From Opitutia bacterium (GTDB taxonomy: Bacteria; Verrucomicrobiota; Verrucomicrobiia; Opitutales; Opitutaceae): DNA of 64,000 bases. The notes below the pieces were generated by a model, which worked only from the letters and a program-made list of their open reading frames with translations, was not told the DNA's origin and did not search any database. This document shows, in pieces, positions 1 to 64,000 of this stretch. The translations under genes were made by a program, and so were the position numbers. The first letter of the stretch is position 1; every line of letters begins with the position of its first letter. The stretch covers positions 434,001 through 498,000 of the forward strand of contig JACRHT010000016.1 of assembly GCA_016217545.1 (NCBI GenBank). Direction: 5' to 3'.

Positions 1-561
1 CTCGCGCAGGAAACGCCAGAGCACGAGCGCGAGCACGATGCCCGCGCCGCCGAAGAAATAGAACCCGACGCGCCAGCCCATCTCCTCCGCGAACCACGCG
101 CCGAGCCAACTGCCGCCGATCGTGCCGGCATAGACGCTCGATTGGTGAAACGACATCGCACGCGACCGCGTCGTGCGATCGTGGTAGTCGCTCACGAGAG
201 ACATCGTCGCCGGGAAATAGAAGGTCTCGCCGAAGCCCTCGAGCGCACGCACGGTGACGAATTGCCAGAACTGCGTGCACGCGCCCGTGAACACCGTCAC
301 GCCGCTCCAGAAGACGCAACCGCCGAGAATGAGCATCTTGCGCGACACGCGATCGGCGATCAGCCCCGCCAGCGGCGCGCCCGCCGCGTAGACCCATGCG
401 AACGCCGAGCCGATGATGCCGAGTTGCACGGCGTCGAAGCCGAACTCTGATTTCAGTCGCGGAAAAACCGAGAAGATCGCCTGCCGGTCCGCGTAGTTGA
501 AGAAGCAGACGAACCACAGCATGCCCACGACCGCCCACTTGTAGTTACGGTGCGCGGGCAT
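1..561 (-). CDS. MFS transporter, N-terminal part (cut by window edge)
   Basis: The first 187 residues of a major facilitator superfamily permease are visible; the rest lies beyond base 1. The protein opens with a hydrophobic helix (WAVVGMLWFVCFFNYADRQ), followed by the MFS loop 2-3 signature around GAPLAGLIADRVSRKMLIL. This resembles the anion:cation symporter (hexuronate/glucarate) branch, where NYxDR in helix 1 is typical. It starts 4 nt after the stop of the GH43-like gene and ends a leftward hydrolase operon, so it probably imports the released monosaccharide or uronate. Substrate is inferred from context only. Confidence 0.85.
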   Translation of the reverse strand, partial: MPAHRNYKWAVVGMLWFVCFFNYADRQAIFSVFPRLKSEFGFDAVQLGIIGSAFAWVYAAGAPLAGLIADRVSRKMLILGGCVFWSGVTVFTGACTQFWQFVTVRALEGFGETFYFPATMSLVSDYHDRTTRSRAMSFHQSSVYAGTIGGSWLGAWFAEEMGWRVGFYFFGGAGIVLALVLWRFLRE

Positions 562-565
562 GACG

Positions 566-1630
566 TCAGCGTTGCTGCGGTTGCGCCGCAGGCCAGGCCG
601 CGAGCAACTGCTCCATCTCGGCGCGCGAGACCGCGACGATGCAGCCGTGGCGCGCGTGCGCCGGCAGCTTGATCCGGTCGCTCACGTCCTCCCAATGCCG
701 CAAGTCCCGCGAGCGCACCATGCCGATCGCGTCGAGCCGATGCTTGTCGAAATAGACGCGATATTCGCCCCCGACCTTGATCGCAGTCGGGCCTTCGGCC
801 CAAAAGTCGCCGGTGAGCGCAGGCGAAGCCTCGCCCCACGGGCCCTCGGCGCTCTCGCCGCGAATCAGCCGGATGTTCTTTTCCGTCTTCGGCTGCACCG
901 TCTCGTTCTTCACGAACATCAGCCAGCGCCCGTCGTCGTCGCGCAGCAGGTTCGCATCGATGACATTGAAGCCGCCGTCGTAGAGCAGGCGCGTCGGCTC
1001 GAACGTCACGAAGTCCTCCGTCGTGGTCGCGTAGATGCGGTGATTGCGCTCGGGGCGCGTGTTCGAGAGTTCCGTCTCCCGAAATTTGCCGAGGATCGTG
1101 GTCGACCAGAAAATCAGGTAACGCTTCCGCGCATCGTCCCACACGATCTCCGGCGCCCAGCAGTTTTGCGCCTGCGGCTCGTGCGCCATCATCGGCAGCG
1201 TTTTTTGCTCGGACCAATGGACGAGGTCGCGCGACGAGGCGTAGCCGATGTCGCGTCCCGTCCAGCCCGTCGTCCAAACGAGATGCCACGTGCCGTTCGG
1301 GCCGCGGTAGAGGCACGGATCGCGCATCAGTTTCTTCTCGCCGGCCGTCGGCGTGATCAGCGCCTGGCCGCCGTTGAGCATCTCGAACGCATAGCCATCG
1401 CGGCTCCACGCGAGCCGGAAACCCTCCGCCTCCTTGTCGTGGTAGAAGTAGGCGAACAGGTAGCAGGTCTCGGGCAACGGCGCCTCGCTCGCGCGGGCAA
1501 GCGCGCCGCCAATCGCCCCCCAGACAAGCGTCATCGCGAGGCACGCGCAGCGTGCCGCGGCGATCCAGCTGGATTGCCGCGTCGCTGCGCTCCTCGCAAT
1601 GACACGCATCGAACTGATTCGGCGGCTCAT
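566..1630 (-). CDS. GH43-like five-bladed propeller glycosidase, secreted
   Basis: A 354-residue protein with the repeated RDP...G.WHLVW...RDIGYASSRDLVHW pattern of GH43/GH117-type five-bladed beta-propellers, so a retaining or inverting exo-glycosidase such as an arabinosidase or galactosidase is likely. The start ATG overlaps the stop of the upstream gene (ATGA at 1627-1630), which supports this start. Residues about 10-34 are encoded by a dispersed palindromic repeat (1530-1603); the hydrophobic stretch that follows, up to ALARA, completes a signal peptide. Substrate is not decidable from sequence; neighbours suggest pectic side chains. Confidence 0.8.
   Translation of the reverse strand: MSRRISSMRVIARSAATRQSSWIAAARCACLAMTLVWGAIGGALARASEAPLPETCYLFAYFYHDKEAEGFRLAWSRDGYAFEMLNGGQALITPTAGEKKLMRDPCLYRGPNGTWHLVWTTGWTGRDIGYASSRDLVHWSEQKTLPMMAHEPQAQNCWAPEIVWDDARKRYLIFWSTTILGKFRETELSNTRPERNHRIYATTTEDFVTFEPTRLLYDGGFNVIDANLLRDDDGRWLMFVKNETVQPKTEKNIRLIRGESAEGPWGEASPALTGDFWAEGPTAIKVGGEYRVYFDKHRLDAIGMVRSRDLRHWEDVSDRIKLPAHARHGCIVAVSRAEMEQLLAAWPAAQPQQR
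1530..1603. repeat. dispersed palindromic repeat, GTCATCGCGAGG type
   Basis: Inverted element beginning GTCATCGCGAGG and ending CCTCGCAATGAC with complementary GC-rich arms. A partial copy lies at 31611-31648. Here it is inside the leader of the GH43-like gene and is translated. Repeats giving the peptide VIARSAATRQS are familiar from many bacterial genomes. Confidence 0.85.
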
Positions 1631-3237
1631 GATCCCGCGAGCAACAGTTCGAGTTTCACGGGCTGGCCGTCCGCGCCGATGCGGCGGACGCGCACCGCCA
1701 TGCCGGGCTTGCCCGGTAACGGCACCTTGCGGCCCTGCACATCAACGAAGTGGTAGTTGTCGAGCTTCTTGGTCACGAACTCGCCCTCGACCGGCGTGAC
1801 GGTCATGGCCCAGGTGTCGATGACTTCGACGACGTAGCGTTGACCGTCGGCCACGCCGTTCTTGTAGAGCTTGAATTCCCACTCCGTCGGCTGCGCGCGG
1901 CCGAAATACGTGAGGTAATACGTCGCCGGCACGCCGGCCGTGTTCGGGTCCTGCCACTTGTCGATCGGGTCGATGCCCGCCGCGGGGCCTTCCTCGAGCA
2001 TCTTCCGCAGGAACGCCAGCCGCGGCGCGCTTTGGCCCTTCAACGTGCCACCAAACGACGTCCACGTGTCCTCGTTCTCGAGGAAATAATCGCCGTGACC
2101 GACGTAGGTGCCGGCGACGGTGCCGCACCAGAAGCGGTGCACCATCTCCTCGCCGCTGAGCTGGCCCCAGCGATACGGACTCCGGCCTTCGTATTTCACC
2201 TCGTCGTAAACCACCGGCTTGCGCCAGACACCGCGATACATCTCGGCGCGACCGGGCTCCTCGACCGCCGCGCCGTTCTGGATGGAGGCGTGCGTGACCC
2301 AGGCCTTGTTGTTGTCGTAGAGCGCCGCGCCGTTGTGGATCGAACGCAGATGACCATAAGGATCGCACGCCTGCACCAGCGCGCCGATGCGGTCCCAATC
2401 GGCCTCGGTCTTGGTGCGGAGGAAATCGTATTCGTTGGCGAGCGACCACCAGACGTTCCGGAACGCGCCGAAGCGCGCGACGACGTAGCGGACGTAGCGC
2501 TCGTCCGCGGCGGCGTCCATCGTCTCGAAGCCCCACTTGCCATAGGGATTGAAAAGGATCACGTCGGCCTCGACGCCGAGATCGCGCAGCTGCGCGATGC
2601 GCTGCTCGTAGTGACGGAAATAGTCCGGATTGAACCGCGTGTAGTCCCAGCCGTGCGGCGGCGTGCCGGCGAACGGCCAGCGCGGCGGCGCGAACTTGCC
2701 CTGAAACGGATTCGGCTGCGGCGTGAGCAACATGCGGGCCTTGTTGAACGGCGCGGCGGCGAGCGTGCGCAGCGTCTCCTCCTGGACCGCGTCAGGCGTG
2801 TCGGTCCAGTTGTAGATCGTCGTGCCGATCTGCTTGAACGGCGTGCCATCCGCGTAGGCGAAATGGAAGGTGTTGAACACGCGCACAGGCCCGTGATTGC
2901 CCTTGGCCGGCGCCGTCGCGGTGAACGCACCGAGCTTGCCGGTCAGCGGCCAGCGATTGCTCTTCGTCTCGTAGCGCCACTCGCCGACCGCATTCGGCAT
3001 GAAGCGCACTTTGTAGACGCCTCCGCCGTCGTAGAAACCCGGCACCTCGAGCGTCGTCGCGCCGTTCGTGAACACGGCGCTTAGCCGCACGTCGACGAAT
3101 GGATTGCCGTCGTCGGGGCCTTTCAGTTCGAGTTCGAAGACGCCCCATTTTTCGGCGGTGGCGGGCGCCGCAGCGAACGAGGGCAACGCGACGGCTAGAA
3201 GGAAGAGACTCACGAAGAACGAATGGATGACTTTCAT
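1627..3237 (-). CDS. DUF5060 / apiosidase-like (DUF4038) glycoside hydrolase
   Basis: 536 residues. A signal peptide (MKVIHSFFVSLFLLAVALPS) is followed by an N-terminal beta-sandwich of DUF5060 type (W..FEL.LKGP..GNPFVDV...F...), a TIM barrel of the DUF4038/GH140 apiosidase class (GTTIYNW, WWSLANEYDF with a candidate acid/base Glu, VYDEVKYEG with a candidate nucleophile Glu) and a C-terminal DUF5605-like sandwich. GH140 enzymes remove apiose-containing chains of rhamnogalacturonan II; exact specificity here is inferred. The ATG at 3237 was chosen because the signal peptide starts there. Its stop overlaps the next gene. Confidence 0.8.
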   Translation of the reverse strand: MKVIHSFFVSLFLLAVALPSFAAAPATAEKWGVFELELKGPDDGNPFVDVRLSAVFTNGATTLEVPGFYDGGGVYKVRFMPNAVGEWRYETKSNRWPLTGKLGAFTATAPAKGNHGPVRVFNTFHFAYADGTPFKQIGTTIYNWTDTPDAVQEETLRTLAAAPFNKARMLLTPQPNPFQGKFAPPRWPFAGTPPHGWDYTRFNPDYFRHYEQRIAQLRDLGVEADVILFNPYGKWGFETMDAAADERYVRYVVARFGAFRNVWWSLANEYDFLRTKTEADWDRIGALVQACDPYGHLRSIHNGAALYDNNKAWVTHASIQNGAAVEEPGRAEMYRGVWRKPVVYDEVKYEGRSPYRWGQLSGEEMVHRFWCGTVAGTYVGHGDYFLENEDTWTSFGGTLKGQSAPRLAFLRKMLEEGPAAGIDPIDKWQDPNTAGVPATYYLTYFGRAQPTEWEFKLYKNGVADGQRYVVEVIDTWAMTVTPVEGEFVTKKLDNYHFVDVQGRKVPLPGKPGMAVRVRRIGADGQPVKLELLLAGS

Positions 3238-3301
3238 GGGACCGAAATTTTCAGACGGATCGGAAGGTGGTCGCGCGCGAAGAGTTCTTTCCAGCGCACA
3301 T

Positions 3302-5953
3302 TCACGGCTGCACGTCTCCTGCTTCCGGCAAGCCCGTGAGGATCGCTTTGCGCGGAAACTTCGCGCGATACTCCGCGGCCATCGCGGCAATCGACGCGGC
3401 GTTCGGGCGGCCGTTCTTCCACAAACGCAGGTGCTGCCGCGGCGCGAGGTCCGTGCCGCCGCGCGGCGCGAACTCCTCCCCCTTCGCCGTGCGGAACCAG
3501 TAGGTAAAATCGATCACGTCGACGATGCTCGCGCGTTTCGCGTCCGCGAGGATCGCGTCCTGCACGTCCTTGCACGCGCTGAGCGCGATCAACGGATGCC
3601 TGCCGGTCTCGGCCTCCCACTCGGCCACGACGTCGAGCCAGAACTGCATGAAATGCAGCGGCCCGCTGTTCTCCGCGCTGAGCGTATGGATCACGTTCGG
3701 CTCGTCCGCGAGATTGGCGAGGCACTGGCGAATGTAGGCGCGGTGCAGCGCGCGATACGCCGGATCGGAAAGATCGTAGAATTCGGCCGCCATTTTCACC
3801 GTGTCGCCGTCGAAGGGCGGCGGCTCGGTGAAGCGCGTGCCGTTGACGTTGTTCGTCGGACGCCACGGCGAGTCCACCCAGTGCGCACCGGCCTCGAGGA
3901 TGTTGTGCTGGAAATACATCTCGTTCACGAGCACGAGTCCCTTGTGCCGCGCGAGCGCCGCGAACTCCCGCAGCCGCGCGAAATACCACGCGTTGTATTT
4001 GGTCAGATCGTAGCGGCTCAACCCGTCCCACGCGGTGCCCTGCCCGCTGCGCGCGAACGGCTGCTCGAAAAACGGCGGCCACACGTCGCCGTCCGGCCGG
4101 CGCATGCGCTCGTGGTCCATGCGGCGGCGCTCATACCAGAGCCCGTAGTGATGCCGCAGCACGACCTGCTTCTTCTCGACCATCGCGTCGGTGAGGTCAT
4201 CGAGATCGTCGGTGAAGACCGGCCCACGCTGGCCCGGAGCGAAGCGCGTGAGGGCCGGTTTCGTCGGCTCCGCGCCGGCGTAAAGATAACCGCGCCACCA
4301 AGAGATTTCCTCCTCGCGCCCGCTCAAACGTTCACCGCCGACGGTGAGCAAGCCGTTCACCAACGCGAGCGGCTGGCCGGACGCAACTGCCCGCGGGGCC
4401 ATGCGCGCGGCGAGATCGGGCACCGCTTGCTCGAGCGCCGGTGGATTCGCCGCCGCGTATTCGCGCGGCGCAAGGGCCTGGGTGGACGCCGCGCCGAGAC
4501 GGGCAGCCAGTTGCGCGCGATACAGACTGTCGGGACGGATGAACTCGTTCACCTGGCTCCAATAGCCGTCGCCCACAAATTGTCCCCACACCCCATCGGC
4601 CCAGTTCTGCGCAGTCGGCGGCTGCCGGCAGATCACCACGGGCGCGGAGCACTGCCAGAGCATCGAGTTCGCCGCGGCCCAGCCCACGCCCTGATTCCAC
4701 GTCTCGCGGTTGTTCAGCTCGAGCGTGCCACCGTCGAGCGTGACCTTGTCGAACAGGATGCCCGAAGCCCAACTGCCCACCGATCCGCTGAAACCCGTGC
4801 TGCGCTCGGCGCGACACTCGAGAAACACGTTCGGTCCGCCCGCAAGATAGCCCACGGTGAAGTCGTTGCGCCCGTCTTCTGCGCGGCACCGCAGGAACAG
4901 CGTCTGCTCGCCGCTCGTGTGGAAGGTGTGCCGGCGATAGCCGCCCAGCTCCGAGACGGGCGCGACCGACGCGCAATCCTGCACCGTCACGCGGCGGCAG
5001 CCGGCGCCGAGGTTGAAGGTGGAGCCCGCAAAGTGCGCCGCCGTGACGTTGGCGATCCACGCATCCTCCACCTGCTCGAAGCCCACCGCTTCCCACGCGT
5101 GCTGCTCGTCGAGCGGGTTCGCGGCGTCGTAGGCCGATTCACAGCGCAGATTCTCCACGCCGATGTGACGCAACGGGCCATCCGGCTCGCGCGCAGCGAG
5201 TTTGCCGCCGCCGAACTTCGCCTCGATCGCCGTGGTGATGGGCGCGTCGACCGTGACGGCGTTGCCGTCGATCGCGACAATCGTGCGCGTCCAGCTCAGC
5301 GTCATGGCGGCGGGCTTCCACGCGAACTGCTGCCTCCCCGGCGCCACGTCCATGCCGAGCGCGTGCACCCATTCTTTCGTGGTCGGACGCGTGACGGAAA
5401 CGGTTTTGCCGACCTCGAGGCCGCGCACGTCGTCGAGGGTGAAGCGCGTCGCTCCGACCGGCACGCGGGCGTCGGTGATCCCGCGCAAGCTGCCGAAATC
5501 AGACGGTGCCGTCCCGCGCGCGGAGATCAGCGCCCGACGATCGGTTCCCGCAGCCACCAACACCGTCTTCTCGCCCGCGCCCCGCAACACCACGCCGCTC
5601 GCGCGGATTCGCAATCGGCCCTCGAGCACGAAACGCCCCTCGCTCAACAGCACCGCGCCGCGCACGCCATCGGCGTCGACGGGCAAGCCCGCGACGAAAT
5701 CCAGCGCCGTCTGCAACCGCGCCGTGTCGTCCGCGCCGCTCGGCGCGACGCGCACGCGCGCCGGCACCTGCGGCAACGCCACGCCGCCGCCCGCGTAGCC
5801 CGCCGTCGAAAAATCCGGCACGCGATCTCCCCTGGCATCGGCGACGTATTCCACCTTGCCGTTCGCCTCGCGCACGACCGGCGGCCGTTGCACGGCCAGC
5901 GCAAACGCCGGTCCCGCGAGCAACAAAACACCGAGTGAAAGTCGTAGTCTCAT
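3302..5953 (-). CDS. DUF6298-type secreted beta-helix / TIM-barrel protein
   Basis: 883 residues starting with a signal peptide (MRLRLSLGVLLLAGPAFALA). The first ~480 residues look like a right-handed parallel beta-helix (repeated short strands with Asn ladders, for example LRCESAYDAANPLDEQHAWE and NDFTVGYLAGGPNVFLECRA), as in pectate lyase folds. The remainder resembles the DUF6298 hydrolase-like region with conserved HHYGLWYERRR, NEMYFQHNI and TLSAENSGP motifs. It probably acts on a polyuronate or pectic chain. The start overlaps the stop of the upstream MGH1-like gene (ATGA, 5950-5953), indicating translational coupling. Confidence 0.75.
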   Translation of the reverse strand: MRLRLSLGVLLLAGPAFALAVQRPPVVREANGKVEYVADARGDRVPDFSTAGYAGGGVALPQVPARVRVAPSGADDTARLQTALDFVAGLPVDADGVRGAVLLSEGRFVLEGRLRIRASGVVLRGAGEKTVLVAAGTDRRALISARGTAPSDFGSLRGITDARVPVGATRFTLDDVRGLEVGKTVSVTRPTTKEWVHALGMDVAPGRQQFAWKPAAMTLSWTRTIVAIDGNAVTVDAPITTAIEAKFGGGKLAAREPDGPLRHIGVENLRCESAYDAANPLDEQHAWEAVGFEQVEDAWIANVTAAHFAGSTFNLGAGCRRVTVQDCASVAPVSELGGYRRHTFHTSGEQTLFLRCRAEDGRNDFTVGYLAGGPNVFLECRAERSTGFSGSVGSWASGILFDKVTLDGGTLELNNRETWNQGVGWAAANSMLWQCSAPVVICRQPPTAQNWADGVWGQFVGDGYWSQVNEFIRPDSLYRAQLAARLGAASTQALAPREYAAANPPALEQAVPDLAARMAPRAVASGQPLALVNGLLTVGGERLSGREEEISWWRGYLYAGAEPTKPALTRFAPGQRGPVFTDDLDDLTDAMVEKKQVVLRHHYGLWYERRRMDHERMRRPDGDVWPPFFEQPFARSGQGTAWDGLSRYDLTKYNAWYFARLREFAALARHKGLVLVNEMYFQHNILEAGAHWVDSPWRPTNNVNGTRFTEPPPFDGDTVKMAAEFYDLSDPAYRALHRAYIRQCLANLADEPNVIHTLSAENSGPLHFMQFWLDVVAEWEAETGRHPLIALSACKDVQDAILADAKRASIVDVIDFTYWFRTAKGEEFAPRGGTDLAPRQHLRLWKNGRPNAASIAAMAAEYRAKFPRKAILTGLPEAGDVQP

Positions 5954-7494
5954 GGCTGGGGCAACTGCGCGGTGATTCGGCTCAGATTTTCCGCGTGGGC
6001 GGCAAGTTTGCCATCGACGAACAGTCGGAAGCCGCGCGCCCCGAACCGGCCGCCGTCGCGATCCCATTCGATCGCGATCTCGTGCCCGTGGTAGCGCACG
6101 CCTTCGAGGCGAAACCAATCCCACGCATCCGGCGGCAACAGCGGCGCCACTTCGATCACGCTGTCCGCTCGCGGACGGAGCCCGATCACGTCGGCGATCA
6201 GCAGATCGGCGAAGGTCGAGTGGTTGTAGAAACGGCTGCGCGGATTCGCGCCCATGATCCACTCGCCCGTTTGCTCGTCGAGATACTCGCCGATGTAGGG
6301 CCGCCCGTCGTAGCGGTGGCAATGCACGTAGGTGCGAAACGCCTCGAAGTAGTCGCGCGCCGCGACGACGTCCTGCGGATACTCGCGCAACACCCGGCCG
6401 AGCGCCGTGAGCGTCTGCGACGTCGCGAACGGCCACACCGCGCCGTCCCACTCGCACGTGCGAATGCCGCGCGTCCGGAACGTCGGGTCGCGCCGCTCCG
6501 CCGTGGTGAGACCCGCCGGCGCCTTGAAGCCCTGTTCGTCGAGCAGTTGCTGCCACGCCGCCTCGTAGCCCCGCCCGCTTTCCGGCAGGCTGAAATACCA
6601 CGGAATGAAACCAATCTGCTCGCGCACCGGGATGCGTTCGAGCTGTTCGGTGCGCGACGTGAAGAAGGTTCGCTCCGGATCCCAGAGGGTATCTTGCACG
6701 AGCCGCCGCAGCTGCGCCGCTTTGGCCGCGAACTCCGCGGCAACGTCCGTTCGTCCCGCTTCCCGCGCGATCGCGGCAATGGCGGTGGCGTTGCCGAACA
6801 TGTAGCTGCTGATCGTCGGGCGGACGTTCTTCACTTTGCGCCCGCCGCTGATGGATTCCTCCATCGCGTCGCGCACGTCGTATTGCCAGAAAAGCCCGTC
6901 GGCGCGCCCGTTCTCCTTTTCCCAGGCGCGGTAGTCCGCGACGAGATCGTCGAGCAACGCCGTCGCGCCCTTCATGTCGCCGGTCGCGAGCGCGCGCTGC
7001 CAGACGGCGAACGCCAGCCACTGCGAATATTTGTGCAGGTGCGGCTGCGGGCGGCCGCTGTCGCCGCGCAGCCAGTAGAGCAGGTAGTCGTCGGCGAACG
7101 CCTGATCGCGCATCCACCGCAACTCCATCAGGTGATGCCCGAGCGCGCTGCTGATCGGCCGCGGCTTCGTGATGAACTCCGTGAACACCCAGCGCCCGCT
7201 CGTCGCGTCGCGTTTCAGGTGCTTGCGCAGCGACCACCAGCGGAACCAATAGATCTCCTCGACCTCCGCGTTGGAACACGTGAACGACGGCACGTTCGCC
7301 CGCAGCCACGCGGCCGCCTCGGCATTCGGCACGGCGTTGACCACGCTCTCGTCCTCCATCGCGTTGAACCGGACCACATGCGCCGCGATCGCGTCATCGC
7401 CGGCCGCCCGCGCGCCCAACCACCGCACGGCGCAAAGCGCGACGAGCAAAGGGAGGCGGGGTGACAGCGAGGGGAACACAGCGGGGAACGACAC
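5950..7494 (-). CDS. MGH1-like alpha/alpha-barrel glycosidase, secreted
   Basis: About 514 residues of an (alpha/alpha)6-barrel hydrolase of the MGH1/GH63-like class: EIYWFRWWSLRKHLKR near the N terminus, YDVRDAMEESISGGR, RTFFTSRTEQLERI, CEWDGAVWPFATSQTLTAL and NHSTFADLLIADVIGLRPR are characteristic stretches with candidate catalytic acids. First gene of the leftward operon. The start is uncertain: the frame stays open to 7749, but the upstream part looks noncoding; GTG codons at 7494 and 7479 precede a plausible signal peptide (SPRLPLLVALCAVRWLGARA), so 7494 was taken. Confidence 0.75.
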   Translation of the reverse strand: MSFPAVFPSLSPRLPLLVALCAVRWLGARAAGDDAIAAHVVRFNAMEDESVVNAVPNAEAAAWLRANVPSFTCSNAEVEEIYWFRWWSLRKHLKRDATSGRWVFTEFITKPRPISSALGHHLMELRWMRDQAFADDYLLYWLRGDSGRPQPHLHKYSQWLAFAVWQRALATGDMKGATALLDDLVADYRAWEKENGRADGLFWQYDVRDAMEESISGGRKVKNVRPTISSYMFGNATAIAAIAREAGRTDVAAEFAAKAAQLRRLVQDTLWDPERTFFTSRTEQLERIPVREQIGFIPWYFSLPESGRGYEAAWQQLLDEQGFKAPAGLTTAERRDPTFRTRGIRTCEWDGAVWPFATSQTLTALGRVLREYPQDVVAARDYFEAFRTYVHCHRYDGRPYIGEYLDEQTGEWIMGANPRSRFYNHSTFADLLIADVIGLRPRADSVIEVAPLLPPDAWDWFRLEGVRYHGHEIAIEWDRDGGRFGARGFRLFVDGKLAAHAENLSRITAQLPQP

Positions 7495-7966
7495 CGGAAA
7501 AGACGCGCGGACGAGCGTCTCGATTTCGCCCGCGATGTCCAGACAGGTGCCACCCGGCCTCAAGGCCGGAATCTGAACGCACCATCGTAGCGAAACCCCT
7601 CCCGAATTACTCCCGGCGGCAGGAATATTTCTTTCGGAATCATAATGCACCCCAGCGAACCCATCCCGACCTCGATTTGCCCCATTGCCCGATGCCACCT
7701 TTCCGAATCCCGGCCTGCCAGCGACTAACGAAACCACGCGCTCCGCCACGCCGCGCGACGTCGGGCAAAGCCGGCGCGCGCGTCACTATTTTTCCACTCG
7801 GGAAGCCGCCGCGTTCCGCCGTTGCCATCGCAATTTTCGCAGTCACTGGATATCCGCGCCCGCTTCTCGCCACGAGTCGGGTCCGTCTGCTCATGAGTTG
7901 TTCCCACCCCTCTCGCTCCGCTTCCGCCGGCCCGCTGCGCGCCGTGCGGTCCGCCCGGCGCACCGC
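7495..7966. promoter_or_regulatory. divergent intergenic region between two operons
   Basis: About 470 bases separate the leftward hydrolase operon from the rightward acid-sugar operon. It contains the least GC-rich patch of the neighbourhood (about 7600-7660) and so probably both promoters. I see no convincing -35/-10 pair, operator palindrome or riboswitch. Confidence 0.4.
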
Positions 7967-9127
7967 ATGAACAACGCCCGGCCCATCACCCTGCTCCAGC
8001 CGGGTCGCATCGCTTTCGGCGCCGGCTGCGTCGCGAACGCCGCGCTCGAGTTCTCCCGCGGACAGCATTGCCGCGCCGTCGTGGTGACCACCGCCGCCCT
8101 CGCCGCCGCGGCCGAGTCGCTGGCGCGGACGTTGCGCGACGCCGACATCGCCACCGAGATTCTCGTCGAACCGGCGGCCGAACCCACCGTCGCCAGCTGC
8201 GAGGATCTGCGCCGCCGCACCCGCGCCGCGCAACCCGACGTCGTTTACGCCCTCGGCGGCGGCAGCGTGCTCGACGTCGCCAAGCTCGCCGCCGCGCTGC
8301 ACGACCGGAGCGAGCCGGTGGCGCAATTCTTCGGCAGCGGACTGGTTCCGCCCCGTCGCACCGCTCTGGCCTGCCTGCCCACCACCGCCGGCACCGGCAG
8401 CGAGGTCTCGCCCAACGCTCTCCTCCTCGACGAAGCCGCGCAGGCGAAGAAGGCCGTCATCAGTCCGGTCCTCGTGCCCGACATCGCCATCGTCGATCCC
8501 GAGCTGATGCGCACGCTGCCTCCCGCGCTCACCGCGACGACCGGCATCGACGCGCTCGCGCACTGCCTCGAAGCCTACGCGAATCTCTCCGCGCATCCGG
8601 TCGTCGACCACTATGCGCTGGAAGGCGTGCGCCTGATCGCGGCCCATCTCCCGCGCGCCGTCGTCGACGGCCACGACATGGCCGCGCGCTCCGCGGTCGC
8701 GCTCGGCAGTCTCTACGGCGGCCTCTGCCTCGGCCCGGTGAACACCAACGGTGTGCACGCCCTCGCCTACCCGCTCGGCGGCGAACATCACCTGCCGCAC
8801 GGCCTTTCGATTGCGCTCATGTTGCCGCACGTCGTCGCCTTCAATTGCGCCGCCTTGCCCGAGCGCCACGCGGCGCTCGCGCGCGCGCTGGGCGCCCCCG
8901 AGAGCGACGACGCGCAGCAAACCGCCGCCGAATTGCCGGCGCGCCTCCGGTCGCTGCTCGCCGCGTGCCGCATCCCGATGGGACTCCAACATCACGATAT
9001 TCCCCGCCACCGGCTCACGCATCTCGCGGAGGCCGGGTTGCTCGTCACCCGCCTGCTGAAGAACAACCCGCGCCCCGTCTCACGCGGCGACGCCATCGCC
9101 ATCTACGAAGCCGCCTACAGCGCATGA
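7967..9127 (+). CDS. iron-containing alcohol dehydrogenase (group III)
   Basis: 386 residues, the usual length for the group III Fe-ADH family. The nucleotide-binding GGGSVLD motif is present, and the four metal ligands can be read as D195 and H199 (GIDALAHCLEAY), H264 and H278 (HALAYPLGGEHHLPHG). Such enzymes reduce short aldehydes (lactaldehyde, glycolaldehyde) or oxidise the alcohols with NAD(P). The stop overlaps the DapA-family gene (ATGA). As the first gene of an acid-sugar operon it most likely reduces the aldehyde released by the aldolase encoded next; that assignment is an inference. Confidence 0.9.
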   Translation: MNNARPITLLQPGRIAFGAGCVANAALEFSRGQHCRAVVVTTAALAAAAESLARTLRDADIATEILVEPAAEPTVASCEDLRRRTRAAQPDVVYALGGGSVLDVAKLAAALHDRSEPVAQFFGSGLVPPRRTALACLPTTAGTGSEVSPNALLLDEAAQAKKAVISPVLVPDIAIVDPELMRTLPPALTATTGIDALAHCLEAYANLSAHPVVDHYALEGVRLIAAHLPRAVVDGHDMAARSAVALGSLYGGLCLGPVNTNGVHALAYPLGGEHHLPHGLSIALMLPHVVAFNCAALPERHAALARALGAPESDDAQQTAAELPARLRSLLAACRIPMGLQHHDIPRHRLTHLAEAGLLVTRLLKNNPRPVSRGDAIAIYEAAYSA

Positions 9128-10044
9128 AAACTTCCCCGCACGACGGCGTCATCGTTCCGCTGGTCACTCCGGCCACCGCGGACGGACGCCTCGACGAATC
9201 CGGCGCCGAGCGCCTCGTCGCCCACGTCGCCGGCCACGGCTGCGGCCTGCTCATCGCCGGCACCACCGGCGAGGTCGCGTCGCTCCCCGATTCCGTGCGC
9301 CGCCGGTTCGTGGAGATCGCTGTGCGCGTCGCCGCCGGCCGCGTGCCCGTGCTCGCGTGCATCGCGCACAATTGCTTCGCCGACAGCGTTGCCCTCGCGC
9401 GCGACCACCTTCGCACCGGCGCCGATGCCGTCGTCGGCATGCTGCCCAACTACTTCAAACTAGAGCCGGCCGAGATGCAGCGCTACTTCGAGCAGCTCGC
9501 CGCCGCGACGCCCGGCCCGCTCTACCTCTACAACATTCCCGCGACCGTCGGCATGTCGATCCCGCTCGAGGTTTTCGCCGCTCTCTCCGCGCGCGAAAAC
9601 ATCATCGGACTGAAGGACTCCGAAGCCACGCCCGGCCGCAAGGAGGCGCTCGCGGAGCGCTTCGCCGGTCGCGCCGACTTCGCGCTTTTCATGGGTGCCG
9701 CCGCCCACAGCGCCGCGGCGATGCGGATCGGTTTTCGCGGATTCGTCCCAAGTTCCGGCAACTTGCGCCCCGATCTCGCGGCGCGACTCTACGCCGCCGC
9801 GCGCGCCGGCGACTGGGCGCAGGCCGAACAGCTGCAACGCGACTCCGACGCGGTCACCGCCGTCTATCAGAAGGGACGCACGCTCGGCCAATCGCTCGCC
9901 GCGTTGAAGGCCGCGCTGCACTTGCAGGGCGTGTGCGGACCCGAGATGTTCTCGCCGCTCGCCCCGCTTTCTCCTGAGTCCCGCACCGGCCTGCGCACCG
10001 ACCTCGATTCCCTCCCCTGCCCACCATGCCCCGCCTGCCGCTGA
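9124..10044 (+). CDS. dihydrodipicolinate synthase (DapA)-family aldolase
   Basis: 306 residues, a class I pyruvate-dependent aldolase fold. K164 in IIGLKDSE is the expected Schiff-base lysine, Y136 in YLYNIP the catalytic tyrosine, and GTTGEVASL the carboxylate-binding loop. In catabolic operons this family usually cleaves 2-keto-3-deoxy acids to pyruvate and an aldehyde, rather than making lysine precursors. It overlaps both neighbours (ATGA upstream, 19 nt overlap with the kinase downstream), so the operon is tightly coupled. The last ~20 residues (rich in Pro, Cys) are an extension produced by that overlap. Confidence 0.88.
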   Translation: MKTSPHDGVIVPLVTPATADGRLDESGAERLVAHVAGHGCGLLIAGTTGEVASLPDSVRRRFVEIAVRVAAGRVPVLACIAHNCFADSVALARDHLRTGADAVVGMLPNYFKLEPAEMQRYFEQLAAATPGPLYLYNIPATVGMSIPLEVFAALSARENIIGLKDSEATPGRKEALAERFAGRADFALFMGAAAHSAAAMRIGFRGFVPSSGNLRPDLAARLYAAARAGDWAQAEQLQRDSDAVTAVYQKGRTLGQSLAALKAALHLQGVCGPEMFSPLAPLSPESRTGLRTDLDSLPCPPCPACR

Positions 10045-11183
10045 TCGTCATCGCTGATGACCTTACCGGTGCCGCCGAACTCGCGGCCCTCGCTCACCAA
10101 GCCGGTCTTCGCGCCGTCGTGCTCACCGAGCCGCCGCGACGCGCCGTCGCCGCCGACGTGATCGTGTGCGACAGCGGCACGCGCCTCGCCACTCCCGCTG
10201 CCGCCGCCCGCGCCGTCAAACTGCTCGCCCGCCGCGTCCGCGCCATCCCGAACGCCGGCATCTTCAAGAAGGTCGACTCCGTCCTCCGCGGCAACGTCAT
10301 GGCGGAAATCGAGGCGTGCATGGACGTGCTCGGCCTCAAGCGCACGCTGCTCGTGCCGTGCAATCCTTCCCTCGGCCGCATCATCAACAACGGCCGTTAC
10401 TTCATCGCCGGCGTCCCGCTCCACAAGACGCCGTTCGCGCGCGAGCCGCATCATCCTCGCAAGACCTGCCTCGTCGACCGCCTCCTCGCCGACGGCACCT
10501 TCGACGTGAAGTGCTATCACCACGCCGAGGAGCTGCCCCAGAGCGGCGTGAGCGTCGGCGAAGCCAGCAGTCCCGCCGATGTCGCGCTGTGGGCCTCGCG
10601 TCTCGATGCCGAAACCTTTCCTGCCGGCGGCGCGGATTTCTTCCGCATGTGGCTCCAGCACCTGCGCGCGGGCAAGCGCATCGCGCCTTCCGCCCCACCG
10701 CAAATGCAGGCGACGCTCATGCTCAGCGGCACCGCGACTCCGACCGATCCGGTCACGCCGCTGCCGGGCCCAGCCCTCGCGCTCGATCCCGTGAAACTGC
10801 CGAAACCCGGCCCGCTCGCCGCCGCTGCACTCGCGCACTTGCGCGCCGCGAAGCTCGTTTCGGTTTTCATCCAGACCACGGGAAAAGGCGGCAAGGGCTC
10901 CTCGCAGGCGATCAACCGGATGTTCCTCAATCTCGTCCGCCGCGTCCGCCCGACCAAGGCGTTCGACCACGTCCTCATCGCCGGCGGCACCACCACCGCC
11001 CTCGTGCTCGAATCGCTCGACTGGCACCGCCTCGAGGTCGTCCACGTCTGGGGACCGGGCGTGGTAACGCTGCGTCCCATCGAGGCGCCGGCCATCCTCG
11101 TCACGACCAAGCCCGGCAGCTATCCGTGGCCGGTCAGCCTGCGCCGCCATTTCGCCGCCACCGTCGAACTCGCCGCCGGATGA
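10026..11183 (+). CDS. four-carbon acid sugar kinase family (DUF1537)
   Basis: 385 residues. The N-terminal domain shows the DUF1537 substrate-binding pattern: IADDLTGAAELAA at the start, then FKKVDSVLRGN, which contains the conserved K(K)xDSxLRGN. The C-terminal nucleotide-binding domain has VLIAGGTTTALVLESL. Family members (OtnK, DtnK) phosphorylate D-erythronate, L-threonate or D-threonate at C4. The partner PdxA-family gene starts in the stop codon, which is the DtnK/PdxA2 arrangement of the D-threonate pathway leading to dihydroxyacetone phosphate. The exact substrate isomer is not visible from sequence. Confidence 0.88.
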   Translation: MPRLPLIVIADDLTGAAELAALAHQAGLRAVVLTEPPRRAVAADVIVCDSGTRLATPAAAARAVKLLARRVRAIPNAGIFKKVDSVLRGNVMAEIEACMDVLGLKRTLLVPCNPSLGRIINNGRYFIAGVPLHKTPFAREPHHPRKTCLVDRLLADGTFDVKCYHHAEELPQSGVSVGEASSPADVALWASRLDAETFPAGGADFFRMWLQHLRAGKRIAPSAPPQMQATLMLSGTATPTDPVTPLPGPALALDPVKLPKPGPLAAAALAHLRAAKLVSVFIQTTGKGGKGSSQAINRMFLNLVRRVRPTKAFDHVLIAGGTTTALVLESLDWHRLEVVHVWGPGVVTLRPIEAPAILVTTKPGSYPWPVSLRRHFAATVELAAG

Positions 11184-12193
11184 CCTCCGCTCCGCTCATC
11201 GCGCTGACACTCGGCGATCCCGCCGGCACCGGCCCGGAGCTGATTCTCAAGGCCCTCGCGCAACCCGACGTCCGCGCCCTCGGCCACCTGCTCGTCGTCG
11301 GCGACGCCGCCGTGCTCGCCCGCGCCCAACGCTACACCGGCACGACGCTGCCGATCCGCACCGTGAAGAAAGCCGTCGATGCGCCCGAATTCGCGGCCGA
11401 CGGCATCGCGGTGCTCGACCTCGCCAACGTCGACGCCGCGCACCACCAACTCGGCCGCATCGACCCGATGTGCGGCCAAGCCGCTTACGAATCCATCAAG
11501 CGCGCCACGGAACTCGCGCTCGCCAGCGAAGTCGGTGCCATCGTCACCTCCGCCATCAACAAAGCCGCGCTCAACGCCGCGGGCCATCACTTCGACGGCC
11601 ACACCGGCCTGCTCGCTCAGCTCTGCGGCGCGCCCGGCGCCACGATGATGCTCGTCGCCGACACGCTGCGCGTCAGCCACGTCTCGACCCACGTCTCGCT
11701 GCGTCAGGCCATCGATCGCGTCCGTCCCGAGCGCATCGTGAAGGTGTTGCAACTCACGCACGACGCCGTGCGCCGCCTCGGCATCGAAAACCCGCGCCTC
11801 GCCGTCGCCGGCCTCAATCCGCACGCGGGCGAAGGCGGACTCTTCGGCGACGAGGAGGAAAAGTTCATCGCGCCCGCCATCGCGCAGGCCCGCGCGCTCG
11901 GCCTCGATGCGCACGGACCGTTCGCCGGCGACACCATTTTCTTCCGCACGCTCCAGCGCGAATTCGACGCCGCGGTCGCGATGTATCACGACCAGGGCCA
12001 CGTCGCCGCGAAAATGCTCGGCATCTGGCGCGGCGTGAACGTCACGCTCGGCCTCCCGATCATCCGCACCTCCGTCGAGCACGGCACGGATTTCGCCAAC
12101 GCCGGCACCGGCCGCGGCGATCCGCGCAGCCTCGTCGAGGCCATCAAACTCGCTGCCAGCATGGCGCGCAACCGCAGTGCCGTCGTCGCCTAA
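11180..12193 (+). CDS. PdxA-family (PdxA2-like) 4-phospho acid-sugar dehydrogenase
   Basis: 337 residues with the PdxA signatures: LTLGDPAGTGPEL at the N terminus, SAINKAALNAAGHHFDGHT with metal-binding histidines, GLNPHAGEGGLFG, and AMYHDQGHVAAKM. PdxA itself makes a pyridoxal precursor, but homologues next to a DUF1537 kinase (PdxA2) oxidise and decarboxylate 4-phospho-D-threonate or -erythronate to dihydroxyacetone phosphate. The ATGA overlap with the kinase stop makes the catabolic role much more likely than vitamin B6 synthesis. Confidence 0.88.
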   Translation: MTSAPLIALTLGDPAGTGPELILKALAQPDVRALGHLLVVGDAAVLARAQRYTGTTLPIRTVKKAVDAPEFAADGIAVLDLANVDAAHHQLGRIDPMCGQAAYESIKRATELALASEVGAIVTSAINKAALNAAGHHFDGHTGLLAQLCGAPGATMMLVADTLRVSHVSTHVSLRQAIDRVRPERIVKVLQLTHDAVRRLGIENPRLAVAGLNPHAGEGGLFGDEEEKFIAPAIAQARALGLDAHGPFAGDTIFFRTLQREFDAAVAMYHDQGHVAAKMLGIWRGVNVTLGLPIIRTSVEHGTDFANAGTGRGDPRSLVEAIKLAASMARNRSAVVA

Positions 12194-12205
12194 GAAGTTC
12201 CCGAC

Positions 12206-14107
12206 ATGCGCAGAACGAGCACACGCGTTTCAACAGGTAGGCCGAGTCCTCCGGACGAGCCGCTGACTGCCCGCGCGCCTGCGGCGGCTCGTCGGGGACG
12301 ACTCGCCCTACCTTTGGCCGCGATTGTTTTAGCGACGACCTCACTCGCCCCTGCGGCAACGACCGCGACGCCGCCGTTCGTCTTCACCGGCGCCGAACGT
12401 GCGGAATCCACCGCCGACGGCGGCCTGCGCCCAGTCGTCGGCGTGCAGAACATCCAAATCTACCGCGCCAACCGCACGCACCCCGCCAACAGCGATAAAC
12501 TCGGCCACACCTACTTTCACCAGCCGATGCTCGCGTGGTGGCGCGGTCGCTTCTACGTCGAGTTCCTCAGCAACCCCGTCGGCGAACACCAGGGCGCGGG
12601 CTCCACCTGGCTCACGAGCTCGGCCGACGGCATCGCCTGGGACGAGCCGCGCGTGATTTTCCCGCCGTTCGACCTGCCCGACGGCACGCCGACGCTCGCG
12701 CACCAGCGCATGGGTTTCTACGTCGCGCCCGACGGCCGGCTGCTCGCGCTCGCGTTCTACGGCAAGTTGCCCGAGCCGAACGACGGCACCGGCATCGGCC
12801 GCGCCGTGCGGGAGGTGCACGCCGATGGCTCGCTCGGCCCGATCTATTTCATCCGGCTCAACGCGAAGCAGCCCTTCGCGAATTTCACTCCGCCTTACCC
12901 GCTCTACACCGCGTCGGCGGATCGCGGCTTCGTCGCCGCGTGCGACGCGCTACTCGCGAACAAGCTCATGACCGCACAGTGGTGGGAAGAGGACCAACTC
13001 GACGACAGCGGCTTCTACACGATCAAAGGCAAGGCGCTCTCCTTCGTCCATCGTCCCGACGGCGCGGTGCTCGGCGTCTGGAAAAACGCACTCGTGGCGC
13101 TCACGCGCGACGAAGGCCGCACGTGGACCGAGAAGCGGTTCGGGATCAGTCTCCCGAACAACGCCTCCAAATACGCGCTCACCCGCACCGGCGACGGCCG
13201 CTTCGCGCTGTTCCTCAATCCGACCAATCGCCTCCGCTTCCCGCTGGCGGTGATGACCAGCGACGACTGCGAGCATTTCGCGCAACTGCTCACCGTGCAC
13301 GGCGAGACGCCCGACCAGCGCTTCGCGGGCAACTTCAAGAATCTCGGCCCGCAATACGTGCGCGCCATCGCCGAGGGCAACGGCACACCGCCGGATCACG
13401 CGCAGGCCACTTGGGTGACTTACAGCGTGAACAAGGAGGACATCTGGATCGCCCGCGTGCCCACGCCGATCACCGGCGCGGTTACCGCGCCCGTCGCGGA
13501 CGATTTTGAACACGACGCTGTCGGCGCGCTGCCCGTCGGCTGGAACGTCTACAGCCCGCTCTGGGCCCCGGTGCGCGTCGTCGACGCCGCCGGTGCCGCC
13601 GGTCATGCGCTCGAGTTGCGCGACGAGGATCCTTACGACTACACGCGCGCCACGCGGGTGTTCCCGGTCACGCACGGGCTCAAGGCTTCCTTCAAGATTC
13701 TCCCGCGCCAGACGAACGCGCGCCTCGAAATCGAACTCTCCGACGCCCGCGGCAACCGCCAGTTGCTCCTCGCGCTCGGCGAAGATGGTCGCGTCTGGGT
13801 TTCGCACGAGGGCGTGTGGACCGACAACGGCGCCTACCGCGCGGGCGAATGGCTCGCGATCGCCTACGACGCCTCCCCGAAGCCCGCCTCCGACCGCGGC
13901 GACCTTTTCCTCAACGGCCAGCCCGCCACGCCGCGCGCGATCGGTCCGACCGAGGCGACGACGAGCGTGGAGCGCCTGTCGTTCCGCACCGGCACGGCAC
14001 GCACGCGGCCGTTCGGCGGACGCGATCTCCCCGGCGCGGATGAGAAGGCGCCGGCCGCTTCCTTTTTGATCGACGACGTCACGCTCACACCGGTGGCGTC
14101 GCCGTAG
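12206..14107 (+). CDS. sialidase-like beta-propeller protein, secreted
   Basis: 633 residues. Two Asp-box motifs (SSADGIAWDEP and TRDEGRTWTEK) mark a six-bladed sialidase-type propeller over residues ~60-430; residues ~430-633 look like a lectin/laminin-G type sandwich (DDFEHDAVGALPVGWNVYS). Bacterial homologues in polysaccharide loci are rarely true sialidases, so glycan specificity is open. The leader before the hydrophobic segment LPLAAIVLATTSLAPAA is encoded by a palindromic repeat (12236-12312). The ATG lies 12 nt after pdxA-like. Confidence 0.75.
   Translation: MRRTSTRVSTGRPSPPDEPLTARAPAAARRGRLALPLAAIVLATTSLAPAATTATPPFVFTGAERAESTADGGLRPVVGVQNIQIYRANRTHPANSDKLGHTYFHQPMLAWWRGRFYVEFLSNPVGEHQGAGSTWLTSSADGIAWDEPRVIFPPFDLPDGTPTLAHQRMGFYVAPDGRLLALAFYGKLPEPNDGTGIGRAVREVHADGSLGPIYFIRLNAKQPFANFTPPYPLYTASADRGFVAACDALLANKLMTAQWWEEDQLDDSGFYTIKGKALSFVHRPDGAVLGVWKNALVALTRDEGRTWTEKRFGISLPNNASKYALTRTGDGRFALFLNPTNRLRFPLAVMTSDDCEHFAQLLTVHGETPDQRFAGNFKNLGPQYVRAIAEGNGTPPDHAQATWVTYSVNKEDIWIARVPTPITGAVTAPVADDFEHDAVGALPVGWNVYSPLWAPVRVVDAAGAAGHALELRDEDPYDYTRATRVFPVTHGLKASFKILPRQTNARLEIELSDARGNRQLLLALGEDGRVWVSHEGVWTDNGAYRAGEWLAIAYDASPKPASDRGDLFLNGQPATPRAIGPTEATTSVERLSFRTGTARTRPFGGRDLPGADEKAPAASFLIDDVTLTPVASP
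12236..12312. repeat. palindromic repeat, GGTAGGCCGAG...CTCGCCCTACC type
   Basis: Inverted repeat of 77 bp; the left arm GGTAGGCCGAGTCCTCCGG pairs imperfectly with the right arm ending GACGACTCGCCCTACC, and an inner pair GACGAGCCGC/GCGGCTCGTC is visible. Related copy at 21156-21249. It is read in frame in the leader of the sialidase-like gene. Confidence 0.85.
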
Positions 14108-14131
14108 CTTTCGCTGTTCGTCACCTTCCCC

Positions 14132-15673
14132 ATGAATTCCCTCCGCTGGTTGGACCTCGCGGTCATCGCTGTCTACATGATCGGCATGCTCTGGCTCGGC
14201 CTGCGCTACACGCGGCGCCAGAAAACGACCGAGGATTACTTCGTCGCCGGCCGCTCGATCCCCGCGTGGGCGATGGGTGTTTCGATCTTCGCCACGCTGA
14301 TCAGCAGCATCACGTTCATCGCGTATCCCGGCGGCGCCTTCGGCGGCAACTGGGCCGAACTCGTGCCGGGTTTCATGGTGATCATCGTCCTCGTGCTCGT
14401 GGGCTCCGTCATCATCCCGTTCTTCCGCGAGGTCGTGCGCATGAGCGCATTCGAGTATTTCGAGAAGCGCTTCGGTTACAGCGTGCGGCTCTATACCTCG
14501 CTCGGGTTCACGCTCGGACATTTCTCGAAGATGGGCTTCGTCTTCTACCTCGTCGCGCTGACCGTGCAGAGCCTCACCGGCTGGGACATGTCTGTCGTGA
14601 TCATCGCCTCGGGCGTCGTCACCGTCGTCTACACCTACGCCGGCGGACTCGAGGCGGTCATCTGGACGGACGTCGCGCAGGGTTTCATCATGTGGTTCGG
14701 CATCGCGATCAGCCTCGGCACCCTGCTCTACCTGATGCCCGGCGGCGCGGCTGCGGGCTTCCAACTCGCGTGGGACAACCACAAGTTCGACCTCGGCACG
14801 CTGCAGTTCGATTTCACGGCGAAAAGCTTCTGGGTCATGGCCGCCTACGGCTTCTTCTGGTATCTCCAGAAATACACCGCCGACCAGACGATCATCCAGC
14901 GCTACCTCGTGGCGAAGGACGATCGCTCCGCCATCCGCGGCGTCGCGCTCGGCGCTCTGCTGTGCATCCCGGTGTGGGCGCTTTTCCTCCTGATCGGCAC
15001 GCTGACGTGGAGCTACTACAAACTCTCCGGCGAGGTGCTGCCGCCGCACATCGTGAAGCCCGACCAATTTTATCCGCATTTCCTCACCACGCATGTGCCG
15101 GCCGGGCTGGCCGGCGTGATCATGGCGTCGCTCTTCGCCGCGGCGATGTCGACGATTTCGTCCGACCTGAACTGCTTCGCCGTGGTCGGCGTCGAGGACT
15201 TCTACGCGAAGCTCCGGAAGAACACGACTGATCGCGAACGTCTCTTCATGGGCAAGGTGATCGTCGCCGTCACGGGCGCGCTCTGCACGGTGGTCGCGCT
15301 CTGGCTCGCGCAGACCAAGGGAACTGCCCTCTCGCTCTATTTCACGGCGACGTCCGTCCTCGCCGGCGGACTTTTCGGAGTGTTCGCGCTGGCGTTCCTC
15401 AGCACCCGCGCGCACCTGCGCGGTCTGTGGGTCGGCATCGTCGCCTGCATCTTGTTCACCGCCTACGCGACGTTCACCTCCGGAAAATCGCCGGTGCTCG
15501 ACCTCGGCGCATGGAACTTCAGACTCAACGGCGTGCTCATCGGCGTCATCGGTCACCTGCTCGTCGTCGTCGTGGGCTACGTCGCCAGCCTTGTCCTCCC
15601 CGGCCCACGCGCACCCGCCGGCATGACGATCTGGGGCTGGCGCGAACAGCGCCGCGCCGCCGCGCAATCCTAG
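14132..15673 (+). CDS. sodium:solute symporter (SSS family)
   Basis: 513 residues with about 13 hydrophobic helices; helix 1 (LDLAVIAVYMIGMLWLGLRY) and the following TTEDYFVAGRSIPAWAMG are the SSS signature. Sodium-coupled uptake of a sugar, sugar acid or oligosaccharide across the inner membrane is the family role. It sits 24 nt after the sialidase-like gene and just before a run of secreted hydrolases, so it probably imports their product. Confidence 0.9.
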   Translation: MNSLRWLDLAVIAVYMIGMLWLGLRYTRRQKTTEDYFVAGRSIPAWAMGVSIFATLISSITFIAYPGGAFGGNWAELVPGFMVIIVLVLVGSVIIPFFREVVRMSAFEYFEKRFGYSVRLYTSLGFTLGHFSKMGFVFYLVALTVQSLTGWDMSVVIIASGVVTVVYTYAGGLEAVIWTDVAQGFIMWFGIAISLGTLLYLMPGGAAAGFQLAWDNHKFDLGTLQFDFTAKSFWVMAAYGFFWYLQKYTADQTIIQRYLVAKDDRSAIRGVALGALLCIPVWALFLLIGTLTWSYYKLSGEVLPPHIVKPDQFYPHFLTTHVPAGLAGVIMASLFAAAMSTISSDLNCFAVVGVEDFYAKLRKNTTDRERLFMGKVIVAVTGALCTVVALWLAQTKGTALSLYFTATSVLAGGLFGVFALAFLSTRAHLRGLWVGIVACILFTAYATFTSGKSPVLDLGAWNFRLNGVLIGVIGHLLVVVVGYVASLVLPGPRAPAGMTIWGWREQRRAAAQS

Positions 15674-15678
15674 AAACC

Positions 15679-18282
15679 ATGCTCGTCCGCTTTTTCGCCG
15701 TCCTGCTTTGCTGCACGCTCACCGCGCGGGCCGCGATCACACTCCCTGAAAGCCCCTCGCCACGCGTGCGCTACGGCGCGGAGCGCTTGGAGAAATCGCT
15801 CAAGGCAGGCTCGCCTCGCATTGTTCTCTCCCACGACGTCCTGCTCGGCGGAAAAATCGGCGCCGAAGGTTTCCAGATCAGGACCGAGCGTAACGGCTCC
15901 GTGATCATCGCGGCGCTCGAAGACTCCGGCTTTCTCTACGGCTGCCTCGAGCTCGCCGAGCGCTTGAAGTCCGGTCAGCCGATCCCCGAGAACTTCACCG
16001 ACGCCCCGCAATTCGTCCTGCGCGGCCCGTGCATCGGGATGCAGAAGACTTACCTGCTCCCCGGCCGCAAGGTCTACGAATATCCCTACACGCCCGCGGA
16101 ATTCCCGTTTTTCTACGACAAGGCCACGTGGACCGAATACCTCGACTACCTCGCGAGCTTGCGGATGAACACGCTCTACCTGTGGAATGGCCATCCGTTC
16201 GCTTCGCTGGTGAAACTGCCCGAGTATCCGGAGGCATTGGAGGTTTCGCCGGAAGTTTTCGCGCGCAACGTCGAGATGTTCCGCTGGCTCGCCGCCGAGT
16301 GCGACCGCCGCGGCATCTGGCTCGTGCAGCAGTTCTACAGCATCCTCATCTCGAAACCGCTCGCGGAGAAACACGGCCTCTCCACGCAACTCTCCGCCTG
16401 GAACGATCTCGCCGCCGACTACACGCGCAAATCCATCGCCGCCTTCGTCCGCGAGTATCCCAACGTCGGCCTCATGCCATGCCTCGGTGAAGCGTTGCAG
16501 GAGCAGGCGACGCAAACGCGCTGGATGACCGACGTCATCCTGCCCGGCGTGAAGGACGGCATGGCCGCCGCCGGACTCGCGCACGAGCCGCCGGTCATCA
16601 TGCGCACGCACGCCACCGACGCCACCAAGGTCATGCCCGAGGCGCTGCAGGTTTACCGCAACCTCTACACCGAGGCGAAATTCAACGGCGAATCGCTCAC
16701 CACGTGGGAACCGCGCGGCGTCCGCCAGCAACTCCACCTCGCGATGAGCCGCCTCGGCTCCACGCACATCGCCAACGTCCACATCCTCGCGAACCTCGAA
16801 CCGTTCCGTTACGGCGACGTCGAGTTCATCCAGAAATCCGTCGTCGCCATGCGCGACCGCCTCGGCGCCCATGGCGTGCATCTTTATCCGCTGTTCTATT
16901 GGGATTGGCCGTATTCTCCGGACATCGTCACTCCGCCTACCGTTGTAGCCGGGGTCGCCGACCCCGGCCCGGCCTCGCCGAGGCCGGCCTCATCGCTCAA
17001 GCAATGGGAGCGCGACTGGATCTGGTTCGAGGCTTGGGCGCGCTACGCGTGGAATCCCGACCGCCCCGCCGGCGCCGAGCGCACCTACTGGATCGCCCGC
17101 CTCGCCGAGCGCTACGGCCCCGCCGCTGCGCCACACATTCTCGACGCCTACAACGCCGCTGGCGAGTGCGCCCCGCGCATCCTGCGCCGCTACGGCATCA
17201 CCGAGGGCAACCGTCAGACGATGTCGCTCGGCATGACGCTCGATCAGCTCGTGCGCCCGGAAAAATACCGCGAGTTCCCGGAGCTTTGGGAATCGCAGTC
17301 GCCCCCGGGCGAACGTCTGAAGGAATTCGCGGAGCGCGAAGCGAAGAACCTGCCGCACATCGGCGAAACGCCGCCGCAGATTAACCTGGAGATCTTGGAT
17401 TTTTCGGCGCGGGCGTTAAACGCCATCATCGAAGCGGAACCACTCGTGACCCAAAACCGCGAGGAGTTCCGACGCCTCTACAACGACATCTATTGCCTTT
17501 CGGCCTTATCTTCCAGTTACGCCGCAAAAGCGACCGCGGCGCTTGAGGTTCTCCGCTACGAACACACGAAGGACATCGCACACATGCGCCGCGCGGAGCT
17601 GCATCTCGATATGAGCCTTCAAGCCTACCGCACGCTCACCGCGCTCACGAAGAACACCTACAAGGCCGCCAACTCCATGCAGACCGCCCAACGCCGCGTC
17701 CCGTTTCCCGGCGGCGTCGGCGGCAAGGCCGCGAACTATCATTGGACGCAGCTCCTGCCGCTCTACGAGAAGGAGCTGGCCGACTTCCGCGCGCAAGTCG
17801 CCGCGCTCGCCAATCCCGCCGCCGGCCGCACCCACGCGCCGCTCGCGCCCGCGGAGTTCAAACTGCTCACGCCAGGCCTCGAGGCTTTCACGGCGCAGGT
17901 GGGCAACACGGCCTTCAGCGACAGCGACGCGGTGATAACCTCCCTCGCACCCGAACTCGAGGGCCTCCAAGGCATCAAGCTCTCGCTCGCCGCGACACGC
18001 TCGGCCGCGCCGCTCAAAATCCAGTTCTCCTGCGCCAAACCGGTGCGCGTGCTCGTCGGCTACTTCCAGGCGAGCGGCCCTGAGTGGCGCAAGGCGCCCG
18101 AACTCGAGACGGATGCCACGGCCGGCGAACGCGGTGGCGTCGAAGCGCTGCTCACGCGCGCCGTCGAATTCGACTCTCTGCCCGCTTTGAATATCCACGC
18201 ATTCGACTACCCCGCCGGCACGCACACACTGGACGTGCGCGGCACCGGCGCGTTCGCCATCCTCGGCATCGTTCAACCCTAG
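15679..18282 (+). CDS. secreted GH67/GH20-style TIM-barrel hydrolase, specificity unknown
   Basis: 867 residues. A signal peptide (MLVRFFAVLLCCTLTARA) is followed by a small N-terminal domain of the type that precedes GH20, GH67 and GH84 barrels (RIVLSHDVLLGG...GFLYGCLELAERL), then a TIM barrel (QKTYLLPGRKVYEYPYTP, RMNTLYLWNG, CDRRGIWLVQQFYSI). A helical region and a C-terminal sandwich (~790-867) follow. Alpha-glucuronidase-like or N-acetylhexosaminidase-like activity is possible; I do not recognise the family with certainty. A palindromic repeat (16944-16991) is translated in frame within a linker. Confidence 0.65.
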   Translation: MLVRFFAVLLCCTLTARAAITLPESPSPRVRYGAERLEKSLKAGSPRIVLSHDVLLGGKIGAEGFQIRTERNGSVIIAALEDSGFLYGCLELAERLKSGQPIPENFTDAPQFVLRGPCIGMQKTYLLPGRKVYEYPYTPAEFPFFYDKATWTEYLDYLASLRMNTLYLWNGHPFASLVKLPEYPEALEVSPEVFARNVEMFRWLAAECDRRGIWLVQQFYSILISKPLAEKHGLSTQLSAWNDLAADYTRKSIAAFVREYPNVGLMPCLGEALQEQATQTRWMTDVILPGVKDGMAAAGLAHEPPVIMRTHATDATKVMPEALQVYRNLYTEAKFNGESLTTWEPRGVRQQLHLAMSRLGSTHIANVHILANLEPFRYGDVEFIQKSVVAMRDRLGAHGVHLYPLFYWDWPYSPDIVTPPTVVAGVADPGPASPRPASSLKQWERDWIWFEAWARYAWNPDRPAGAERTYWIARLAERYGPAAAPHILDAYNAAGECAPRILRRYGITEGNRQTMSLGMTLDQLVRPEKYREFPELWESQSPPGERLKEFAEREAKNLPHIGETPPQINLEILDFSARALNAIIEAEPLVTQNREEFRRLYNDIYCLSALSSSYAAKATAALEVLRYEHTKDIAHMRRAELHLDMSLQAYRTLTALTKNTYKAANSMQTAQRRVPFPGGVGGKAANYHWTQLLPLYEKELADFRAQVAALANPAAGRTHAPLAPAEFKLLTPGLEAFTAQVGNTAFSDSDAVITSLAPELEGLQGIKLSLAATRSAAPLKIQFSCAKPVRVLVGYFQASGPEWRKAPELETDATAGERGGVEALLTRAVEFDSLPALNIHAFDYPAGTHTLDVRGTGAFAILGIVQP
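16944..16991. repeat. palindromic repeat in frame inside hydrolase gene
   Basis: Two adjacent small palindromes, GCCGGGGTCGCCGACCCCGGC and GGCCTCGCCGAGGCC, encode the peptide VVAGVADPGPASPRPAS within the 15679-18282 gene without breaking the frame. Confidence 0.8.
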
Positions 18283-18288
18283 TCCGCC

Positions 18289-21138
18289 ATGCGCCTCGTC
18301 CTCCGTCTTCTCGCCGCCTCGCTGCTCGCGCTCGCCGTTTCCCAAGTCGAAATCGACGGCGCCACGCTAAAGACCGAAACACTCTACCTCTCCGGCACCG
18401 GCAGCCACGACGCCGTCGCGTGGGACTTCTTCTGCACCGGCGGGCGCAACAGCGGCTTCTGGACGAAAATCGCCGTGCCGTCGTGCTGGGAACAACAGGG
18501 CTTCGGCACCTACGACTACGGCGTCGAACTCAAGCCGAGCAAGCGCCTCACCACCCAGCAGCGCGTGCCCGACGAGCAGGGCCTCTATCGACGCGAGTTC
18601 ACCGTCCCCGCCGAGTGGCGCGGCCGCGTGGTGCGTCTCGTTTTCGACGGCGTCCTCACCGACACCGAGGTGAAGCTCAACGGCCAGCTCGTCGGCCCGG
18701 TCCACCAAGGCGGCTTCTACCAATTCCGTTACGACATCACGGACAAACTTCGCTTCGACGCGCCCAATCTCCTCGAAGTCGCCGTCAGCAAACATTCCGC
18801 CAACGCTTCGATCAACATCGCCGAGCGCATGGGCGATTACTGGAACTTCGGCGGCATCTTCCGCCCCGTGCGCCTCGAGGCGCTGCCGCAGCAATTCATC
18901 GAGCGCGTGGCGATCGACGCGCGCGCCGACGGAGCGTTCCGCGCGGATGTTTTCCTCGGCGGCAATCTCCCCGCCGGCAACCAGGTCGTCGCGCAGATCA
19001 AATCCCTCGCCGGCGAGCCCGTCGGTGCGCCGCTCTCCGCCGCGGTGGCGAGCGGCGAGCATCAGGTCACGTTGCGCGGGCAAATCCCCGCGCCCGCGAC
19101 TTGGACCGCCGAGACGCCCAACCTCTATCTCGTCGACGTCACGCTGAACGCCGGCACGTTCGTCCCGTCGGGCCACACGCTCACGCAGCGCTTCGGCTTC
19201 CGCACGTTCGAGCTGCGCCCGGGCGATGGCTTTTATCTGAATGGCCGCAAGATCGTCCTTAAGGGCGTGAATCGCCACAGCTTCTGGCCTGAGACGGGCC
19301 GCACGCTCTCGCCCGAGCGTCACCGCGAAGACGTCCGCCTCATGAAGGAGGCCAACCTGAACGCCGTGCGCATGTCGCATTACCCGCCCGACGCGGAGTT
19401 CCTCGACCTCTGCGACGAGGCCGGGCTCTACGTGCTCGACGAACTCGGCGGCTGGCAGGGCAGCTACGACACGGAGACGGGACGCCGTCTGATCGCGCAG
19501 ATGGTCGCGCGCGACGTGAATCACCCGAGCATTCTCTTTTGGGACAACGGCAACGAAGGCGGCTGGAACACGGAGGTCGACGACGAGTTCGCGAAGCACG
19601 ATCCGCAGCAGCGGCCCGTCCTCCACCCCGGCCCCTTGTCGCCGCCATTCTCGTTCCGCGGCGTCAACACCCGCCACTACCGCGAATACGACGAGACCGC
19701 GACGTTCACCGGTGGCCCCGACATCTTCCTGCCGACCGAATTTCTCCATGGCCTCTTCGACGGTGGCCACGGCGCCGGGCTCGACGACTTCTGGCCGCTG
19801 ATGAGCGAGAAGCCGCACGCCGCCGGCGGTTTCCTCTGGTCGTGGATGGACGAGGCCGTCGCCCGCACGGACGAAAACGGTCGCCTCGACGCGAAGCGCG
19901 ACCTCGCTCCCGACGGCATCGTCGGCCCGCACCACGAGAAGGAAGGCAGCTTCTACACCGTGCGCGAAATCTGGTCGCCGGTGCAGATTCCGGTGCGCGA
20001 GCTGCCCGCGGATTTCTCCGGCGCGCTGCCCGTCCGCAACCGCTACGACTTTCTCAATCTCTCCGCCGTCACGTTCGAGTGGCGCTTGATGAAATTCGCG
20101 CCGCCGGGCGCGCCGCTGTTCCACCGCACGCTGCTCGCGCTCGGTCGTTTCGCCGGTCCGGACGTCGCCGCGCGCGCCGACGGTGAACTCAAGCTCGCGC
20201 TCCCCGCCGACTGGCGCGACGCCGACGTGCTCTTCCTCACCGCGCTCGATGCGCGGCAGCGCGAACTCTGGACGTGGTCCTGGCGCTGGAAATCCGGGGC
20301 TGCCGCGATCGGCGTGGCCCAGGAAACGCAGAGCGCCGTGACGCTCACGCAAAACAGCTCCGAGATCGTCGCCACCACCGGCCGCAATACCGTCCGCTTT
20401 TCGGCGTTAACCGGCCGGCTCACCGCGCTCGAACGCGACGGCCACCCGCTCTCGCTCGGCAACGGCCCGCGGCTCGTCGCGTTTCGGCGGCAAGAACGCA
20501 CGTTCCAACCCGTCGCGCCCGCCACCGGCAAGCTTGTCAGCCTGCAGGCGAAGATGGACGGCACTTCCGCCGTCGTGACCGCGGTCTCCGACGGCGGCGT
20601 GCGCACGGCCTGCTGGACGATCGCGCCGAGCGGCGATGTGCGCCTCGACTACGAGTTCGATGGCCCGGGCGCGGTCGACATTCTCGGCGTCGATTTCGAT
20701 TACCCCGAAGAGAAGGTGAAATCCAAGGAGTGGTTCGGCGATGGCCCGTATCGCGTGTGGGCCAACCGCCTCAAGGGCGGCTCGCTCTGGCGTTGGGACA
20801 CCGAATACAACGACAACGTCCCCGGCCAGACGTGGCAGCTCCCCGAGTTTAAGGGCTGGTTCGCGCGCTGGCAATGGATGGCGCTGACGACGACCGAAGG
20901 CCGTTTCGCGCTGCTCAACGACGGCGGCTCGCCCTACGTCGGCGTCTACTCGCCGCGCGACGGCAAGAACAACCCCGTGCTCACGCTCCCGCGCCTCGGC
21001 CTCGGCGTCTACCAAGTCATCCCCGCCATCGGCACGAAGGGCTCGCTGCCCTCGAACCTCGGCCCGCAAGGCCAGCCGCAGAACATCACGGGCCCCGTGA
21101 AGGGCTCGCTCGTGATCCGCTTGCTCGATCAACCGTGA
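18289..21138 (+). CDS. GH2 beta-galactosidase-like enzyme, secreted
   Basis: 949 residues with the GH2 order: signal peptide (RLVLRLLAASLLALAVS), sugar-binding sandwich (residues ~30-200, YRREFTVPAEWRGRVVRL), immunoglobulin-like domain, TIM barrel with KGVNRHSFWPE, the acid/base E423 in DNGNEGGWN and the nucleophile E484 in PTEFLHGL, then C-terminal sandwiches. Likely an exo-acting beta-galactosidase, glucuronidase or related enzyme. It follows the previous gene by 6 nt, and its stop overlaps the GTG start of the next GH2 gene. Confidence 0.85.
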   Translation: MRLVLRLLAASLLALAVSQVEIDGATLKTETLYLSGTGSHDAVAWDFFCTGGRNSGFWTKIAVPSCWEQQGFGTYDYGVELKPSKRLTTQQRVPDEQGLYRREFTVPAEWRGRVVRLVFDGVLTDTEVKLNGQLVGPVHQGGFYQFRYDITDKLRFDAPNLLEVAVSKHSANASINIAERMGDYWNFGGIFRPVRLEALPQQFIERVAIDARADGAFRADVFLGGNLPAGNQVVAQIKSLAGEPVGAPLSAAVASGEHQVTLRGQIPAPATWTAETPNLYLVDVTLNAGTFVPSGHTLTQRFGFRTFELRPGDGFYLNGRKIVLKGVNRHSFWPETGRTLSPERHREDVRLMKEANLNAVRMSHYPPDAEFLDLCDEAGLYVLDELGGWQGSYDTETGRRLIAQMVARDVNHPSILFWDNGNEGGWNTEVDDEFAKHDPQQRPVLHPGPLSPPFSFRGVNTRHYREYDETATFTGGPDIFLPTEFLHGLFDGGHGAGLDDFWPLMSEKPHAAGGFLWSWMDEAVARTDENGRLDAKRDLAPDGIVGPHHEKEGSFYTVREIWSPVQIPVRELPADFSGALPVRNRYDFLNLSAVTFEWRLMKFAPPGAPLFHRTLLALGRFAGPDVAARADGELKLALPADWRDADVLFLTALDARQRELWTWSWRWKSGAAAIGVAQETQSAVTLTQNSSEIVATTGRNTVRFSALTGRLTALERDGHPLSLGNGPRLVAFRRQERTFQPVAPATGKLVSLQAKMDGTSAVVTAVSDGGVRTACWTIAPSGDVRLDYEFDGPGAVDILGVDFDYPEEKVKSKEWFGDGPYRVWANRLKGGSLWRWDTEYNDNVPGQTWQLPEFKGWFARWQWMALTTTEGRFALLNDGGSPYVGVYSPRDGKNNPVLTLPRLGLGVYQVIPAIGTKGSLPSNLGPQGQPQNITGPVKGSLVIRLLDQP

Positions 21139-24100
21139 GTCTCCGTCCGCCAGCAGGTAGGGCGAACCGTCCCGGTGAGCCGCTCGCAACCGATACCGCG
21201 GATCACGCCCGCGAATCGCCGCGGCTCGTCGGGGACGACTCGCCCTACCGCCGCCTGTGCGCCTTCGCGTTCTTCCTCTGCGCACTTCTCGTCGCTCACG
21301 CCACGACCGAACTTCCCGCCGGCCCGCGCCGCGAATGGCCGCTCGCCGGCGGCTGGCGCACCGCGATGGACGAGACGAATCGCGCTCGCTTCGATGGCTT
21401 CGAGCAACCGGCGTTCGACGACTCCGCGTGGCAAACCGTCGCCGTGCCGCACAACTGGGACGACTACGCCGGCCTGCGCCGCCTCGTGCACGGCAATCTC
21501 CACGGCTACGCGTGGTATCGCCGCACGTTCGAAGTGCCCGACTTCGCCGGCCGCCGCGTCTTCCTGTTCTTCGAAGGCGTAGGCTCCTACGCGACCGTCT
21601 GGGTGAACGGCCAACTCGCCGGGAAGCACGTCGGCGGACGAACGACCTTCACGCTCGAAGTCACGGACCTCGTCCATTTCGACGCGCCCAACGTTCTGGC
21701 CGTCCGCGCCGATCACCCGGCGGGCATCACCGATCTGCCGTGGGTGTGCGGCGGCTGCTCGAGCGCACCCGGCTTTTCGGAGGGCAGTCAGCCGATGGGA
21801 ATTTTCCGCCCTGTCACCCTCTATACGACGGACGAAGTGCGCGTCGCCCCCTTTGGCGTGCATGTCTGGAACGACACGGAGGCGACCGCCCGCGCGGCGA
21901 CGCTGCACTACACGATCGACCTGGACGGCATCCACGGCCCGCGCTCCCTCGTCGTCGAAAACCGGGTTCTCGACGCGCAGGGCAAGATCCTCGTGACCCA
22001 CCAAGCTCCCGTGCGCTTCCCCGGACAATCGACGACGCTCCGGAATTCGCTGCCGCTCGGTTACGTGACCTTGTGGTCCGCGGAGCAGCCTTACCTCTAC
22101 ACGCTCGAAACCACCGTGCGCGACAGCGGGAATCGCATCTTCGATCGCGTCCGAACCCCCTTCGGCATCCGCACGATCCACTGGCCCGCGCCGGACGCGC
22201 CGCTGCCCGCGCCGTTTTTGCTGAACGGAAAACCCGTCTTCCTCAACGGCACCTGCGAATACGAGCACAACCTCGGCGCGAGCCACGCTTTCAGCGCGGA
22301 ACAGATCGCCGCGCGCGTCGCGCAGATCCGCGCCGCCGGCTTCAACGCCTTCCGCGACGCGCACCAGCCGCACAATCTCCGCTACCAAACCTACTGGGAT
22401 CGCGACGGCGTATTGTGGTGGCCGCAGTTCGCCGCGCAGGTGTGGTTCGACACGCCGGAGTTCCGCGCGAATTTCAATCAGCTGCTGCGCGAGTGGGTGC
22501 GCGAGCGCCGCAACAGCCCGTCGCTCGTCCTCTGGGGCCTCGCCAACGAGAGCAAGCTGCCCGCCGACTTCGCCGCCGAGTGCGTCGCGCTCATCCGCGA
22601 ACTCGACCCGACAACCTCTTCGCAACGCCTCGTCACCACCTGCAACGCCGGCAAAGGCACCGACTGGAACGTGCCGCAAAACTGGTCCGGCACCTACGGC
22701 GGCAAGCCGGAGGAATACGCGGAGGACCTGAAACGCCAGCGCCTCGTCGGCGAATACGGCGCGTGGCGCAGTCTCGGCCTGCACTCCGAAGGCGGCTTCA
22801 TTGCCGACGGCCCGCGCAGTGAATCGCGCGCGGATGCCCTGCTCGCCACGAAGATTCGCCTCGCCGAATCCGTGCGCGCCGAGGTGCCCGGACACTTCCA
22901 CTGGCTCTTCGTCACGCACGAGAATCCGGGCCGCGAGATCGGCTCGAAAGGCCAGCAAGGCAGCGACGGCTGGCCCGAACTCGACCGCCTTGGCCCCGCC
23001 AACAACAAGGGCCTGCTCACGCTTTGGGGCGAGCCCACCGACGCGTTCTTCCTCTACCGCGCCAGCTACGCGCCGAAGACCGATCCGATGGTCTACATCG
23101 TCTCGCACACCTGGCCCGACCGCTGGGACGCGCCGGGTGTGAAGCGCGGCCTCGAGGTTTACTCGAATTGCGACGAGGTTGAGCTCTTCAACGGCGCCGG
23201 CACGCGCTCCCTCGGCATCCGCCACCAAGGCGGACCGGGCGTGCCCTTCCGTTGGGACGACGTCGAAATCGCGACCGACCTCCTCTACGCCGAGGGCCGC
23301 ATCGGCGGCAAAACGCTCGCGCGCGACGCGATCTACCTGCGCAACCTGCCCGCCGCGCCCGCCGCGGAGCGCCAGGCACTGGTCGGAGAAGAGACCGTCT
23401 CGACGCGCGGCGCGACCGACTGGAACTACCTCTATCGCGTGAACTGCGGCGGCCCGGACCTCGTCGACTCGCACGGCCAAACCTGGTTCGCCGATCGCGA
23501 TCTCGCGCCGGGCGATTCGTGGGGCGCACGCTCGTGGGCGGCCGACTATCCCGCCCTGCCGCCGCGCTTCGGAAGCCAGCGTCAGTTTTTCGAGCCTGTG
23601 CGGGGCACGCGCGACGAAACGCTTTTCCAGACGTATCGCTACGGACGCGAGAAGCTCCGCTATGAGTTCGCCGTCCCGCCGGGCGACTACCGCGTCGAAC
23701 TCTACTTCGTGGAACCGTGGTATGGCCGCGGCGGCGCCCAATGCGATAGCGCGGGCGGCGGCGGCGCGCGCGGCTGGCGACTCTTCGACGTCGCCGTGAA
23801 CGGCGTCACGGCGCTGCGCGATGTCGATCTCTGGGCCGAGGCCGGCTATGCGCACGCAGTGAAGAAAGTCGTCGACGCCACCGTGCGCGACGGGCGCCTC
23901 GTGATCGCGTTCCCGCGCGTCGCCTCCTACCAGGCGGTCATCTCCGCCATCGCCATCGCCACACGCGATCCGCACGCGCGACTGGCTCAACCCCAGCAAC
24001 GCTCGGTCGCGCCGCCGCAAAAATCGGCCACGCTTTCGGTCGCCGATGCATCCGCAGCCGCGCAAATGCTCCCTGCCTCCGCCGCCACGCGCAAAGGCAA

Positions 24101-24368
24101 CGAACTCGTCTGGACCGTGCGCCTCGGCCTCGGCGGCGCGCACGATTTCGCGCTGCGCTACACGAACGCGGGCGAGAGCCGCGACGTGGAGTTCCGCATT
24201 CTCGCCGCCGACGGCTCACTCATCGATCACCGCCTGCTGCGCCTGCCGCCGGCGAGCGAGCCGCGCGAGGTGCGCATCGACGGCGTCGGCATGAACGCCG
24301 GCGACTTCAGCGTCATCGTCTCGCCCATCACCGGACCGCTTACGGTCGAGGCGCTGCGCGCGAACTGA
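21135..24368 (+). CDS. GH2 beta-galactosidase-like enzyme with malectin-like domain
   Basis: 1077 residues. The GTG at 21135 overlaps the upstream stop (GTGA); no other start lies between it and the signal peptide (RLCAFAFFLCALLVAHATT), so this start is favoured although the leader is then ~35 residues of repeat-encoded sequence. GH2 domains follow: sandwich, Ig-like, TIM barrel with acid/base E472 (GLANESK) and nucleophile E540 (LVGEYGAW). After residue ~760 comes a malectin-like carbohydrate-binding domain (YRVNCGG, PPGDYRVELYFVEPWY) and a short C-terminal sandwich. Confidence 0.82.
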   Translation: MSLRPPAGRANRPGEPLATDTADHARESPRLVGDDSPYRRLCAFAFFLCALLVAHATTELPAGPRREWPLAGGWRTAMDETNRARFDGFEQPAFDDSAWQTVAVPHNWDDYAGLRRLVHGNLHGYAWYRRTFEVPDFAGRRVFLFFEGVGSYATVWVNGQLAGKHVGGRTTFTLEVTDLVHFDAPNVLAVRADHPAGITDLPWVCGGCSSAPGFSEGSQPMGIFRPVTLYTTDEVRVAPFGVHVWNDTEATARAATLHYTIDLDGIHGPRSLVVENRVLDAQGKILVTHQAPVRFPGQSTTLRNSLPLGYVTLWSAEQPYLYTLETTVRDSGNRIFDRVRTPFGIRTIHWPAPDAPLPAPFLLNGKPVFLNGTCEYEHNLGASHAFSAEQIAARVAQIRAAGFNAFRDAHQPHNLRYQTYWDRDGVLWWPQFAAQVWFDTPEFRANFNQLLREWVRERRNSPSLVLWGLANESKLPADFAAECVALIRELDPTTSSQRLVTTCNAGKGTDWNVPQNWSGTYGGKPEEYAEDLKRQRLVGEYGAWRSLGLHSEGGFIADGPRSESRADALLATKIRLAESVRAEVPGHFHWLFVTHENPGREIGSKGQQGSDGWPELDRLGPANNKGLLTLWGEPTDAFFLYRASYAPKTDPMVYIVSHTWPDRWDAPGVKRGLEVYSNCDEVELFNGAGTRSLGIRHQGGPGVPFRWDDVEIATDLLYAEGRIGGKTLARDAIYLRNLPAAPAAERQALVGEETVSTRGATDWNYLYRVNCGGPDLVDSHGQTWFADRDLAPGDSWGARSWAADYPALPPRFGSQRQFFEPVRGTRDETLFQTYRYGREKLRYEFAVPPGDYRVELYFVEPWYGRGGAQCDSAGGGGARGWRLFDVAVNGVTALRDVDLWAEAGYAHAVKKVVDATVRDGRLVIAFPRVASYQAVISAIAIATRDPHARLAQPQQRSVAPPQKSATLSVADASAAAQMLPASAATRKGNELVWTVRLGLGGAHDFALRYTNAGESRDVEFRILAADGSLIDHRLLRLPPASEPREVRIDGVGMNAGDFSVIVSPITGPLTVEALRAN
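21156..21249. repeat. palindromic repeat, GGTAGGGCGA...TCGCCCTACC type
   Basis: 94-bp inverted repeat with ends GGTAGGGCGA and TCGCCCTACC and internal matching arms (GTGAGCCGC / GCGGCTCGTC). Same family as 12236-12312. Read in frame within the leader of the malectin-GH2 gene. Confidence 0.85.
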
Positions 24369-24376
24369 CTCCCAAG

Positions 24377-25297
24377 ATGAAACCACTCATGCTCACTAAG
24401 ACCTCACTAATCCTGCTCTGCATTAGTGCCTCATTAGTGTGCATCAGTGGCTTTTCCGCCGAAGCGTCCGCTCCGCCGACTGACGCGCGCTACCCAGTGG
24501 CCGTCTGCGATTGGATGATTCTCAAGCGCCAGAAGCTGGGCGCCTTCAAGCTCGCCCGCGAAGTCGGCGCGGACGGCGTCGAAGTGGACATGGGCGGGCT
24601 CGGCAACCGCGCGACGTTCGACAGCAAGCTCGGTGATCCGGCGGTGCGCGCGCAATTTCTCGCCGAGGCGAAAAAATACGGGCTGCGCATCAGCTCCGTC
24701 GCGATGTCGGGCTTCTACGCGCAATCCTTCGCCGAGCGCGACGGCGTCGAGCGCATGGTGCAGGACGCGATCGACACCGCGGTGGCACTGAAGGTCCGCG
24801 TGCTATTCCTTCCTCTCGGCGTGCAGAGCGACCTCGCCAAACGCCCCGAATTGCGCCCCGCCGTGGTCGCACGCCTCCGCGATGCCGGCCGCCGAGCCGA
24901 GGCCGCCGGCGTGGTCATCGGTGTTGAAACCTCGCTCGACGCGCCGGCCGAAGCCGCGCTGCTCGACCAGATCGCGAGTCCCGCGATCAAGAGCTACTTC
25001 AACTTCTCCAACGCGCTCCAGAGCGGCCGCGACGTCCATGCGGAGCTCCGCGCGCTCGGCCGCGACCGCATCGTCCAGATCCACGCGTCCAACACCGACG
25101 GGCATTGGTTGGAAAAGGACCCGCAGGTCGACTTGCCGGCCATCCGCCGCACGCTCGACGAGATGGGTTGGCGCGGCTGGCTCGTCGTGGAGCGCTCGCG
25201 CGACGCGGAGCGCCCCACCGACGTGCGCTACAACTTCACCGCCAACGTCGCTTACCTGCACCGGATTTTCGGCGGGGACGCGACCGCGACTCGCTGA
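24377..25297 (+). CDS. secreted xylose-isomerase-like TIM-barrel protein
   Basis: 306 residues of the sugar phosphate isomerase/epimerase (AP endonuclease 2) superfamily: GADGVEVDMGGLGNR, GVVIGVETSLDAPAEA and IVQIHASNTDGHWL carry the expected metal-binding acid and His positions. A signal peptide is predicted from MKPLMLTKTSLILLCISASL; this entire segment is encoded by an imperfect palindromic repeat (24383-24450). Last gene of the rightward operon, 8 nt after the GH2 gene. The substrate is unknown; such exported isomerase-like proteins are common in Verrucomicrobiota and Planctomycetota polysaccharide loci. Confidence 0.75.
   Translation: MKPLMLTKTSLILLCISASLVCISGFSAEASAPPTDARYPVAVCDWMILKRQKLGAFKLAREVGADGVEVDMGGLGNRATFDSKLGDPAVRAQFLAEAKKYGLRISSVAMSGFYAQSFAERDGVERMVQDAIDTAVALKVRVLFLPLGVQSDLAKRPELRPAVVARLRDAGRRAEAAGVVIGVETSLDAPAEAALLDQIASPAIKSYFNFSNALQSGRDVHAELRALGRDRIVQIHASNTDGHWLEKDPQVDLPAIRRTLDEMGWRGWLVVERSRDAERPTDVRYNFTANVAYLHRIFGGDATATR
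24383..24450. repeat. palindromic repeat encoding a signal peptide
   Basis: The left arm CCACTcATGctCACTAA pairs with the right arm TTAGTGtgCATcAGTGG, with an inner pair CACTAAT/ATTAGTG around a short loop. It begins 6 nt after the ATG of the isomerase-like gene and spans its hydrophobic leader. Confidence 0.85.
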
Positions 25298-25435
25298 AGT
25301 TCCGCCGCCCCGCCAGCGAAGGCACAACCAGTGGTCGCCGCGACGCGGGGGTCACCGACAAAGGGCGGCAAGCCTCCGACAAAGGCCGCGCATCGCCCGG
25401 CGTCCCTTTGGGCTATCCTGCGGGCGTTTCCCGCC

Positions 25436-25684
25436 ATGAACACCAAGCCCACGCTCCTCGCCAAGTCCCTCGTCGCCGCCTTCAGTTTTGCGCTGATGGC
25501 CGCCGTTCCGCTGCTGACCGTCCAATACGCGGTGGCCGCCCACGCCGAGACGAAGGCCCCGGAGGCCGCCAAGGCCCCATGCCCGCGCACTTGCCCGACC
25601 GGGGAAAAGAAGGCGTGCACGAAAGAGAGCGGAAACTGTTCCCAGCAGGGCTCCTGCAAAGCCGAGAACTGCGGCAAGAAGTAA
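25436..25684 (+). CDS. small Cys-rich secreted protein
   Basis: 82 residues. The N-terminal hydrophobic leader (SLVAAFSFALMAAVPLLTVQ) is followed by a short mature part with six cysteines in a CPRTCPTGEKKAC...C...C...C spacing and a lysine end. No family recognised; metal binding or disulfide-stabilised periplasmic function would fit. The frame is open to 25331, but the ATG at 25436 gives the signal peptide. It stands alone between operons; a GAGGCG/CGCCTC hairpin at 25715-25733 may terminate it. Confidence 0.6.
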   Translation: MNTKPTLLAKSLVAAFSFALMAAVPLLTVQYAVAAHAETKAPEAAKAPCPRTCPTGEKKACTKESGNCSQQGSCKAENCGKK

Positions 25685-26112
25685 GTCCGCCGGCCGGTCC
25701 ACCCAACCCGGCCTGAGGCGCTCGAGTCGCCTCCTCCCTCACCAAAAAAGTGAAGGCCGCGTCGGGGATCGAACCCGAGGGGCTATCATCCCCTGCCATC
25801 CCAGCGTGCAGCGCAGCCTGGCTTCAACGTAGCGTAATACGCCCGCGTGCGAAACGCAGGGAATGCGCTTCACGCTGCATCGGTTGCGCCCCCCGCCAAG
25901 GGTTCACTCCCCGTGTTTACTGCAATCCCCGATCACGAGCCACGCCAGCACAGCGGCGGACCCGAGAAAAATCCACACGGTTAGGTCAAATGACATGCCT
26001 GTTCGATGCGGCGCTCGCTGTTTCGTTCAAAATTTCTTCCGCCTGACGCATTTGGGGAGGTTTTCGCGGTTCCCACGCCGCCGGCTCGCTCCCGCGCGCT
26101 CCCCCGCCCTCC
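25685..26112. other. intergenic region with tRNA T-arm-like fragment
   Basis: About 430 bases with no convincing gene. On the minus strand, around 25758-25782, there is a T-arm-like sequence (stem TCGGG/CCCGA around a TTCGATC loop) followed by CGCGGCC, but no matching 5' acceptor strand, D-arm or anticodon arm, so it is at most a decayed tRNA-like piece. Open frames here look non-coding. Confidence 0.45.
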
Positions 26113-26427
26113 TCAGTCGAGGTGGAACACCTCGCGCAGCTCCCGCGAGATCGGGCTGTTGTCCGGGTTGCTGGGCATGATCTCGCGCATGTGCGCCCAC
26201 CATTTGCCGCATTCCGGCGTTTGCGCGATGGCGGCCCAGCGCGCTTCGTCCTCGATTTCCACGTAGCCGAACAGCTGGCGCGTGCCCGCATCGAGGAAGA
26301 TCGTGTAGTTGTGGACGCCATGGCGTTTCAGGACCGCCTCGAGTTCGGGCCAGATCGGCTGGTGCCGGCGGGCGTATTCGGCCTCCTGGCCGGCGTTCAC
26401 GGACATCACGAAGGCTTTTCGGATCAT
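26113..26427 (-). CDS. rhaM: L-rhamnose mutarotase
   Basis: 104 residues, exactly the family size. The dimeric ferredoxin-like RhaM/YiiL pattern is clear: [20 protein letters not shown] at the start with the catalytic-region [11 protein letters not shown], then [27 protein letters not shown] and the C-terminal FHLD. The enzyme interconverts alpha and beta anomers of L-rhamnose to speed its use. The ATG at 26427 is chosen by homology; the frame runs further upstream. Last gene of a leftward operon with an oxidoreductase and a symporter, implying rhamnose or rhamnose-containing products are imported. Confidence 0.93.
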
Positions 26428-26437
26428 GGCTGAAAAA

Positions 26438-27595
26438 TCACGCGCGCACCGCCGCCGGCAACGACCGATCGTGGAACGCACGCTGCAAAATCTCCTCCAA
26501 CCCCGGCGAACAGAACATCGGTTCGCCTCCGCCCTGCCGCGGTCGGCTCTCCACCCCGCCGGGTGCCGGTGTGATCTCGGCCACCGCGTGCACGCGCTCC
26601 ACCAGTTCCGTCTGGCGCAGCGCAATCTCCGGGGTGCACACGAACGCCTGGGCGTCTTCCAACCGCCGCAACACCGCGCGCATCATCTCCGTGCGCGTCA
26701 CGCTGGTTTCCGGCAGCGGGATGCACTCCGTCGCACCCGCCTGCGTCACGATCACGCACTCGCGCTCATGCCGCCAGACGATCTGGCCGTTCTCGCCCTC
26801 GATGACGATCTCCGGCTCGCGCACCACCGGCGAGGCATGCGTGACACCGAACCACAGCGCCACGCCGTCCGTCGTCTCCGCGCGGACCACGCCCGTGTCG
26901 AAACTCTCGATCGAGTTCGTCCGCCACAGCACCGCGTCGACATTCCGCGTCTGCGCCGACACCGCGAACTCCCGCCCCGCAAAGAACAGCCCGAGGTTCA
27001 CGAAGTGCGCGAAGGCGTTGTTCAGCGGCGAATCCAGCACGAGCGCTCCGTCGGCGCGCAGGCGCCCGGCCCAGCTGTTGCGCGAGAAATAGCTCGCCGG
27101 ACGCGGCCACAGGCCGAGCAGGCGCACCGAACGAATGGGGCCGATCGCACCGTCGAGGAGCTTGTGCTTCACCCGCTGCGCCTCGGGCGCGTAGATGTCC
27201 TGAAAACCCACCGCCACGAACCGCTGCGCCGCCGCCGCTGCCGCCTGCACCTCGTGCACCTCGGCCACCGACGCCGCCAGCGGCTTTTCCACCAGCACGT
27301 TCATGCCCGCCCGCAACGCCGCGACGGTCATCCGGGTGTGCCACGCGATGCCGGTCGGAATCAGGCACAGATCGATCCGCCCCGCCTCGGCGCGCAGCAT
27401 CTCCTCGTAGTTGCCGTAAATGCGACACCCATCCGCCTCGAGCGCGCGCACGTTGGCGGCTTCCTCCTGCGGATTGATCACCACCGCGGCGGCGAGCGCC
27501 AGCCGATCCGCCGCTTCGCGGGCGAGCCCCAGATGAATCCGGCCGTAACCGGAGATGCCGATAATCGCGGCGCGAGAGCGAACAGGTGCCTTCAT
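26438..27595 (-). CDS. Gfo/Idh/MocA-family oxidoreductase
   Basis: 385 residues. N-terminal Rossmann fold ([18 protein letters not shown]), the conserved EKP motif in [10 protein letters not shown], and a C-terminal alpha/beta domain with VGFQDIYAP and [11 protein letters not shown]. It oxidises or reduces a sugar or sugar acid with NAD(P). The ATG overlaps the stop of the symporter gene (ATGA, 27592-27595), so both are co-translated; with rhaM 11 nt downstream it may act on a rhamnose-linked or pectic sugar (inferred). Confidence 0.88.
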
Positions 27596-29613
27596 CGTCC
27601 AGAAGCGAGTTTCAGAACCAGCACGAAAAGCGCGATGATGCCGCCGGAGACCGCGCAGCAGACCGCGAAGCCCACCGCGTCCTCCCGCGTCCAGCGCGCG
27701 AACTCCCAATCCGTGCGCGGGAAGAGCTTGGTGTGATCGAAACGCGTTGGCGCGCGGCGCGTCTTCTCGACCTCCTCCGCGTCGAGCTCCGGCGTCTCCG
27801 CCACCGGCGTCTTCATCTTGCCGTAGAAGAAATCCGTGCGCGCCTTCTCGGTGCGCGGCGTGAAATAGCTGACGAGGATCAGCAGCAGGAACGGGAACAT
27901 GCCGTCGACGAAGAACTGCGCCGTCTCGCGCCCGTTCGGAGTCAGCCGCGCGGTGTTCACGCCCACGCGGTCGAGCAGCCAGCACTCGAAGTTGAAGCGC
28001 CCCTTGCCCTCCAGCGCGCTGTCCTCGCGGGTCGGATCGGTGCGCACCAGCTGCCGCCAATAGACCGGCGTCGGCCGCCCGTCGGTGCCCGTCCCGGTGA
28101 TCGCAAGCGACGGCGCCTGGCGAATCGCGGGAACGAAGTCGCTCACCAGCGGAACCACGAGGATCGCCAGCACGCTGACGATCACGGAAACCCACACCGC
28201 CTGCGCCGTGAGCCTCCGCCAGAAAAAGATCATGAACACCGCCGCGCCGAACGGCACGTTCACCGTCAGCACCAGCACGACGATCGCCTGCAGGTTGTCC
28301 ATCAGGATCGCCGAGACGACGCCCATCGCCAGCACCGCCACCACCGTCAGCCGCGCCGCCACCAGCGCCTGCTCCGACGTCGCATCCGGCCGGAAGTGCC
28401 GGTAGAAATTCCGCACCGCGAGCGACGAGATCGCCAGCGCCTTGGCCGCCAGCGTCGACATCGTGCCGGCCAACACGCCCGCGAGCATCAGGCCGACGAG
28501 GCCCGGCCCGAGCAGCTGCTTCGACATCGTGCCCCACGTCATGTCCGGATCGGACAACCCGCCGACGCCGAACATCGCGATCGCGATCAACCCCGTGAAC
28601 GCCCACAGGATGATCATGAACCGCTTCAGGTAATTGCCGGTCACACCGAAGCGCGCCGCGAACTCGTTCTTCGCGGAACCGAAGATCGTCATGTTGTGGC
28701 TCAGGGCGTGGATTTGCACGATGCTGACGAGCAGCACCGCCGCGATGAACCACAGCGAAATGCCCGGCCCGGCGAACAGGTCCGTCATCTGCTGCGGCAC
28801 GCGCTGCGCGAATTCCTTCCATCCTCCGATCGCCGCGATGCCCGTCGGGATGAGGATCACGGAAAAGACGATGATCAGCACGCTCTGCAGTCCCTCGTTC
28901 ACCGCCGCCGCCGACATGCCGCCGAGCACGATGTAGGCGCCCACGATCGCCGTGAACGCGAGGTAGAATGGCACCGGGTTGAGCAACGTGATGTAGTTGC
29001 GCAGCTCGCCGCGCGCGTATTGGTCGCGCAGATCGGTCAGCTCCGCCTGCTGCGCCGCCGCGAGCGGACCCGCCGTCGCCGCGCGCTCGAGCTTCTTGTA
29101 TTGCTCGTAGCGTTGCACCGACACCTGCTCGGCGACCGTCATCTGCACCTCGGTCTTCACCACGAGTGACGATGCGATCTTGTAGGCGACGAAATTCGCG
29201 AAACCGAGAAACACGCACGCCACCGCCACCTGGCTCAGCGTATAGAGGCGGCTGAGCCCGCGGCTCGCGAAGCGATCCTCGAACAAGTCGGCGGACGTCA
29301 TCAGCCGCACGCGCCGGAACCACACGTTCATGAACCAAAAATACGGATTCATGAACACGGTCTGGAAAGAGAACCACACGCCCGCCACGCCGCGCTGGTA
29401 GACGAGGCTCGCCGTGCTCACCGCGCCCTGCGGCTCGGTCGCGTTGCCGAACGAGAGGAAGAACTGGTAGAGTTTGCCCAGCTTCCGGCCCGCGAGGAAG
29501 AAGCCCTCCTCGCTCTTCGTCGCTTTCGACGCTCGCTGCCCGATCATGATGACCGCCGCGAAATAGGCGGCGACCACCGCGATGTCCAACCAGTGCAGGC
29601 TGCCGAAGATCAT
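27592..29613 (-). CDS. sodium:solute symporter, large variant
   Basis: 673 residues, longer than a standard SSS transporter. Helix 1 (LDIAVVAAYFAAVIMIGQRA) is followed by ATKSEEGFFLAGRKLG, the family signature. About 14 hydrophobic segments are visible. Two large hydrophilic insertions stand out: a charged, coiled-coil-like loop at residues ~150-205 (VQRYEQYKKLERAATAGPL) and another at ~530-590. Lead gene of the rhamnose mutarotase operon; a sugar or sugar-acid importer. Confidence 0.88.
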   Translation of the reverse strand: MIFGSLHWLDIAVVAAYFAAVIMIGQRASKATKSEEGFFLAGRKLGKLYQFFLSFGNATEPQGAVSTASLVYQRGVAGVWFSFQTVFMNPYFWFMNVWFRRVRLMTSADLFEDRFASRGLSRLYTLSQVAVACVFLGFANFVAYKIASSLVVKTEVQMTVAEQVSVQRYEQYKKLERAATAGPLAAAQQAELTDLRDQYARGELRNYITLLNPVPFYLAFTAIVGAYIVLGGMSAAAVNEGLQSVLIIVFSVILIPTGIAAIGGWKEFAQRVPQQMTDLFAGPGISLWFIAAVLLVSIVQIHALSHNMTIFGSAKNEFAARFGVTGNYLKRFMIILWAFTGLIAIAMFGVGGLSDPDMTWGTMSKQLLGPGLVGLMLAGVLAGTMSTLAAKALAISSLAVRNFYRHFRPDATSEQALVAARLTVVAVLAMGVVSAILMDNLQAIVVLVLTVNVPFGAAVFMIFFWRRLTAQAVWVSVIVSVLAILVVPLVSDFVPAIRQAPSLAITGTGTDGRPTPVYWRQLVRTDPTREDSALEGKGRFNFECWLLDRVGVNTARLTPNGRETAQFFVDGMFPFLLLILVSYFTPRTEKARTDFFYGKMKTPVAETPELDAEEVEKTRRAPTRFDHTKLFPRTDWEFARWTREDAVGFAVCCAVSGGIIALFVLVLKLASGR

Positions 29614-29856
29614 CAGAGTTTTGGGGTGTGGCGAGGGAGCGACGGAACCGCACTCACAGGCGTTCGCACGGGTTCAGGGGCAACAGCGCGCCGTCAAACT
29701 ACGGCCCGCCCCCGCAGCGACCACGCCGCAGATTCCTGACAGTCCGACCTTGGCCCAAGCGCGAGGATTCACTCCGCAAGCGTGTCCGCGGTCGTTTTCC
29801 CGCGCGAACTCAATCTGCCACCGGGAGGGCCCGCGAGCCATCGCCGTGCGTCACGT

Positions 29857-29880
29857 GGAGGGCCCGCGTCCCCGCGGGCC
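29857..29880. repeat. 24-bp GC palindrome, copy 1
   Basis: GGCCCGCG-TCCC-CGCGGGCC hairpin preceded by GGAG; identical to the copy at 29983-30006, 126 bp downstream. Confidence 0.85.
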
Positions 29881-29982
29881 GCTTGTCCGCTCGCGCACGC
29901 GATCCCCGCTTCACGCCGTGGCACCCGTCGCGACGTGTCAGAACGGTCCTCGGACAAACGCGTCCGGTGCGCGGCCTCGTGC

Positions 29983-30006
29983 GGAGGGCCCGCGTCCCCG
30001 CGGGCC
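29983..30006. repeat. 24-bp GC palindrome, copy 2
   Basis: Second identical copy of the GGAG-led hairpin at 29857-29880. Could form a strong RNA hairpin in the untranslated leader of the downstream oxidoreductase gene. Confidence 0.85.
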
Positions 30007-30118
30007 GTCGCGCGTGTCGTCAAACTGTCAGTCGCGCCCGCGCCTCCATTTCGCAGCCACCGCCGCCAACCTTGCTCTGCCTTGCGGCCCGCGCCGCATT
30101 CGGCGAATCTCCCTTTCC

Positions 30119-31465
30119 ATGGCCACCCAACGCATCGCGCTCGTCGGCACCGGCGGTCGCGCCCTTTCGTTCGTCGAACCCGTTTTCGCCCGCTATCGCG
30201 CAAACAACGAGCTGGTCGCTTTCCTCGACCCCAGCCCCACGCGCATGGCCTACTACAACGAGCTCATCGGCTCGCGCTGGTCCGCCACGCCCGTGCCGAC
30301 GTTCACCCCGGCGCAGTTCGACGAGATGCTGCGCACCACGCGCCCGCAGATCGTGATCGTCTGCTCGGTCGACGCCACGCACCACGACTACATCGTGCGC
30401 GCGCTCCGCGCCGGCTGCGACGTCATCACGGAGAAGCCGCTAACGATCGACGCCGAGAAATGCGCCGCCATCCTCGCCGCGCAGCGCGAGAGCGGCCGCC
30501 GCGTGCGCGTCGCCTTCAACTACCGCTGGGGGCCGTTCCGCACCAAAGTCCGCGAACTTCTCGCCGGCGGCACCATTGGCCGCGTGCAATCGGTCAACCT
30601 CGAGTATCTCCTCGATACCTCGCACGGCGCCGACTACTTCCGCCGCTGGCACTCGCACATGGCGCAGTCCGGCGGCCTGCTCGTCCACAAGTCCACGCAT
30701 CACTTCGACCTCGTGAACTGGTGGCTCGACGCCATCCCCGCGCAGGTCTTCGCGCATGGCTCGCTCGTCTACTACGGCAAGCAAAACGCCCTCGCGCGCG
30801 GCGACCAGCGCTGGACCAGCTACCCGCGCTACACCGGCGCCGCGACCGGAGATGACCCCTTCAAGCTCGACCTCGCCGAGAGCGAGAGCTTCCGCCGCCT
30901 CTATCTCGACGCCGAAAAAGACACCGGCTACCTGCGCGATCAAAACGTCTTCCGCAACGGCATCGACATCTACGACCAGATGTCCGCGCTCGTGCGCTAC
31001 CGCACCGGCCAGGTCCTCAACTACTCGCTCGTCGCCTACAGCCCGCGCGAAGGCATGCGCGTCACCTTCAACGGCGACCGCGGCCGCCTTGAGTATCACG
31101 AGTTCATCGGCTCGCACATGAACCGCGCCGTCGTCAGCTCCGAGTTCAAGCTCGAGCAACACGGCAGCGCCGAAGCCGAGGGCGAGTGGATCCGCGTCTT
31201 CCCGCATTTCCAGCCGAGCTACATCGTCCCGATGCCGCCCGCCACAGGGCCGCACGGCGGCGCCGACGAAGTGATGACCGAGCAACTCTTCTCGCCCGCG
31301 CCGCCCGCCGATCCGTGGCAGCGCTCCGCCGGCCACGAGCAAGGCGCCGCCTCCATCCTCGTCGGCATCGCCGCCAACCGCTCGATCAAGACCGGCGCGC
31401 CCGTCGTCATCACCGACCTCGTCCCGCTCGCCCCATCCGCGCAAAAGCTCAGCGAACTCGTGTGA
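30119..31465 (+). CDS. Gfo/Idh/MocA-family oxidoreductase
   Basis: 448 residues. RIALVGTGGRALSFVEPVFA is the dinucleotide-binding start, VITEKPLTIDAEKC the conserved EKP region, and FNYRWGPFRTKVRELL plus HKSTHHFDLVNWWLD the C-terminal substrate domain. This subclass (~430-450 residues) is common in Verrucomicrobiota and Bacteroidota polysaccharide clusters. The ATG at 30119 fits the Rossmann start; the frame is open upstream through the repeat-rich leader. The stop overlaps a GTG that can start the esterase gene. Confidence 0.88.
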   Translation: MATQRIALVGTGGRALSFVEPVFARYRANNELVAFLDPSPTRMAYYNELIGSRWSATPVPTFTPAQFDEMLRTTRPQIVIVCSVDATHHDYIVRALRAGCDVITEKPLTIDAEKCAAILAAQRESGRRVRVAFNYRWGPFRTKVRELLAGGTIGRVQSVNLEYLLDTSHGADYFRRWHSHMAQSGGLLVHKSTHHFDLVNWWLDAIPAQVFAHGSLVYYGKQNALARGDQRWTSYPRYTGAATGDDPFKLDLAESESFRRLYLDAEKDTGYLRDQNVFRNGIDIYDQMSALVRYRTGQVLNYSLVAYSPREGMRVTFNGDRGRLEYHEFIGSHMNRAVVSSEFKLEQHGSAEAEGEWIRVFPHFQPSYIVPMPPATGPHGGADEVMTEQLFSPAPPADPWQRSAGHEQGAASILVGIAANRSIKTGAPVVITDLVPLAPSAQKLSELV

Positions 31466-32916
31466 ACTCGCCGCACCACACTTCCAAGGTAGGACGCGAC
31501 CGCTGGGCGCGCCGCAAGGACGCTCGCGGGCGGCCCAGCGGTCCGCCCCTACCTCGACACAATCTCGTCCGCGCGTTCTTCCCGCTCCACGCGCTCCTCC
31601 TCTTCAGTTTGTCATCGCGAGGCGCGCGCAGCGCGCCGTGGCGATCCATCTGTTCCTCTTTCTCGGCGTCCGCCTGTCTCCTCGCGCTCTTCCCGCTCCT
31701 CTCCGCGTTCCCCCTCGCGAGCACCGTCCGCGCCGCGCCGTCCGCGCCCCGCGAGTTCGACCTCACCCAACCCGCCGCTCTCGGCGCCTACACTCCCGCC
31801 AACGGCGCCGGCTTCGACCTCGGCACGCGCCCGCAAGACAACGCGCCGTTCTATTTCTCCGTCGCTGCGCCCGAGGGAAATTACCGCGTCACCGTCGTCC
31901 TCGGCGACGCCGCCGCGCCCGCTGCCACGCTCGTGCGCGCCGAGTCGCGCCGCCTCATGCTCGCCACCGTCGCGACCGCCGCCGGCGAGTTCGCCACGCG
32001 CTCGTTCATCGCGAACGTCCGCCACGCCGCGCTCCCGCCTCCGCCCGCCAACGCGCCCGGCGCCAGCGCCGTCGCGCTCAAGCCGCGCGAGCAAGGCTCG
32101 TTCACCTGGGACGACAAGCTCACGCTCGAGTTCAACGGCCCCGCGCCACGCGTGCGCTCGATCCGCATCGAGCCGGTCGACGTGCCGACCGTTTTCCTCC
32201 TCGGCGACTCCACTGTCACCGACCAGCGCTCCGATCCCGCCGCGAGCTGGGGTCAGATGCTGCCGTGCTTCTTCCGCGCCAACATAGCCGTCGCCAACCA
32301 CGCCGAGTCGGGCGAGACGATGAAATCCTTCCTCGCCGAAAGCCGCCTCGCCAAGGTCCTCAGCCTCACGCGCCGCGGCGACTGGATGCTGATTCAGTTC
32401 GGCCACAACGATCAGAAAGCCAACTGGCCGCAGACCTACGCCGAGGCACGCACCACCTTCCGCGCCTACCTCAAAGCCTTCATCGCCGAAGCGAAACTCC
32501 GCGACGTGCAGCCGATCCTCGTGACCTCGCCTGAGCGCCGCACCTTCGGCCCCGACGGCAAGATCCGCAGCACGCATGGCGACTATCCGGCCGTCGTCCA
32601 GCAAGTCGCCGCCGAGGAGAAAATTCCCTGCCTCGACCTGCGCGCCGCCAGCGCCGCTTTCTACGAAGCCCTCGGCCCGCAACGCGCCCCGCTCGCCTTC
32701 AACGACAGCGGCAAGGACGCCACGCACCACAACTCCTACGGCGCCTACCTCCTCGCCGCCTGCATCGCCGACGCCATCAAGCGCGCCGCGCCCGCGCTCG
32801 CCGCCCACCTCGCGCCGGACTTCGCCGGCTTCGATCCGCGCCACCCGCCCGCGCCCGAATCGCTCCCCTTCCCCGCCAGCCCGACCCACACCGAGGAGAA
32901 GATCGCCGGCAACTAG
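31462..32916 (+). CDS. CE12-type SGNH rhamnogalacturonan acetylesterase, secreted
   Basis: About 484 residues from the GTG at 31462, which overlaps the upstream stop (GTGA). SGNH blocks are clear: S250 in LLGDSTVTDQ, N316 in FGHNDQK, and D419/H422 in KDATHHNSYG, the CE12 pattern of rhamnogalacturonan acetylesterases. An N-terminal sandwich (about residues 95-240) precedes the esterase domain. The first ~90 residues are encoded by two different dispersed repeats and a hydrophobic stretch (LLALFPLLSAFPLAS), so the true start is uncertain. It would deacetylate pectin backbones. Confidence 0.85.
   Translation: MNSPHHTSKVGRDRWARRKDARGRPSGPPLPRHNLVRAFFPLHALLLFSLSSRGARSAPWRSICSSFSASACLLALFPLLSAFPLASTVRAAPSAPREFDLTQPAALGAYTPANGAGFDLGTRPQDNAPFYFSVAAPEGNYRVTVVLGDAAAPAATLVRAESRRLMLATVATAAGEFATRSFIANVRHAALPPPPANAPGASAVALKPREQGSFTWDDKLTLEFNGPAPRVRSIRIEPVDVPTVFLLGDSTVTDQRSDPAASWGQMLPCFFRANIAVANHAESGETMKSFLAESRLAKVLSLTRRGDWMLIQFGHNDQKANWPQTYAEARTTFRAYLKAFIAEAKLRDVQPILVTSPERRTFGPDGKIRSTHGDYPAVVQQVAAEEKIPCLDLRAASAAFYEALGPQRAPLAFNDSGKDATHHNSYGAYLLAACIADAIKRAAPALAAHLAPDFAGFDPRHPPAPESLPFPASPTHTEEKIAGN
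31488..31553. repeat. palindromic repeat GGTAGGACGCG...CCCCTACC
   Basis: 66-bp inverted repeat: GGACGCGACCGCTGGGC at the left pairs with GCCCAGCGGTCCG at the right, ends GGTAGG and CCTACC. Lies just after the oxidoreductase stop, in the putative leader of the esterase. Confidence 0.85.
31611..31648. repeat. partial copy of GTCATCGCGAGG repeat
   Basis: 38 bp nearly identical to the first half of the element at 1530-1603 (GTCATCGCGAGGCGCGCGCAG..., ending GGCGATCCA). In the esterase leader. Confidence 0.8.
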
Positions 32917-32945
32917 CGCAACTCGAGTTGACGGGCCTCCGTTTT

Positions 32946-33001
32946 GGTAGGGCGGCGAGTCCGTTCACCGCCGCGACGCGGAGCGGAATCCGCGCCCTAC
33001 C
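32946..33001. repeat. palindromic repeat GGTAGGGCG...CGCCCTACC
   Basis: 56-bp element with ends GGTAGGGCG and CGCGCCCTACC, between the esterase stop and the truncated integrase. Together with ~50 bp of plain sequence it fills the place where the integrase catalytic domain should be. Confidence 0.8.
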
Positions 33002-33048
33002 CTCGACTGCGAGCAGCCACCGGCGACGTAAACCGGCTCTACCGCGAT

Positions 33049-33780
33049 TTAAATTGAAGCGTAGCTGCATTGCGGAGGAACGAGCCCCCCCACGAGCCCT
33101 CCGCCCTCAGTCCTCCGTCTTTCGATCCAGCGGACTCCGCACGCCGAGCCCCGGCCGCATGGGCACAAAACCGAAGCGCACAACGCCTGCCGCTGCCCCG
33201 AAGCGCTCGCCCGCCCCTGCACCGCCAGTTCAGTCAGAAACGCCTGCACCTCGGCCCCGCTCGCCGCATGGGGCGAACGCGGCGCCAGATACGCCGCAAA
33301 TCGGCGGGCCCACGCGCGGTAACTGTATTCCGTGCGCCAGAGCAGTCCGCGCAGACGCATCGTCTTCACCAACGCCCGCTCCCAATCCGGCCCACCCAAA
33401 TCTTGTCCCGCCGGCTTCGGCTCCATCGGACGCCACCGCCTCTCGCCGCGATCAGCCCGCACGCCCTCGCTGCCTCCATCCTCCTCGGCTGCTTCGGCCC
33501 CGGACCGTCCGCTCGCGGCATTCGCTCCGGCATTCGGCGCCTTCCCTCGCGCCGCCTGCACGAACCATCGCAACGCCGCGCGCACGGGCCCGCGGCGCGA
33601 ATTCTCGTGCGCCTCCACATACTGCTTGGCCAGCCTCACCGTTACCGGCACGTGTCGCGTTTTGCAGAACTTGAGCAGGGCGATGACCTCCTGCCGATAC
33701 GACTCCTCGACGGCAGAGCCTAGGCCTGCCGTCGCCAAAACCTCCTTCCAATTCGGAAAAGACAAGGGCGTGGTGTCCAT
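33049..33780 (-). pseudogene. intI: integron integrase, catalytic domain lost
   Basis: The reading frame keeps an N-terminal extra region (FPNWKEVLATAGLGSAVEES...LLKFCKTRHVPVTVRLAKQY) and the core-binding SAM-like domain typical of IntI (MRLRGLLWRTEYSYRAWARR, EVQAFLTELAVQGRASASGQ). Homology stops near 33170; after that the frame runs into unrelated sequence and ends at 33049. The catalytic domain with the Arg, His and Tyr residues is absent, and the 250 bp beyond hold only a repeat. The start at 33780 gives MDTTPLSFPNW; an ATG at 33861 is possible. Orientation, divergent from the array, is canonical. Confidence 0.85.
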
Positions 33781-33861
33781 CTGTTGCGCACCGGCCCTAT
33801 GCGCCCGCAAGTTGAGCCTTACGCCGGCCAGAATCAACGCGCCCAAAGCTCTACTCGACAA

Positions 33862-33958
33862 ATTCGAACGTTGATCTTCATCGGGTTAGCGCTTCCATCC
33901 CCCAACGGGCCACACTGTTGTTATCATCAACTCAGTTACGTTGAATATACTGATCGGC
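33862..33958 (+). other. attI-like primary recombination site and leader
   Basis: Lies between intI and cassette 1. The cassette junction box is GATCGGC at 33952-33958, the same box found at many attC ends. A TATACT at 33946-33951 would make a -10 element directly before the first cassette, but no good -35 is seen at the right distance, so a Pc promoter is only tentative. Confidence 0.65.
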
Positions 33959-33965
33959 GGAAGAG

Positions 33966-34214
33966 ATGAGCGAAGAAGAAAAGAATCGGTCTCGTGATTC
34001 GAGCGTGCTGCTCACGCTGGCTTCAGGTGCATTGTCATTTGTTTTGCTTGGCGTCGCCGTTGCTTCGCTCCTTCGCGGACAAGCAGAGAAGATTTGGGGA
34101 GTCCTTATTTTCGGCATCATCAATGGGCTCATTTGTGTGTTCAGCTGGCTCCGCGCGTATCGTCCGAAGCCGCAAGAGCCGATCCAGGCGGCAGAGACAA
34201 CGCGCGGGAAGTGA
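33966..34214 (+). CDS. cassette 1: small two-helix membrane protein
   Basis: 82 residues. A charged start (SEEEKNRSRD) precedes two hydrophobic helices (VLLTLASGALSFVLLGVAVA and WGVLIFGIINGLICVFSWL). The last 12 residues, EPIQAAETTRGK, are translated from attC 1, whose 5' box falls inside the gene. A purine-rich GCGGAAGAG just after the junction box serves as ribosome binding site. No family recognised. Confidence 0.7.
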   Translation: MSEEEKNRSRDSSVLLTLASGALSFVLLGVAVASLLRGQAEKIWGVLIFGIINGLICVFSWLRAYRPKPQEPIQAAETTRGK

Positions 34215-34311
34215 CCGTAATTCGCATGGCCCAGCTCCGCTCAGCATCTCCTGTAATTCGAAAAGGCTCAATCCACGCTCGCCCGCGCGTGTCTCACCTT
34301 TAACGTTGGCC
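34178..34311 (+). repeat. attC 1 (134 bp)
   Basis: R'' GCCGATC (34178), R' GTTGGCC (34305). Inner arms AGAGACA-ACGCGCGGG and CCCGCGCGTGTCTCA are inverted. R'' is the exact complement of the box that opens cassette 1 (GATCGGC). Confidence 0.93.
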
Positions 34312-34318
34312 GAAGAAA

Positions 34319-34852
34319 ATGTTTCGCCGTCTTCTATCCGTCCTCCTTCCCGTCGCGTTGGTTGGCGCTGCCGAGCCACCGAAGATGAAGCCCATCGTTT
34401 ATCGTGGCGGCATCATCACGTTTCGTGTGCCAGCCACATGGAAGGAAGAGTATGAGGCCGAAGGCGGCGGCACATTCTATGACGACCGGCCCGACAGCGG
34501 CACGCTGCGCCTCAATGTCCTGACTTTCAAAGCACCCGAGGGAAAGCCAGCGGTAGACGGCTATGCTCATTTCGCTGCGACACCGCTGAAGGAGGGCGAA
34601 CGGCTCATCCGGACGCCGAATGGCGACGGCCTGAAGTTGTCCAAGAAGTCAGCGGAAGAAAGAGGGACCAAGATTGATTTGTATTCTTGGCAGCTCGCAC
34701 ACAGTGCGCCCCCGGAGAAGTTCTATATCGCGTCCTTCACTTGGACGATACTTGCTTCCCAAAGCAGTGATCGGAAGTTTCAGCAGGAGATGGCCTTTCT
34801 TATCGATGAGATTTCACGCGCACAGTTTCACCCCGACCTCGGAAAGCTCTGA
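34319..34852 (+). CDS. cassette 2: secreted protein of unknown function
   Basis: 177 residues: a signal peptide (FRRLLSVLLPVALVGAAEPP), then an alpha/beta domain of about 150 residues (YRGGIITFRVPATWKEEYEA, GTLRLNVLTFKAPEG, FYIASFTWTILASQ). The fold outline is reminiscent of PsbP/DUF1795-like single-domain proteins, but this is only an impression. Stop just before attC 2, so no attC tail. Own purine-rich RBS (CGAAGAAA). Confidence 0.7.
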   Translation: MFRRLLSVLLPVALVGAAEPPKMKPIVYRGGIITFRVPATWKEEYEAEGGGTFYDDRPDSGTLRLNVLTFKAPEGKPAVDGYAHFAATPLKEGERLIRTPNGDGLKLSKKSAEERGTKIDLYSWQLAHSAPPEKFYIASFTWTILASQSSDRKFQQEMAFLIDEISRAQFHPDLGKL

Positions 34853-34855
34853 AGG

Positions 34856-34925
34856 GGCCAACCAGGCGGCACAGACAACTCGGGGGAGCTGCGCTCCCCT
34901 CCGTGTCTGACCTTGGACGTTGGCG
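34856..34925 (+). repeat. attC 2 (70 bp)
   Basis: R'' GGCCAAC, R' GTTGGCG. Short class with core hairpin GGGGAGC-TGC-GCTCCCC and arms ACAGACA/TGTCTG. R'' is the exact complement of GTTGGCC, which opens cassette 2. Confidence 0.92.
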
Positions 34926-34929
34926 AAAG

Positions 34930-35373
34930 ATGAAATCATTAGAACGAGCCACATCATGGATGGACTCGACTCCAGTCTTGGCATTCTTTTTCGCGGTTTC
35001 GGTCTTCGGTGTTTCGATGGGCACGTGGGTTGTCGTCATGCAGTGGCTCGAAGGAAAAGAAGCTTGGGCGGCGTTTCCCTTCATCGCCCTTTGGTCATGG
35101 GGAGCGTGGAGCTCGTTCAAGACATGGAAGATCAAGAAAGAGGCCGAATCTTCTGAGAGGAAGCGATTGTCTGCAGTGGTGGCAGAGATCGTTCTGGTTG
35201 GCACGCCCCTCAAAGACGCTGTTCAGTCAGCTCGGGATCGCCTGAGCGCTGAAGGCCTGACCCGCTACCGACAGCTTTCTAGTCGAGCAATGAGTGCGGA
35301 GTTCGACATGGGTCCCCGCATGATACGGATCGTATCCGTTGATGGAAATGTCTCGGGTTTTGATGTCGTTTGA
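34930..35373 (+). CDS. cassette 3: two-helix membrane protein with soluble C-terminal domain
   Basis: 147 residues. Helices at TPVLAFFFAVSVFGVSMGTW and AWAAFPFIALWSWGAWSSF, then a basic stretch (KTWKIKKEAESSERKR) and an ~80-residue cytoplasmic domain (DAVQSARDRLSAEGLTRYRQ). Start set at 34930 because upstream codons lie in attC 2. No family recognised. Confidence 0.7.
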   Translation: MKSLERATSWMDSTPVLAFFFAVSVFGVSMGTWVVVMQWLEGKEAWAAFPFIALWSWGAWSSFKTWKIKKEAESSERKRLSAVVAEIVLVGTPLKDAVQSARDRLSAEGLTRYRQLSSRAMSAEFDMGPRMIRIVSVDGNVSGFDVV

Positions 35374-35377
35374 AGAC

Positions 35378-35463
35378 GCCGATCCAGCCGCCACAGCCCA
35401 ACGCCCTTGCTCTCACCGAAATCGCCCATGATAAAGCAGCATGGCTCACCTTAAACGATCGGC
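35378..35463 (+). repeat. attC 3 (86 bp, atypical core)
   Basis: R'' GCCGATC, R' GATCGGC. The interior differs from other sites (no long GC hairpin; ACAGCCCAACGCC...GGCTCACC arms weak). It is the only site whose R'' does not match the box opening its own cassette (GTTGGCG). Confidence 0.75.
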
Positions 35464-35468
35464 GGAAG

Positions 35469-35714
35469 ATGTTTCGTTTCCACAAAGCGCTTTGGGGCAC
35501 ACTCGCCACTGTTCTGTCTTGCGCGGCCATTTACTGCGTAGTTGGCGGTCGGCCGGAAGAAGCTACGTGGGCCGAGCGCCTCAGGGCTTCCGGCGGGTTT
35601 CTGGCCTTCGCTCTTCTTTTCGCAGCCGGCTTCCAGCGCGAGTTCAAGCTGGAGCGAAAAGAGAAAGCCAAGAAAGAGCCAATCCAGCCGCCAGAGGCAA
35701 CGCGCGGGAAGTGA
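35469..35714 (+). CDS. cassette 4: small two-helix membrane protein with attC tail
   Basis: 81 residues. Helices ALWGTLATVLSCAAIYCVVG and SGGFLAFALLFAAGFQ flank a short acidic loop, followed by a basic stretch (REFKLERKEKAKK) and the attC-encoded tail EPIQPPEATRGK. The frame is open upstream through attC 3, but the ATG at 35469 follows the purine-rich GGCGGAAG at the expected spacing. Confidence 0.7.
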   Translation: MFRFHKALWGTLATVLSCAAIYCVVGGRPEEATWAERLRASGGFLAFALLFAAGFQREFKLERKEKAKKEPIQPPEATRGK

Positions 35715-35811
35715 CCGTAATTCGCATGGCCCAGCTCCGCTCAATATTTTCCGTCGTTCAAAAGGGCTCACTCCACGCTCGCCCGCGCGTGTCTCACCTT
35801 TAACGTTCGGC
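35678..35811 (+). repeat. attC 4 (134 bp)
   Basis: R'' GCCAATC (one mismatch to the complement of GATCGGC opening cassette 4), R' GTTCGGC. Long class, arms as in attC 1. Confidence 0.92.
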
Positions 35812-35827
35812 AGAAGAAAAGACCACT

Positions 35828-36061
35828 ATGCAAGAACCTTCCCCTGCTCCGCTGCTAGCGCAGTTGGCTCCCCTTATCATAGTCTGCGCCGGCCTAGCGT
35901 TTGTGCTAGCTCCTATCGCCAGAAGAAAGGGCCGGTCTCCGCTGCTAGCTCTACTGGCCTTCGTCCCGCTGGTGAACATGATGTTCGCCATTTGGCTCTG
36001 CTCTCTCACCGACGCTGCGGTCCTCAAAGACATCGAGATGCTGAAACAGACCCGAAGATAA
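35828..36061 (+). CDS. cassette 5: small two-helix membrane protein
   Basis: 77 residues. Two helices (LAQLAPLIIVCAGLAFVLAP, LLALLAFVPLVNMMFAIWL) separated by the basic turn IARRKGRSP, then a short charged tail. The layout resembles minimal superinfection-immunity or PLD-N-like membrane proteins, without a firm match. Stop just before attC 5. Confidence 0.68.
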   Translation: MQEPSPAPLLAQLAPLIIVCAGLAFVLAPIARRKGRSPLLALLAFVPLVNMMFAIWLCSLTDAAVLKDIEMLKQTRR

Positions 36062-36067
36062 GAAAGA

Positions 36068-36201
36068 GCCGATCCAGTCGGCAGAGACAACGCGCGAGAA
36101 GTGACCGTAATTCGCGTGGCCCAGCTCCGCTCAGCATCTCCCGCTTGCCCAAAGGGCTCACTCCACGCCCGCCCGCGCGTGTCTCACCTTTAACGTTGGG
36201 C
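36068..36201 (+). repeat. attC 5 (134 bp)
   Basis: R'' GCCGATC (one mismatch to the complement of GTTCGGC), R' GTTGGGC. Long class. Confidence 0.92.
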
Positions 36202-36206
36202 GAAAC

Positions 36207-36494
36207 ATGGAGCCAGTCTTTCCATCACGGGTTGAGTTTCGTTTCGGCATCAAAGGCCGTGGCGTCGCCATCGATCCCGGTGTTCCCTACGAGCCCGCTA
36301 CGCACAGAGTCTATATTGGCGACGAGTTAGAGATCCGACGACCCGATGGCTCGGCTATCTCCACGAAAGTCAGCGGCCTAGAGATGGGCGGTAACCCGAA
36401 GAAGAAGTCATGTTCGATTATTCTTCCGGCAAACGTCGCCGAAGAAGAGATTCCCATCGGGTCGGAAGTCTGGCAAATGACTCGTAGCCGATGA
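36207..36494 (+). CDS. cassette 6: small soluble beta-rich protein
   Basis: 95 residues, mostly beta strands (VEFRFGIKGRGVAIDPGV, VYIGDELEIRRPDGSAISTK, SCSIILPANVAEEEIPIGSE). The GDELEIRRPDG...KVSGLEM stretch looks like the beta-barrel domain II of EF-Tu-type proteins, a weak resemblance. ATG five bases after the R' box; stop before attC 6. Confidence 0.65.
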   Translation: MEPVFPSRVEFRFGIKGRGVAIDPGVPYEPATHRVYIGDELEIRRPDGSAISTKVSGLEMGGNPKKKSCSIILPANVAEEEIPIGSEVWQMTRSR

Positions 36495-36502
36495 AGAAAG
36501 AA

Positions 36503-36568
36503 GCCCAACCAGCTGCCAGTGCCAATGTCGGTGCTGCGCACCGCCATGGCACATCGTAATCGTTGGGC
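36503..36568 (+). repeat. attC 6 (66 bp)
   Basis: R'' GCCCAAC, R' GTTGGGC, both canonical. Core hairpin GGTGC-TGC-GCACC. R'' is the exact complement of the opening box of cassette 6. Confidence 0.93.
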
Positions 36569-36574
36569 AAAACC

Positions 36575-37183
36575 ATGAAGCTCCTCCGCGTTTTCGCTTC
36601 TTTGTTTGTCGCTAGTAGTGCGCTGGCCGCGCCCACACCGAACGACAAAGAAGTGCTCGTCCGCGGTTGGAAGAATGAAGAGCTGCGTCGAATCCTCGAT
36701 GACTTCAAAGCCATGTATCGAGACCGTCTGTCTCCCGATTACGGCGTGGTAGTGCACCCATTGCCCGAAGGTGCTATTCGCCTCACATTCCCGGCAGACC
36801 TTCCGCCCCCATTTTTCGCGTGGCTGGTGAATTACATCCGCTACCCAAAAGACTTCGACCTAAGCACGCGTTCGATCCTTGTGCTTGGAAGGACCACGCT
36901 GAGTTCCGTTTTCGAGCCTCCCGAAAAGAAGATGATCAGTCAGCGGGCCGCGTTTTACGTTCCGGCCGATGATCACGAGTATGATTTGGTTTTCGTGAGA
37001 GTTGGCGTTGCGACCTACGAGCTTTCGTTTGCCAGAGGACAGTGGAAGCTTGTTTCGAATTCTCGTCTGCCTCCTGGCCTCGACGCACTGATGAAAGAAG
37101 AGCCCAACCAACACCTGAGGGCAACTGAGCAAGGCCAAAGTGATATATCAGGCGGCGGAACGAAGGAGAGTGGCGAGCGGTGA
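36575..37183 (+). CDS. cassette 7: secreted protein, C-terminus fused to IS sequence
   Basis: About 202 residues. Signal peptide (LLRVFASLFVASSALAAPTP), then a ~170-residue periplasmic domain (LRRILDDFKAMYRDRLSPDY, PEGAIRLTFPADLPPPFFAW, EYDLVFVRVGVATYELSF). The frame enters attC 7 (EPNQ) and then continues for ~24 residues into the IS110 insertion, ending at 37183, so the natural C-terminus is lost. No family recognised. Confidence 0.65.
   Translation: MKLLRVFASLFVASSALAAPTPNDKEVLVRGWKNEELRRILDDFKAMYRDRLSPDYGVVVHPLPEGAIRLTFPADLPPPFFAWLVNYIRYPKDFDLSTRSILVLGRTTLSSVFEPPEKKMISQRAAFYVPADDHEYDLVFVRVGVATYELSFARGQWKLVSNSRLPPGLDALMKEEPNQHLRATEQGQSDISGGGTKESGER
37102..37110 (+). repeat. attC 7, R'' end only, disrupted by IS110
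   Basis: R'' GCCCAAC followed by CA, then sequence unlike any attC. It complements GTTGGGC opening cassette 7. The IS110-family element begins 2-4 bases past the box. Confidence 0.8.
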
Positions 37184-38690
37184 GTTTCGTTGGGCGAGGG
37201 CGGCGACGTAGCGCGCCTCGTCGTAGGGCACGCGGTCATGCCAGCAGCGCCAGAGCACACGGATCCATTTGAACGCCAAGCCACGCAGGATCGTCTGGTG
37301 ATGTTTGCCGGCGCGCTTTTGTTGGAGGTAATACGCCTTCGCCCAGGCGCACTTTGGGATCGTTTGGCCAGCCCACTCGACGAAGGTTTGGCGGAGGAAC
37401 TTGGGTGCGTTCCACCGCCAGTGCGTCCAGATCTGCCGGCCGCTCTTCTCGCGCACCGGCGCAACGCCGCCGTATTTTTGCAGGCTCGCGGCGCTGGGAT
37501 AGCGCTCCCGGTCGGTGCCGAAGGCGACAAGCAATCTCGGCGCGAGCACCGGCCCTGCGCCCGGCAAACGCACGAACAACTCCGCCTCCGGATGCGCGGC
37601 GAAGCACGCGGTGATGCGTTGCTCGACCTGTTCGATGTGCGACTGCAACGGACGCAGCACGGCCACGAGCAATCGGATCTGCATCACCGCGGGATCGAGG
37701 ACGGCTCGATCCGTGGTCAACGCGCACGCCACGGCAATGCGGTCCAGGCGCTGCGCGATGACTCCCGGTCGGCGGCTGCGGTGTTCGGTGTAGAAGGCGC
37801 GCAAGCTCGCCGGCTTCGCCCGCTGGAGCAACGCGAGCTCCGGCCAACGCTCGAGGAAGTCGAGCGCGAGCGGCGTCCACAGGTCATCGCCGCACAGCTC
37901 CAGCGCCTGCGGGAACATCGTCTTGAGCGTAGAGCGCAGCTCGCACGACAGCTGCGTGCGACGATCGACCGCACCGCGACGCACTTCGTTGAGCGCGGCC
38001 AGCTCCCGCGTCGCGGCGGTGTCCAGGCGCAGCGCGCGCAACTGCTCGCGGTTTTGCGCCAGGATCCGGAGCAACACCACGGCGTCCGGCAGATCGTCCT
38101 TCGCGCCCGAAGGAACGAAGGCTTTGCGGAAGCGTTCGCTGGTGGCCGGATGAACCGGATAGATCGTCAGCCACGGATAATCGACCAAGGCGTGCATGAC
38201 CGCGCTGCGGCCCGCCTCGATCGCCAACGCGACGGGCTGCGCCGCAAAGCGTTCGCCCAACTGGTGCAGCCAGTCGTGGAGCGCTTCCGCGCTGCCCACG
38301 ATGTGGCCGGTCTCCGTCTCTGCGCCCACGCCGAGTGCGAAGGCATGTTCTTCATCGCCCCAGTCCAACGCGACGAGGGCCGCATAGTCGGTCGTCTTCA
38401 TGGTGTTCGTTTTTGGGATGGAGAGCCGGGCTGCAGACTGTATCGTGCGGGACGTGAGAAACGTCGGCACCTGAGGATGCATGACCGGACTCATGAACTG
38501 ACCGGCCGCGATCGAGATTTGGTTCGGATTCCTGCGAAAAGAAACTCGCCAGATGTTCGTGTCGCGACCGGTCAGCAATTAACCGCTTCCGCCCCTCAAC
38601 CCAAGATGAGTCTAGCGAACGAAAGCCGTGCGGCGTGCCCCCGGTCCACTCCAGCTTGGGGCTTCCGCGGACCGGAACCACGCCGCACTG
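37111..38690 (-). mobile_element. IS110-family insertion sequence (ends approximate)
   Basis: Contains one transposase (37148-38401, minus strand) and a ~175-nt structured upstream region. IS110 elements lack classical terminal inverted repeats, so ends cannot be fixed; the left end is set by the broken attC 7, the right end lies between 38575 and attC 8 at 38695. CACCTGAGG occurs at 37112-37120 and 38468-38476; whether this marks a boundary is unknown. Confidence 0.75.
37148..38401 (-). CDS. IS110-family transposase (DEDD recombinase)
   Basis: 417 residues, full length for the family. The RuvC-like N-terminal domain shows the DEDD acids D13 (ALDWGDEE), E62 (AIEAGRS), D103 and D106 (KDDLPDA). 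The C-terminal Transposase_20 region has LPGAGPVLAPRLLVAFGTD, YGGVAPVREKSGR with a candidate serine, and FVEWAGQTIPKCAWAKAYY. It starts at 38401; the frame remains open to 38578, but that part lies in the structured region. Gene looks intact, so the element may be active. Confidence 0.93.
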   Translation of the reverse strand: MKTTDYAALVALDWGDEEHAFALGVGAETETGHIVGSAEALHDWLHQLGERFAAQPVALAIEAGRSAVMHALVDYPWLTIYPVHPATSERFRKAFVPSGAKDDLPDAVVLLRILAQNREQLRALRLDTAATRELAALNEVRRGAVDRRTQLSCELRSTLKTMFPQALELCGDDLWTPLALDFLERWPELALLQRAKPASLRAFYTEHRSRRPGVIAQRLDRIAVACALTTDRAVLDPAVMQIRLLVAVLRPLQSHIEQVEQRITACFAAHPEAELFVRLPGAGPVLAPRLLVAFGTDRERYPSAASLQKYGGVAPVREKSGRQIWTHWRWNAPKFLRQTFVEWAGQTIPKCAWAKAYYLQQKRAGKHHQTILRGLAFKWIRVLWRCWHDRVPYDEARYVAALAQRNSPLATLLRSAA

Positions 38691-38694
38691 GAAC
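38402..38694 (-). ncRNA. putative IS110 bridge RNA region upstream of transposase
   Basis: About 290 bases without a gene. IS110-group elements carry a bridge RNA in the segment 5' of the recombinase. Here a 13-bp stem with one mismatch is visible: TGACCGGCCGCGA (38499-38511) pairs with TCGCGACCGGTCA (38562-38574) around a 50-nt loop. The part from ~38590 to 38694 may be the tail of a decayed cassette 8; no ORF is convincing there. Confidence 0.45.
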
Positions 38695-38755
38695 ACCGAT
38701 ACAGCCGCCAGAGCCAACGGCCCCAAGCGGCCGTGGCTCATCTTGATCGATCGGT
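38695..38755 (+). repeat. attC 8 (61 bp)
   Basis: R'' ACCGATA, R' GATCGGT. Core GGCC-CCAAGC-GGCC region with AGAGCCA/TGGCTC arms. Shortest complete site of the array; its cassette body was lost or replaced by the IS110 insertion. Confidence 0.85.
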
Positions 38756-38764
38756 GGAAGAAAG

Positions 38765-39181
38765 ATGCCATCCCAGAGAAAACTCGTAATCTATCTCGCT
38801 TGTGCTGTTAGCGGATTCGCTCTGCTGGCTGCCGTTTTTCGGGAGCGTCTAGTCGAAGTCGCTCTTCTGGTGTTTTTCGTGTGCGTATTGGCAGATGGTC
38901 TCATCGACGGTGCCCTTACCTACGGGATGCGTAGTGCGAAGAGATTATATCGACGGAAGGAGAATCCGGTAGCCTATTGGCTTATCGCGGCATTCTGGTG
39001 CGCCCTTATTGTAACGATGGGCGCCATGCTCCTCCGAGGCGCACCCAGAAGAAGAGCCGATCCAGCCGCCAGAGACAACGCGCGGGAAGTGACCGTGATT
39101 CGCATGGCCCAGCTCCGCTCCGCATCTCCAGTTGCCCCAAAGGGCTCACTCCACGCTCGCCCGCGCGTATCTCACCTTTAA
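38765..39181 (+). CDS. cassette 9: three-helix membrane protein with long attC-encoded tail
   Basis: 138 residues. Helices LVIYLACAVSGFALLAAVF, LVEVALLVFFVCVLADGLID and AYWLIAAFWCALIVTMGAML, then residues ~96-138 are translated from attC 9 in a frame other than that giving the EPIQ tail (RADPAARDNAREVTVIRMAQ...). The stop TAA at 39179 is only two bases before the R' box. No family recognised. Confidence 0.65.
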   Translation: MPSQRKLVIYLACAVSGFALLAAVFRERLVEVALLVFFVCVLADGLIDGALTYGMRSAKRLYRRKENPVAYWLIAAFWCALIVTMGAMLLRGAPRRRADPAARDNAREVTVIRMAQLRSASPVAPKGSLHARPRVSHL

Positions 39182-39189
39182 CGTTGGGC
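39056..39189 (+). repeat. attC 9 (134 bp)
   Basis: R'' GCCGATC (one mismatch to the complement of GATCGGT), R' GTTGGGC. Long class; translated almost end to end by cassette 9. Confidence 0.92.
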
Positions 39190-39195
39190 AAAAAT

Positions 39196-39633
39196 ATGCC
39201 ACGCGACGCCGCCACCTTAGTCAGCGAACTTCGTAAGTTCACCGCGGACGACTTCGATTACATGAAGGGTGCCAAAGGCCCAGAACGCCTTTATGCGCTT
39301 TGTGAAGAAGTGGAGGCTCTGCTCGAGCCGATGTCCATTTTTCCGGAGTTCTTTGCGCTCATCGAGCGCCTTTCAGATTCCGAGTTGGGCACCCCGGGTC
39401 CGCTTGTGCACACCATGGAGAAGCACAGCGGCCACTATGAGCAGTTTCTCGCAGAATCCCTGAAGAGGAAGCCCACGGATCTCACAGTCTGGATGGTGAA
39501 TCGCATCCTGAATGGAGAACCCGCTGATTCGGCTTTCTGGATGGATCAGCTTTCTACCGCAGCTGAGCATCCCTCGGCGACCCCGCTCGTGAAGGAGCAG
39601 GCGCTGCACTTCATCGAGTTTCAGAAGAAATGA
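39196..39633 (+). CDS. cassette 10: helical soluble protein, possibly immunity-like
   Basis: 145 residues, acidic and helical (LVSELRKFTADDFDYMKGAK, LYALCEEVEALLEPM, LGTPGPLVHTMEKHSGHYEQ, TDLTVWMVNRILNG). The GTPGPLVHxxE...Y...L..SL.R.PT...WM.NRILN pattern is like HEAT-type immunity proteins of polymorphic toxin systems; no toxin gene is next to it. Start at 39196 after R'. Confidence 0.68.
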   Translation: MPRDAATLVSELRKFTADDFDYMKGAKGPERLYALCEEVEALLEPMSIFPEFFALIERLSDSELGTPGPLVHTMEKHSGHYEQFLAESLKRKPTDLTVWMVNRILNGEPADSAFWMDQLSTAAEHPSATPLVKEQALHFIEFQKK

Positions 39634-39640
39634 AGAAGAA

Positions 39641-39707
39641 GCCCAACAAGCGGCCAGAGCCAATGTCGGTGCTGCGCACCGCCATGGCTCATCACTGAAC
39701 GTTGGCC
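39641..39707 (+). repeat. attC 10 (67 bp)
   Basis: R'' GCCCAAC exactly complements GTTGGGC opening cassette 10; R' GTTGGCC. Core GGTGC-TGC-GCACC, arms AGAGCCA/TGGCTC; closely related to attC 6 and attC 16. Confidence 0.93.
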
Positions 39708-39712
39708 GGAAG

Positions 39713-40117
39713 ATGAACTCCCGTAGGCGAAAGCTTCTAGTCGGTTTCGGAGTGTGCGGAGCCCTGTTTCTTGCAGTTCGAGCCGTTGCGCTGGTTCCCT
39801 CGATCCAAGACTCGCTCTGCCGGCTGATGTCGCGTGCCGTGTATCGGGACAGCCCGACCGCTGTCGCTGCTCTTCTCGTCGCTGGCGCGAGCCCGAATCG
39901 CTCAGTTCACGGCAGCACACCTGCGATACATGCGGCAGCCGCTCTGGATCGGGTCGCCATTCTTAGGCTACTGCTCGCCGTCGGAGCCGACCCAAACCTA
40001 AAGACAAAGTTTGAGGTCACACCGCTTTGGGAAGCCGAAAATCGAAAAGCAGAAGAAGCAGTTCGGCTATTGCGGGCCGCTGGTGGCTACGCCTATATCA
40101 GCCCCAACGCTCCATGA
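39713..40117 (+). CDS. cassette 11: membrane-anchored ankyrin-repeat protein
   Basis: 134 residues. An N-terminal helix (LLVGFGVCGALFLAVRAVAL) anchors two to three ankyrin repeats: DSPTAVAALLVAGASPNRSV, GSTPAIHAAAALDRVAILRLLLAVGADPN split across the second, and EVTPLWEAENRKAEEAVRLL. Ankyrin proteins mediate protein contacts and occur as immunity or inhibitor proteins in bacteria. Stop before attC 11. Confidence 0.78.
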   Translation: MNSRRRKLLVGFGVCGALFLAVRAVALVPSIQDSLCRLMSRAVYRDSPTAVAALLVAGASPNRSVHGSTPAIHAAAALDRVAILRLLLAVGADPNLKTKFEVTPLWEAENRKAEEAVRLLRAAGGYAYISPNAP

Positions 40118-40124
40118 AGAAAGA

Positions 40125-40194
40125 GGCCAACCAGGCGCCACAGACAACTCCGGGGAGCTGCGCTCCCCTCCGTGTCTGAGCTCAATCGATCGGC
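40125..40194 (+). repeat. attC 11 (70 bp)
   Basis: R'' GGCCAAC exactly complements GTTGGCC opening cassette 11; R' GATCGGC. Core GGGGAGC-TGC-GCTCCCC, nearly identical to attC 2. Confidence 0.93.
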
Positions 40195-40200
40195 GAAAAG

Positions 40201-40566
40201 ATGCATCCCGTTGCAGGCATCCTTGAGGTCGAGATCGCGAAGGCTGGCTGGCACGTGTCTCGGAAAGAAGAACCAGATGTTTGGTGGACGGATGGGGCCT
40301 GGGTCATCGAGTCTGGCGACGCTTCGGCTGTTCTGACTTTTCTCGTGGACCCACAGGCAGACGTGCATCGACGGAAGAAAGGCGAGGCGCTGTGGGCGGT
40401 GAAGGCGTCGGCGACTGCGCCCGCCCAATGGCAAGGCAGCACGGGTGAGGTATCTCTGACTCTTGGGAAGAATTGGCGGGAGCGTATCGGAGAGTTCATT
40501 CGGAGCCTAAATCGCTTTCGGACCAAAGAGCCGATCCAGCCACTAGAGACAACGCGCGGAGTTTGA
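40201..40566 (+). CDS. cassette 12: soluble protein with attC tail
   Basis: 121 residues; alpha/beta, no signal peptide (VAGILEVEIAKAGWHVSRKE, TDGAWVIESGDASAVLTFLV, TGEVSLTLGKNWRERIGEFI). Ends in the attC-encoded EPIQPLETTRGV. Its central part has a layout similar to cassettes 14 and 17. Function unknown. Confidence 0.66.
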   Translation: MHPVAGILEVEIAKAGWHVSRKEEPDVWWTDGAWVIESGDASAVLTFLVDPQADVHRRKKGEALWAVKASATAPAQWQGSTGEVSLTLGKNWRERIGEFIRSLNRFRTKEPIQPLETTRGV

Positions 40567-40663
40567 CCGTCACTCGCATGGCCCAGCTCCGCTCAGCATT
40601 TGCCGTTGCTCAAAAGAGCTCACTCCACGCTCGCCCGCGCGTGTCTCACCTTTAACGATCGGC
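40530..40663 (+). repeat. attC 12 (134 bp)
   Basis: R'' GCCGATC exactly complements GATCGGC opening cassette 12; R' GATCGGC. Long class. Confidence 0.93.
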
Positions 40664-40672
40664 GGAAGAAAG

Positions 40673-40954
40673 ATGAAGCGCCTTGCCATTGCACTGTTTT
40701 CCACCGGCTGGCTCGTTCCAGCGTGGCTCGGAGTGAGCAGCATCATGACTATTCTGGACGCAGAAGTGTGGCCGCTGCTGCGAGGCGGACATCCGGCCAA
40801 CAGCTTTCCCTTTGTTGGCTTCGGCACGCGCTGTTTTGCGATTTCGTTTCTGTGGCTCGCTACGGTGATCGTTTTCTGGAGCTGGCAGCTTGCACCGCTG
40901 GTCTTGGCGAAGAAAGAGGCGATCCAGCCACTGGAGACAACGCGCGGAGTTTGA
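40673..40954 (+). CDS. cassette 13: small two-helix membrane protein with attC tail
   Basis: 93 residues. Helices LAIALFSTGWLVPAWLGVSS and CFAISFLWLATVIVFWSWQL; the loop between holds EVWPLLRGGHPAN. The C-terminus AKKEAIQPLETTRGV is attC-encoded with one change (EA instead of EP, following the R'' variant GGCGATC). RBS-like GGAAGAAAG before the ATG. Confidence 0.68.
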   Translation: MKRLAIALFSTGWLVPAWLGVSSIMTILDAEVWPLLRGGHPANSFPFVGFGTRCFAISFLWLATVIVFWSWQLAPLVLAKKEAIQPLETTRGV

Positions 40955-41051
40955 CCGTGATTCGCATGGCCCAGCTCCGCTCTGCATTTCCCGTTCTTCA
41001 AAAGGGCTCACTCCACGCTCGCCCGCGCGTGTCTCACCTTTAACGATGGGC
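40918..41051 (+). repeat. attC 13 (134 bp)
   Basis: R'' GGCGATC (one mismatch to the complement of GATCGGC), R' GATGGGC. Long class. Confidence 0.92.
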
Positions 41052-41065
41052 GAAGAGAGTCATCC

Positions 41066-41374
41066 ATGAAGAGAGCCGACGCATATCCGATCTTGGTCCA
41101 AGAGCTCAAGCGTTGGCGCATACTGCCGAAGAAAGAGTTACTTGGGTATGTCGGCCAAAAGCCATCACCTCGGGCAGTTCGCATCGGAGAAGAAGAAGTT
41201 AGTGTCGAAGTCGAAGTCGGTTGGGCTGACGATCATCAGACCCGTGTGTGCGTCACGGCTATCGCGAATGGACCAAGCCATTGGCGGCTTGAGCGACTTG
41301 AAGAGAAGATCACGCTGCGCATAGCAGCAGAAGAAGAGCCCATCCAGCCGTCAGAGACAACGCGCGGAAAGTGA
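41066..41374 (+). CDS. cassette 14: small soluble protein with attC tail
   Basis: 102 residues. Helical start (ADAYPILVQELKRWRILPKK), then strands EEEVSVEVEVGWADDHQTRV, CVTAIANGPSHWRLERLEEK. Ends with attC-encoded EEPIQPSETTRGK. GPSHWRLERL resembles GPAHFRIIRR of cassette 17. Unknown function. Confidence 0.66.
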   Translation: MKRADAYPILVQELKRWRILPKKELLGYVGQKPSPRAVRIGEEEVSVEVEVGWADDHQTRVCVTAIANGPSHWRLERLEEKITLRIAAEEEPIQPSETTRGK

Positions 41375-41471
41375 CCGTAAATCGCGTGGCCCAGCTCCGC
41401 TCAGCATTTTCCGTTTCTCAAAAGGACTCACTGCACGCTCGCCCGCGCGTGTCTCACCTTTAACGATCGGC
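41338..41471 (+). repeat. attC 14 (134 bp)
   Basis: R'' GCCCATC exactly complements the unusual GATGGGC box opening cassette 14; R' GATCGGC. Long class. Confidence 0.93.
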
Positions 41472-41478
41472 GGAAAGA

Positions 41479-41733
41479 ATGAGCGCAGCGACCGACAATC
41501 CCGACATTAAGAAAAGATGGCCGAGATGGCTGCGTGTGTTTTTGTGGATGGAAGCCGTCATTGGTGTGTTCGTGTTGGCCGCGGTATTTGCCGAAACACC
41601 AGCTCAGCAGTTACGCAACGCCGTCATTGTCGGAGCAGTTGCTTACGGCCTCTATCGATGGTTGTGGAAGCAAGGCGACCAGAGGTCGGAGAAAGAGCCG
41701 ATCCAGCCACTAGAGACAACGCGCGGGAAGTGA
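41479..41733 (+). CDS. cassette 15: small two-helix membrane protein with attC tail
   Basis: 84 residues. Charged N terminus (TDNPDIKKRWPRW), helices LRVFLWMEAVIGVFVLAAVF and AVIVGAVAYGLYRWLW, then SEKEPIQPLETTRGK whose last 12 residues come from attC 15. Unknown function. Confidence 0.68.
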   Translation: MSAATDNPDIKKRWPRWLRVFLWMEAVIGVFVLAAVFAETPAQQLRNAVIVGAVAYGLYRWLWKQGDQRSEKEPIQPLETTRGK

Positions 41734-41830
41734 CCGTAATTCGCATGGCCCAGCTCCGCTCAGCATCATCAGTTTTTCAAAGGGGCTCACTGCACGCTCG
41801 CCCGCGCGTGTCTCACCTTTAACGTTAGCC
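41697..41830 (+). repeat. attC 15 (134 bp)
   Basis: R'' GCCGATC exactly complements GATCGGC opening cassette 15; R' GTTAGCC. Long class. Confidence 0.93.
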
Positions 41831-41836
41831 AAGAAG

Positions 41837-42211
41837 ATGACCACCGTAGGAACACGCGTAGTTCTCACCGAAGACGAGGGGCGCAGGCTGTTCAAAGAGC
41901 AGCTACCGCTTTCGGGCACTGTCGAGCGGGAGATTGTCTCCATCGACGGGAGTCGATGGTCGCTTCTCGCTCTCGATCGCTCCTTCGACTACCAAGTGCA
42001 AGATGCGCAGACGAAGGCTTTCCGCGGATTTGAAGTGAAGAGGCTCTTGATTCGCTCTCGCTGGAGTGGCTATTCCGTCGGTGGCTCAGTGCCCACATCG
42101 GTGTTTGTGCTGATCGCTGGCGACGAACGCCTGTTCGACGAAGAAAAGATCGATCCAAAGAAATTCTATTTCGAAGCATGGGCCATGTGCGAAAATGAAA
42201 AGAAGGGCTAA
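41837..42211 (+). CDS. cassette 16: soluble protein of unknown function
   Basis: 124 residues, alpha/beta, no leader (VVLTEDEGRRLFKEQLPLSG, VEREIVSIDGSRWSLLALDR, SVPTSVFVLIAGDERLF). Acidic with a lysine-rich end (CENEKKG). The stop TAA lies inside the R'' box of attC 16, so the gene uses the whole cassette body. Confidence 0.68.
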   Translation: MTTVGTRVVLTEDEGRRLFKEQLPLSGTVEREIVSIDGSRWSLLALDRSFDYQVQDAQTKAFRGFEVKRLLIRSRWSGYSVGGSVPTSVFVLIAGDERLFDEEKIDPKKFYFEAWAMCENEKKG

Positions 42212-42272
42212 CAAGCGTCCAGAGCCAATGGCGGGGCTGCGCCCCGCCATGGCTCATCACTGAACGATCGGC
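42206..42272 (+). repeat. attC 16 (67 bp)
   Basis: R'' GGCTAAC exactly complements GTTAGCC opening cassette 16; R' GATCGGC. Core GGCGGGGC-TGC-GCCCCGCC, arms AGAGCCA/TGGCTC. Confidence 0.94.
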
Positions 42273-42281
42273 GGAAGAAAA

Positions 42282-42620
42282 ATGAAGATTACCGACTTCG
42301 CAGACATAACCTACGGCGTCATCGAGGGAACCGACTTCGAGGACTACATCCCGAGCTTGTGCCTACCCGGCAAAAACAAGATTAAGGCGCTTCAGGGCAT
42401 CCCCAAAGAAGAAGAGAGCAATATTCGAGAGATCGCATTGGATTGGGCCACCAATTCCGCCGACGAAGCCGAAGAGTTCTTAGTCGCATTTCGTGAGGGT
42501 CCAGCGCACTTCAGGATTATCCGTCGATCCGATGGCGCGTTCGAAGAAGCCCTTTTCCCCGCTCAGAAGGCCGATCCAGCCGGCACAGACAACGACCGGG
42601 CTGCGCCCGGTCGTGTCTGA
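42282..42620 (+). CDS. cassette 17: small soluble protein ending in attC
   Basis: 112 residues, acidic (ADITYGVIEGTDFEDYIPSL, EEESNIREIALDWATNSADE, EFLVAFREGPAHFRIIRRSD). The last ~17 residues (ADPAGTDNDRAAPGRV) come from attC 17. Weakly similar in layout to cassette 14. Unknown function. Confidence 0.64.
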   Translation: MKITDFADITYGVIEGTDFEDYIPSLCLPGKNKIKALQGIPKEEESNIREIALDWATNSADEAEEFLVAFREGPAHFRIIRRSDGAFEEALFPAQKADPAGTDNDRAAPGRV

Positions 42621-42635
42621 CCTCAATCGATCGGC
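42570..42635 (+). repeat. attC 17 (66 bp)
   Basis: R'' GCCGATC exactly complements GATCGGC opening cassette 17; R' GATCGGC. Core GACCGGGC-TGC-GCCCGGTC, arms ACAGACA/TGTCTG. Confidence 0.93.
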
Positions 42636-42643
42636 GGAAGAAT

Positions 42644-43030
42644 ATGAAAATCCACCACATCCTTTTGTCTCTCGGATTTATCGCTGTCGTGGCGTTCGCT
42701 GCCGAGCCGACGCCAGCACCACCAAAGGTGTCAAAAGAAGACGCCGCGAAGCTAGAAGAAGAAAAGAAGACGTGGCCCAAGACTGTGGACGAAGCAGTCA
42801 CGCGCATCCTATCGACGATGCCAGAAAAAGACCGGAAGATCGTCAGGGACACGGCGGAAGATGACCTCATCCAGTTTCACCACGGCTGGGGCACGGGTAT
42901 TCGGAATAGCTTTGGCTTATGGCGTGGAAACAAGGCCCTCATGGAAGACTGCAAGTCGGATCACCCCGACGATGCATCGATGGTCATTATCTTTGCCGTC
43001 TGGAAGCGGCTACAGAGTGAAAAGAAATGA
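42644..43030 (+). CDS. cassette 18: secreted DUF6794-like protein
   Basis: 128 residues. Signal peptide (IHHILLSLGFIAVVAFAAEP), a Lys/Glu-rich linker, then a compact helical domain: TWPKTVDEAVTRILSTMPEK, AEDDLIQFHHGWGTGIRNSF, GLWRGNKALMEDCKSDHPDD, SMVIIFAVWKRL. The DLIxFHxGxGxxIRNxFGLWxGN and HPDDASMVII patterns match the DUF6794 type as I remember it. Role unknown. Confidence 0.78.
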   Translation: MKIHHILLSLGFIAVVAFAAEPTPAPPKVSKEDAAKLEEEKKTWPKTVDEAVTRILSTMPEKDRKIVRDTAEDDLIQFHHGWGTGIRNSFGLWRGNKALMEDCKSDHPDDASMVIIFAVWKRLQSEKK

Positions 43031-43034
43031 AGAG

Positions 43035-43101
43035 GCCGATCCAGAGCACTACAGACAACGACGGGACTGCGCCCCGTCGTGTCTGACCGCAGTCGCTGGG
43101 C
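43035..43101 (+). repeat. attC 18 (67 bp)
   Basis: R'' GCCGATC exactly complements GATCGGC opening cassette 18; R' GCTGGGC is a further variant of the GTT triplet. Core GACGGGAC-TGC-GCCCCGTC with one mismatch. Confidence 0.9.
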
Positions 43102-43119
43102 AGAATAAAGAAATTTACC

Positions 43120-43443
43120 ATGACAAAAACGTTAAGAGCGAAGCCATCCTTGGTCTTCCTGCCCTACATCGCAAACGTCGGGCTCTACCTTTTCCTCCTG
43201 CTGCGTGGCGCGCGGGGCACTGGCATTTTTATCAGCGCGTTGATGGCAGCCGGAGGCCTCACCTTTCTCTATTTTATCATCAAGAAGGGATTTGTTCTGG
43301 GACGAGGCGGGCATTACTCGATAGACGGAAAGCCAAATGCATTTTGGACGAGCGCGGCGCTATGCTTTTGCTGGTATCTGGTGGTCACGCTCGTGGCTGT
43401 CGGGTTCTATTTCCAAGATCGCGCTCTCGGCATCATCAACTAG
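43120..43443 (+). CDS. cassette 19: three-helix membrane protein
   Basis: 107 residues. Helices LVFLPYIANVGLYLFLLLRG, GIFISALMAAGGLTFLYFII and WTSAALCFCWYLVVTLVAVG, with a basic loop KKGFVLGRGGHYSIDGKP. Unknown family. Stop before attC 19. Confidence 0.68.
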   Translation: MTKTLRAKPSLVFLPYIANVGLYLFLLLRGARGTGIFISALMAAGGLTFLYFIIKKGFVLGRGGHYSIDGKPNAFWTSAALCFCWYLVVTLVAVGFYFQDRALGIIN

Positions 43444-43457
43444 GCCATGAAGAAAGA

Positions 43458-43527
43458 GCCCAACCAGTCGGCACAGACAACTCCGGGCAGCTGCGCTGCC
43501 CTCCGTGTCTGACCTCAAACGTTCGGC
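43458..43527 (+). repeat. attC 19 (70 bp)
   Basis: R'' GCCCAAC (one mismatch to the complement of GCTGGGC), R' GTTCGGC. Core GGGCAGC-TGC-GCTGCCC, arms ACAGACA/TGTCTG. Confidence 0.92.
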
Positions 43528-43545
43528 AAAAGAGACGCGCGCACC

Positions 43546-43803
43546 ATGAATCCAGAGGCTCTCGCTTCGTTGTCACCCGAAGAGAAGAAGGAAGTAAGTG
43601 CGCTCCGGAAGCAGTTCATTGCCGCGGTGAAGAAGACCAATCTCGGCGATGGCTCGGCGTTCGCGCGCCATTTTCAGATCAAAGAAGAAGCTGCATTCTT
43701 TGTCTGCTCCGACGGCAGTTCGTCACTTCCTGGGATCAAGACGAGATCAAGGAAGTCCCTGGAAGTTCTATTCGATGACGCCGTGGCAAACTACGGCAGA
43801 TAA
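43546..43803 (+). CDS. cassette 20: small soluble helical protein
   Basis: 85 residues, charged and helical at the start (ALASLSPEEKKEVSALRKQF) followed by FQIKEEAAFFVCSDGSSSLP and a C-terminal helix KSLEVLFDDAVANYGR. No leader or membrane segment. Unknown family. Confidence 0.64.
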   Translation: MNPEALASLSPEEKKEVSALRKQFIAAVKKTNLGDGSAFARHFQIKEEAAFFVCSDGSSSLPGIKTRSRKSLEVLFDDAVANYGR

Positions 43804-43809
43804 AATGGA

Positions 43810-43819
43810 GCCGAACCAG
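43810..43819 (+). repeat. attC 20, R'' end only, disrupted by IS110 remnant
   Basis: R'' GCCGAAC exactly complements GTTCGGC opening cassette 20, followed by CAG and then IS110-related sequence. Confidence 0.8.
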
Positions 43820-44086
43820 TAGGAATGAGAAGGCGTGAGAGGTCCGCGTCGCCGTAGAAGCGCGCGCGGTTCTACTCTCCGCCCTATGAACACAAACGAA
43901 CTGACGATTGGATTGGATCTCGGGGACCGCCGGCATCACGTGTGCGTCCTCAGTGCCTTGGGTGAGATCATCGCCGAGGAAATTTTGCCCAACACCCGCG
44001 AGTGCCTCAGCGCCTACGCCGCGCGTTATCCGGGTGCGATGATCATCATGGAGACGGGCACGCACAGTCCGTGGGTCTCGCGGCTA
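43820..44086 (+). mobile_element. IS110-family remnant
   Basis: Left end of an IS110/IS1111-type element of a different subfamily from that at 37111-38690; only ~66 bp of upstream sequence and the start of the transposase survive. Confidence 0.75.
43886..44086 (+). pseudogene. IS110-family transposase, N-terminal fragment
   Basis: 67 codons of a DEDD transposase: D11 in GLDLGDRRHHVCVL, E56 in IIMETGTHSPWVSRL. The sequence breaks off at 44086 where a cassette fragment begins; the remaining catalytic Asp residues and the Transposase_20 domain are missing, so the gene is dead. It points rightward, opposite to the intact IS110. Confidence 0.88.
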
Positions 44087-44207
44087 TCTGCACCTGATCA
44101 GGGCGAAGCAGGGAGATCGCTATCAGATCGGAAACAATCGAGGGCGCATCAACGGCTGGGTCGGCCTGAATGGCATCTTCGGCCGTTGCGTCAGCGTGGA
44201 AAAATGA
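44082..44207 (+). pseudogene. cassette 21: C-terminal fragment
   Basis: 41 codons in frame with a stop just before an attC-like R'' box, encoding GYLHLIRAKQGDRYQIGNNR, GRINGWVGLNGIFGRCVSVE. The first half is missing, replaced by the IS110 remnant. Unknown family; basic and glycine-rich. Confidence 0.6.
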
Positions 44208-44210
44208 AGA

Positions 44211-44240
44211 ACCCAACCGACCGCCTTCTGTGGCCGCCGG
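44211..44240 (+). repeat. attC 21, partial
   Basis: R'' ACCCAAC (fits RYYYAAC) followed by CGACCG and, after a short spacer, CGGTCG. No R' box is seen before the GH112 stop codon at 44256, so the array ends in a truncated site. The hairpin could double as a terminator. Confidence 0.6.
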
Positions 44241-44255
44241 TCGATCTCCCCTCAC

Positions 44256-46460
44256 TCAGACATCCACGATCGCGATGCCGTGGGCTTCGAGTTGCAGCGG
44301 GCGCGTGGCGCGGGCGCCGCCGAGGGTCACGGTCGTGGGCTGCGGCTCGCCGGCGTTGTTGATCACGACGAGTTTCTTCACCGCCGGGAAGTAGCTGGCC
44401 TCGGTCTTCACGTTGCCCGCCTGCCAGGCGCCCCAAGCGGCGTCCTGCGACGCGGCCCAGTAGAGCGCGCGGTGCAGCAGGCGCGTGTTCTCGAAGTTGA
44501 ACTTGAACCCGCTCAGATAAACCGCCCGGCCGCGGCCGAAGGCGTGCGTGGCGAGACGCGGCGTGCCGTCGCGCTCGGCGAGCACGGTCGTGTCGCCATC
44601 GAAGACATAGATGCCGTCGACATCCTTGCCGAGGTCGAGCGGCGCGGTGACGTCCGCGGTGATGAAGTGCGCCGCCACCGGCGCGGCGGGCGGAGCGAAC
44701 TTGAACTTGCCGTTGGCAACGCGGTCGCCGGTGTCGCGGTCGAGGCCGAAGACACGCGCGAGTTTGAAGCACTGGCCGGGACGCGGGCGCGCCGAGGGCT
44801 CGCCAACGCCGATCACGCCGCCGCCCTTTTGCGCGAACTCCGTGAGGATTGTCTCGACGCGCGGGTCGTCCCAATAGTGTCCGCCGCTCCACGCGGAGCC
44901 GGCGCGACCGCAGTTGATCACGGCTTTCACGCCGCGCGGCACGCCGTGCTTCACCAAGTCGTCGAAGCTGATGAACTGCACGTCGAGCGCGAGGCCGGCG
45001 AGGGACTCGAGCACGTCGTAGAGCGCCACGCCCGGCGTGAGGTGGCCCGAGCACGTCCACGCGCGCAGGTCGCCCCACGCGGTGAGCACGGCGACCTTGA
45101 AGGGCGCGACCCACGGACGGCCGCCGGCGTGGAAGGATTTCAGGAGGCGGAACTCGCGCGCGAGTCCCTCGATGTAGTCCTGGAAATCGGGGAACGGCTC
45201 GACGAGCGACAGGTAGCCGCCGAGACCGATGCGATCGATGGGCGCGCGCACGAGGCCGCGGCGCGCATCGATCCAGAAGTTCTTCGCGTCGAGCGTGGGA
45301 TTGCCGCCGGCCTTGAAGGTCGGCTCGCCCTTCAAGCCCGTCGGGAACAAATACGGGTGCAGGCGGAGTTCGCGCGTCTTCGCGCCGGTGGAGTGCGCGC
45401 AGAGGCGCACCTCGAAGGCGTTGAACACGCACTTGATCAGGCCGTCGAAGCCGAACTCCTTGAAGCGCGGGCTGCTCGGCTCCACGCCGACCCAGTGATC
45501 GTCGTAGAACACGTAGGCGAGCTTGCGGTGGCGGTGGACGAGGTCGATGCACTTGCGCCCGAACTCGATCACGAAGCCGTGGATGAAATCCATGTAGTCG
45601 CGGTAGCGGCGCGACGGGGCGTTGTGCGTGGAGTTGTAGAGGCCGCCGTTGACGAAGTCCTCCGACGTGAGCCGGTAGCCGTATTTCTTCTCGAACAGCG
45701 TGAGCGCGCGCGGGCTGACGGTCATCTCGTAATCGCCCCAGTCGGAATAAATGTCGCGCAGCTTCGCGTGGTCGGCGCCCCAGAACCACGAGAAGTTGTA
45801 GAACATCGAGGTGAAGCGGACGACTTTCGTGTCGGGGTGTTCGCGCAGCCACTGCTCCAGGAACTCCAGCAGCACCCGCTGCGTCTCCGGCTGCATCGGA
45901 TCGACGGCGGCGAGATGCTCGCGGTCACCCCAGTTGTTCGTGAGGTGGTTATACATCGAGATCTCCTCCCAGATGCGGAAGGCGAGGAAGTTCACCGTGT
46001 ATTGGTGGCCGGGCACGGTGCCCTCGATGGTGACGGTGCCTTTCTTCGCGGTGAACGACCACTTGGTCTTCGCGACTTCCTTGCCGGTCGTGCGGTCGAA
46101 AACCTGCCACCAGCGCTTGGGGCTGTCGCCGAAGTTCACCACGAATTGCTCGGTGTAGTAACCGGCCAGCAGCGTGATCGTCGTGCGCGCCTTCGCGGCG
46201 ACGACCGGGAAGCTCATGAGGAAATTCTGCTGGAGCTTGTCGCGGTGCACGCGCGCCCACGGCTGCACGGAGCGCACGAGGCAGATCGTCGAGTAGATCG
46301 CGTAGCCCGACTGCACGATCTCGGGCGAGAGCTGCGTGCCGTCGGAGTCGCGGATGGTGTCGGCGCCCCATTTCTTCGCGAGGCGCAGCGTGAGCTGCTC
46401 GTAACCGGCTTCGCCGGGCAGCGTGAAATCACCGTGGGAGAGATTGGGAGGATTGGTCAT
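44256..46460 (-). CDS. GH112 beta-galactoside phosphorylase
   Basis: 734 residues, the normal size for GH112. NPPNLSHGDFTLPGEAGYEQ, KKWGADTIRDSDGTQLSPEI, EEISMYNHLTNNWGDREHLA, FYNFSWFWGAD, YDDHWVGVEP and LTAWGDLRAWTCSGHL are GH112 hallmarks; the acid is expected among the Asp of RDSDGT. Family members phosphorolyse galacto-N-biose/lacto-N-biose or D-galactosyl-beta-1,4-L-rhamnose to galactose 1-phosphate. No signal peptide, so cytosolic. With rhamnose mutarotase and pectin enzymes nearby, the Gal-Rha activity is attractive but not proven by sequence. Confidence 0.88.
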   Translation of the reverse strand: MTNPPNLSHGDFTLPGEAGYEQLTLRLAKKWGADTIRDSDGTQLSPEIVQSGYAIYSTICLVRSVQPWARVHRDKLQQNFLMSFPVVAAKARTTITLLAGYYTEQFVVNFGDSPKRWWQVFDRTTGKEVAKTKWSFTAKKGTVTIEGTVPGHQYTVNFLAFRIWEEISMYNHLTNNWGDREHLAAVDPMQPETQRVLLEFLEQWLREHPDTKVVRFTSMFYNFSWFWGADHAKLRDIYSDWGDYEMTVSPRALTLFEKKYGYRLTSEDFVNGGLYNSTHNAPSRRYRDYMDFIHGFVIEFGRKCIDLVHRHRKLAYVFYDDHWVGVEPSSPRFKEFGFDGLIKCVFNAFEVRLCAHSTGAKTRELRLHPYLFPTGLKGEPTFKAGGNPTLDAKNFWIDARRGLVRAPIDRIGLGGYLSLVEPFPDFQDYIEGLAREFRLLKSFHAGGRPWVAPFKVAVLTAWGDLRAWTCSGHLTPGVALYDVLESLAGLALDVQFISFDDLVKHGVPRGVKAVINCGRAGSAWSGGHYWDDPRVETILTEFAQKGGGVIGVGEPSARPRPGQCFKLARVFGLDRDTGDRVANGKFKFAPPAAPVAAHFITADVTAPLDLGKDVDGIYVFDGDTTVLAERDGTPRLATHAFGRGRAVYLSGFKFNFENTRLLHRALYWAASQDAAWGAWQAGNVKTEASYFPAVKKLVVINNAGEPQPTTVTLGGARATRPLQLEAHGIAIVDV

Positions 46461-46493
46461 CGAGGAGAGATTTCAGTAGGAGAAACCACGAAT

Positions 46494-46564
46494 ACACACG
46501 AATGGACACCAATGTGGACAACGCTCACGGCGGCATTCGTGTCCATTCGTGTTCATTCGTGGTT
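46494..46564. repeat. palindromic repeat AACCACGAAT...ATTCGTGGTT
   Basis: 71-bp inverted repeat in the GH112-GH42 gap; the left arm AACCACGAATACACACGAAT and the right arm with CCATTCGTG twice and ATTCGTGGTT are complementary. Not translated here. Similar in style, though not in sequence, to the repeat at 24383-24450. Confidence 0.88.
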
Positions 46565-46585
46565 AATAAGGATCGAGTGCTCGGC

Positions 46586-48673
46586 TCAGAATCGCACCGC
46601 GCGCCACTCGTAGCGGCCGAGCTTCAACGCGCCGGCGGCGAGCGCGGCGCCGCTGACAGCGTCGGTCGCGGCGGCGGGCAACTGCACTTCGCCACCCGCG
46701 CCATCCATGTTCACGGCGATCCACAGCGTGCGGCCGTCGGTCGTGCGGCGCGGACACACGATCGTGCCGGGCGTGGCAGTGTAGCGATGGCGAACATCCG
46801 CGCGCGTCGCGGCGTGCGCGACGAGGCGGGCGAGCAGCGCCTGGCCGGCGTCGCCCTGCGGTTGCGCGGCGAGCACGATGATCGCGCCCCGGCCGAGCGG
46901 ACGCTCCGTCGCGAACGCGAGTCCGGCCTCCATGCGATCGGTCAGCAGCGTGCCGAGGATCTTGGTCTCGGGCGCGGCGGGACGCAGCGCGTTGCACCAG
47001 CCGGCGAGCGGCGCCGTCACGCCGTCGCTCTCGGCCTTGGCGTCGATGCCGTTCACGGGAAACGAATAGACGACCTCCACGCCCGCGAGCTTTTCGAGCG
47101 CGCCGAGCGCGGCGTCGGTCGGCACGGTGTGCTCGGCGGTGCGTCCGCCGGAGAGCGGGCCGCAGATCCACACGCCGCCGTTGCGCACGAATTTCTCCGC
47201 CCTGGCCAGCACTTCGGCGCTGAGGTGCGGCACCATCGGGGTGACGAGCAGTTTCAACCCGTCGAGCGAGGCGCCTTCGAACCGGATGTCGCGCGGCACG
47301 CCGGCGTCGAGCAGCAGCGAGTGCCATTCGCCGATCGCCTTCTGGTAATCGACCGTGTGCGCGCGATTCGAGCCCAGCGGCTCCGTCTGCCACATGGCGC
47401 GAGCGAGATCGGACCACGTCACCGCGGCCTCCACCGGCAGCGGCTGGCTCGCCGCGATGAGCGGCTCGAGTTGCCGGCGCGCGGCCTCGACGCGCTCCAC
47501 CTGCACGTAGCCGAGCGTGGGCTTGCCCCAGGCGCTGAGCAGCGCGCTGTGCGGGAGTTCGCAGCCGGTGCGTTGCTGCCGCCAGAGCCAATAGCAAAAC
47601 GCCTCGCCACCGAGCGCGTAGTCGGCGACCGCCTCGGCCACGAGGAAGCCCGGCGGATGCGCCGGCTCGTGGTTGCTGAGCCAGCCGTTGTGCGCAGCGC
47701 TCGTTTCCATGACCCAAAACGCCTTGCCGGGCTTCGCCGCGCGGAAGAGGTCGTAGTGCACGATGAGATTCCGCCAGTCCTTGCTCGAGGGGTAATCGTC
47801 GAACGCCGCGAAATCCAGCGGCGCGTGCAGGCTCTCGAGCCCGACGCCGAACCAGCGCATCGTGTTGTGCGTGATCGGCGCGGCGGAGTGCTGGCGGATC
47901 GCCGCGCATTGCTCGGCGACGAAATCCGCCGTGCGCTCGCGGTTGAACATCCGGTAGGCCGTGCTGAGCGAGGCGTTGTGGAGGAACGGCGTGCGCAGCG
48001 GCGCCGGCACCTGATCGAAGCGCTGGTAACGCTGGCTCCAAATCTCCGTGCCCCACGCGGCGTTGAGCGCGCCGATCGTGCCGTGGCGTTGCTCGAGCCA
48101 GCGCTGCCAATTCGCGATGGCGGACGGATTGAAATCCTCGCCGACGTGGCATTTCAGCTCGTTGTCGATTTGCCATGCGATGACGGCCGGGTGCCGCCCG
48201 AGCGCCGCCGCCTCGGCCGCGACGATCCGCAGGCACGCCGCGCGGACGTCGGGGTTTTCATAAGACATGTGCTGCCGCGCGCCGTGGATCATGGCGCGGC
48301 CCTCGCCGTCGACGAACGCGCGCGCCGGGTGCCCGTGGCTCAGCCACACCGGCGGCGTGGCCGTGGGCGTGCAGAGCACGACGTCGATGCCCGCCGCATG
48401 CAGTTGATCGAACACGCGCTGGAAAAAACTGAAGTCGACATTCCCCTCGTGCGGCTCCATGCGCGCCCACGCAAACTCGCCCACGCGCACGACGTTGATG
48501 CCGAGTTTCTTCATCTCGGCGATGTCGCGCGGCACTTCCGCCTCGGGCCACAGCTCCGGATAATACGCGGCGCCGTGGTAGAGCTTGGTCCCCTGCCCGA
48601 CCGCCGCGCGCAGACCCAGCGAGAGCAAACCAGTCACGACAACGGCAACGAGGAGACGAAGGCGGATTTTCAT
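46586..48673 (-). CDS. GH42 beta-galactosidase, secreted
   Basis: 695 residues. Signal peptide (RLRLLVAVVVTGLLSLGLRA), then the GH42 barrel: YHGAAYYPELWPE, VVRVGEFAWARMEPHEG, CTPTATPPVWLSHGHP, acid/base E172 in WQIDNELKCH and nucleophile E323 in WVMETSAAH, followed by the trimerisation and C-terminal domains. It hydrolyses terminal beta-galactosyl residues, e.g. from galactan side chains. Transcribed with GH112 and probably with the upstream GH2 gene (76 nt gap). Confidence 0.92.
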   Translation of the reverse strand: MKIRLRLLVAVVVTGLLSLGLRAAVGQGTKLYHGAAYYPELWPEAEVPRDIAEMKKLGINVVRVGEFAWARMEPHEGNVDFSFFQRVFDQLHAAGIDVVLCTPTATPPVWLSHGHPARAFVDGEGRAMIHGARQHMSYENPDVRAACLRIVAAEAAALGRHPAVIAWQIDNELKCHVGEDFNPSAIANWQRWLEQRHGTIGALNAAWGTEIWSQRYQRFDQVPAPLRTPFLHNASLSTAYRMFNRERTADFVAEQCAAIRQHSAAPITHNTMRWFGVGLESLHAPLDFAAFDDYPSSKDWRNLIVHYDLFRAAKPGKAFWVMETSAAHNGWLSNHEPAHPPGFLVAEAVADYALGGEAFCYWLWRQQRTGCELPHSALLSAWGKPTLGYVQVERVEAARRQLEPLIAASQPLPVEAAVTWSDLARAMWQTEPLGSNRAHTVDYQKAIGEWHSLLLDAGVPRDIRFEGASLDGLKLLVTPMVPHLSAEVLARAEKFVRNGGVWICGPLSGGRTAEHTVPTDAALGALEKLAGVEVVYSFPVNGIDAKAESDGVTAPLAGWCNALRPAAPETKILGTLLTDRMEAGLAFATERPLGRGAIIVLAAQPQGDAGQALLARLVAHAATRADVRHRYTATPGTIVCPRRTTDGRTLWIAVNMDGAGGEVQLPAAATDAVSGAALAAGALKLGRYEWRAVRF

Positions 48674-48749
48674 GGGGAGGGGTGAGCGACTGAGCCAATA
48701 GCACCACCGCCCGTCGGCAAAGCCAGTCGCATTCGGATAGTCCGGCGCC

Positions 48750-51647
48750 CTACTCCCCCTCGGGACGGAAGAGCCCCCGCACCACCTCCACCGTTACTTC
48801 GACCGCCGGCGCGAACGCCTCGCTCGCCGCATACGCCAGCAAGCTCGCGCGCCACTGTCGCGCCACCGGTTCGTTGGCCAAGTCCTCCGTCAAATCGACG
48901 CTGCTCACCAGCAACCGCCCCGCGCCCACGCGCGCCTCGAATGCCAGCGCGAGCCGCCGGCAAGTATACCAGTCGTCGATCACCTCGACCAGCGGCCGCA
49001 ACTCGCGCGGCAGCGCGTCCACGATCAACGCGTCGGCCCGCCGCAACAGATGCCACCATTGCCAATCGCTGTGCGCCTCGGTCGGGAACTCCGCCAGCGC
49101 CGCGTGCCGTGGGTCGCACACGAGCCCGAGCGTGTGCGGCGCCTGCCGCTGCGTGCACCACGTGTTCCAAAAGATCGGCGTGAATCCCAACTCAACGCGC
49201 CCGAGCGCGTCGCCGCGCGCGCGACCACGGCCTCCGGAAAGCACGACGCGTCCACCGGCGCGCAACGCGTCCTCCGCGCGCGCGTCGAGCGTGCGCGTCA
49301 CGAGGACGCCGGGTGGCACCGGCGCGGGTTCCGCCGCCGGATAAACCCACACGGTCCAGTCGTTCTCAATCGCCGTTCCCGCGAGGCCGGCCACGAGCCG
49401 CAGCCGCTGCGCGCGCCTCGCCACGCCGAGCGACGCGCGGATTTTTCCGAGCGCGAAAGGCGCGCCCAGCGGGACGTCGCGCGGTGCAAATTCACCCTGC
49501 GCGAGCACGCCGCCCGTCGCGTCTTCCACGCGCCAGCGCGCGACGGCACCGGTCAGGGGACGCGCGCCGAAGTGTGCAACTTCGAGGTCGGCTTCGAGCG
49601 TATCGCCCGCCGTGAACACGCGATGCAGCAGCCGCGCCAGCAGCACCGTCGGCGCACAGCAGCGCCGGAACTCCGCCGCGCTCGCGTAGCCCTTCGTCCG
49701 CCAAAACGGATCGAGCACGCCGACGGGCGCGTGGCCCTGCCCCGTGAAATCCTGCAGGCCTAGCAATTGAAACCCGCCGAGCCCGGGCGTGCGCAGCTGC
49801 GCCTCGATCTCCTCCTTGTAGCACGCGAACTGCAGTCGCCCCGAAGCGCGCGCGAACTCCGCGGCCCGCGCCTCCAGTCCGCGCTCGCGCAAGCGCGCCG
49901 CGAGGATCTCCAGGCTGCTCGGACGCAGCGGCCCCGTGTATTCCGCCGCCGCCGCCGGATCGGGGAACGCACACCATTGTCCGATTTCGTGACTGATGAC
50001 CGGTGCGACACGGCGCTCCACGCTCGCGCGATAATCCGCGACCGTCGCGGGCGGCGTGGCGTTCAAGCGGCTCGCGAGTCCGTCGCCCCACTGGTGCGCG
50101 CGCGGCTCGGGCAGCACGTGAAAATCGTTCTCCGCCAGCTCCGGCCAGCCCGCCGTCCCGGTGTAGAGCCGCCGCGAGTCGAGCGCGCGCATCGCCTCGA
50201 CCCAGCGCGCGAGATAGGCGCGATGCTGCGGCCCGCCGGGCTCGTTGCCCGCGGCGAACAGCACGAAGCACGGATGGTTGCCGTAGGCGCGCAGGATGCG
50301 CTCGCCCTCCGCGAGCGTCCACGCATCGACGCTCGCACCATCACCGATGCCACGCGGCGAGTTGAAGGCGAGCACAGCGACCGCGTTCGGCCAGGTGCCG
50401 GCCTCGATTTGGAAATACATCCCGAGCTCGTCGCCAGCCACGAACGCGGCTTCGGGCGGACACCACGAGTGGAACCGCACATGATTCAGCCCGTGCTCGC
50501 GGATCGCGCCGAGGATGCGCCGCCACTCGGCGACGTCGGTCGGCGGATGCCCCGTGCGCGGAAACTGCGCACAATCGAGCGCGCCGCGCAGGAAGAGCGG
50601 GCGGCCGTTGAGCAAGAGCCGCCGCCCGTCGCGCCGGATTTCGCGCAAGCCGAAGCGCACCGCGCGCGCTTCGCCATTCGGCAGCCGCGCCGTGAACGTG
50701 TGCAACGCGGGCGTGAACTCGTCCCAGAGCGGCGCGTCGGCGCCGAGCGCAAGCGTCGTCGCGAAACTCCCATCGGCAGCGACCGGCACAACCACCCCCG
50801 CGACCGAAACCGATCCGTCCTGTAGGAGCCTGCTTGCAGGCGACCCGGACATCTCATTTGTGATCGAAGCCGGATCATCGCCTGCAAGCAGGCTCCTACC
50901 GGACGCTTCGCTGCTGACCGTGGCGCGCGCGATCGTCAGTTCCACGCTGGCCGCTCGCTCCTTCCCTTCCGCAACGCCGACTCGGCCGCGCACCCGCACG
51001 GCGCGCGCCGCGACGTCCGGATAAACCTGCAGGTCATCGATCCACGCCAGCGCCGTCGCCCGGAGTTGGAGCGCGCCGACCACGCCGTTCCAGTTGCCTT
51101 GCGTGTGATCGCTGACGCTGTGCGCATTCTCGCCGACATCGACGAGCAGCCGGTTGTCGATGCGCAGCGTGAGACGGTGGCGGCCGGGTGCGGTGAACAC
51201 GCCGAGTTCGTAGTCGTGCGGCGTGGCTAGGCTGTCGCGCGTGCCGAGTTCGCATTCGTCGAGCCACGCGCGCGTCTGCCAATGCGCCCGCTCCAGCGAG
51301 AGCACGACGCGCCTTCCGACCCATTCGGCCGGGACCTCGATCTCGCGCTGATACCATGCCACGCCGACGTAGATGCGCTCGGGTGTCAGCCAGAACGGCA
51401 ACCGCACCGGCGCGGGCGGGCGGAACGCCGCATACTCGGGCGCGGTGAAATAGCCGCGGTCGAAAATCGTGCCCGTCCACGGCGAGTCGGGCGTCGGCGC
51501 ATCGCCGTGGCCTTGCGCGGCGAGCGCGCCGGGGAGTTGCACGGTGGAGGGGTCCGCTAGGCGGTCCGCGAACCAGCGGCCGGCCACGCCCGCGTCGGAG
51601 CGATCGAGCGCGAGGAACCATTCACCGTGCAGCGGGAGCGAGGACAT
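48750..51647 (-). CDS. GH2-family glycoside hydrolase, probably cytosolic
   Basis: 965 residues. No leader: starts MSSLPLHGEWFLALDRSDAG. Domain order is GH2: sandwich (YQREIEVPAEWVGRRVVLSL), Ig-like, TIM barrel with acid/base E469 (AAGNEPGG) and nucleophile E554 (ISHEIGQW), C-terminal domains. It likely cleaves imported oligosaccharides. A palindromic repeat of 78 bp (50822-50899) is translated in frame between strands of the Ig-like domain, adding ~27 residues. The ATG at 51647 is chosen by the domain start; the frame is open to 51797. Confidence 0.85.
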   Translation of the reverse strand: MSSLPLHGEWFLALDRSDAGVAGRWFADRLADPSTVQLPGALAAQGHGDAPTPDSPWTGTIFDRGYFTAPEYAAFRPPAPVRLPFWLTPERIYVGVAWYQREIEVPAEWVGRRVVLSLERAHWQTRAWLDECELGTRDSLATPHDYELGVFTAPGRHRLTLRIDNRLLVDVGENAHSVSDHTQGNWNGVVGALQLRATALAWIDDLQVYPDVAARAVRVRGRVGVAEGKERAASVELTIARATVSSEASGRSLLAGDDPASITNEMSGSPASRLLQDGSVSVAGVVVPVAADGSFATTLALGADAPLWDEFTPALHTFTARLPNGEARAVRFGLREIRRDGRRLLLNGRPLFLRGALDCAQFPRTGHPPTDVAEWRRILGAIREHGLNHVRFHSWCPPEAAFVAGDELGMYFQIEAGTWPNAVAVLAFNSPRGIGDGASVDAWTLAEGERILRAYGNHPCFVLFAAGNEPGGPQHRAYLARWVEAMRALDSRRLYTGTAGWPELAENDFHVLPEPRAHQWGDGLASRLNATPPATVADYRASVERRVAPVISHEIGQWCAFPDPAAAAEYTGPLRPSSLEILAARLRERGLEARAAEFARASGRLQFACYKEEIEAQLRTPGLGGFQLLGLQDFTGQGHAPVGVLDPFWRTKGYASAAEFRRCCAPTVLLARLLHRVFTAGDTLEADLEVAHFGARPLTGAVARWRVEDATGGVLAQGEFAPRDVPLGAPFALGKIRASLGVARRAQRLRLVAGLAGTAIENDWTVWVYPAAEPAPVPPGVLVTRTLDARAEDALRAGGRVVLSGGRGRARGDALGRVELGFTPIFWNTWCTQRQAPHTLGLVCDPRHAALAEFPTEAHSDWQWWHLLRRADALIVDALPRELRPLVEVIDDWYTCRRLALAFEARVGAGRLLVSSVDLTEDLANEPVARQWRASLLAYAASEAFAPAVEVTVEVVRGLFRPEGE
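50822..50899. repeat. in-frame palindromic repeat, GGAGCCTGCTTGCAGGCGA type, copy 1
   Basis: Arms GTAGGAGCCTGCTTGCAGG and CCTGCAAGCAGGCTCCTAC are perfect inverted complements around a 34-nt centre. Encodes GRSLLAGDDP...SPASRLLQ in the GH2 gene. Second copy at 62365-62417. Confidence 0.93.
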
Positions 51648-51795
51648 GCGAGAGAGTCGGCCGCACGATGCCGGGAGCCGCCGCGGCGCGGAAGGCGAAA
51701 CCGCCGGGAGTTTTGCAGGACTGTCCGGCAGGTGGTGCGTCGCCTTGCCTGGACACGCCGCTTGAGTGAGGTTTCTCCCGCGTCTCTCCGCTGCC
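51648..51795. promoter_or_regulatory. divergent promoter region
   Basis: 148 bases between the leftward GH2-GH42-GH112 genes and the rightward DUF5107 operon. Should hold both promoters; no clear -35/-10 pair or operator is visible. Confidence 0.4.
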
Positions 51796-54700
51796 ATGCT
51801 TTCCGTTTCCGTCCGTCACGAGACTGTCGTGCTGCCCACCTACTTGCCGCACGCGCCGGACCGCAACCCGATGTTTCTCGAGAAACGCGTCTATCAAGGC
51901 TCGAGCGGGCGCGTGTATCCGCTGCCGTTTTGCGACCGCATCGCCGAGCGCCCCGTGCCGCACGACTGGCAGGCGGTGTTCGTCGAAAATGAATTCCTCG
52001 AGGTGATGATCCTGCCGCAGCTCGGCGGCCGCATCCACCGGATGATCGACAAGACCAACGGCGCCGACGCGATCTACTACCAGCCGGTGATCAAACCCGC
52101 GCTCGTCGGCCTCGCCGGTCCGTGGATCAGCGGCGGCATCGAGTTCAACTGGCCGCAGCATCACCGGCCGTCGACGTTCATGCCAGCCGACGTGCACGTG
52201 GAGCACGAGCCCGACGGCGCCGTCACTGCGTGGCTCAGCGAACACGATCCGATGGCGCGCATGAAGGGCATGCATGGCGTCCGCCTGCGGCCCGGTTCGT
52301 CCGCGCTCGAGTTGCGCGCCCGGGTCTACAATCGCACCGGCGACACGCAGACGTTCCTCTGGTGGGCCAACGTCGCCACGCGCGTGCACGAGCGCTACCA
52401 GTCGTTCTTCCCGCCCGACGCCACCTTCGTCGCCGATCACGCCAAGCGGGCGATGAGCACGTTCCCGCACTGCTCCGGACATTACTACGGCGTCGACTAC
52501 GCCGCCCGCGCGCGCCGCGGCGTCCCCGCGGCGGAGCGGCCCGCGCGCTACGTTCCGCCCCACTGCGGGTCGGCCCCCTCAACTCTCAACCCTCAACTCT
52601 CAACTCCAAGTCAGCCGGACTACCGCCCGGATGATTTATCCTGGTATGCCAACATCCCCGTGCCCACGTCCTACATGTGCATGGGCACGCGCGGGGATTT
52701 CTTCGGCGGCTACGATCACCGCGCCGAGGCCGGCCTCGTGCACGTCGCCGATCACCACGTCGCGCCAGGCAAGAAGCAGTGGACGTGGGGCAACCACGAG
52801 TTCGGCTACGCATGGGACCGCAATCTCACCGAGCCCGACGAGCACGGCGAATACCGCCCCTACATCGAGCTGATGGCGGGCGTATTCACCGACAACCAGC
52901 CGGATTTCTCCTTCCTGCAACCCGGCGAAACGAAAACCTGGTCGCAATCCTGGTATCCCATCCGCGCCATCGGCGTCGCGCACGCCGCCAACATCGACGC
53001 CGCGCTCAGCCTGCAAGTCGCCGCCGACCGCCGCACCGTGCGGCTCGGTATCGCCGTCACCGCCGCGCATCGCGCCGCCCGCGTGCAGCTCCGGCACGGC
53101 GCGCGCACGCTCGCCGAGTTTTCCCGCGATCTGTCGCCCGCCGCTCCGCTCGTCGAGACCGTCGCGCTGCCGCCGCGCACGCGCGCCGAGGAACTGACGC
53201 TCATCGCGCTCAGCGCCGAGGGCCGGGAGCTCATCCGCTACACGCCGGTGCCGCCGCGCCGCCCGCGTGCCGCCGAACTCGCTGCGCAAGCCGCCACCGA
53301 GCCGCCCGCACCCGCCGACGTCGCGAGCAACGACCAGCTCTACCTCATCGGCCTCCACCTCGAGCAATATCGCCACGCCACCCGCGCGCCGGACGACTAC
53401 TGGCGCGAAGGCTGCCGACGCGACGCCAACGACTCGCACTGCCACCTCGCGCTCGGCCGGTGGCACCTGCGCCGCGGCGAACTCGATTCCGCCGAACGCC
53501 ACCTGCGCGCCAGCATCGCGCGCCTCACCGAGCGCAATCCGAACCCCGCCGACGGCGAAGCGCATTACCAGCTCGGCCGCTGCCTCGCACAGCGCGCGCT
53601 CGCGGCGCTCGCCGACCGGCGCGCCCGCACGCAGGCACACGCCTCGCTCGAGGAAGCCGCCGCCGCGTTGCACAAGGCGACGTGGAATCACGCGTGGCAA
53701 TCCGCAGGCTTCCACGCGCTCGCGGAGATCGCCGGCCAGCGCCGCGACTGGGAAGCCGCGCTCGGCTTCGTCGCGCGCAGCCTCCGCAACGGCACCGACA
53801 ATCTCCGCGCGCGTAATCTCGAGGCGCTGCTGCTCCGTCGCCTCGGCCGCGATGCCGAGGCCGCTGCCGCGCTTGGGGAAATCCTCCGTCTCGATCCACT
53901 CGACGCGTGGGCGTTGCACCAATCCGGTCGCCCCATGCCCGGCGGCACGCAAACGCGTTTCGACGTCGCGCTCGACTGCGCGCGCGCGGGTCTCGCCGAC
54001 GCCGCGCTCGCCGTCCTCGCCGACGCTCCGTCCGAGGCGACCGACGGCACCGCGCCGCTGCTCGGCTACTACCGCGCGTGGCTTTACCAGCTGCTCGACC
54101 GCCCGGCGGACGCGGCAACGCAGCTCGCGGCGGCGCGAAAGGCTTCGCCTGACTACTGCTTCCCGGCCCGCGGCGAGGAGATTGCGATTCTTCAATCCGC
54201 GCTCGCCATCAGCCCCGGCGAGGCGCGCGCCGCGTTTTATCTCGGTAATCTCCTCTACGATCGCCGCCGTCACCGCGAGGCGATCGCGCTCTGGCAACGC
54301 GCGGTTCGCCACGAACCCGGCAACGCCGTGGCGTGGCGCAACCTCGGCATCGGCTGTTTCAACATCCTCCACTCGCCCGGGCGCGCCCGCCGCGCCTACG
54401 CCCGGGCCCTCCGCGCCGCGGCGGACGACGCGCGTCTGCTCTACGAAAGCGATCAGCTCGCGAAACGCCTCGGTGACTCGCCCGCCCGCCGCCGACGGGC
54501 GCTCGAGCGCCGCATCGACCTCGTCCGCCGTCGCGACGACCTCAGCGTCGAACTCTGTGCGCTCTACAACCAGACCGGTCGGCCCGAACTCGCGCAAACG
54601 ATGCTGCGCGAGCGAAAGTTCCAGCCGTGGGAGGGCGGCGAGGGCCTCGCGCTCGGCCAGCACGTGCGCACGCACCTCCTGCTCGCGCGCGCCGCGCTGG

Positions 54701-55251
54701 CTCGCGGGGACGCCGACGCCGCCGTCGCGCTCGGCACGGCCGCACTCGGCGCGCCGGAGAATCTCGGCGAGGCGCGCCACCTGCTCGCCAACGCGAGCGA
54801 CGTCCACTTCTGGCTCGGCGAAGCGCTCGCCGCGGCCGGCCGGCGCGCCGAAGCGCGACGCCATTGGCGCGCGGCCGCGACGTTTCGCGGCGATTTTCAG
54901 GCGATGAGCGTCCGGGCGTTTTCCGAGATGACCTTCTTCTCCGCGCTCGCGTGGCGGCGGCTCGGGCAGCGCGCGAAGGCGACACAACTGCTCCGCGCCT
55001 TGCTCGCGCACGCGCACCGGCTCGCGCAGGCGCCGGCGACGATCGACTATTTCGCGACGTCGCTGCCGACGATGCTGCTCTTCGACGACGACCTCGCCGC
55101 GCGCCAGCGCACGACTGCGCTCTTCCTCGAGGCGCAGGCGCTGTTCGGCCTCGGCCGCATCGCCCTCGCGCGGCGCCGGCTGCGCGAAGTGCTGCGCCGC
55201 GATCCCAATCATGCGCTCGCGCAAGACCTCGCAGCCGCGCCCCCCTCATGA
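51796..55251 (+). CDS. DUF5107 domain protein with TPR repeats
   Basis: 1151 residues. Residues ~30-400 match the DUF5107 galactose-mutarotase-like sandwich (VMILPQLGGRIHRMIDKTNG, GIEFNWPQHHRPSTFMPADV, TYMCMGTRGDFFGGYDH-like region, WGNHEFGYAWDRNLTEPDEH). From ~530 to the end there are about a dozen tetratricopeptide repeats (HLALGRWHLRRGELDSAERH, AAFYLGNLLYDRRRHREAIA, NAVAWRNLGIGCF). No signal peptide. Such proteins accompany carbohydrate operons, perhaps as epimerase-like or scaffold proteins. A CTCAACTCTCAAC repeat (52579-52606) is inserted in frame. Its stop overlaps an ATG upstream of GH3. Confidence 0.8.
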   Translation: MLSVSVRHETVVLPTYLPHAPDRNPMFLEKRVYQGSSGRVYPLPFCDRIAERPVPHDWQAVFVENEFLEVMILPQLGGRIHRMIDKTNGADAIYYQPVIKPALVGLAGPWISGGIEFNWPQHHRPSTFMPADVHVEHEPDGAVTAWLSEHDPMARMKGMHGVRLRPGSSALELRARVYNRTGDTQTFLWWANVATRVHERYQSFFPPDATFVADHAKRAMSTFPHCSGHYYGVDYAARARRGVPAAERPARYVPPHCGSAPSTLNPQLSTPSQPDYRPDDLSWYANIPVPTSYMCMGTRGDFFGGYDHRAEAGLVHVADHHVAPGKKQWTWGNHEFGYAWDRNLTEPDEHGEYRPYIELMAGVFTDNQPDFSFLQPGETKTWSQSWYPIRAIGVAHAANIDAALSLQVAADRRTVRLGIAVTAAHRAARVQLRHGARTLAEFSRDLSPAAPLVETVALPPRTRAEELTLIALSAEGRELIRYTPVPPRRPRAAELAAQAATEPPAPADVASNDQLYLIGLHLEQYRHATRAPDDYWREGCRRDANDSHCHLALGRWHLRRGELDSAERHLRASIARLTERNPNPADGEAHYQLGRCLAQRALAALADRRARTQAHASLEEAAAALHKATWNHAWQSAGFHALAEIAGQRRDWEAALGFVARSLRNGTDNLRARNLEALLLRRLGRDAEAAAALGEILRLDPLDAWALHQSGRPMPGGTQTRFDVALDCARAGLADAALAVLADAPSEATDGTAPLLGYYRAWLYQLLDRPADAATQLAAARKASPDYCFPARGEEIAILQSALAISPGEARAAFYLGNLLYDRRRHREAIALWQRAVRHEPGNAVAWRNLGIGCFNILHSPGRARRAYARALRAAADDARLLYESDQLAKRLGDSPARRRRALERRIDLVRRRDDLSVELCALYNQTGRPELAQTMLRERKFQPWEGGEGLALGQHVRTHLLLARAALARGDADAAVALGTAALGAPENLGEARHLLANASDVHFWLGEALAAAGRRAEARRHWRAAATFRGDFQAMSVRAFSEMTFFSALAWRRLGQRAKATQLLRALLAHAHRLAQAPATIDYFATSLPTMLLFDDDLAARQRTTALFLEAQALFGLGRIALARRRLREVLRRDPNHALAQDLAAAPPS
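52579..52606. repeat. in-frame TCAACTC simple repeat
   Basis: Four imperfect heptamer units (TCAACTC, TCAACCC, TCAACTC, TCAACTC) encode STLNPQLST within the DUF5107 gene, in an otherwise Gly/Arg/Pro-rich loop. Confidence 0.85.
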
Positions 55252-55313
55252 GAGGGATTCCACCGCCGTTGCCACCGCGGGCGCCGCGCCCTTCCCTTGC
55301 TCCGCTACTCCCC

Positions 55314-57788
55314 ATGATTCCCCGTCGCCTGCTCCACCCCTTCGCTCTCGCGTTGGCCGCCGCCGCGGTCGCCGCACCGACGCCTGATCAATTCCTCGAC
55401 CCGCGCCCGCCGGCGGCGATTTATCACGACGGTTGGATCGACCTGAACAAAAACGGCGTGAAAGACTCCTACGAGGACGCCGCGGCGCCGCTCGAGACAC
55501 GCGTGAGCGATCTCGTCGCGCGCATGACGCTCGAGGAGAAGACCGCGCAAATGGTCACGCTCTACGGCTACCCGCGCGTGCTGAAGGACGAGTTGCCGAC
55601 GCCGGGCTGGGCGCAGGAGCTGTGGAAGGACGGCATTGGCAACATCGACGAGCAGTCCAACGGCAACCTCGGCTGGAAAAGCGATCTCGCGAACCCGAAA
55701 TACGATCTGCCCTGGGACAATCACACGCGGCAGCTGAACGAAATTCAACGCTGGTTCGTCGAGCAGACCCGCCTCGGCGTCCCGGCCGACTTCACCAACG
55801 AAGGCATCCGCGGCCTGCTCCACGCGAAGACCACCAGTTTCCCCTCGCAACTCGGCGTCGCCGCGGCGTTCAACCCGGAACTCGTCCGCGAGATCGGCCG
55901 CATCACCGGCCGCGAGGCGCGCGCGCTCGGCTACAGCAACGTCTACTCGCCCATCCTCGATCTCGCGCGCGACCCGCGCTGGGGCCGCACGACTGAGACC
56001 TACGGCGAGGATCCGTTCCTCGTCTCGACGCTCGGCGTCGAACAGGTCCGCGGCATCCAGGAGGCGCGCGTGGCGTCGACCGTGAAGCACTTCGCCGTCT
56101 ACTCCATCCCGAAGGGCGGGCGCGACGGCCACGTGCGCACCGACCCGGCCGCGACGTGGCGCGACGTGCAGGAAATCTACCTGGAGCCGTTCCGCCGGGC
56201 CGTGCGCGAGGCGGGGGCGATGGGCGTGATGGCTTCCTACAACGACTACGAGGGCGTGCCGGTCGAGGCTTCGAAAAAATTCCTCACCGACATCCTGCGC
56301 ACCGAGTGGGGGTTCAAGGGCTACGTCGTCTCCGACAGCGACGCCGTCGAGTTCATCCACACCAAGCACCGCACCGCCGCGACCTACGGCGACGCCGTGC
56401 GGCAGGCCGTCGAGGCGGGCATGAACGTCCGCACGACCTTCACGCCACCGCAGGTGTTCGTGACGCCGCTCCGCGAGCAAATCCGCGCCGGCAAACTCTC
56501 GATGACCGTCGTCGACGAGCGCGTGCGCGAAATCCTGCGCGTGAAGTTCCGCCTCGGGCTCTTCGACGCGCCTTACCGCGATCCGGCCGCCGCGCCGCAG
56601 ACCGTGCGCGCGCCCGCGCACCTCGCCGCCGCGCACCTCGCCGCGCGCCAGTCGATCGTGTTGCTCAAGAACGACGGCGCCGCGCTGCCGCTCGATGCGA
56701 AGAAACTGAAGAAGGTGCTCGTCGCCGGCCCGCTCGCCGACGATCCGCACGGCTGGTGGTCGCGCTACGCGCCGCAGCAACTCGACTTCGTGACACCGCT
56801 CGCCGGCCTGCGCGCCAAGCTCGGCGCGGGCGTCGAGGTGCGCTACGTGAAGGGCGTCGCGGCCAAGGACGCCGCGTTTCCCGAGAGCGATTTGTTCAAG
56901 GAGCCCGCACCGGCCGACGTGCGCGCGGGCATCGCGGAGGCAGTCGCCGCCGCCGCGGACGTCGACGTGATCGTCGCCGTGCTCGGAGAGACCGACGACA
57001 TCAGCCGCGAGTCGGCGAGTCGCGTGAGTCTCGACCTGCCCGGTTATCAGGAAGAACTCCTCCGCGCGCTCCACGCCACCGGCAAGCCGGTCGTGCTCGT
57101 CCTCAGCAACGGCCGGCCGCTCAGCATCAATTGGGCCGCGAAGCACGTGCCCGCGATCGTCGAGCTTTGGTTCCCCGGCGAGGAAGCCGGTGCCGCGCTC
57201 GCCGATGTGCTGTTCGGCGACGTGAGCCCCAGCGGACACCTTCCCATCACGTTCCCGCGTAGCGCCGGTCAGGTGCCGTTCAATTTTCCGACGCGCCCGA
57301 GCGCGCAGGCGCGCGACGAGGGACAGGTCACCGGCGCACTGTTTCCCTTCGGTCACGGCCTGAGTTACACGACGTTCCGCTACGGCAATCTCCGCGTGAC
57401 GCCCGAGCGTGTCGGCACCGACGGCACGGTCACCGTCGCGTGCGACATCACCAATTCCGGCGCGCGGGCCGGCGACGAGATCGTGCAGCTCTACCTGCGC
57501 GACGACTACAGCTCCGTGACGACGTGGGACAAGGCGCTGCGCGGCTTCGCGCGCGTGTCGCTCGCGCCCGGCGAGACGAAGTCCGTGAGCTTCACGCTCG
57601 AGCGCCGCCACCTGCAGTTGCTCAACGCGCGCTACGAATGGGTCGTCGAGCCCGGCCGCTTCACCGTGATGGTCGGTTCCTCGTCGCAAGACATTCGCCT
57701 GCGCGGCCAGTTCACCGTCACCGCGCCCGACGGCTCCGCGCCGGAGGAAGTGCCGCTGAAGGATCCTGCGCTGCCCGTGCAACCATGA
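55314..57788 (+). CDS. GH3 beta-glycosidase, secreted
   Basis: 824 residues: signal peptide (RRLLHPFALALAAAAVAAPT), GH3 barrel with FTNEGIRGLLHAKTTSFPSQ and the nucleophile D341 in VVSDSDAVEF, the alpha/beta sandwich domain (RQSIVLLKNDGAALPL, LWFPGEEAGAALADVLFGD) and a C-terminal fibronectin-III-like domain (ITNSGARAGDEIVQLYL). Beta-glucosidase or beta-xylosidase activity is usual. An in-frame ATG at 55248 overlaps the upstream stop (ATGA) and is an alternative start; 55314 was kept because the signal peptide begins there. Confidence 0.9.
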   Translation: MIPRRLLHPFALALAAAAVAAPTPDQFLDPRPPAAIYHDGWIDLNKNGVKDSYEDAAAPLETRVSDLVARMTLEEKTAQMVTLYGYPRVLKDELPTPGWAQELWKDGIGNIDEQSNGNLGWKSDLANPKYDLPWDNHTRQLNEIQRWFVEQTRLGVPADFTNEGIRGLLHAKTTSFPSQLGVAAAFNPELVREIGRITGREARALGYSNVYSPILDLARDPRWGRTTETYGEDPFLVSTLGVEQVRGIQEARVASTVKHFAVYSIPKGGRDGHVRTDPAATWRDVQEIYLEPFRRAVREAGAMGVMASYNDYEGVPVEASKKFLTDILRTEWGFKGYVVSDSDAVEFIHTKHRTAATYGDAVRQAVEAGMNVRTTFTPPQVFVTPLREQIRAGKLSMTVVDERVREILRVKFRLGLFDAPYRDPAAAPQTVRAPAHLAAAHLAARQSIVLLKNDGAALPLDAKKLKKVLVAGPLADDPHGWWSRYAPQQLDFVTPLAGLRAKLGAGVEVRYVKGVAAKDAAFPESDLFKEPAPADVRAGIAEAVAAAADVDVIVAVLGETDDISRESASRVSLDLPGYQEELLRALHATGKPVVLVLSNGRPLSINWAAKHVPAIVELWFPGEEAGAALADVLFGDVSPSGHLPITFPRSAGQVPFNFPTRPSAQARDEGQVTGALFPFGHGLSYTTFRYGNLRVTPERVGTDGTVTVACDITNSGARAGDEIVQLYLRDDYSSVTTWDKALRGFARVSLAPGETKSVSFTLERRHLQLLNARYEWVVEPGRFTVMVGSSSQDIRLRGQFTVTAPDGSAPEEVPLKDPALPVQP

Positions 57789-59674
57789 GCCTCCCGCGCC
57801 GCCTGCTGCTCGGTCTCGCGTGCCTCGCCGGCCTGCTCGCCGCGCGGGCGACGGGCTCCGCCACGAACGACACGGCGGCGCCCGCGGAATGGCCCGCGCA
57901 TCCGCGCCTGCTCGCGCGCGAGGAAGCCTGGCAAACGCTCCGCGTGCGCCTCGCCGCCGAGCCGGCGCTCGCGGCGTTCAGCGACGCGCTGGTGGCGGAG
58001 GCGCGCGCCCGCGCCGCGTTGCCGCCCGTGCAGCGCGTGATGACCGGCCGCCGCCTGTTGCACGTCTCGCGCGAGCTGTTGCACCGCGTGCTGCTCTTCA
58101 GCTACGCCGCGCGCGTGACGGGCGAGGAGTCTTTCGTTCGCCGCGCTGAGAGCGAGATGCTGGCGGCCGCGCGTTTCAGCGACTGGAACCCCGAGCATTT
58201 CCTCGACGTCGGCGAGGCGACGGCCGCGCTCGCCCTCGGTTACGATTGGCTGCATGCGCGCCTCGCGCCCGCCGCGCGGGACGAGATCCGCCGCGCCATC
58301 GTGGAGAAAGGGCTTCGGCCCGGCCTCGATCCCAAGGATCGCCGCAACTCGTGGCAGCGCGCCGAGAACAACTGGAACCAGGTTTGTTTCGGCGGCCTCA
58401 CGCTCGGCGCGTTCGCCGTTGCCGACGAAGCACCGGCCGAAGCGCAGCGCGTGCTCGATCTTGCGCGCGTCGGGATTGCGCACGGCCTCAAGCCTTACGC
58501 GCCGGACGGCGTCTATCCCGAAGGCCCGTCCTATTGGGCTTACGGCACGAGCTACCAGGTGCTGATGCTCGCGGCGCTCGAATCCGCGCTCGGCACCGAT
58601 TGGGGCCTGAGCGCGAGTCCCGGTTTCCTGGCGAGCGCGGGCGGTTACTTGCAGCTGACCGGCCCGAGCGGACACTCGTTCAACTTCTCCGACGGCGGCG
58701 AGCGACTGGACTTCGAGCCCGCGGTGTTCTGGTTCGCGCGCCGCACGGGCGACGCGGGACTGCTGCGCTTCGAAATGCAGCGTCTGGCCGGGAAGAACGG
58801 CCTCGCTGCCGCCGCGCGCAGCAATCGTTTCGCTCCGCTCGCGGCGCTGTGGTGGCCGACGAGCGCCGCGGCGGCACCGCGCCTGCCCCTCGACTGGCGC
58901 GGCGATGGTGCTAACCCGGTGGTCGTCTTCCGCGAGTCGTGGACCGCGCCCGGCTCGGCCTATCTCGCCGCCAAGGGCGGCGCGGCCGGCCTCAATCATG
59001 CGCACATGGACGCCGGCACCTTCGTCTACGAAGTCGACGGCGTGCGTTGGGCCATCGACCTCGGCATGCAGGATTACGAGTCGCTCGAGTCGAAGAAGAT
59101 CGACCTCTGGAACCGCGCCCAAAACTCGCCGCGCTGGAGCGTCTACCGCCTCGCCAACGTCAGCCACAACACGCTCACGCTTGGCGGCGCGCGGCATCGC
59201 GTCGACGGCCGCGCCACTGTCGAGCGCTTCACCTCGGACGGCGCGCGTCGCGTCGCCGTGCTCGATCTCAGTCCGGTCTTCGCCGGACAGGCGCAACGCG
59301 TGCGGCGCGGCTTCGCACTGCAGCCCGACCGCGGCTTCGTCGTGCGCGACGAGATCGCCGGCCTCGCACCAGCCACCTCCGTCCGCTGGCAGCTCGCCAC
59401 GCGCGCCCAGGTCGAGTTGCGTGGCGCCACCGCGGTGCTCCGGCAAAACGGCCACTCGCTCACGCTGCATCTGCTGGGCAGCGACCGCCTGACGTTCGCC
59501 GCAGCGCCCGCCCAGCCGCCGGACGACGGCTTCAATGCCCGCAACCCCGGCGTGACGCTCGTCAGCGTCACGTTCACGCCGCTCGATTCGCCCGACGCAT
59601 CAGTCACCGTGCAGTTCTGCCCGGGCGAGCACGCGGGAAATCCCCCCTCGCCTCGCCCGCTCGCCGAATGGTGA
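57785..59674 (+). CDS. heparinase II/III-family polysaccharide lyase-like protein, secreted
   Basis: 629 residues. Signal peptide ([20 protein letters not shown]), an (alpha/alpha)-toroid with [18 protein letters not shown] and [20 protein letters not shown], and a C-terminal beta-sandwich with [20 protein letters not shown] and [11 protein letters not shown], the pattern of heparinase II/III and alginate lyase families (PL12/15/17-like). It probably beta-eliminates a uronate-containing chain, in keeping with the uronate enzymes of this operon. ATGA overlap with GH3. Confidence 0.85.
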
Positions 59675-59765
59675 GTTCGGCCGTCGCGGTTTGGCGCGTC
59701 GCGTGTCGAACGGTCAAGCTGCGGCGCGATTGTGCCGGCGGCGGTTTGCGCGAACGATTCGCCGC

Positions 59766-61313
59766 ATGACACCCCGACCCCTGTTTGCGTGCGCGGCGCT
59801 TGCGTTGGCGACCGCGGTTACGTCTGTGCACGCGTCCGATGCCACGCTCGTCCTCCGCGGCGACGAGCCCGGCCCCGTGATCAACCGGAACATCTACGGC
59901 CACTTCGCGGAGCATCTCGGCCATTGCATCTACGAAGGCATCTGGGTCGGACCGGACTCGCCCATCCCGAACACGAAGGGTTATCGCAACGACGTGCTCG
60001 CCGCGCTGCGCGAGCTGAAAGTCCCCTTGTTGCGCTGGCCGGGCGGCTGTTTCGCCGACGAGTATCACTGGAAGGACGGCATCGGGCCGCGCGAGTCGCG
60101 TCCGTCGATGTTTAACTCCCATTGGGGCGGCGTCGTGGAGAACAACCATTTCGGCACGCACGAGTTTCTCGACCTCTGCGAGATGCTCGGCATCGAGCCC
60201 TACGTGTGCCTCAACGTCGGCAGCGGCACCGTGCAGGAGGCGATGGAATGGGTCGAATACATGACTTCGCCCGCCAGCTCGCCCATGGCCAATCTCCGTC
60301 GCGCGCACGGCCGGCAGGAACCGTGGAAGGTCAAGTATCTCGCCATCGGCAACGAGAGCTGGGGCTGCGGCGGCAGCATGACGCCGGAGTTCTACGCCGA
60401 CAATTACCGCCGCTATAACACCTTCGTCAAAAACTACACCGACACCCGCCTCTATCGCGTCGCGTGCGGCCCCGACGGCTCCAACTACAACTGGACCGAG
60501 GTGCTCATGCAGAAGGCCGCGAAGAACATGAACGGCCTCGCGCTGCACCACTACACGCTGCCAACGGGCGATTGGAAAAAGAAGGGCGCCGCCACCGATT
60601 TCCCCGAAGCCGAGTGGTTCTCCACCCTGCGCAACACGCTCCGCATGGAGGAACTCGTGACGAAGCACACCGCGATCATGGATAGATACGATCCGGAGAA
60701 GAAGGTCGCGCTCGTCGTCGACGAATGGGGCACCTGGTATGACAAGACGCCGGGCACCAAGGACGGCTTCCTCGTCCAGCAGAACTCCCTGCGCGACGCG
60801 CTCGTCGCCGCGCTGAATTTCCACGTCTTCCACCGTCACGCCGACCGCGTCACGATGGCCAACATCGCGCAGATGGTGAACGTGCTCCAAGCCGTCATTC
60901 TCACCGACGGCTCGAAGATGATCCTCACGCCGACCTATCACGCGTTCGAGATGTTCAAAGTGCATCAGGACGCCACGTCACTGCGCGTCGATCTCGTGTC
61001 GCCCGACTATGTCTTCGGCACCGAGAAAATTCCCGCCGTCAGCGCCTCCGCTTCGCGCGACGCCGCCGGCAAGGTCCATCTCTCGCTCGTGAACTGCGAC
61101 CCGAAGAACGCCATCACCGTCACGTGCGCCCTCGCCGGCGTCACTGCACAGAGCGTCACCGGCCGCGTGCTCACCGCCGACGCGATGGACACGCACAACA
61201 CGTTCGACGCCCCCGCTGCCGTGAAGCCCGCCGCCTTCACCGGCGCGAAGCTCGAAGGCGGCAAGCTCGTCGTCGCGCTCCCGGCGAAATCCGTCGTCGT
61301 GCTCGAACTCTGA
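59766..61313 (+). CDS. GH51 alpha-L-arabinofuranosidase, secreted
   Basis: 515 residues, the short GH51 form. Signal peptide ([20 protein letters not shown]), then [40 protein letters not shown], acid/base E197 in [11 protein letters not shown] and nucleophile E320 in VVDEWGTWY, and a C-terminal sandwich. It removes terminal arabinofuranose from arabinan, arabinogalactan or arabinoxylan. The frame is open back to 59691; the ATG at 59766 gives the leader. Confidence 0.93.
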
Positions 61314-61317
61314 GTCG

Positions 61318-63756
61318 ATGCGCCGAACACGTTCAGCCGTCGCCCTGCTGTGCGCGCTCGGCTGGACCGCGCTCGGTTCGGCGGCGAATTTTCCGCTCGT
61401 TGAACACGGGCGCGCGGCACCGTTCGTGGTTTCCCCGACCGACGCCAAGGTCGTTCAGCTCGCGACCGGCGATTTGGTCCGCGACGTTGCGACGATCACC
61501 GGCATCGAACCGATGATCGAGTCCAGCGCGACCGACGCCGGGCCGCGCGTGCTCATCGGCACGCTGGGCCAAGCGCCCGCTATCGACGCCCTCGTCGCCG
61601 CCGGCGCGCTCGAGGTCGCGCAGTTGCGCGGCGCGTGGGAATCGTTCCTCATCGCCACGCTCGCACCGCCGGCCGTGCCCGCACCGACGCTCGTGATCGT
61701 CGGCAGCGACCGCCGCGGCACCGCGTTCGGCGTCTATGAGCTCTCGCAGCAGATCGGCGTCTCGCCGTGGCACTGGTGGGCGGACGCGACACCGGAAAAA
61801 AAGAGCGAGCTGCTCATCGCCGAAGGCACGCGGCGCTTTGGCCCGCCGTCGGTGCGTTATCGCGGCATTTTTCTCAACGACGAGGACTGGGGCCTGCAGC
61901 CGTGGGCGGCGAAAACCTTCGAGCCCGAGAGCGGCGGCATCGGCCCGAAGACCTACGCCCGCGTGTTCGAACTCCTCCTCCGCCTGAAAGCCAACACGCT
62001 CTGGCCCGCGATGCACGCGTGCACCCGTCCGTTCAACGCCGACCCGCGCAACGCCGCGCTCGCCGACGACTACGCCATCGTCATGGGCTCGTCGCACGCC
62101 GAGCCGATGCTCCGCAACAACGTCGGGGAATGGCCGCACGAGCGCGCCGCCGACTACAACTACGTCACCAACCGCGACGGCGTGCGCGCGTATTGGGAGG
62201 AGCGCGTGCGCGCCAACAGCCGTTTCGAAAGCCTCTGGACGCTCGGCATGCGCGGCATCCACGACAGCGCGATCCAAGGTGCGAAGACCGACGCCGAGCG
62301 CATCGCCGTGCTCGAACGGGTCTTCGCCGACCAACGCGCCATGCTCGCGGAGCACGTCGACCGCAGGAGCCTGCTTGCAGGCGATGATTCGTCTAGATCG
62401 CCTGCAAGCAGGCTCCTACAGCAGTCTTCCTCCGCCGGCATTCCCCAGATGTTCTGCGCCTACAAGGAAGTCCTCGACCTTTACCGCCGCGGGCTGCGCG
62501 TGCCGGATGACGTCACGATTGTCTGGCCCGACGACAACTTCGGTTACGTGCGCAACTTCGCCTCGCCCGAGGAACGGAAGCGCCGCGGCGGCTTCGGCGT
62601 CTACTACCACCTCTCCTACCTCGGCCGACCGCTCTCCTATCTCTGGCTCTGCACGACGCCGCCCGCGCTGGTGTGGGAGGAGATGACCAAGTCCTACGCG
62701 CACGGCGCGGACCGCGTGTGGATCGCGAACGTCGGCGATCTCAAGCCCGCCGAAATCGGCACCGAGTTCTTTCTGCGTCTCGCGTGGGACGTGAAGCAAT
62801 GGGGCCCCGACGCGCAGCCGAAGTTCCTGCGCGAGTTCGCCACGCGCGAGTTCGGCGCGGCGCACGCCGACCGGATCGCCGCGGTTCTCGACCGTTACTA
62901 CACGCTGAATTTCGCCCGCAAACCCGAGCACCTGCAATGGTGGTTGCCCGGCCAGCCGCCGCGCGCGAGCGATTGGACGCGCGGCGACCTCGAGGCGCGC
63001 CGGTCGGCCTTTGACGACTTGAGCGCCGACGTGGACGCACTCGCAGGAAGGATTCCCGTCGCCAAGCGCGACGCGTTTTTCGAGTTGGTCACCTATCCCG
63101 TGAAAGGCGCGGCGCTCGCCAATCGCCGCTACATTCTCGGCGAACATGGTTCTCACCTCGACGCGGCGCACGCCGCCGACGCCGAACTGCGCGAGCTGAC
63201 GCGGCGCTTCAACGAGGAGATTGCTCGCGGGAAATGGAAGGGCCTCATGCGACTGGAGCCGGCCGACGATGACTGGAAAAGCATGCGCCTCGCGCCGTGG
63301 CGTCCGTTGAATCTGTCGGGCTCGACGCCCGGCGAGGTCGAGGGACGCATTGCCCTGCCGGTGTTTTCCGCCCCGGAAGCCCGGGACGGAGCTGGCATCG
63401 TCCCGGGGCTCGGACGGTCCGGCAGTGCGCTGCGTCTCGCCGCAGGCGCAGACTACACCTACGAAATCGAGACCGGCCCCGGCGCCTTCGACCTTACGTT
63501 CGAGCTCCTCCCCACCCACCCGCTTCGCGGCGGCGCGCTGCGCGTGGCGTTCGCGATCGACGGCGGTCCCTTCCACGCCCTCGCGCTTCCGGTCCGCGAC
63601 GGTGGACCCGAGTGGGCGCAAGGCGTCCTCGCCGGCTTCCGCCCACTCACCACGCGCATCCGCCTTTCGCAACCGGGCGCGCACAAACTCGCCCTCCGCG
63701 GCGTCGACGACGGCGTCGTCCTCGACCGCATCACCCTGACTCCCGTTCAGCCATGA
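61318..63756 (+). CDS. GH115 alpha-glucuronidase-like enzyme, secreted
   Basis: 812 residues. Signal peptide (RRTRSAVALLCALGWTALGS), N-terminal alpha/beta domain (LVIVGSDRRGTAFGVYELSQ), GH115 barrel (FLNDEDWGLQPWAAKTFEPE, LRLKANTLWPAMH, MGSSHAEPML, VWPDDNFGYVR), helical insertion domain and C-terminal sandwich. GH115 enzymes release (4-O-methyl-)glucuronic acid from xylan side chains. A palindromic repeat (62365-62417) adds ~20 residues in frame to a loop just before IPQMFCAYKEVLDLY. The GH51 stop lies 4 nt upstream. Confidence 0.92.
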   Translation: MRRTRSAVALLCALGWTALGSAANFPLVEHGRAAPFVVSPTDAKVVQLATGDLVRDVATITGIEPMIESSATDAGPRVLIGTLGQAPAIDALVAAGALEVAQLRGAWESFLIATLAPPAVPAPTLVIVGSDRRGTAFGVYELSQQIGVSPWHWWADATPEKKSELLIAEGTRRFGPPSVRYRGIFLNDEDWGLQPWAAKTFEPESGGIGPKTYARVFELLLRLKANTLWPAMHACTRPFNADPRNAALADDYAIVMGSSHAEPMLRNNVGEWPHERAADYNYVTNRDGVRAYWEERVRANSRFESLWTLGMRGIHDSAIQGAKTDAERIAVLERVFADQRAMLAEHVDRRSLLAGDDSSRSPASRLLQQSSSAGIPQMFCAYKEVLDLYRRGLRVPDDVTIVWPDDNFGYVRNFASPEERKRRGGFGVYYHLSYLGRPLSYLWLCTTPPALVWEEMTKSYAHGADRVWIANVGDLKPAEIGTEFFLRLAWDVKQWGPDAQPKFLREFATREFGAAHADRIAAVLDRYYTLNFARKPEHLQWWLPGQPPRASDWTRGDLEARRSAFDDLSADVDALAGRIPVAKRDAFFELVTYPVKGAALANRRYILGEHGSHLDAAHAADAELRELTRRFNEEIARGKWKGLMRLEPADDDWKSMRLAPWRPLNLSGSTPGEVEGRIALPVFSAPEARDGAGIVPGLGRSGSALRLAAGADYTYEIETGPGAFDLTFELLPTHPLRGGALRVAFAIDGGPFHALALPVRDGGPEWAQGVLAGFRPLTTRIRLSQPGAHKLALRGVDDGVVLDRITLTPVQP
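62365..62417. repeat. in-frame palindromic repeat, GGAGCCTGCTTGCAGGCGA type, copy 2
   Basis: Arms AGGAGCCTGCTTGCAGGCGAT and ATCGCCTGCAAGCAGGCTCCT are perfect complements around a short centre. Encodes RRSLLAGDDSSRSPASRLLQ in the GH115 gene, in the same frame as the copy at 50822-50899. Confidence 0.94.
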
Positions 63757-64000
63757 AACGATTCGTCCTGCTCGCGCTGGGGTTGTTGGCGTTCACGTCG
63801 ACCCTCCTCGCCCGCGCCGAAAAGGAAGCCGCGCCCAAGCCGCTCTTCCGCGACCCGGTTTTCGACGGCGCCGCCGATCCGGTCGTCGTCTGGAACCCGC
63901 ACGCCCGCGCGTGGTGGATGTTCTACACCAACCGCCGCGCCAACGTCCCCGGCCTCTCCGGCGTCGCGTGGGTCCACGGCACCGCCATCGGCATCGCCGA
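63753..64000 (+). CDS. GH43-like propeller protein, N-terminal part (cut by window edge)
   Basis: The first ~82 residues: signal peptide (RFVLLALGLLAFTSTLLARA) and the first propeller blade with FRDPVFDGAADPVVVWNPHA and WWMFYTNRR, the pattern of GH43/GH117-like five-bladed propellers. ATGA overlap with GH115 (63753-63756). The rest lies beyond the window. Confidence 0.78.
   Translation, partial: MKRFVLLALGLLAFTSTLLARAEKEAAPKPLFRDPVFDGAADPVVVWNPHARAWWMFYTNRRANVPGLSGVAWVHGTAIGIA

Follow-up and report, generated by a model that had tools for sequence, protein, structure and literature searches.

The 64,000-nucleotide stretch of Opitutia bacterium DNA analysed here (the window) very probably carries a chromosomal integron of the Opitutaceae that lost its integrase by internal deletion and now survives as a fixed cassette array, a CALIN that still has part of intI. 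Contig C16, which carries the window, belongs to a 5.09 Mb genome (G000; 17 contigs, 99.88% complete). The array occupies positions 33953-43816, where 19 small genes, all on the plus strand and with repeats between them, make up a series of one attI, 19 same-strand cassettes, 18 complete attC sites and two half-sites. Pfam matches place it between a GDSL/CE12-like esterase and a GH112 phosphorylase, and its GC content is 55-60% against 66-70% in the flanks. A sigma-70-like site, as a candidate Pc, was not found in 33500-34700, with a consensus that may not apply to this phylum. A preliminary description of this DNA had put an integron array at 33862-44240, between a CE12 esterase and GH112, with about 20 cassettes pointing away from intI, and our analysis upholds the place, the neighbours, the orientation and, with 19 cassettes counted, the approximate number. 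Its assignment of the region to a polysaccharide-utilisation locus fits the flanking GH112 and GDSL esterase genes; nothing seen in the cassettes ties them to polysaccharide use. Absent from that description were the broken intI, the GAT found in about half of the R' boxes, and the IS110-type sequences within and ending the array.

The remains of intI lie beside attI:

33123-33155, minus strand: retained C-terminal tail of intI (GLGVRSPLDR), out of frame
33156-33176, minus strand: intI deletion junction, about 676 bp missing with the whole catalytic domain, frame shifted
33177-33780, minus strand: intI remnant, N-terminal part, with an extra, probably SAM-like domain (aa 1-84), a linker and the canonical core-binding SAM-like domain
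33917-33952, plus strand: attI (GTTATCATCAACTCAGTTACGTTGAATATACTG), crossover after G33952

The N-terminal part matches PF13495 (5e-15) and shares 71% amino acid identity with residues 1-204 of an intact IntI from G002, a genome of the same genus. DNA alignment to that intact gene (locus L022) shows that L022 positions 2100-2795 are missing from the window, while 32 of the 33 nucleotides of the tail are identical to G002 and tblastn recovers residues 432-443 at 92%; the window gene thus keeps its first ~204 and last 12 codons. No PF00589 catalytic domain was found in the window intI, and no integron integrase reaches the TIGR02249 cut-off (265 bits) in the whole 17-contig genome. Of the elements of a complete integron, a functional integron integrase is missing, and attI beside intI and attC-bounded cassettes in one orientation are present. 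With the catalytic domain deleted and no TIGR02249 match above cut-off, the cassettes would now be fixed unless an integrase acts in trans, and the array falls operationally under the CALINs, which have two or more attC sites in a cluster and no integron integrase, though it retains an intI remnant. Since attI and both ends of intI remain, the cause of the integrase loss is visible. The term sedentary integron, by which the preliminary description meant an intact one, is right for the past of this array and wrong for its present. A second array (L017, at the end of contig C17) has the same attI and ten cassettes with no intI at all, and contig C4 has more attC sites, some at its start and some near position 150,000. 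The loss of intI took a different form in each of the two attI-anchored arrays of this genome.

The features of the array, in order, are as follows (cassettes C1 to C7 fall in the region 33953-37108 and C8 to C19 in 38695-43816):

33966-34214, plus strand: ORF of cassette C1
34178-34311, plus strand: complete attC
34319-34852, plus strand: ORF of C2
34856-34925, plus strand: complete attC
34930-35373, plus strand: ORF of C3
35378-35463, plus strand: complete attC
35469-35714, plus strand: ORF of C4
35678-35811, plus strand: complete attC
35828-36061, plus strand: ORF of C5
36068-36201, plus strand: complete attC
36207-36494, plus strand: ORF of C6
36503-36568, plus strand: complete attC, the last before the insertion sequence (IS)
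36575-37183, plus strand: ORF of C7, which as called runs into the IS
37102-37108, plus strand: half-site, R'' box at the IS junction
37109-38694, minus strand: IS110-family element, inserted right behind the R'' box that ends C7, exact ends inferred
38695-38755, plus strand: complete attC, the first after the IS
38765-39181, plus strand: ORF of C8
39056-39189, plus strand: complete attC
39196-39633, plus strand: ORF of C9
39641-39707, plus strand: complete attC
39713-40117, plus strand: ORF of C10
40125-40194, plus strand: complete attC
40201-40566, plus strand: ORF of C11
40530-40663, plus strand: complete attC
40673-40954, plus strand: ORF of C12
40918-41051, plus strand: complete attC
41066-41374, plus strand: ORF of C13
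41338-41471, plus strand: complete attC
41479-41733, plus strand: ORF of C14
41697-41830, plus strand: complete attC
41837-42211, plus strand: ORF of C15
42206-42272, plus strand: complete attC
42282-42620, plus strand: ORF of C16
42570-42635, plus strand: complete attC
42644-43030, plus strand: ORF of C17
43035-43101, plus strand: complete attC
43120-43443, plus strand: ORF of C18
43458-43527, plus strand: complete attC
43546-43803, plus strand: ORF of C19
43810-43816, plus strand: half-site, R'' box at the array end
43820-44240, plus strand: truncated second IS110-type fragment (MNTNELTIGLDLGDRRHHVCV...), family by inspection, right limit approximate

The attC sites follow one plan, with an R'' box of 7 nt, a spacer of 9-10 nt, an L'' box (SAGNC-A-AN), a variable central stem of 14-87 nt, L', a second spacer of 9-10 nt and R', and the unpaired A of L'' (T on the bottom strand) is present in nearly all of them. 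A PWM trained on sites from the window array and related arrays recovered 17 of the 18 complete sites at scores of 26-75, where the best score in 30 shuffles of 12 kb was 11.3, and the eighteenth (42206-42272, with a 10-nt spacer) came from the motif scan. Together these scans confirm the eighteen complete sites, from 34178 to 43527, that had been proposed before; the three partial sites proposed with them reduce to the half-sites at 37102 and 43810, the third junction being attI. A structure-only scan without the L-box motif was dropped, since shuffled sequences scored equally high, and motif plus PWM were used instead. The attC-like fold on which the preliminary description had staked its reading was recovered for most short sites: of these ten, 61-86 nt long, eight form a bottom-strand hairpin at z -1.7 to -5.3 (the others at -1.2 and +0.4). 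The L stem is formed in nearly all of the eight 134-nt sites, which make up one family at 82-88% identity, but just one of them reaches z -2, and taken whole most are no more stable than shuffled sequence, which counts against the reading. An Rfam scan gave no attC match here, only two chance matches. A covariance model of the short sites retained just 12 pairs, because the R boxes in place are hybrids of two cassettes, and the per-genome attC counts from this model are lower bounds. The sites show L''/L' pairing with an extrahelical base and the bottom-strand hairpin of canonical attC, and depart from the definition in the core (RYYYAAC / GTTRRRY).

Each of the 19 cassettes holds one ATG-started ORF of 77-202 aa, and the 4-18 nt between the R' box and the start codon are in most cases rich in purines (GGAAG, GGAAGAAAG), as expected from the earlier suggestion that every gene carries its own ribosome-binding site. 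The products are largely undescribed, also as suggested: in a Pfam scan of 18 of the ORFs (C19 left out; C3, C8 and C9 with slightly different ends), two passed the cut-off, C10 (ankyrin) and C17 (DUF6794). A TM-like stretch occurs in 10 of the 19. PADLOC and PHROGs, applied to ten cassettes each, returned nothing credible, and the cassette proteins matched nothing in the other arrays compared save attC-encoded tails. For the C17 protein, another genus encodes a homologue at 76% identity, and an attC-like site whose core is GAT comes immediately after it; no relatives of C15 were found in 150 family genomes.

An attC site within an array is a hybrid, its R'' to L' coming from the upstream cassette and its R' from the downstream one, and it is in the excised circle that the start and the end of one cassette meet. 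In the window, 13 of 19 cassettes have a starting R' that pairs without mismatch with their own terminal R'', against 4 of 18 for the R'/R'' of attC sites in place (permutation p<=1e-5 for the own-end excess); on the other side, a core-triplet mismatch between the two ends was seen in 3 of 19. Perfect own-end complementarity was also found in 10/10 cassettes of L017, 28/31 of L053 (G025) and 23/26 of L055 (G032). The array genes behave like cassettes once circular. In the active integron, the IntI, with its extra N-terminal domain, would have brought circular cassettes in at attI. Its cut in the folded bottom strand of attC would fall between the first and second core base (G^TT or G^AT), and such a cut position would make the first bases of a cassette match its own last R'' box. 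We infer the single-strand mechanism, the cutting of GAT about as well as GTT, and the present dependence of any movement on an integrase in trans.

It is possible that such an integrase exists, as an intact IntI, unassembled or on another element, that still shuffles the cassettes, but we consider this rather unlikely. Own-end matching is still near perfect, and CALINs are overestimated in draft assemblies (PMC9024848); with 17 contigs and attC-bearing arrays at the ends of C17 and C4, which are likely assembly gaps, an intact intI could lie in a gap. However, the assembly is 99.88% complete without a TIGR02249 match over the cut-off, neither of its attI-anchored arrays keeps a working intI, and the different losses in the two are accompanied by broken intI genes in other species of the genus. 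A fixed array with a dead integrase remains the better account of these observations.

Canonical attC sites have the core GTTRRRY and are crossed over between its G and the TT (PMC3518468, PMC12901181). In the arrays of the window genome the 28 attC scored, with core triplet positions set neutral in the scan, included 13 GTT and 12 GAT; GAT/GTT counts under the same setting were 3/4 in G002, 2/1 in G004, 1/4 in G007 and 12/19 in G032, with no GAT in G025 (0/33) or G017 (0/10). In two genera, GAT takes the place of GTT in roughly every second cassette. The attI block of the window recurs in L017, G002 and G004, and a GAATAACACTG variant of it in G007, G012, G016, G017, G032 and G035. At attI, eleven integrons of the family have in common ...AATATACTG or AATAACACTG, ending in ACTG at the first cassette, and their junctions part exactly after ACTG, six going on with TT and five with AT.

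These GAT cores might be mutated, dead GTT cores of a decaying array, as the dead integrase of the window and the mismatched R boxes in many attC in place would allow, but this is very improbable, since decay would not strike both ends of a cassette in a compensating manner. All nine cassettes of the 19 in the window that start with GAT have ATC at their own other end, as do all five GAT starters among the ten cassettes of L017 and 11 of 12 in G032, and GAT cassettes sit directly at attI in G007 and G002, both of which have full-length integrases. Because GAT is matched by ATC at the cassette's own end and is found directly at attI, GAT cassettes would be natural substrates, and GAT seems to be a natural core in this group rather than a product of decay. 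For IntI1, the second core base is tolerated in secondary and off-target sites (PMC10127599, PMC8024014), for which a GNT form is given (PMC8024014). Our literature search found no report of GAT cores in natural attC sites, which is weak evidence of novelty as subscription papers were mostly outside it. More tentatively, some Opitutaceae IntI with an extra N-terminal SAM-like domain could naturally use GTT or GAT as equal substrates, the core being set by the complementarity of the cassette ends, and the added DNA-binding domain could relax or extend recognition.

The same locus in relatives bears on the history of the array. G007 has the same flanking GDSL esterase and GH112 genes (89-92% DNA identity). 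Its IntI is full-length and its array has at least five attC sites, the assembly breaking inside it. Compared with the window cassettes at the DNA level, its attC sites match and no cassette gene does, and at the protein level nothing matches except attC-encoded tails; the comparison with relatives proposed earlier as a check of cassette turnover thus turned up a syntenic locus with unrelated cassettes. G006 has the same flanks (88%) with an intI fragment, and no attC was found at its syntenic locus. More distant GH112 loci lack these flanks, and the polysaccharide-utilisation genes are the integron's place in this sub-lineage. Within the genus, full-length intI genes occur in G002 (two), G007, G008 and G012, and fragments in G000 (aa 1-204 and 432-443), G004 (1-83), G005 (2-132 and 415-443) and G006 (115-288). 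From the intact IntI with different cassettes in G007 and the broken intI without attC in G006, it follows that the integron kept its place while its cassettes turned over and that it then decayed, at least twice at this locus. As G000 and G007 differ at about half of the residues of IntI (~50% identity) next to ~91% DNA identity in the flanks, intI itself may have been exchanged. That the repeats are an ordinary REP-like intergenic family, as the eight 134-nt sites of 82-88% identity might suggest, is already refuted by own-end complementarity and by the syntenic locus, with intact IntI beside such repeats in relatives, R/L box spacing conserved across 61-134 nt sites with unrelated centres, and one gene per repeat on one strand with attI and an intI remnant at one end.

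The integrase that built these arrays belongs to the family of IntI1 and VchIntIA (2A3V): the intact G002 protein scores 365 bits against TIGR02249, contains PF00589 and, in its last 305 residues, can be aligned with 2A3V (1e-73). Unlike those enzymes, the intact Opitutaceae relatives examined add, before the canonical IntI start, an N-terminal domain of ~80 conserved residues (SF..W...L ... FL.hCK ... ReALRWF) and a variable linker. Homologues with this domain come mostly from Verrucomicrobiota, where they are widespread, with some Lentisphaerae and Desulfobacterota records. The domain is likely a second SAM-like core-binding domain, as 8 of 29 members match PF13495 (best 2.9e-5), its model has four helices in the layout of a core-binding domain, and there is a weak structural match to that of lambda Int (Z about 5). 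Foldseek with the isolated domain gave nothing significant (E>2), nor did hhalign of its profile against the canonical core-binding domain (E 0.08), and a sequence search of solved structures gave only chance ferritin matches. No report of a longer verrucomicrobial IntI was found in the literature searched, weak evidence of novelty given that subscription papers mostly fell outside it.

The element that splits the array encodes an IS110-family transposase (37148-38401, minus strand; PF01548/PF02371, NF033542 below cut-off) with a noncoding region of ~290 nt upstream of the gene; it is single-copy in the genome and at most 65% identical to its relatives. The second fragment begins 3-4 nt past the last R'' box, so that in both cases (n=2) an R'' box is followed within 1-4 nt by the start of an IS110-type sequence. 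In the account of Tetu & Holmes (2008) as cited in PMC11187229, the IS1111-attC group inserts at one end of attC, and as far as that account goes the likeness lies in a DEDD transposase of the IS110/IS1111 superfamily at one attC end, whereas the noncoding region upstream of the transposase gene is as in IS110 and not IS1111. The insertions resemble IS1111-attC targeting, though two cases do not prove it.

Set against known systems, the array is CALIN-like in having 18 attC sites and no functional intI, but CALINs hold on average almost 6 attC sites (PMC9024848), and here attI and both intI ends are present and half of the cores are GAT. Loss of intI by deletion is among the proposed origins of CALINs (PMC8618304, PMC9024848). 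It shares with sedentary chromosomal integrons of the Vibrio and Xanthomonas type a chromosomal position, the same locus in related species, taxon-typical attC families, mostly unknown small proteins and cassette turnover between species, but it is smaller, its integrase is dead in this strain and its host belongs to the Verrucomicrobiota, in which integrons have been described before (PMC8618304) and which are not among the taxa modelled in PMC8352920. What sets it apart is the GAT cores and an integrase family that carries one more domain; in most other respects it agrees with what is known.

GTTRRRY is the element by which attC sites are described, and arrays with GAT cores may escape detection tools bound to GTT. 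Within one genus, this locus presents an integron with an intact integrase (G007), an immobilised one (G000) and an erased one (G006), and the different intI losses in G000, G004, G005 and G006 are useful for understanding why integrases are lost and cassettes kept. Integrons that mix GAT and GTT offer a natural system for asking what IntI really reads.

Six unrelated cassette proteins of the window (C1, C4, C11, C12, C13 and C14; 34178-41733) share the tail EPIQ..ETTRGK/V, and all six stop within the 134-nt attC in one and the same frame. This single frame is used by 6 of the 7 ORFs that enter the 134-nt attC, and the tail is a C-terminal peptide encoded by the attC itself. Two further proteins with ...TTRGM ends, reached through compensating one-base insertions, are encoded in L017, the second array of the same genome.

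The C8 ORF (38765-39181) traverses the entire 134-nt attC, adding about 45 aa in a frame other than that of the EPIQ tail, and this read-through frame is also open in several further copies of the site. At each of two junctions, 37102-37120 and 43810-43825, an IS110-type sequence begins 1-4 nt past an attC R'' box, and targeting of attC by an IS110 element (5' noncoding region) is possible.

The second array is located after an MmgE/PrpD-like gene on contig C17 and opens with the same attI as the window's (L017 8955-9095), and intI is wholly absent from it. An inverted repeat was observed between the intI start and attI (window 33790-33860; L022 of G002, 1430-1480; L017 8950-9000; L073 of G007, 20-170). 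It reads GTTGAGCTTT...AAAGCTCAAC in G002 and G004 and differs in letters in G007, G012 and G035; the repeat may act as an operator of intI or provide accessory sites for IntI.

Integrase genes of relatives and of Opitutales
L061 1190-2054: broken integrase gene, G005, internal deletion with both ends kept
L060 2281-2529: broken integrase gene, G004
L074 9761-10282: broken integrase gene, G006
L119 2083-4005 and L120 1589-3562: two Opitutales integrase ORFs, 641-658 aa

Both long ORFs carry about 340 residues N-terminal to the WRTE motif. The intI breakpoints differ among the three further species of the genus (G005, G004 and G006), and the G005 gene, like the window intI, has an internal deletion that retains both ends. 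In G007, the intI (L073 492-1838) has about 50% protein identity to that of the window and the flanking genes have about 91% DNA identity; this suggests an exchange of intI, with the locus itself staying in place.
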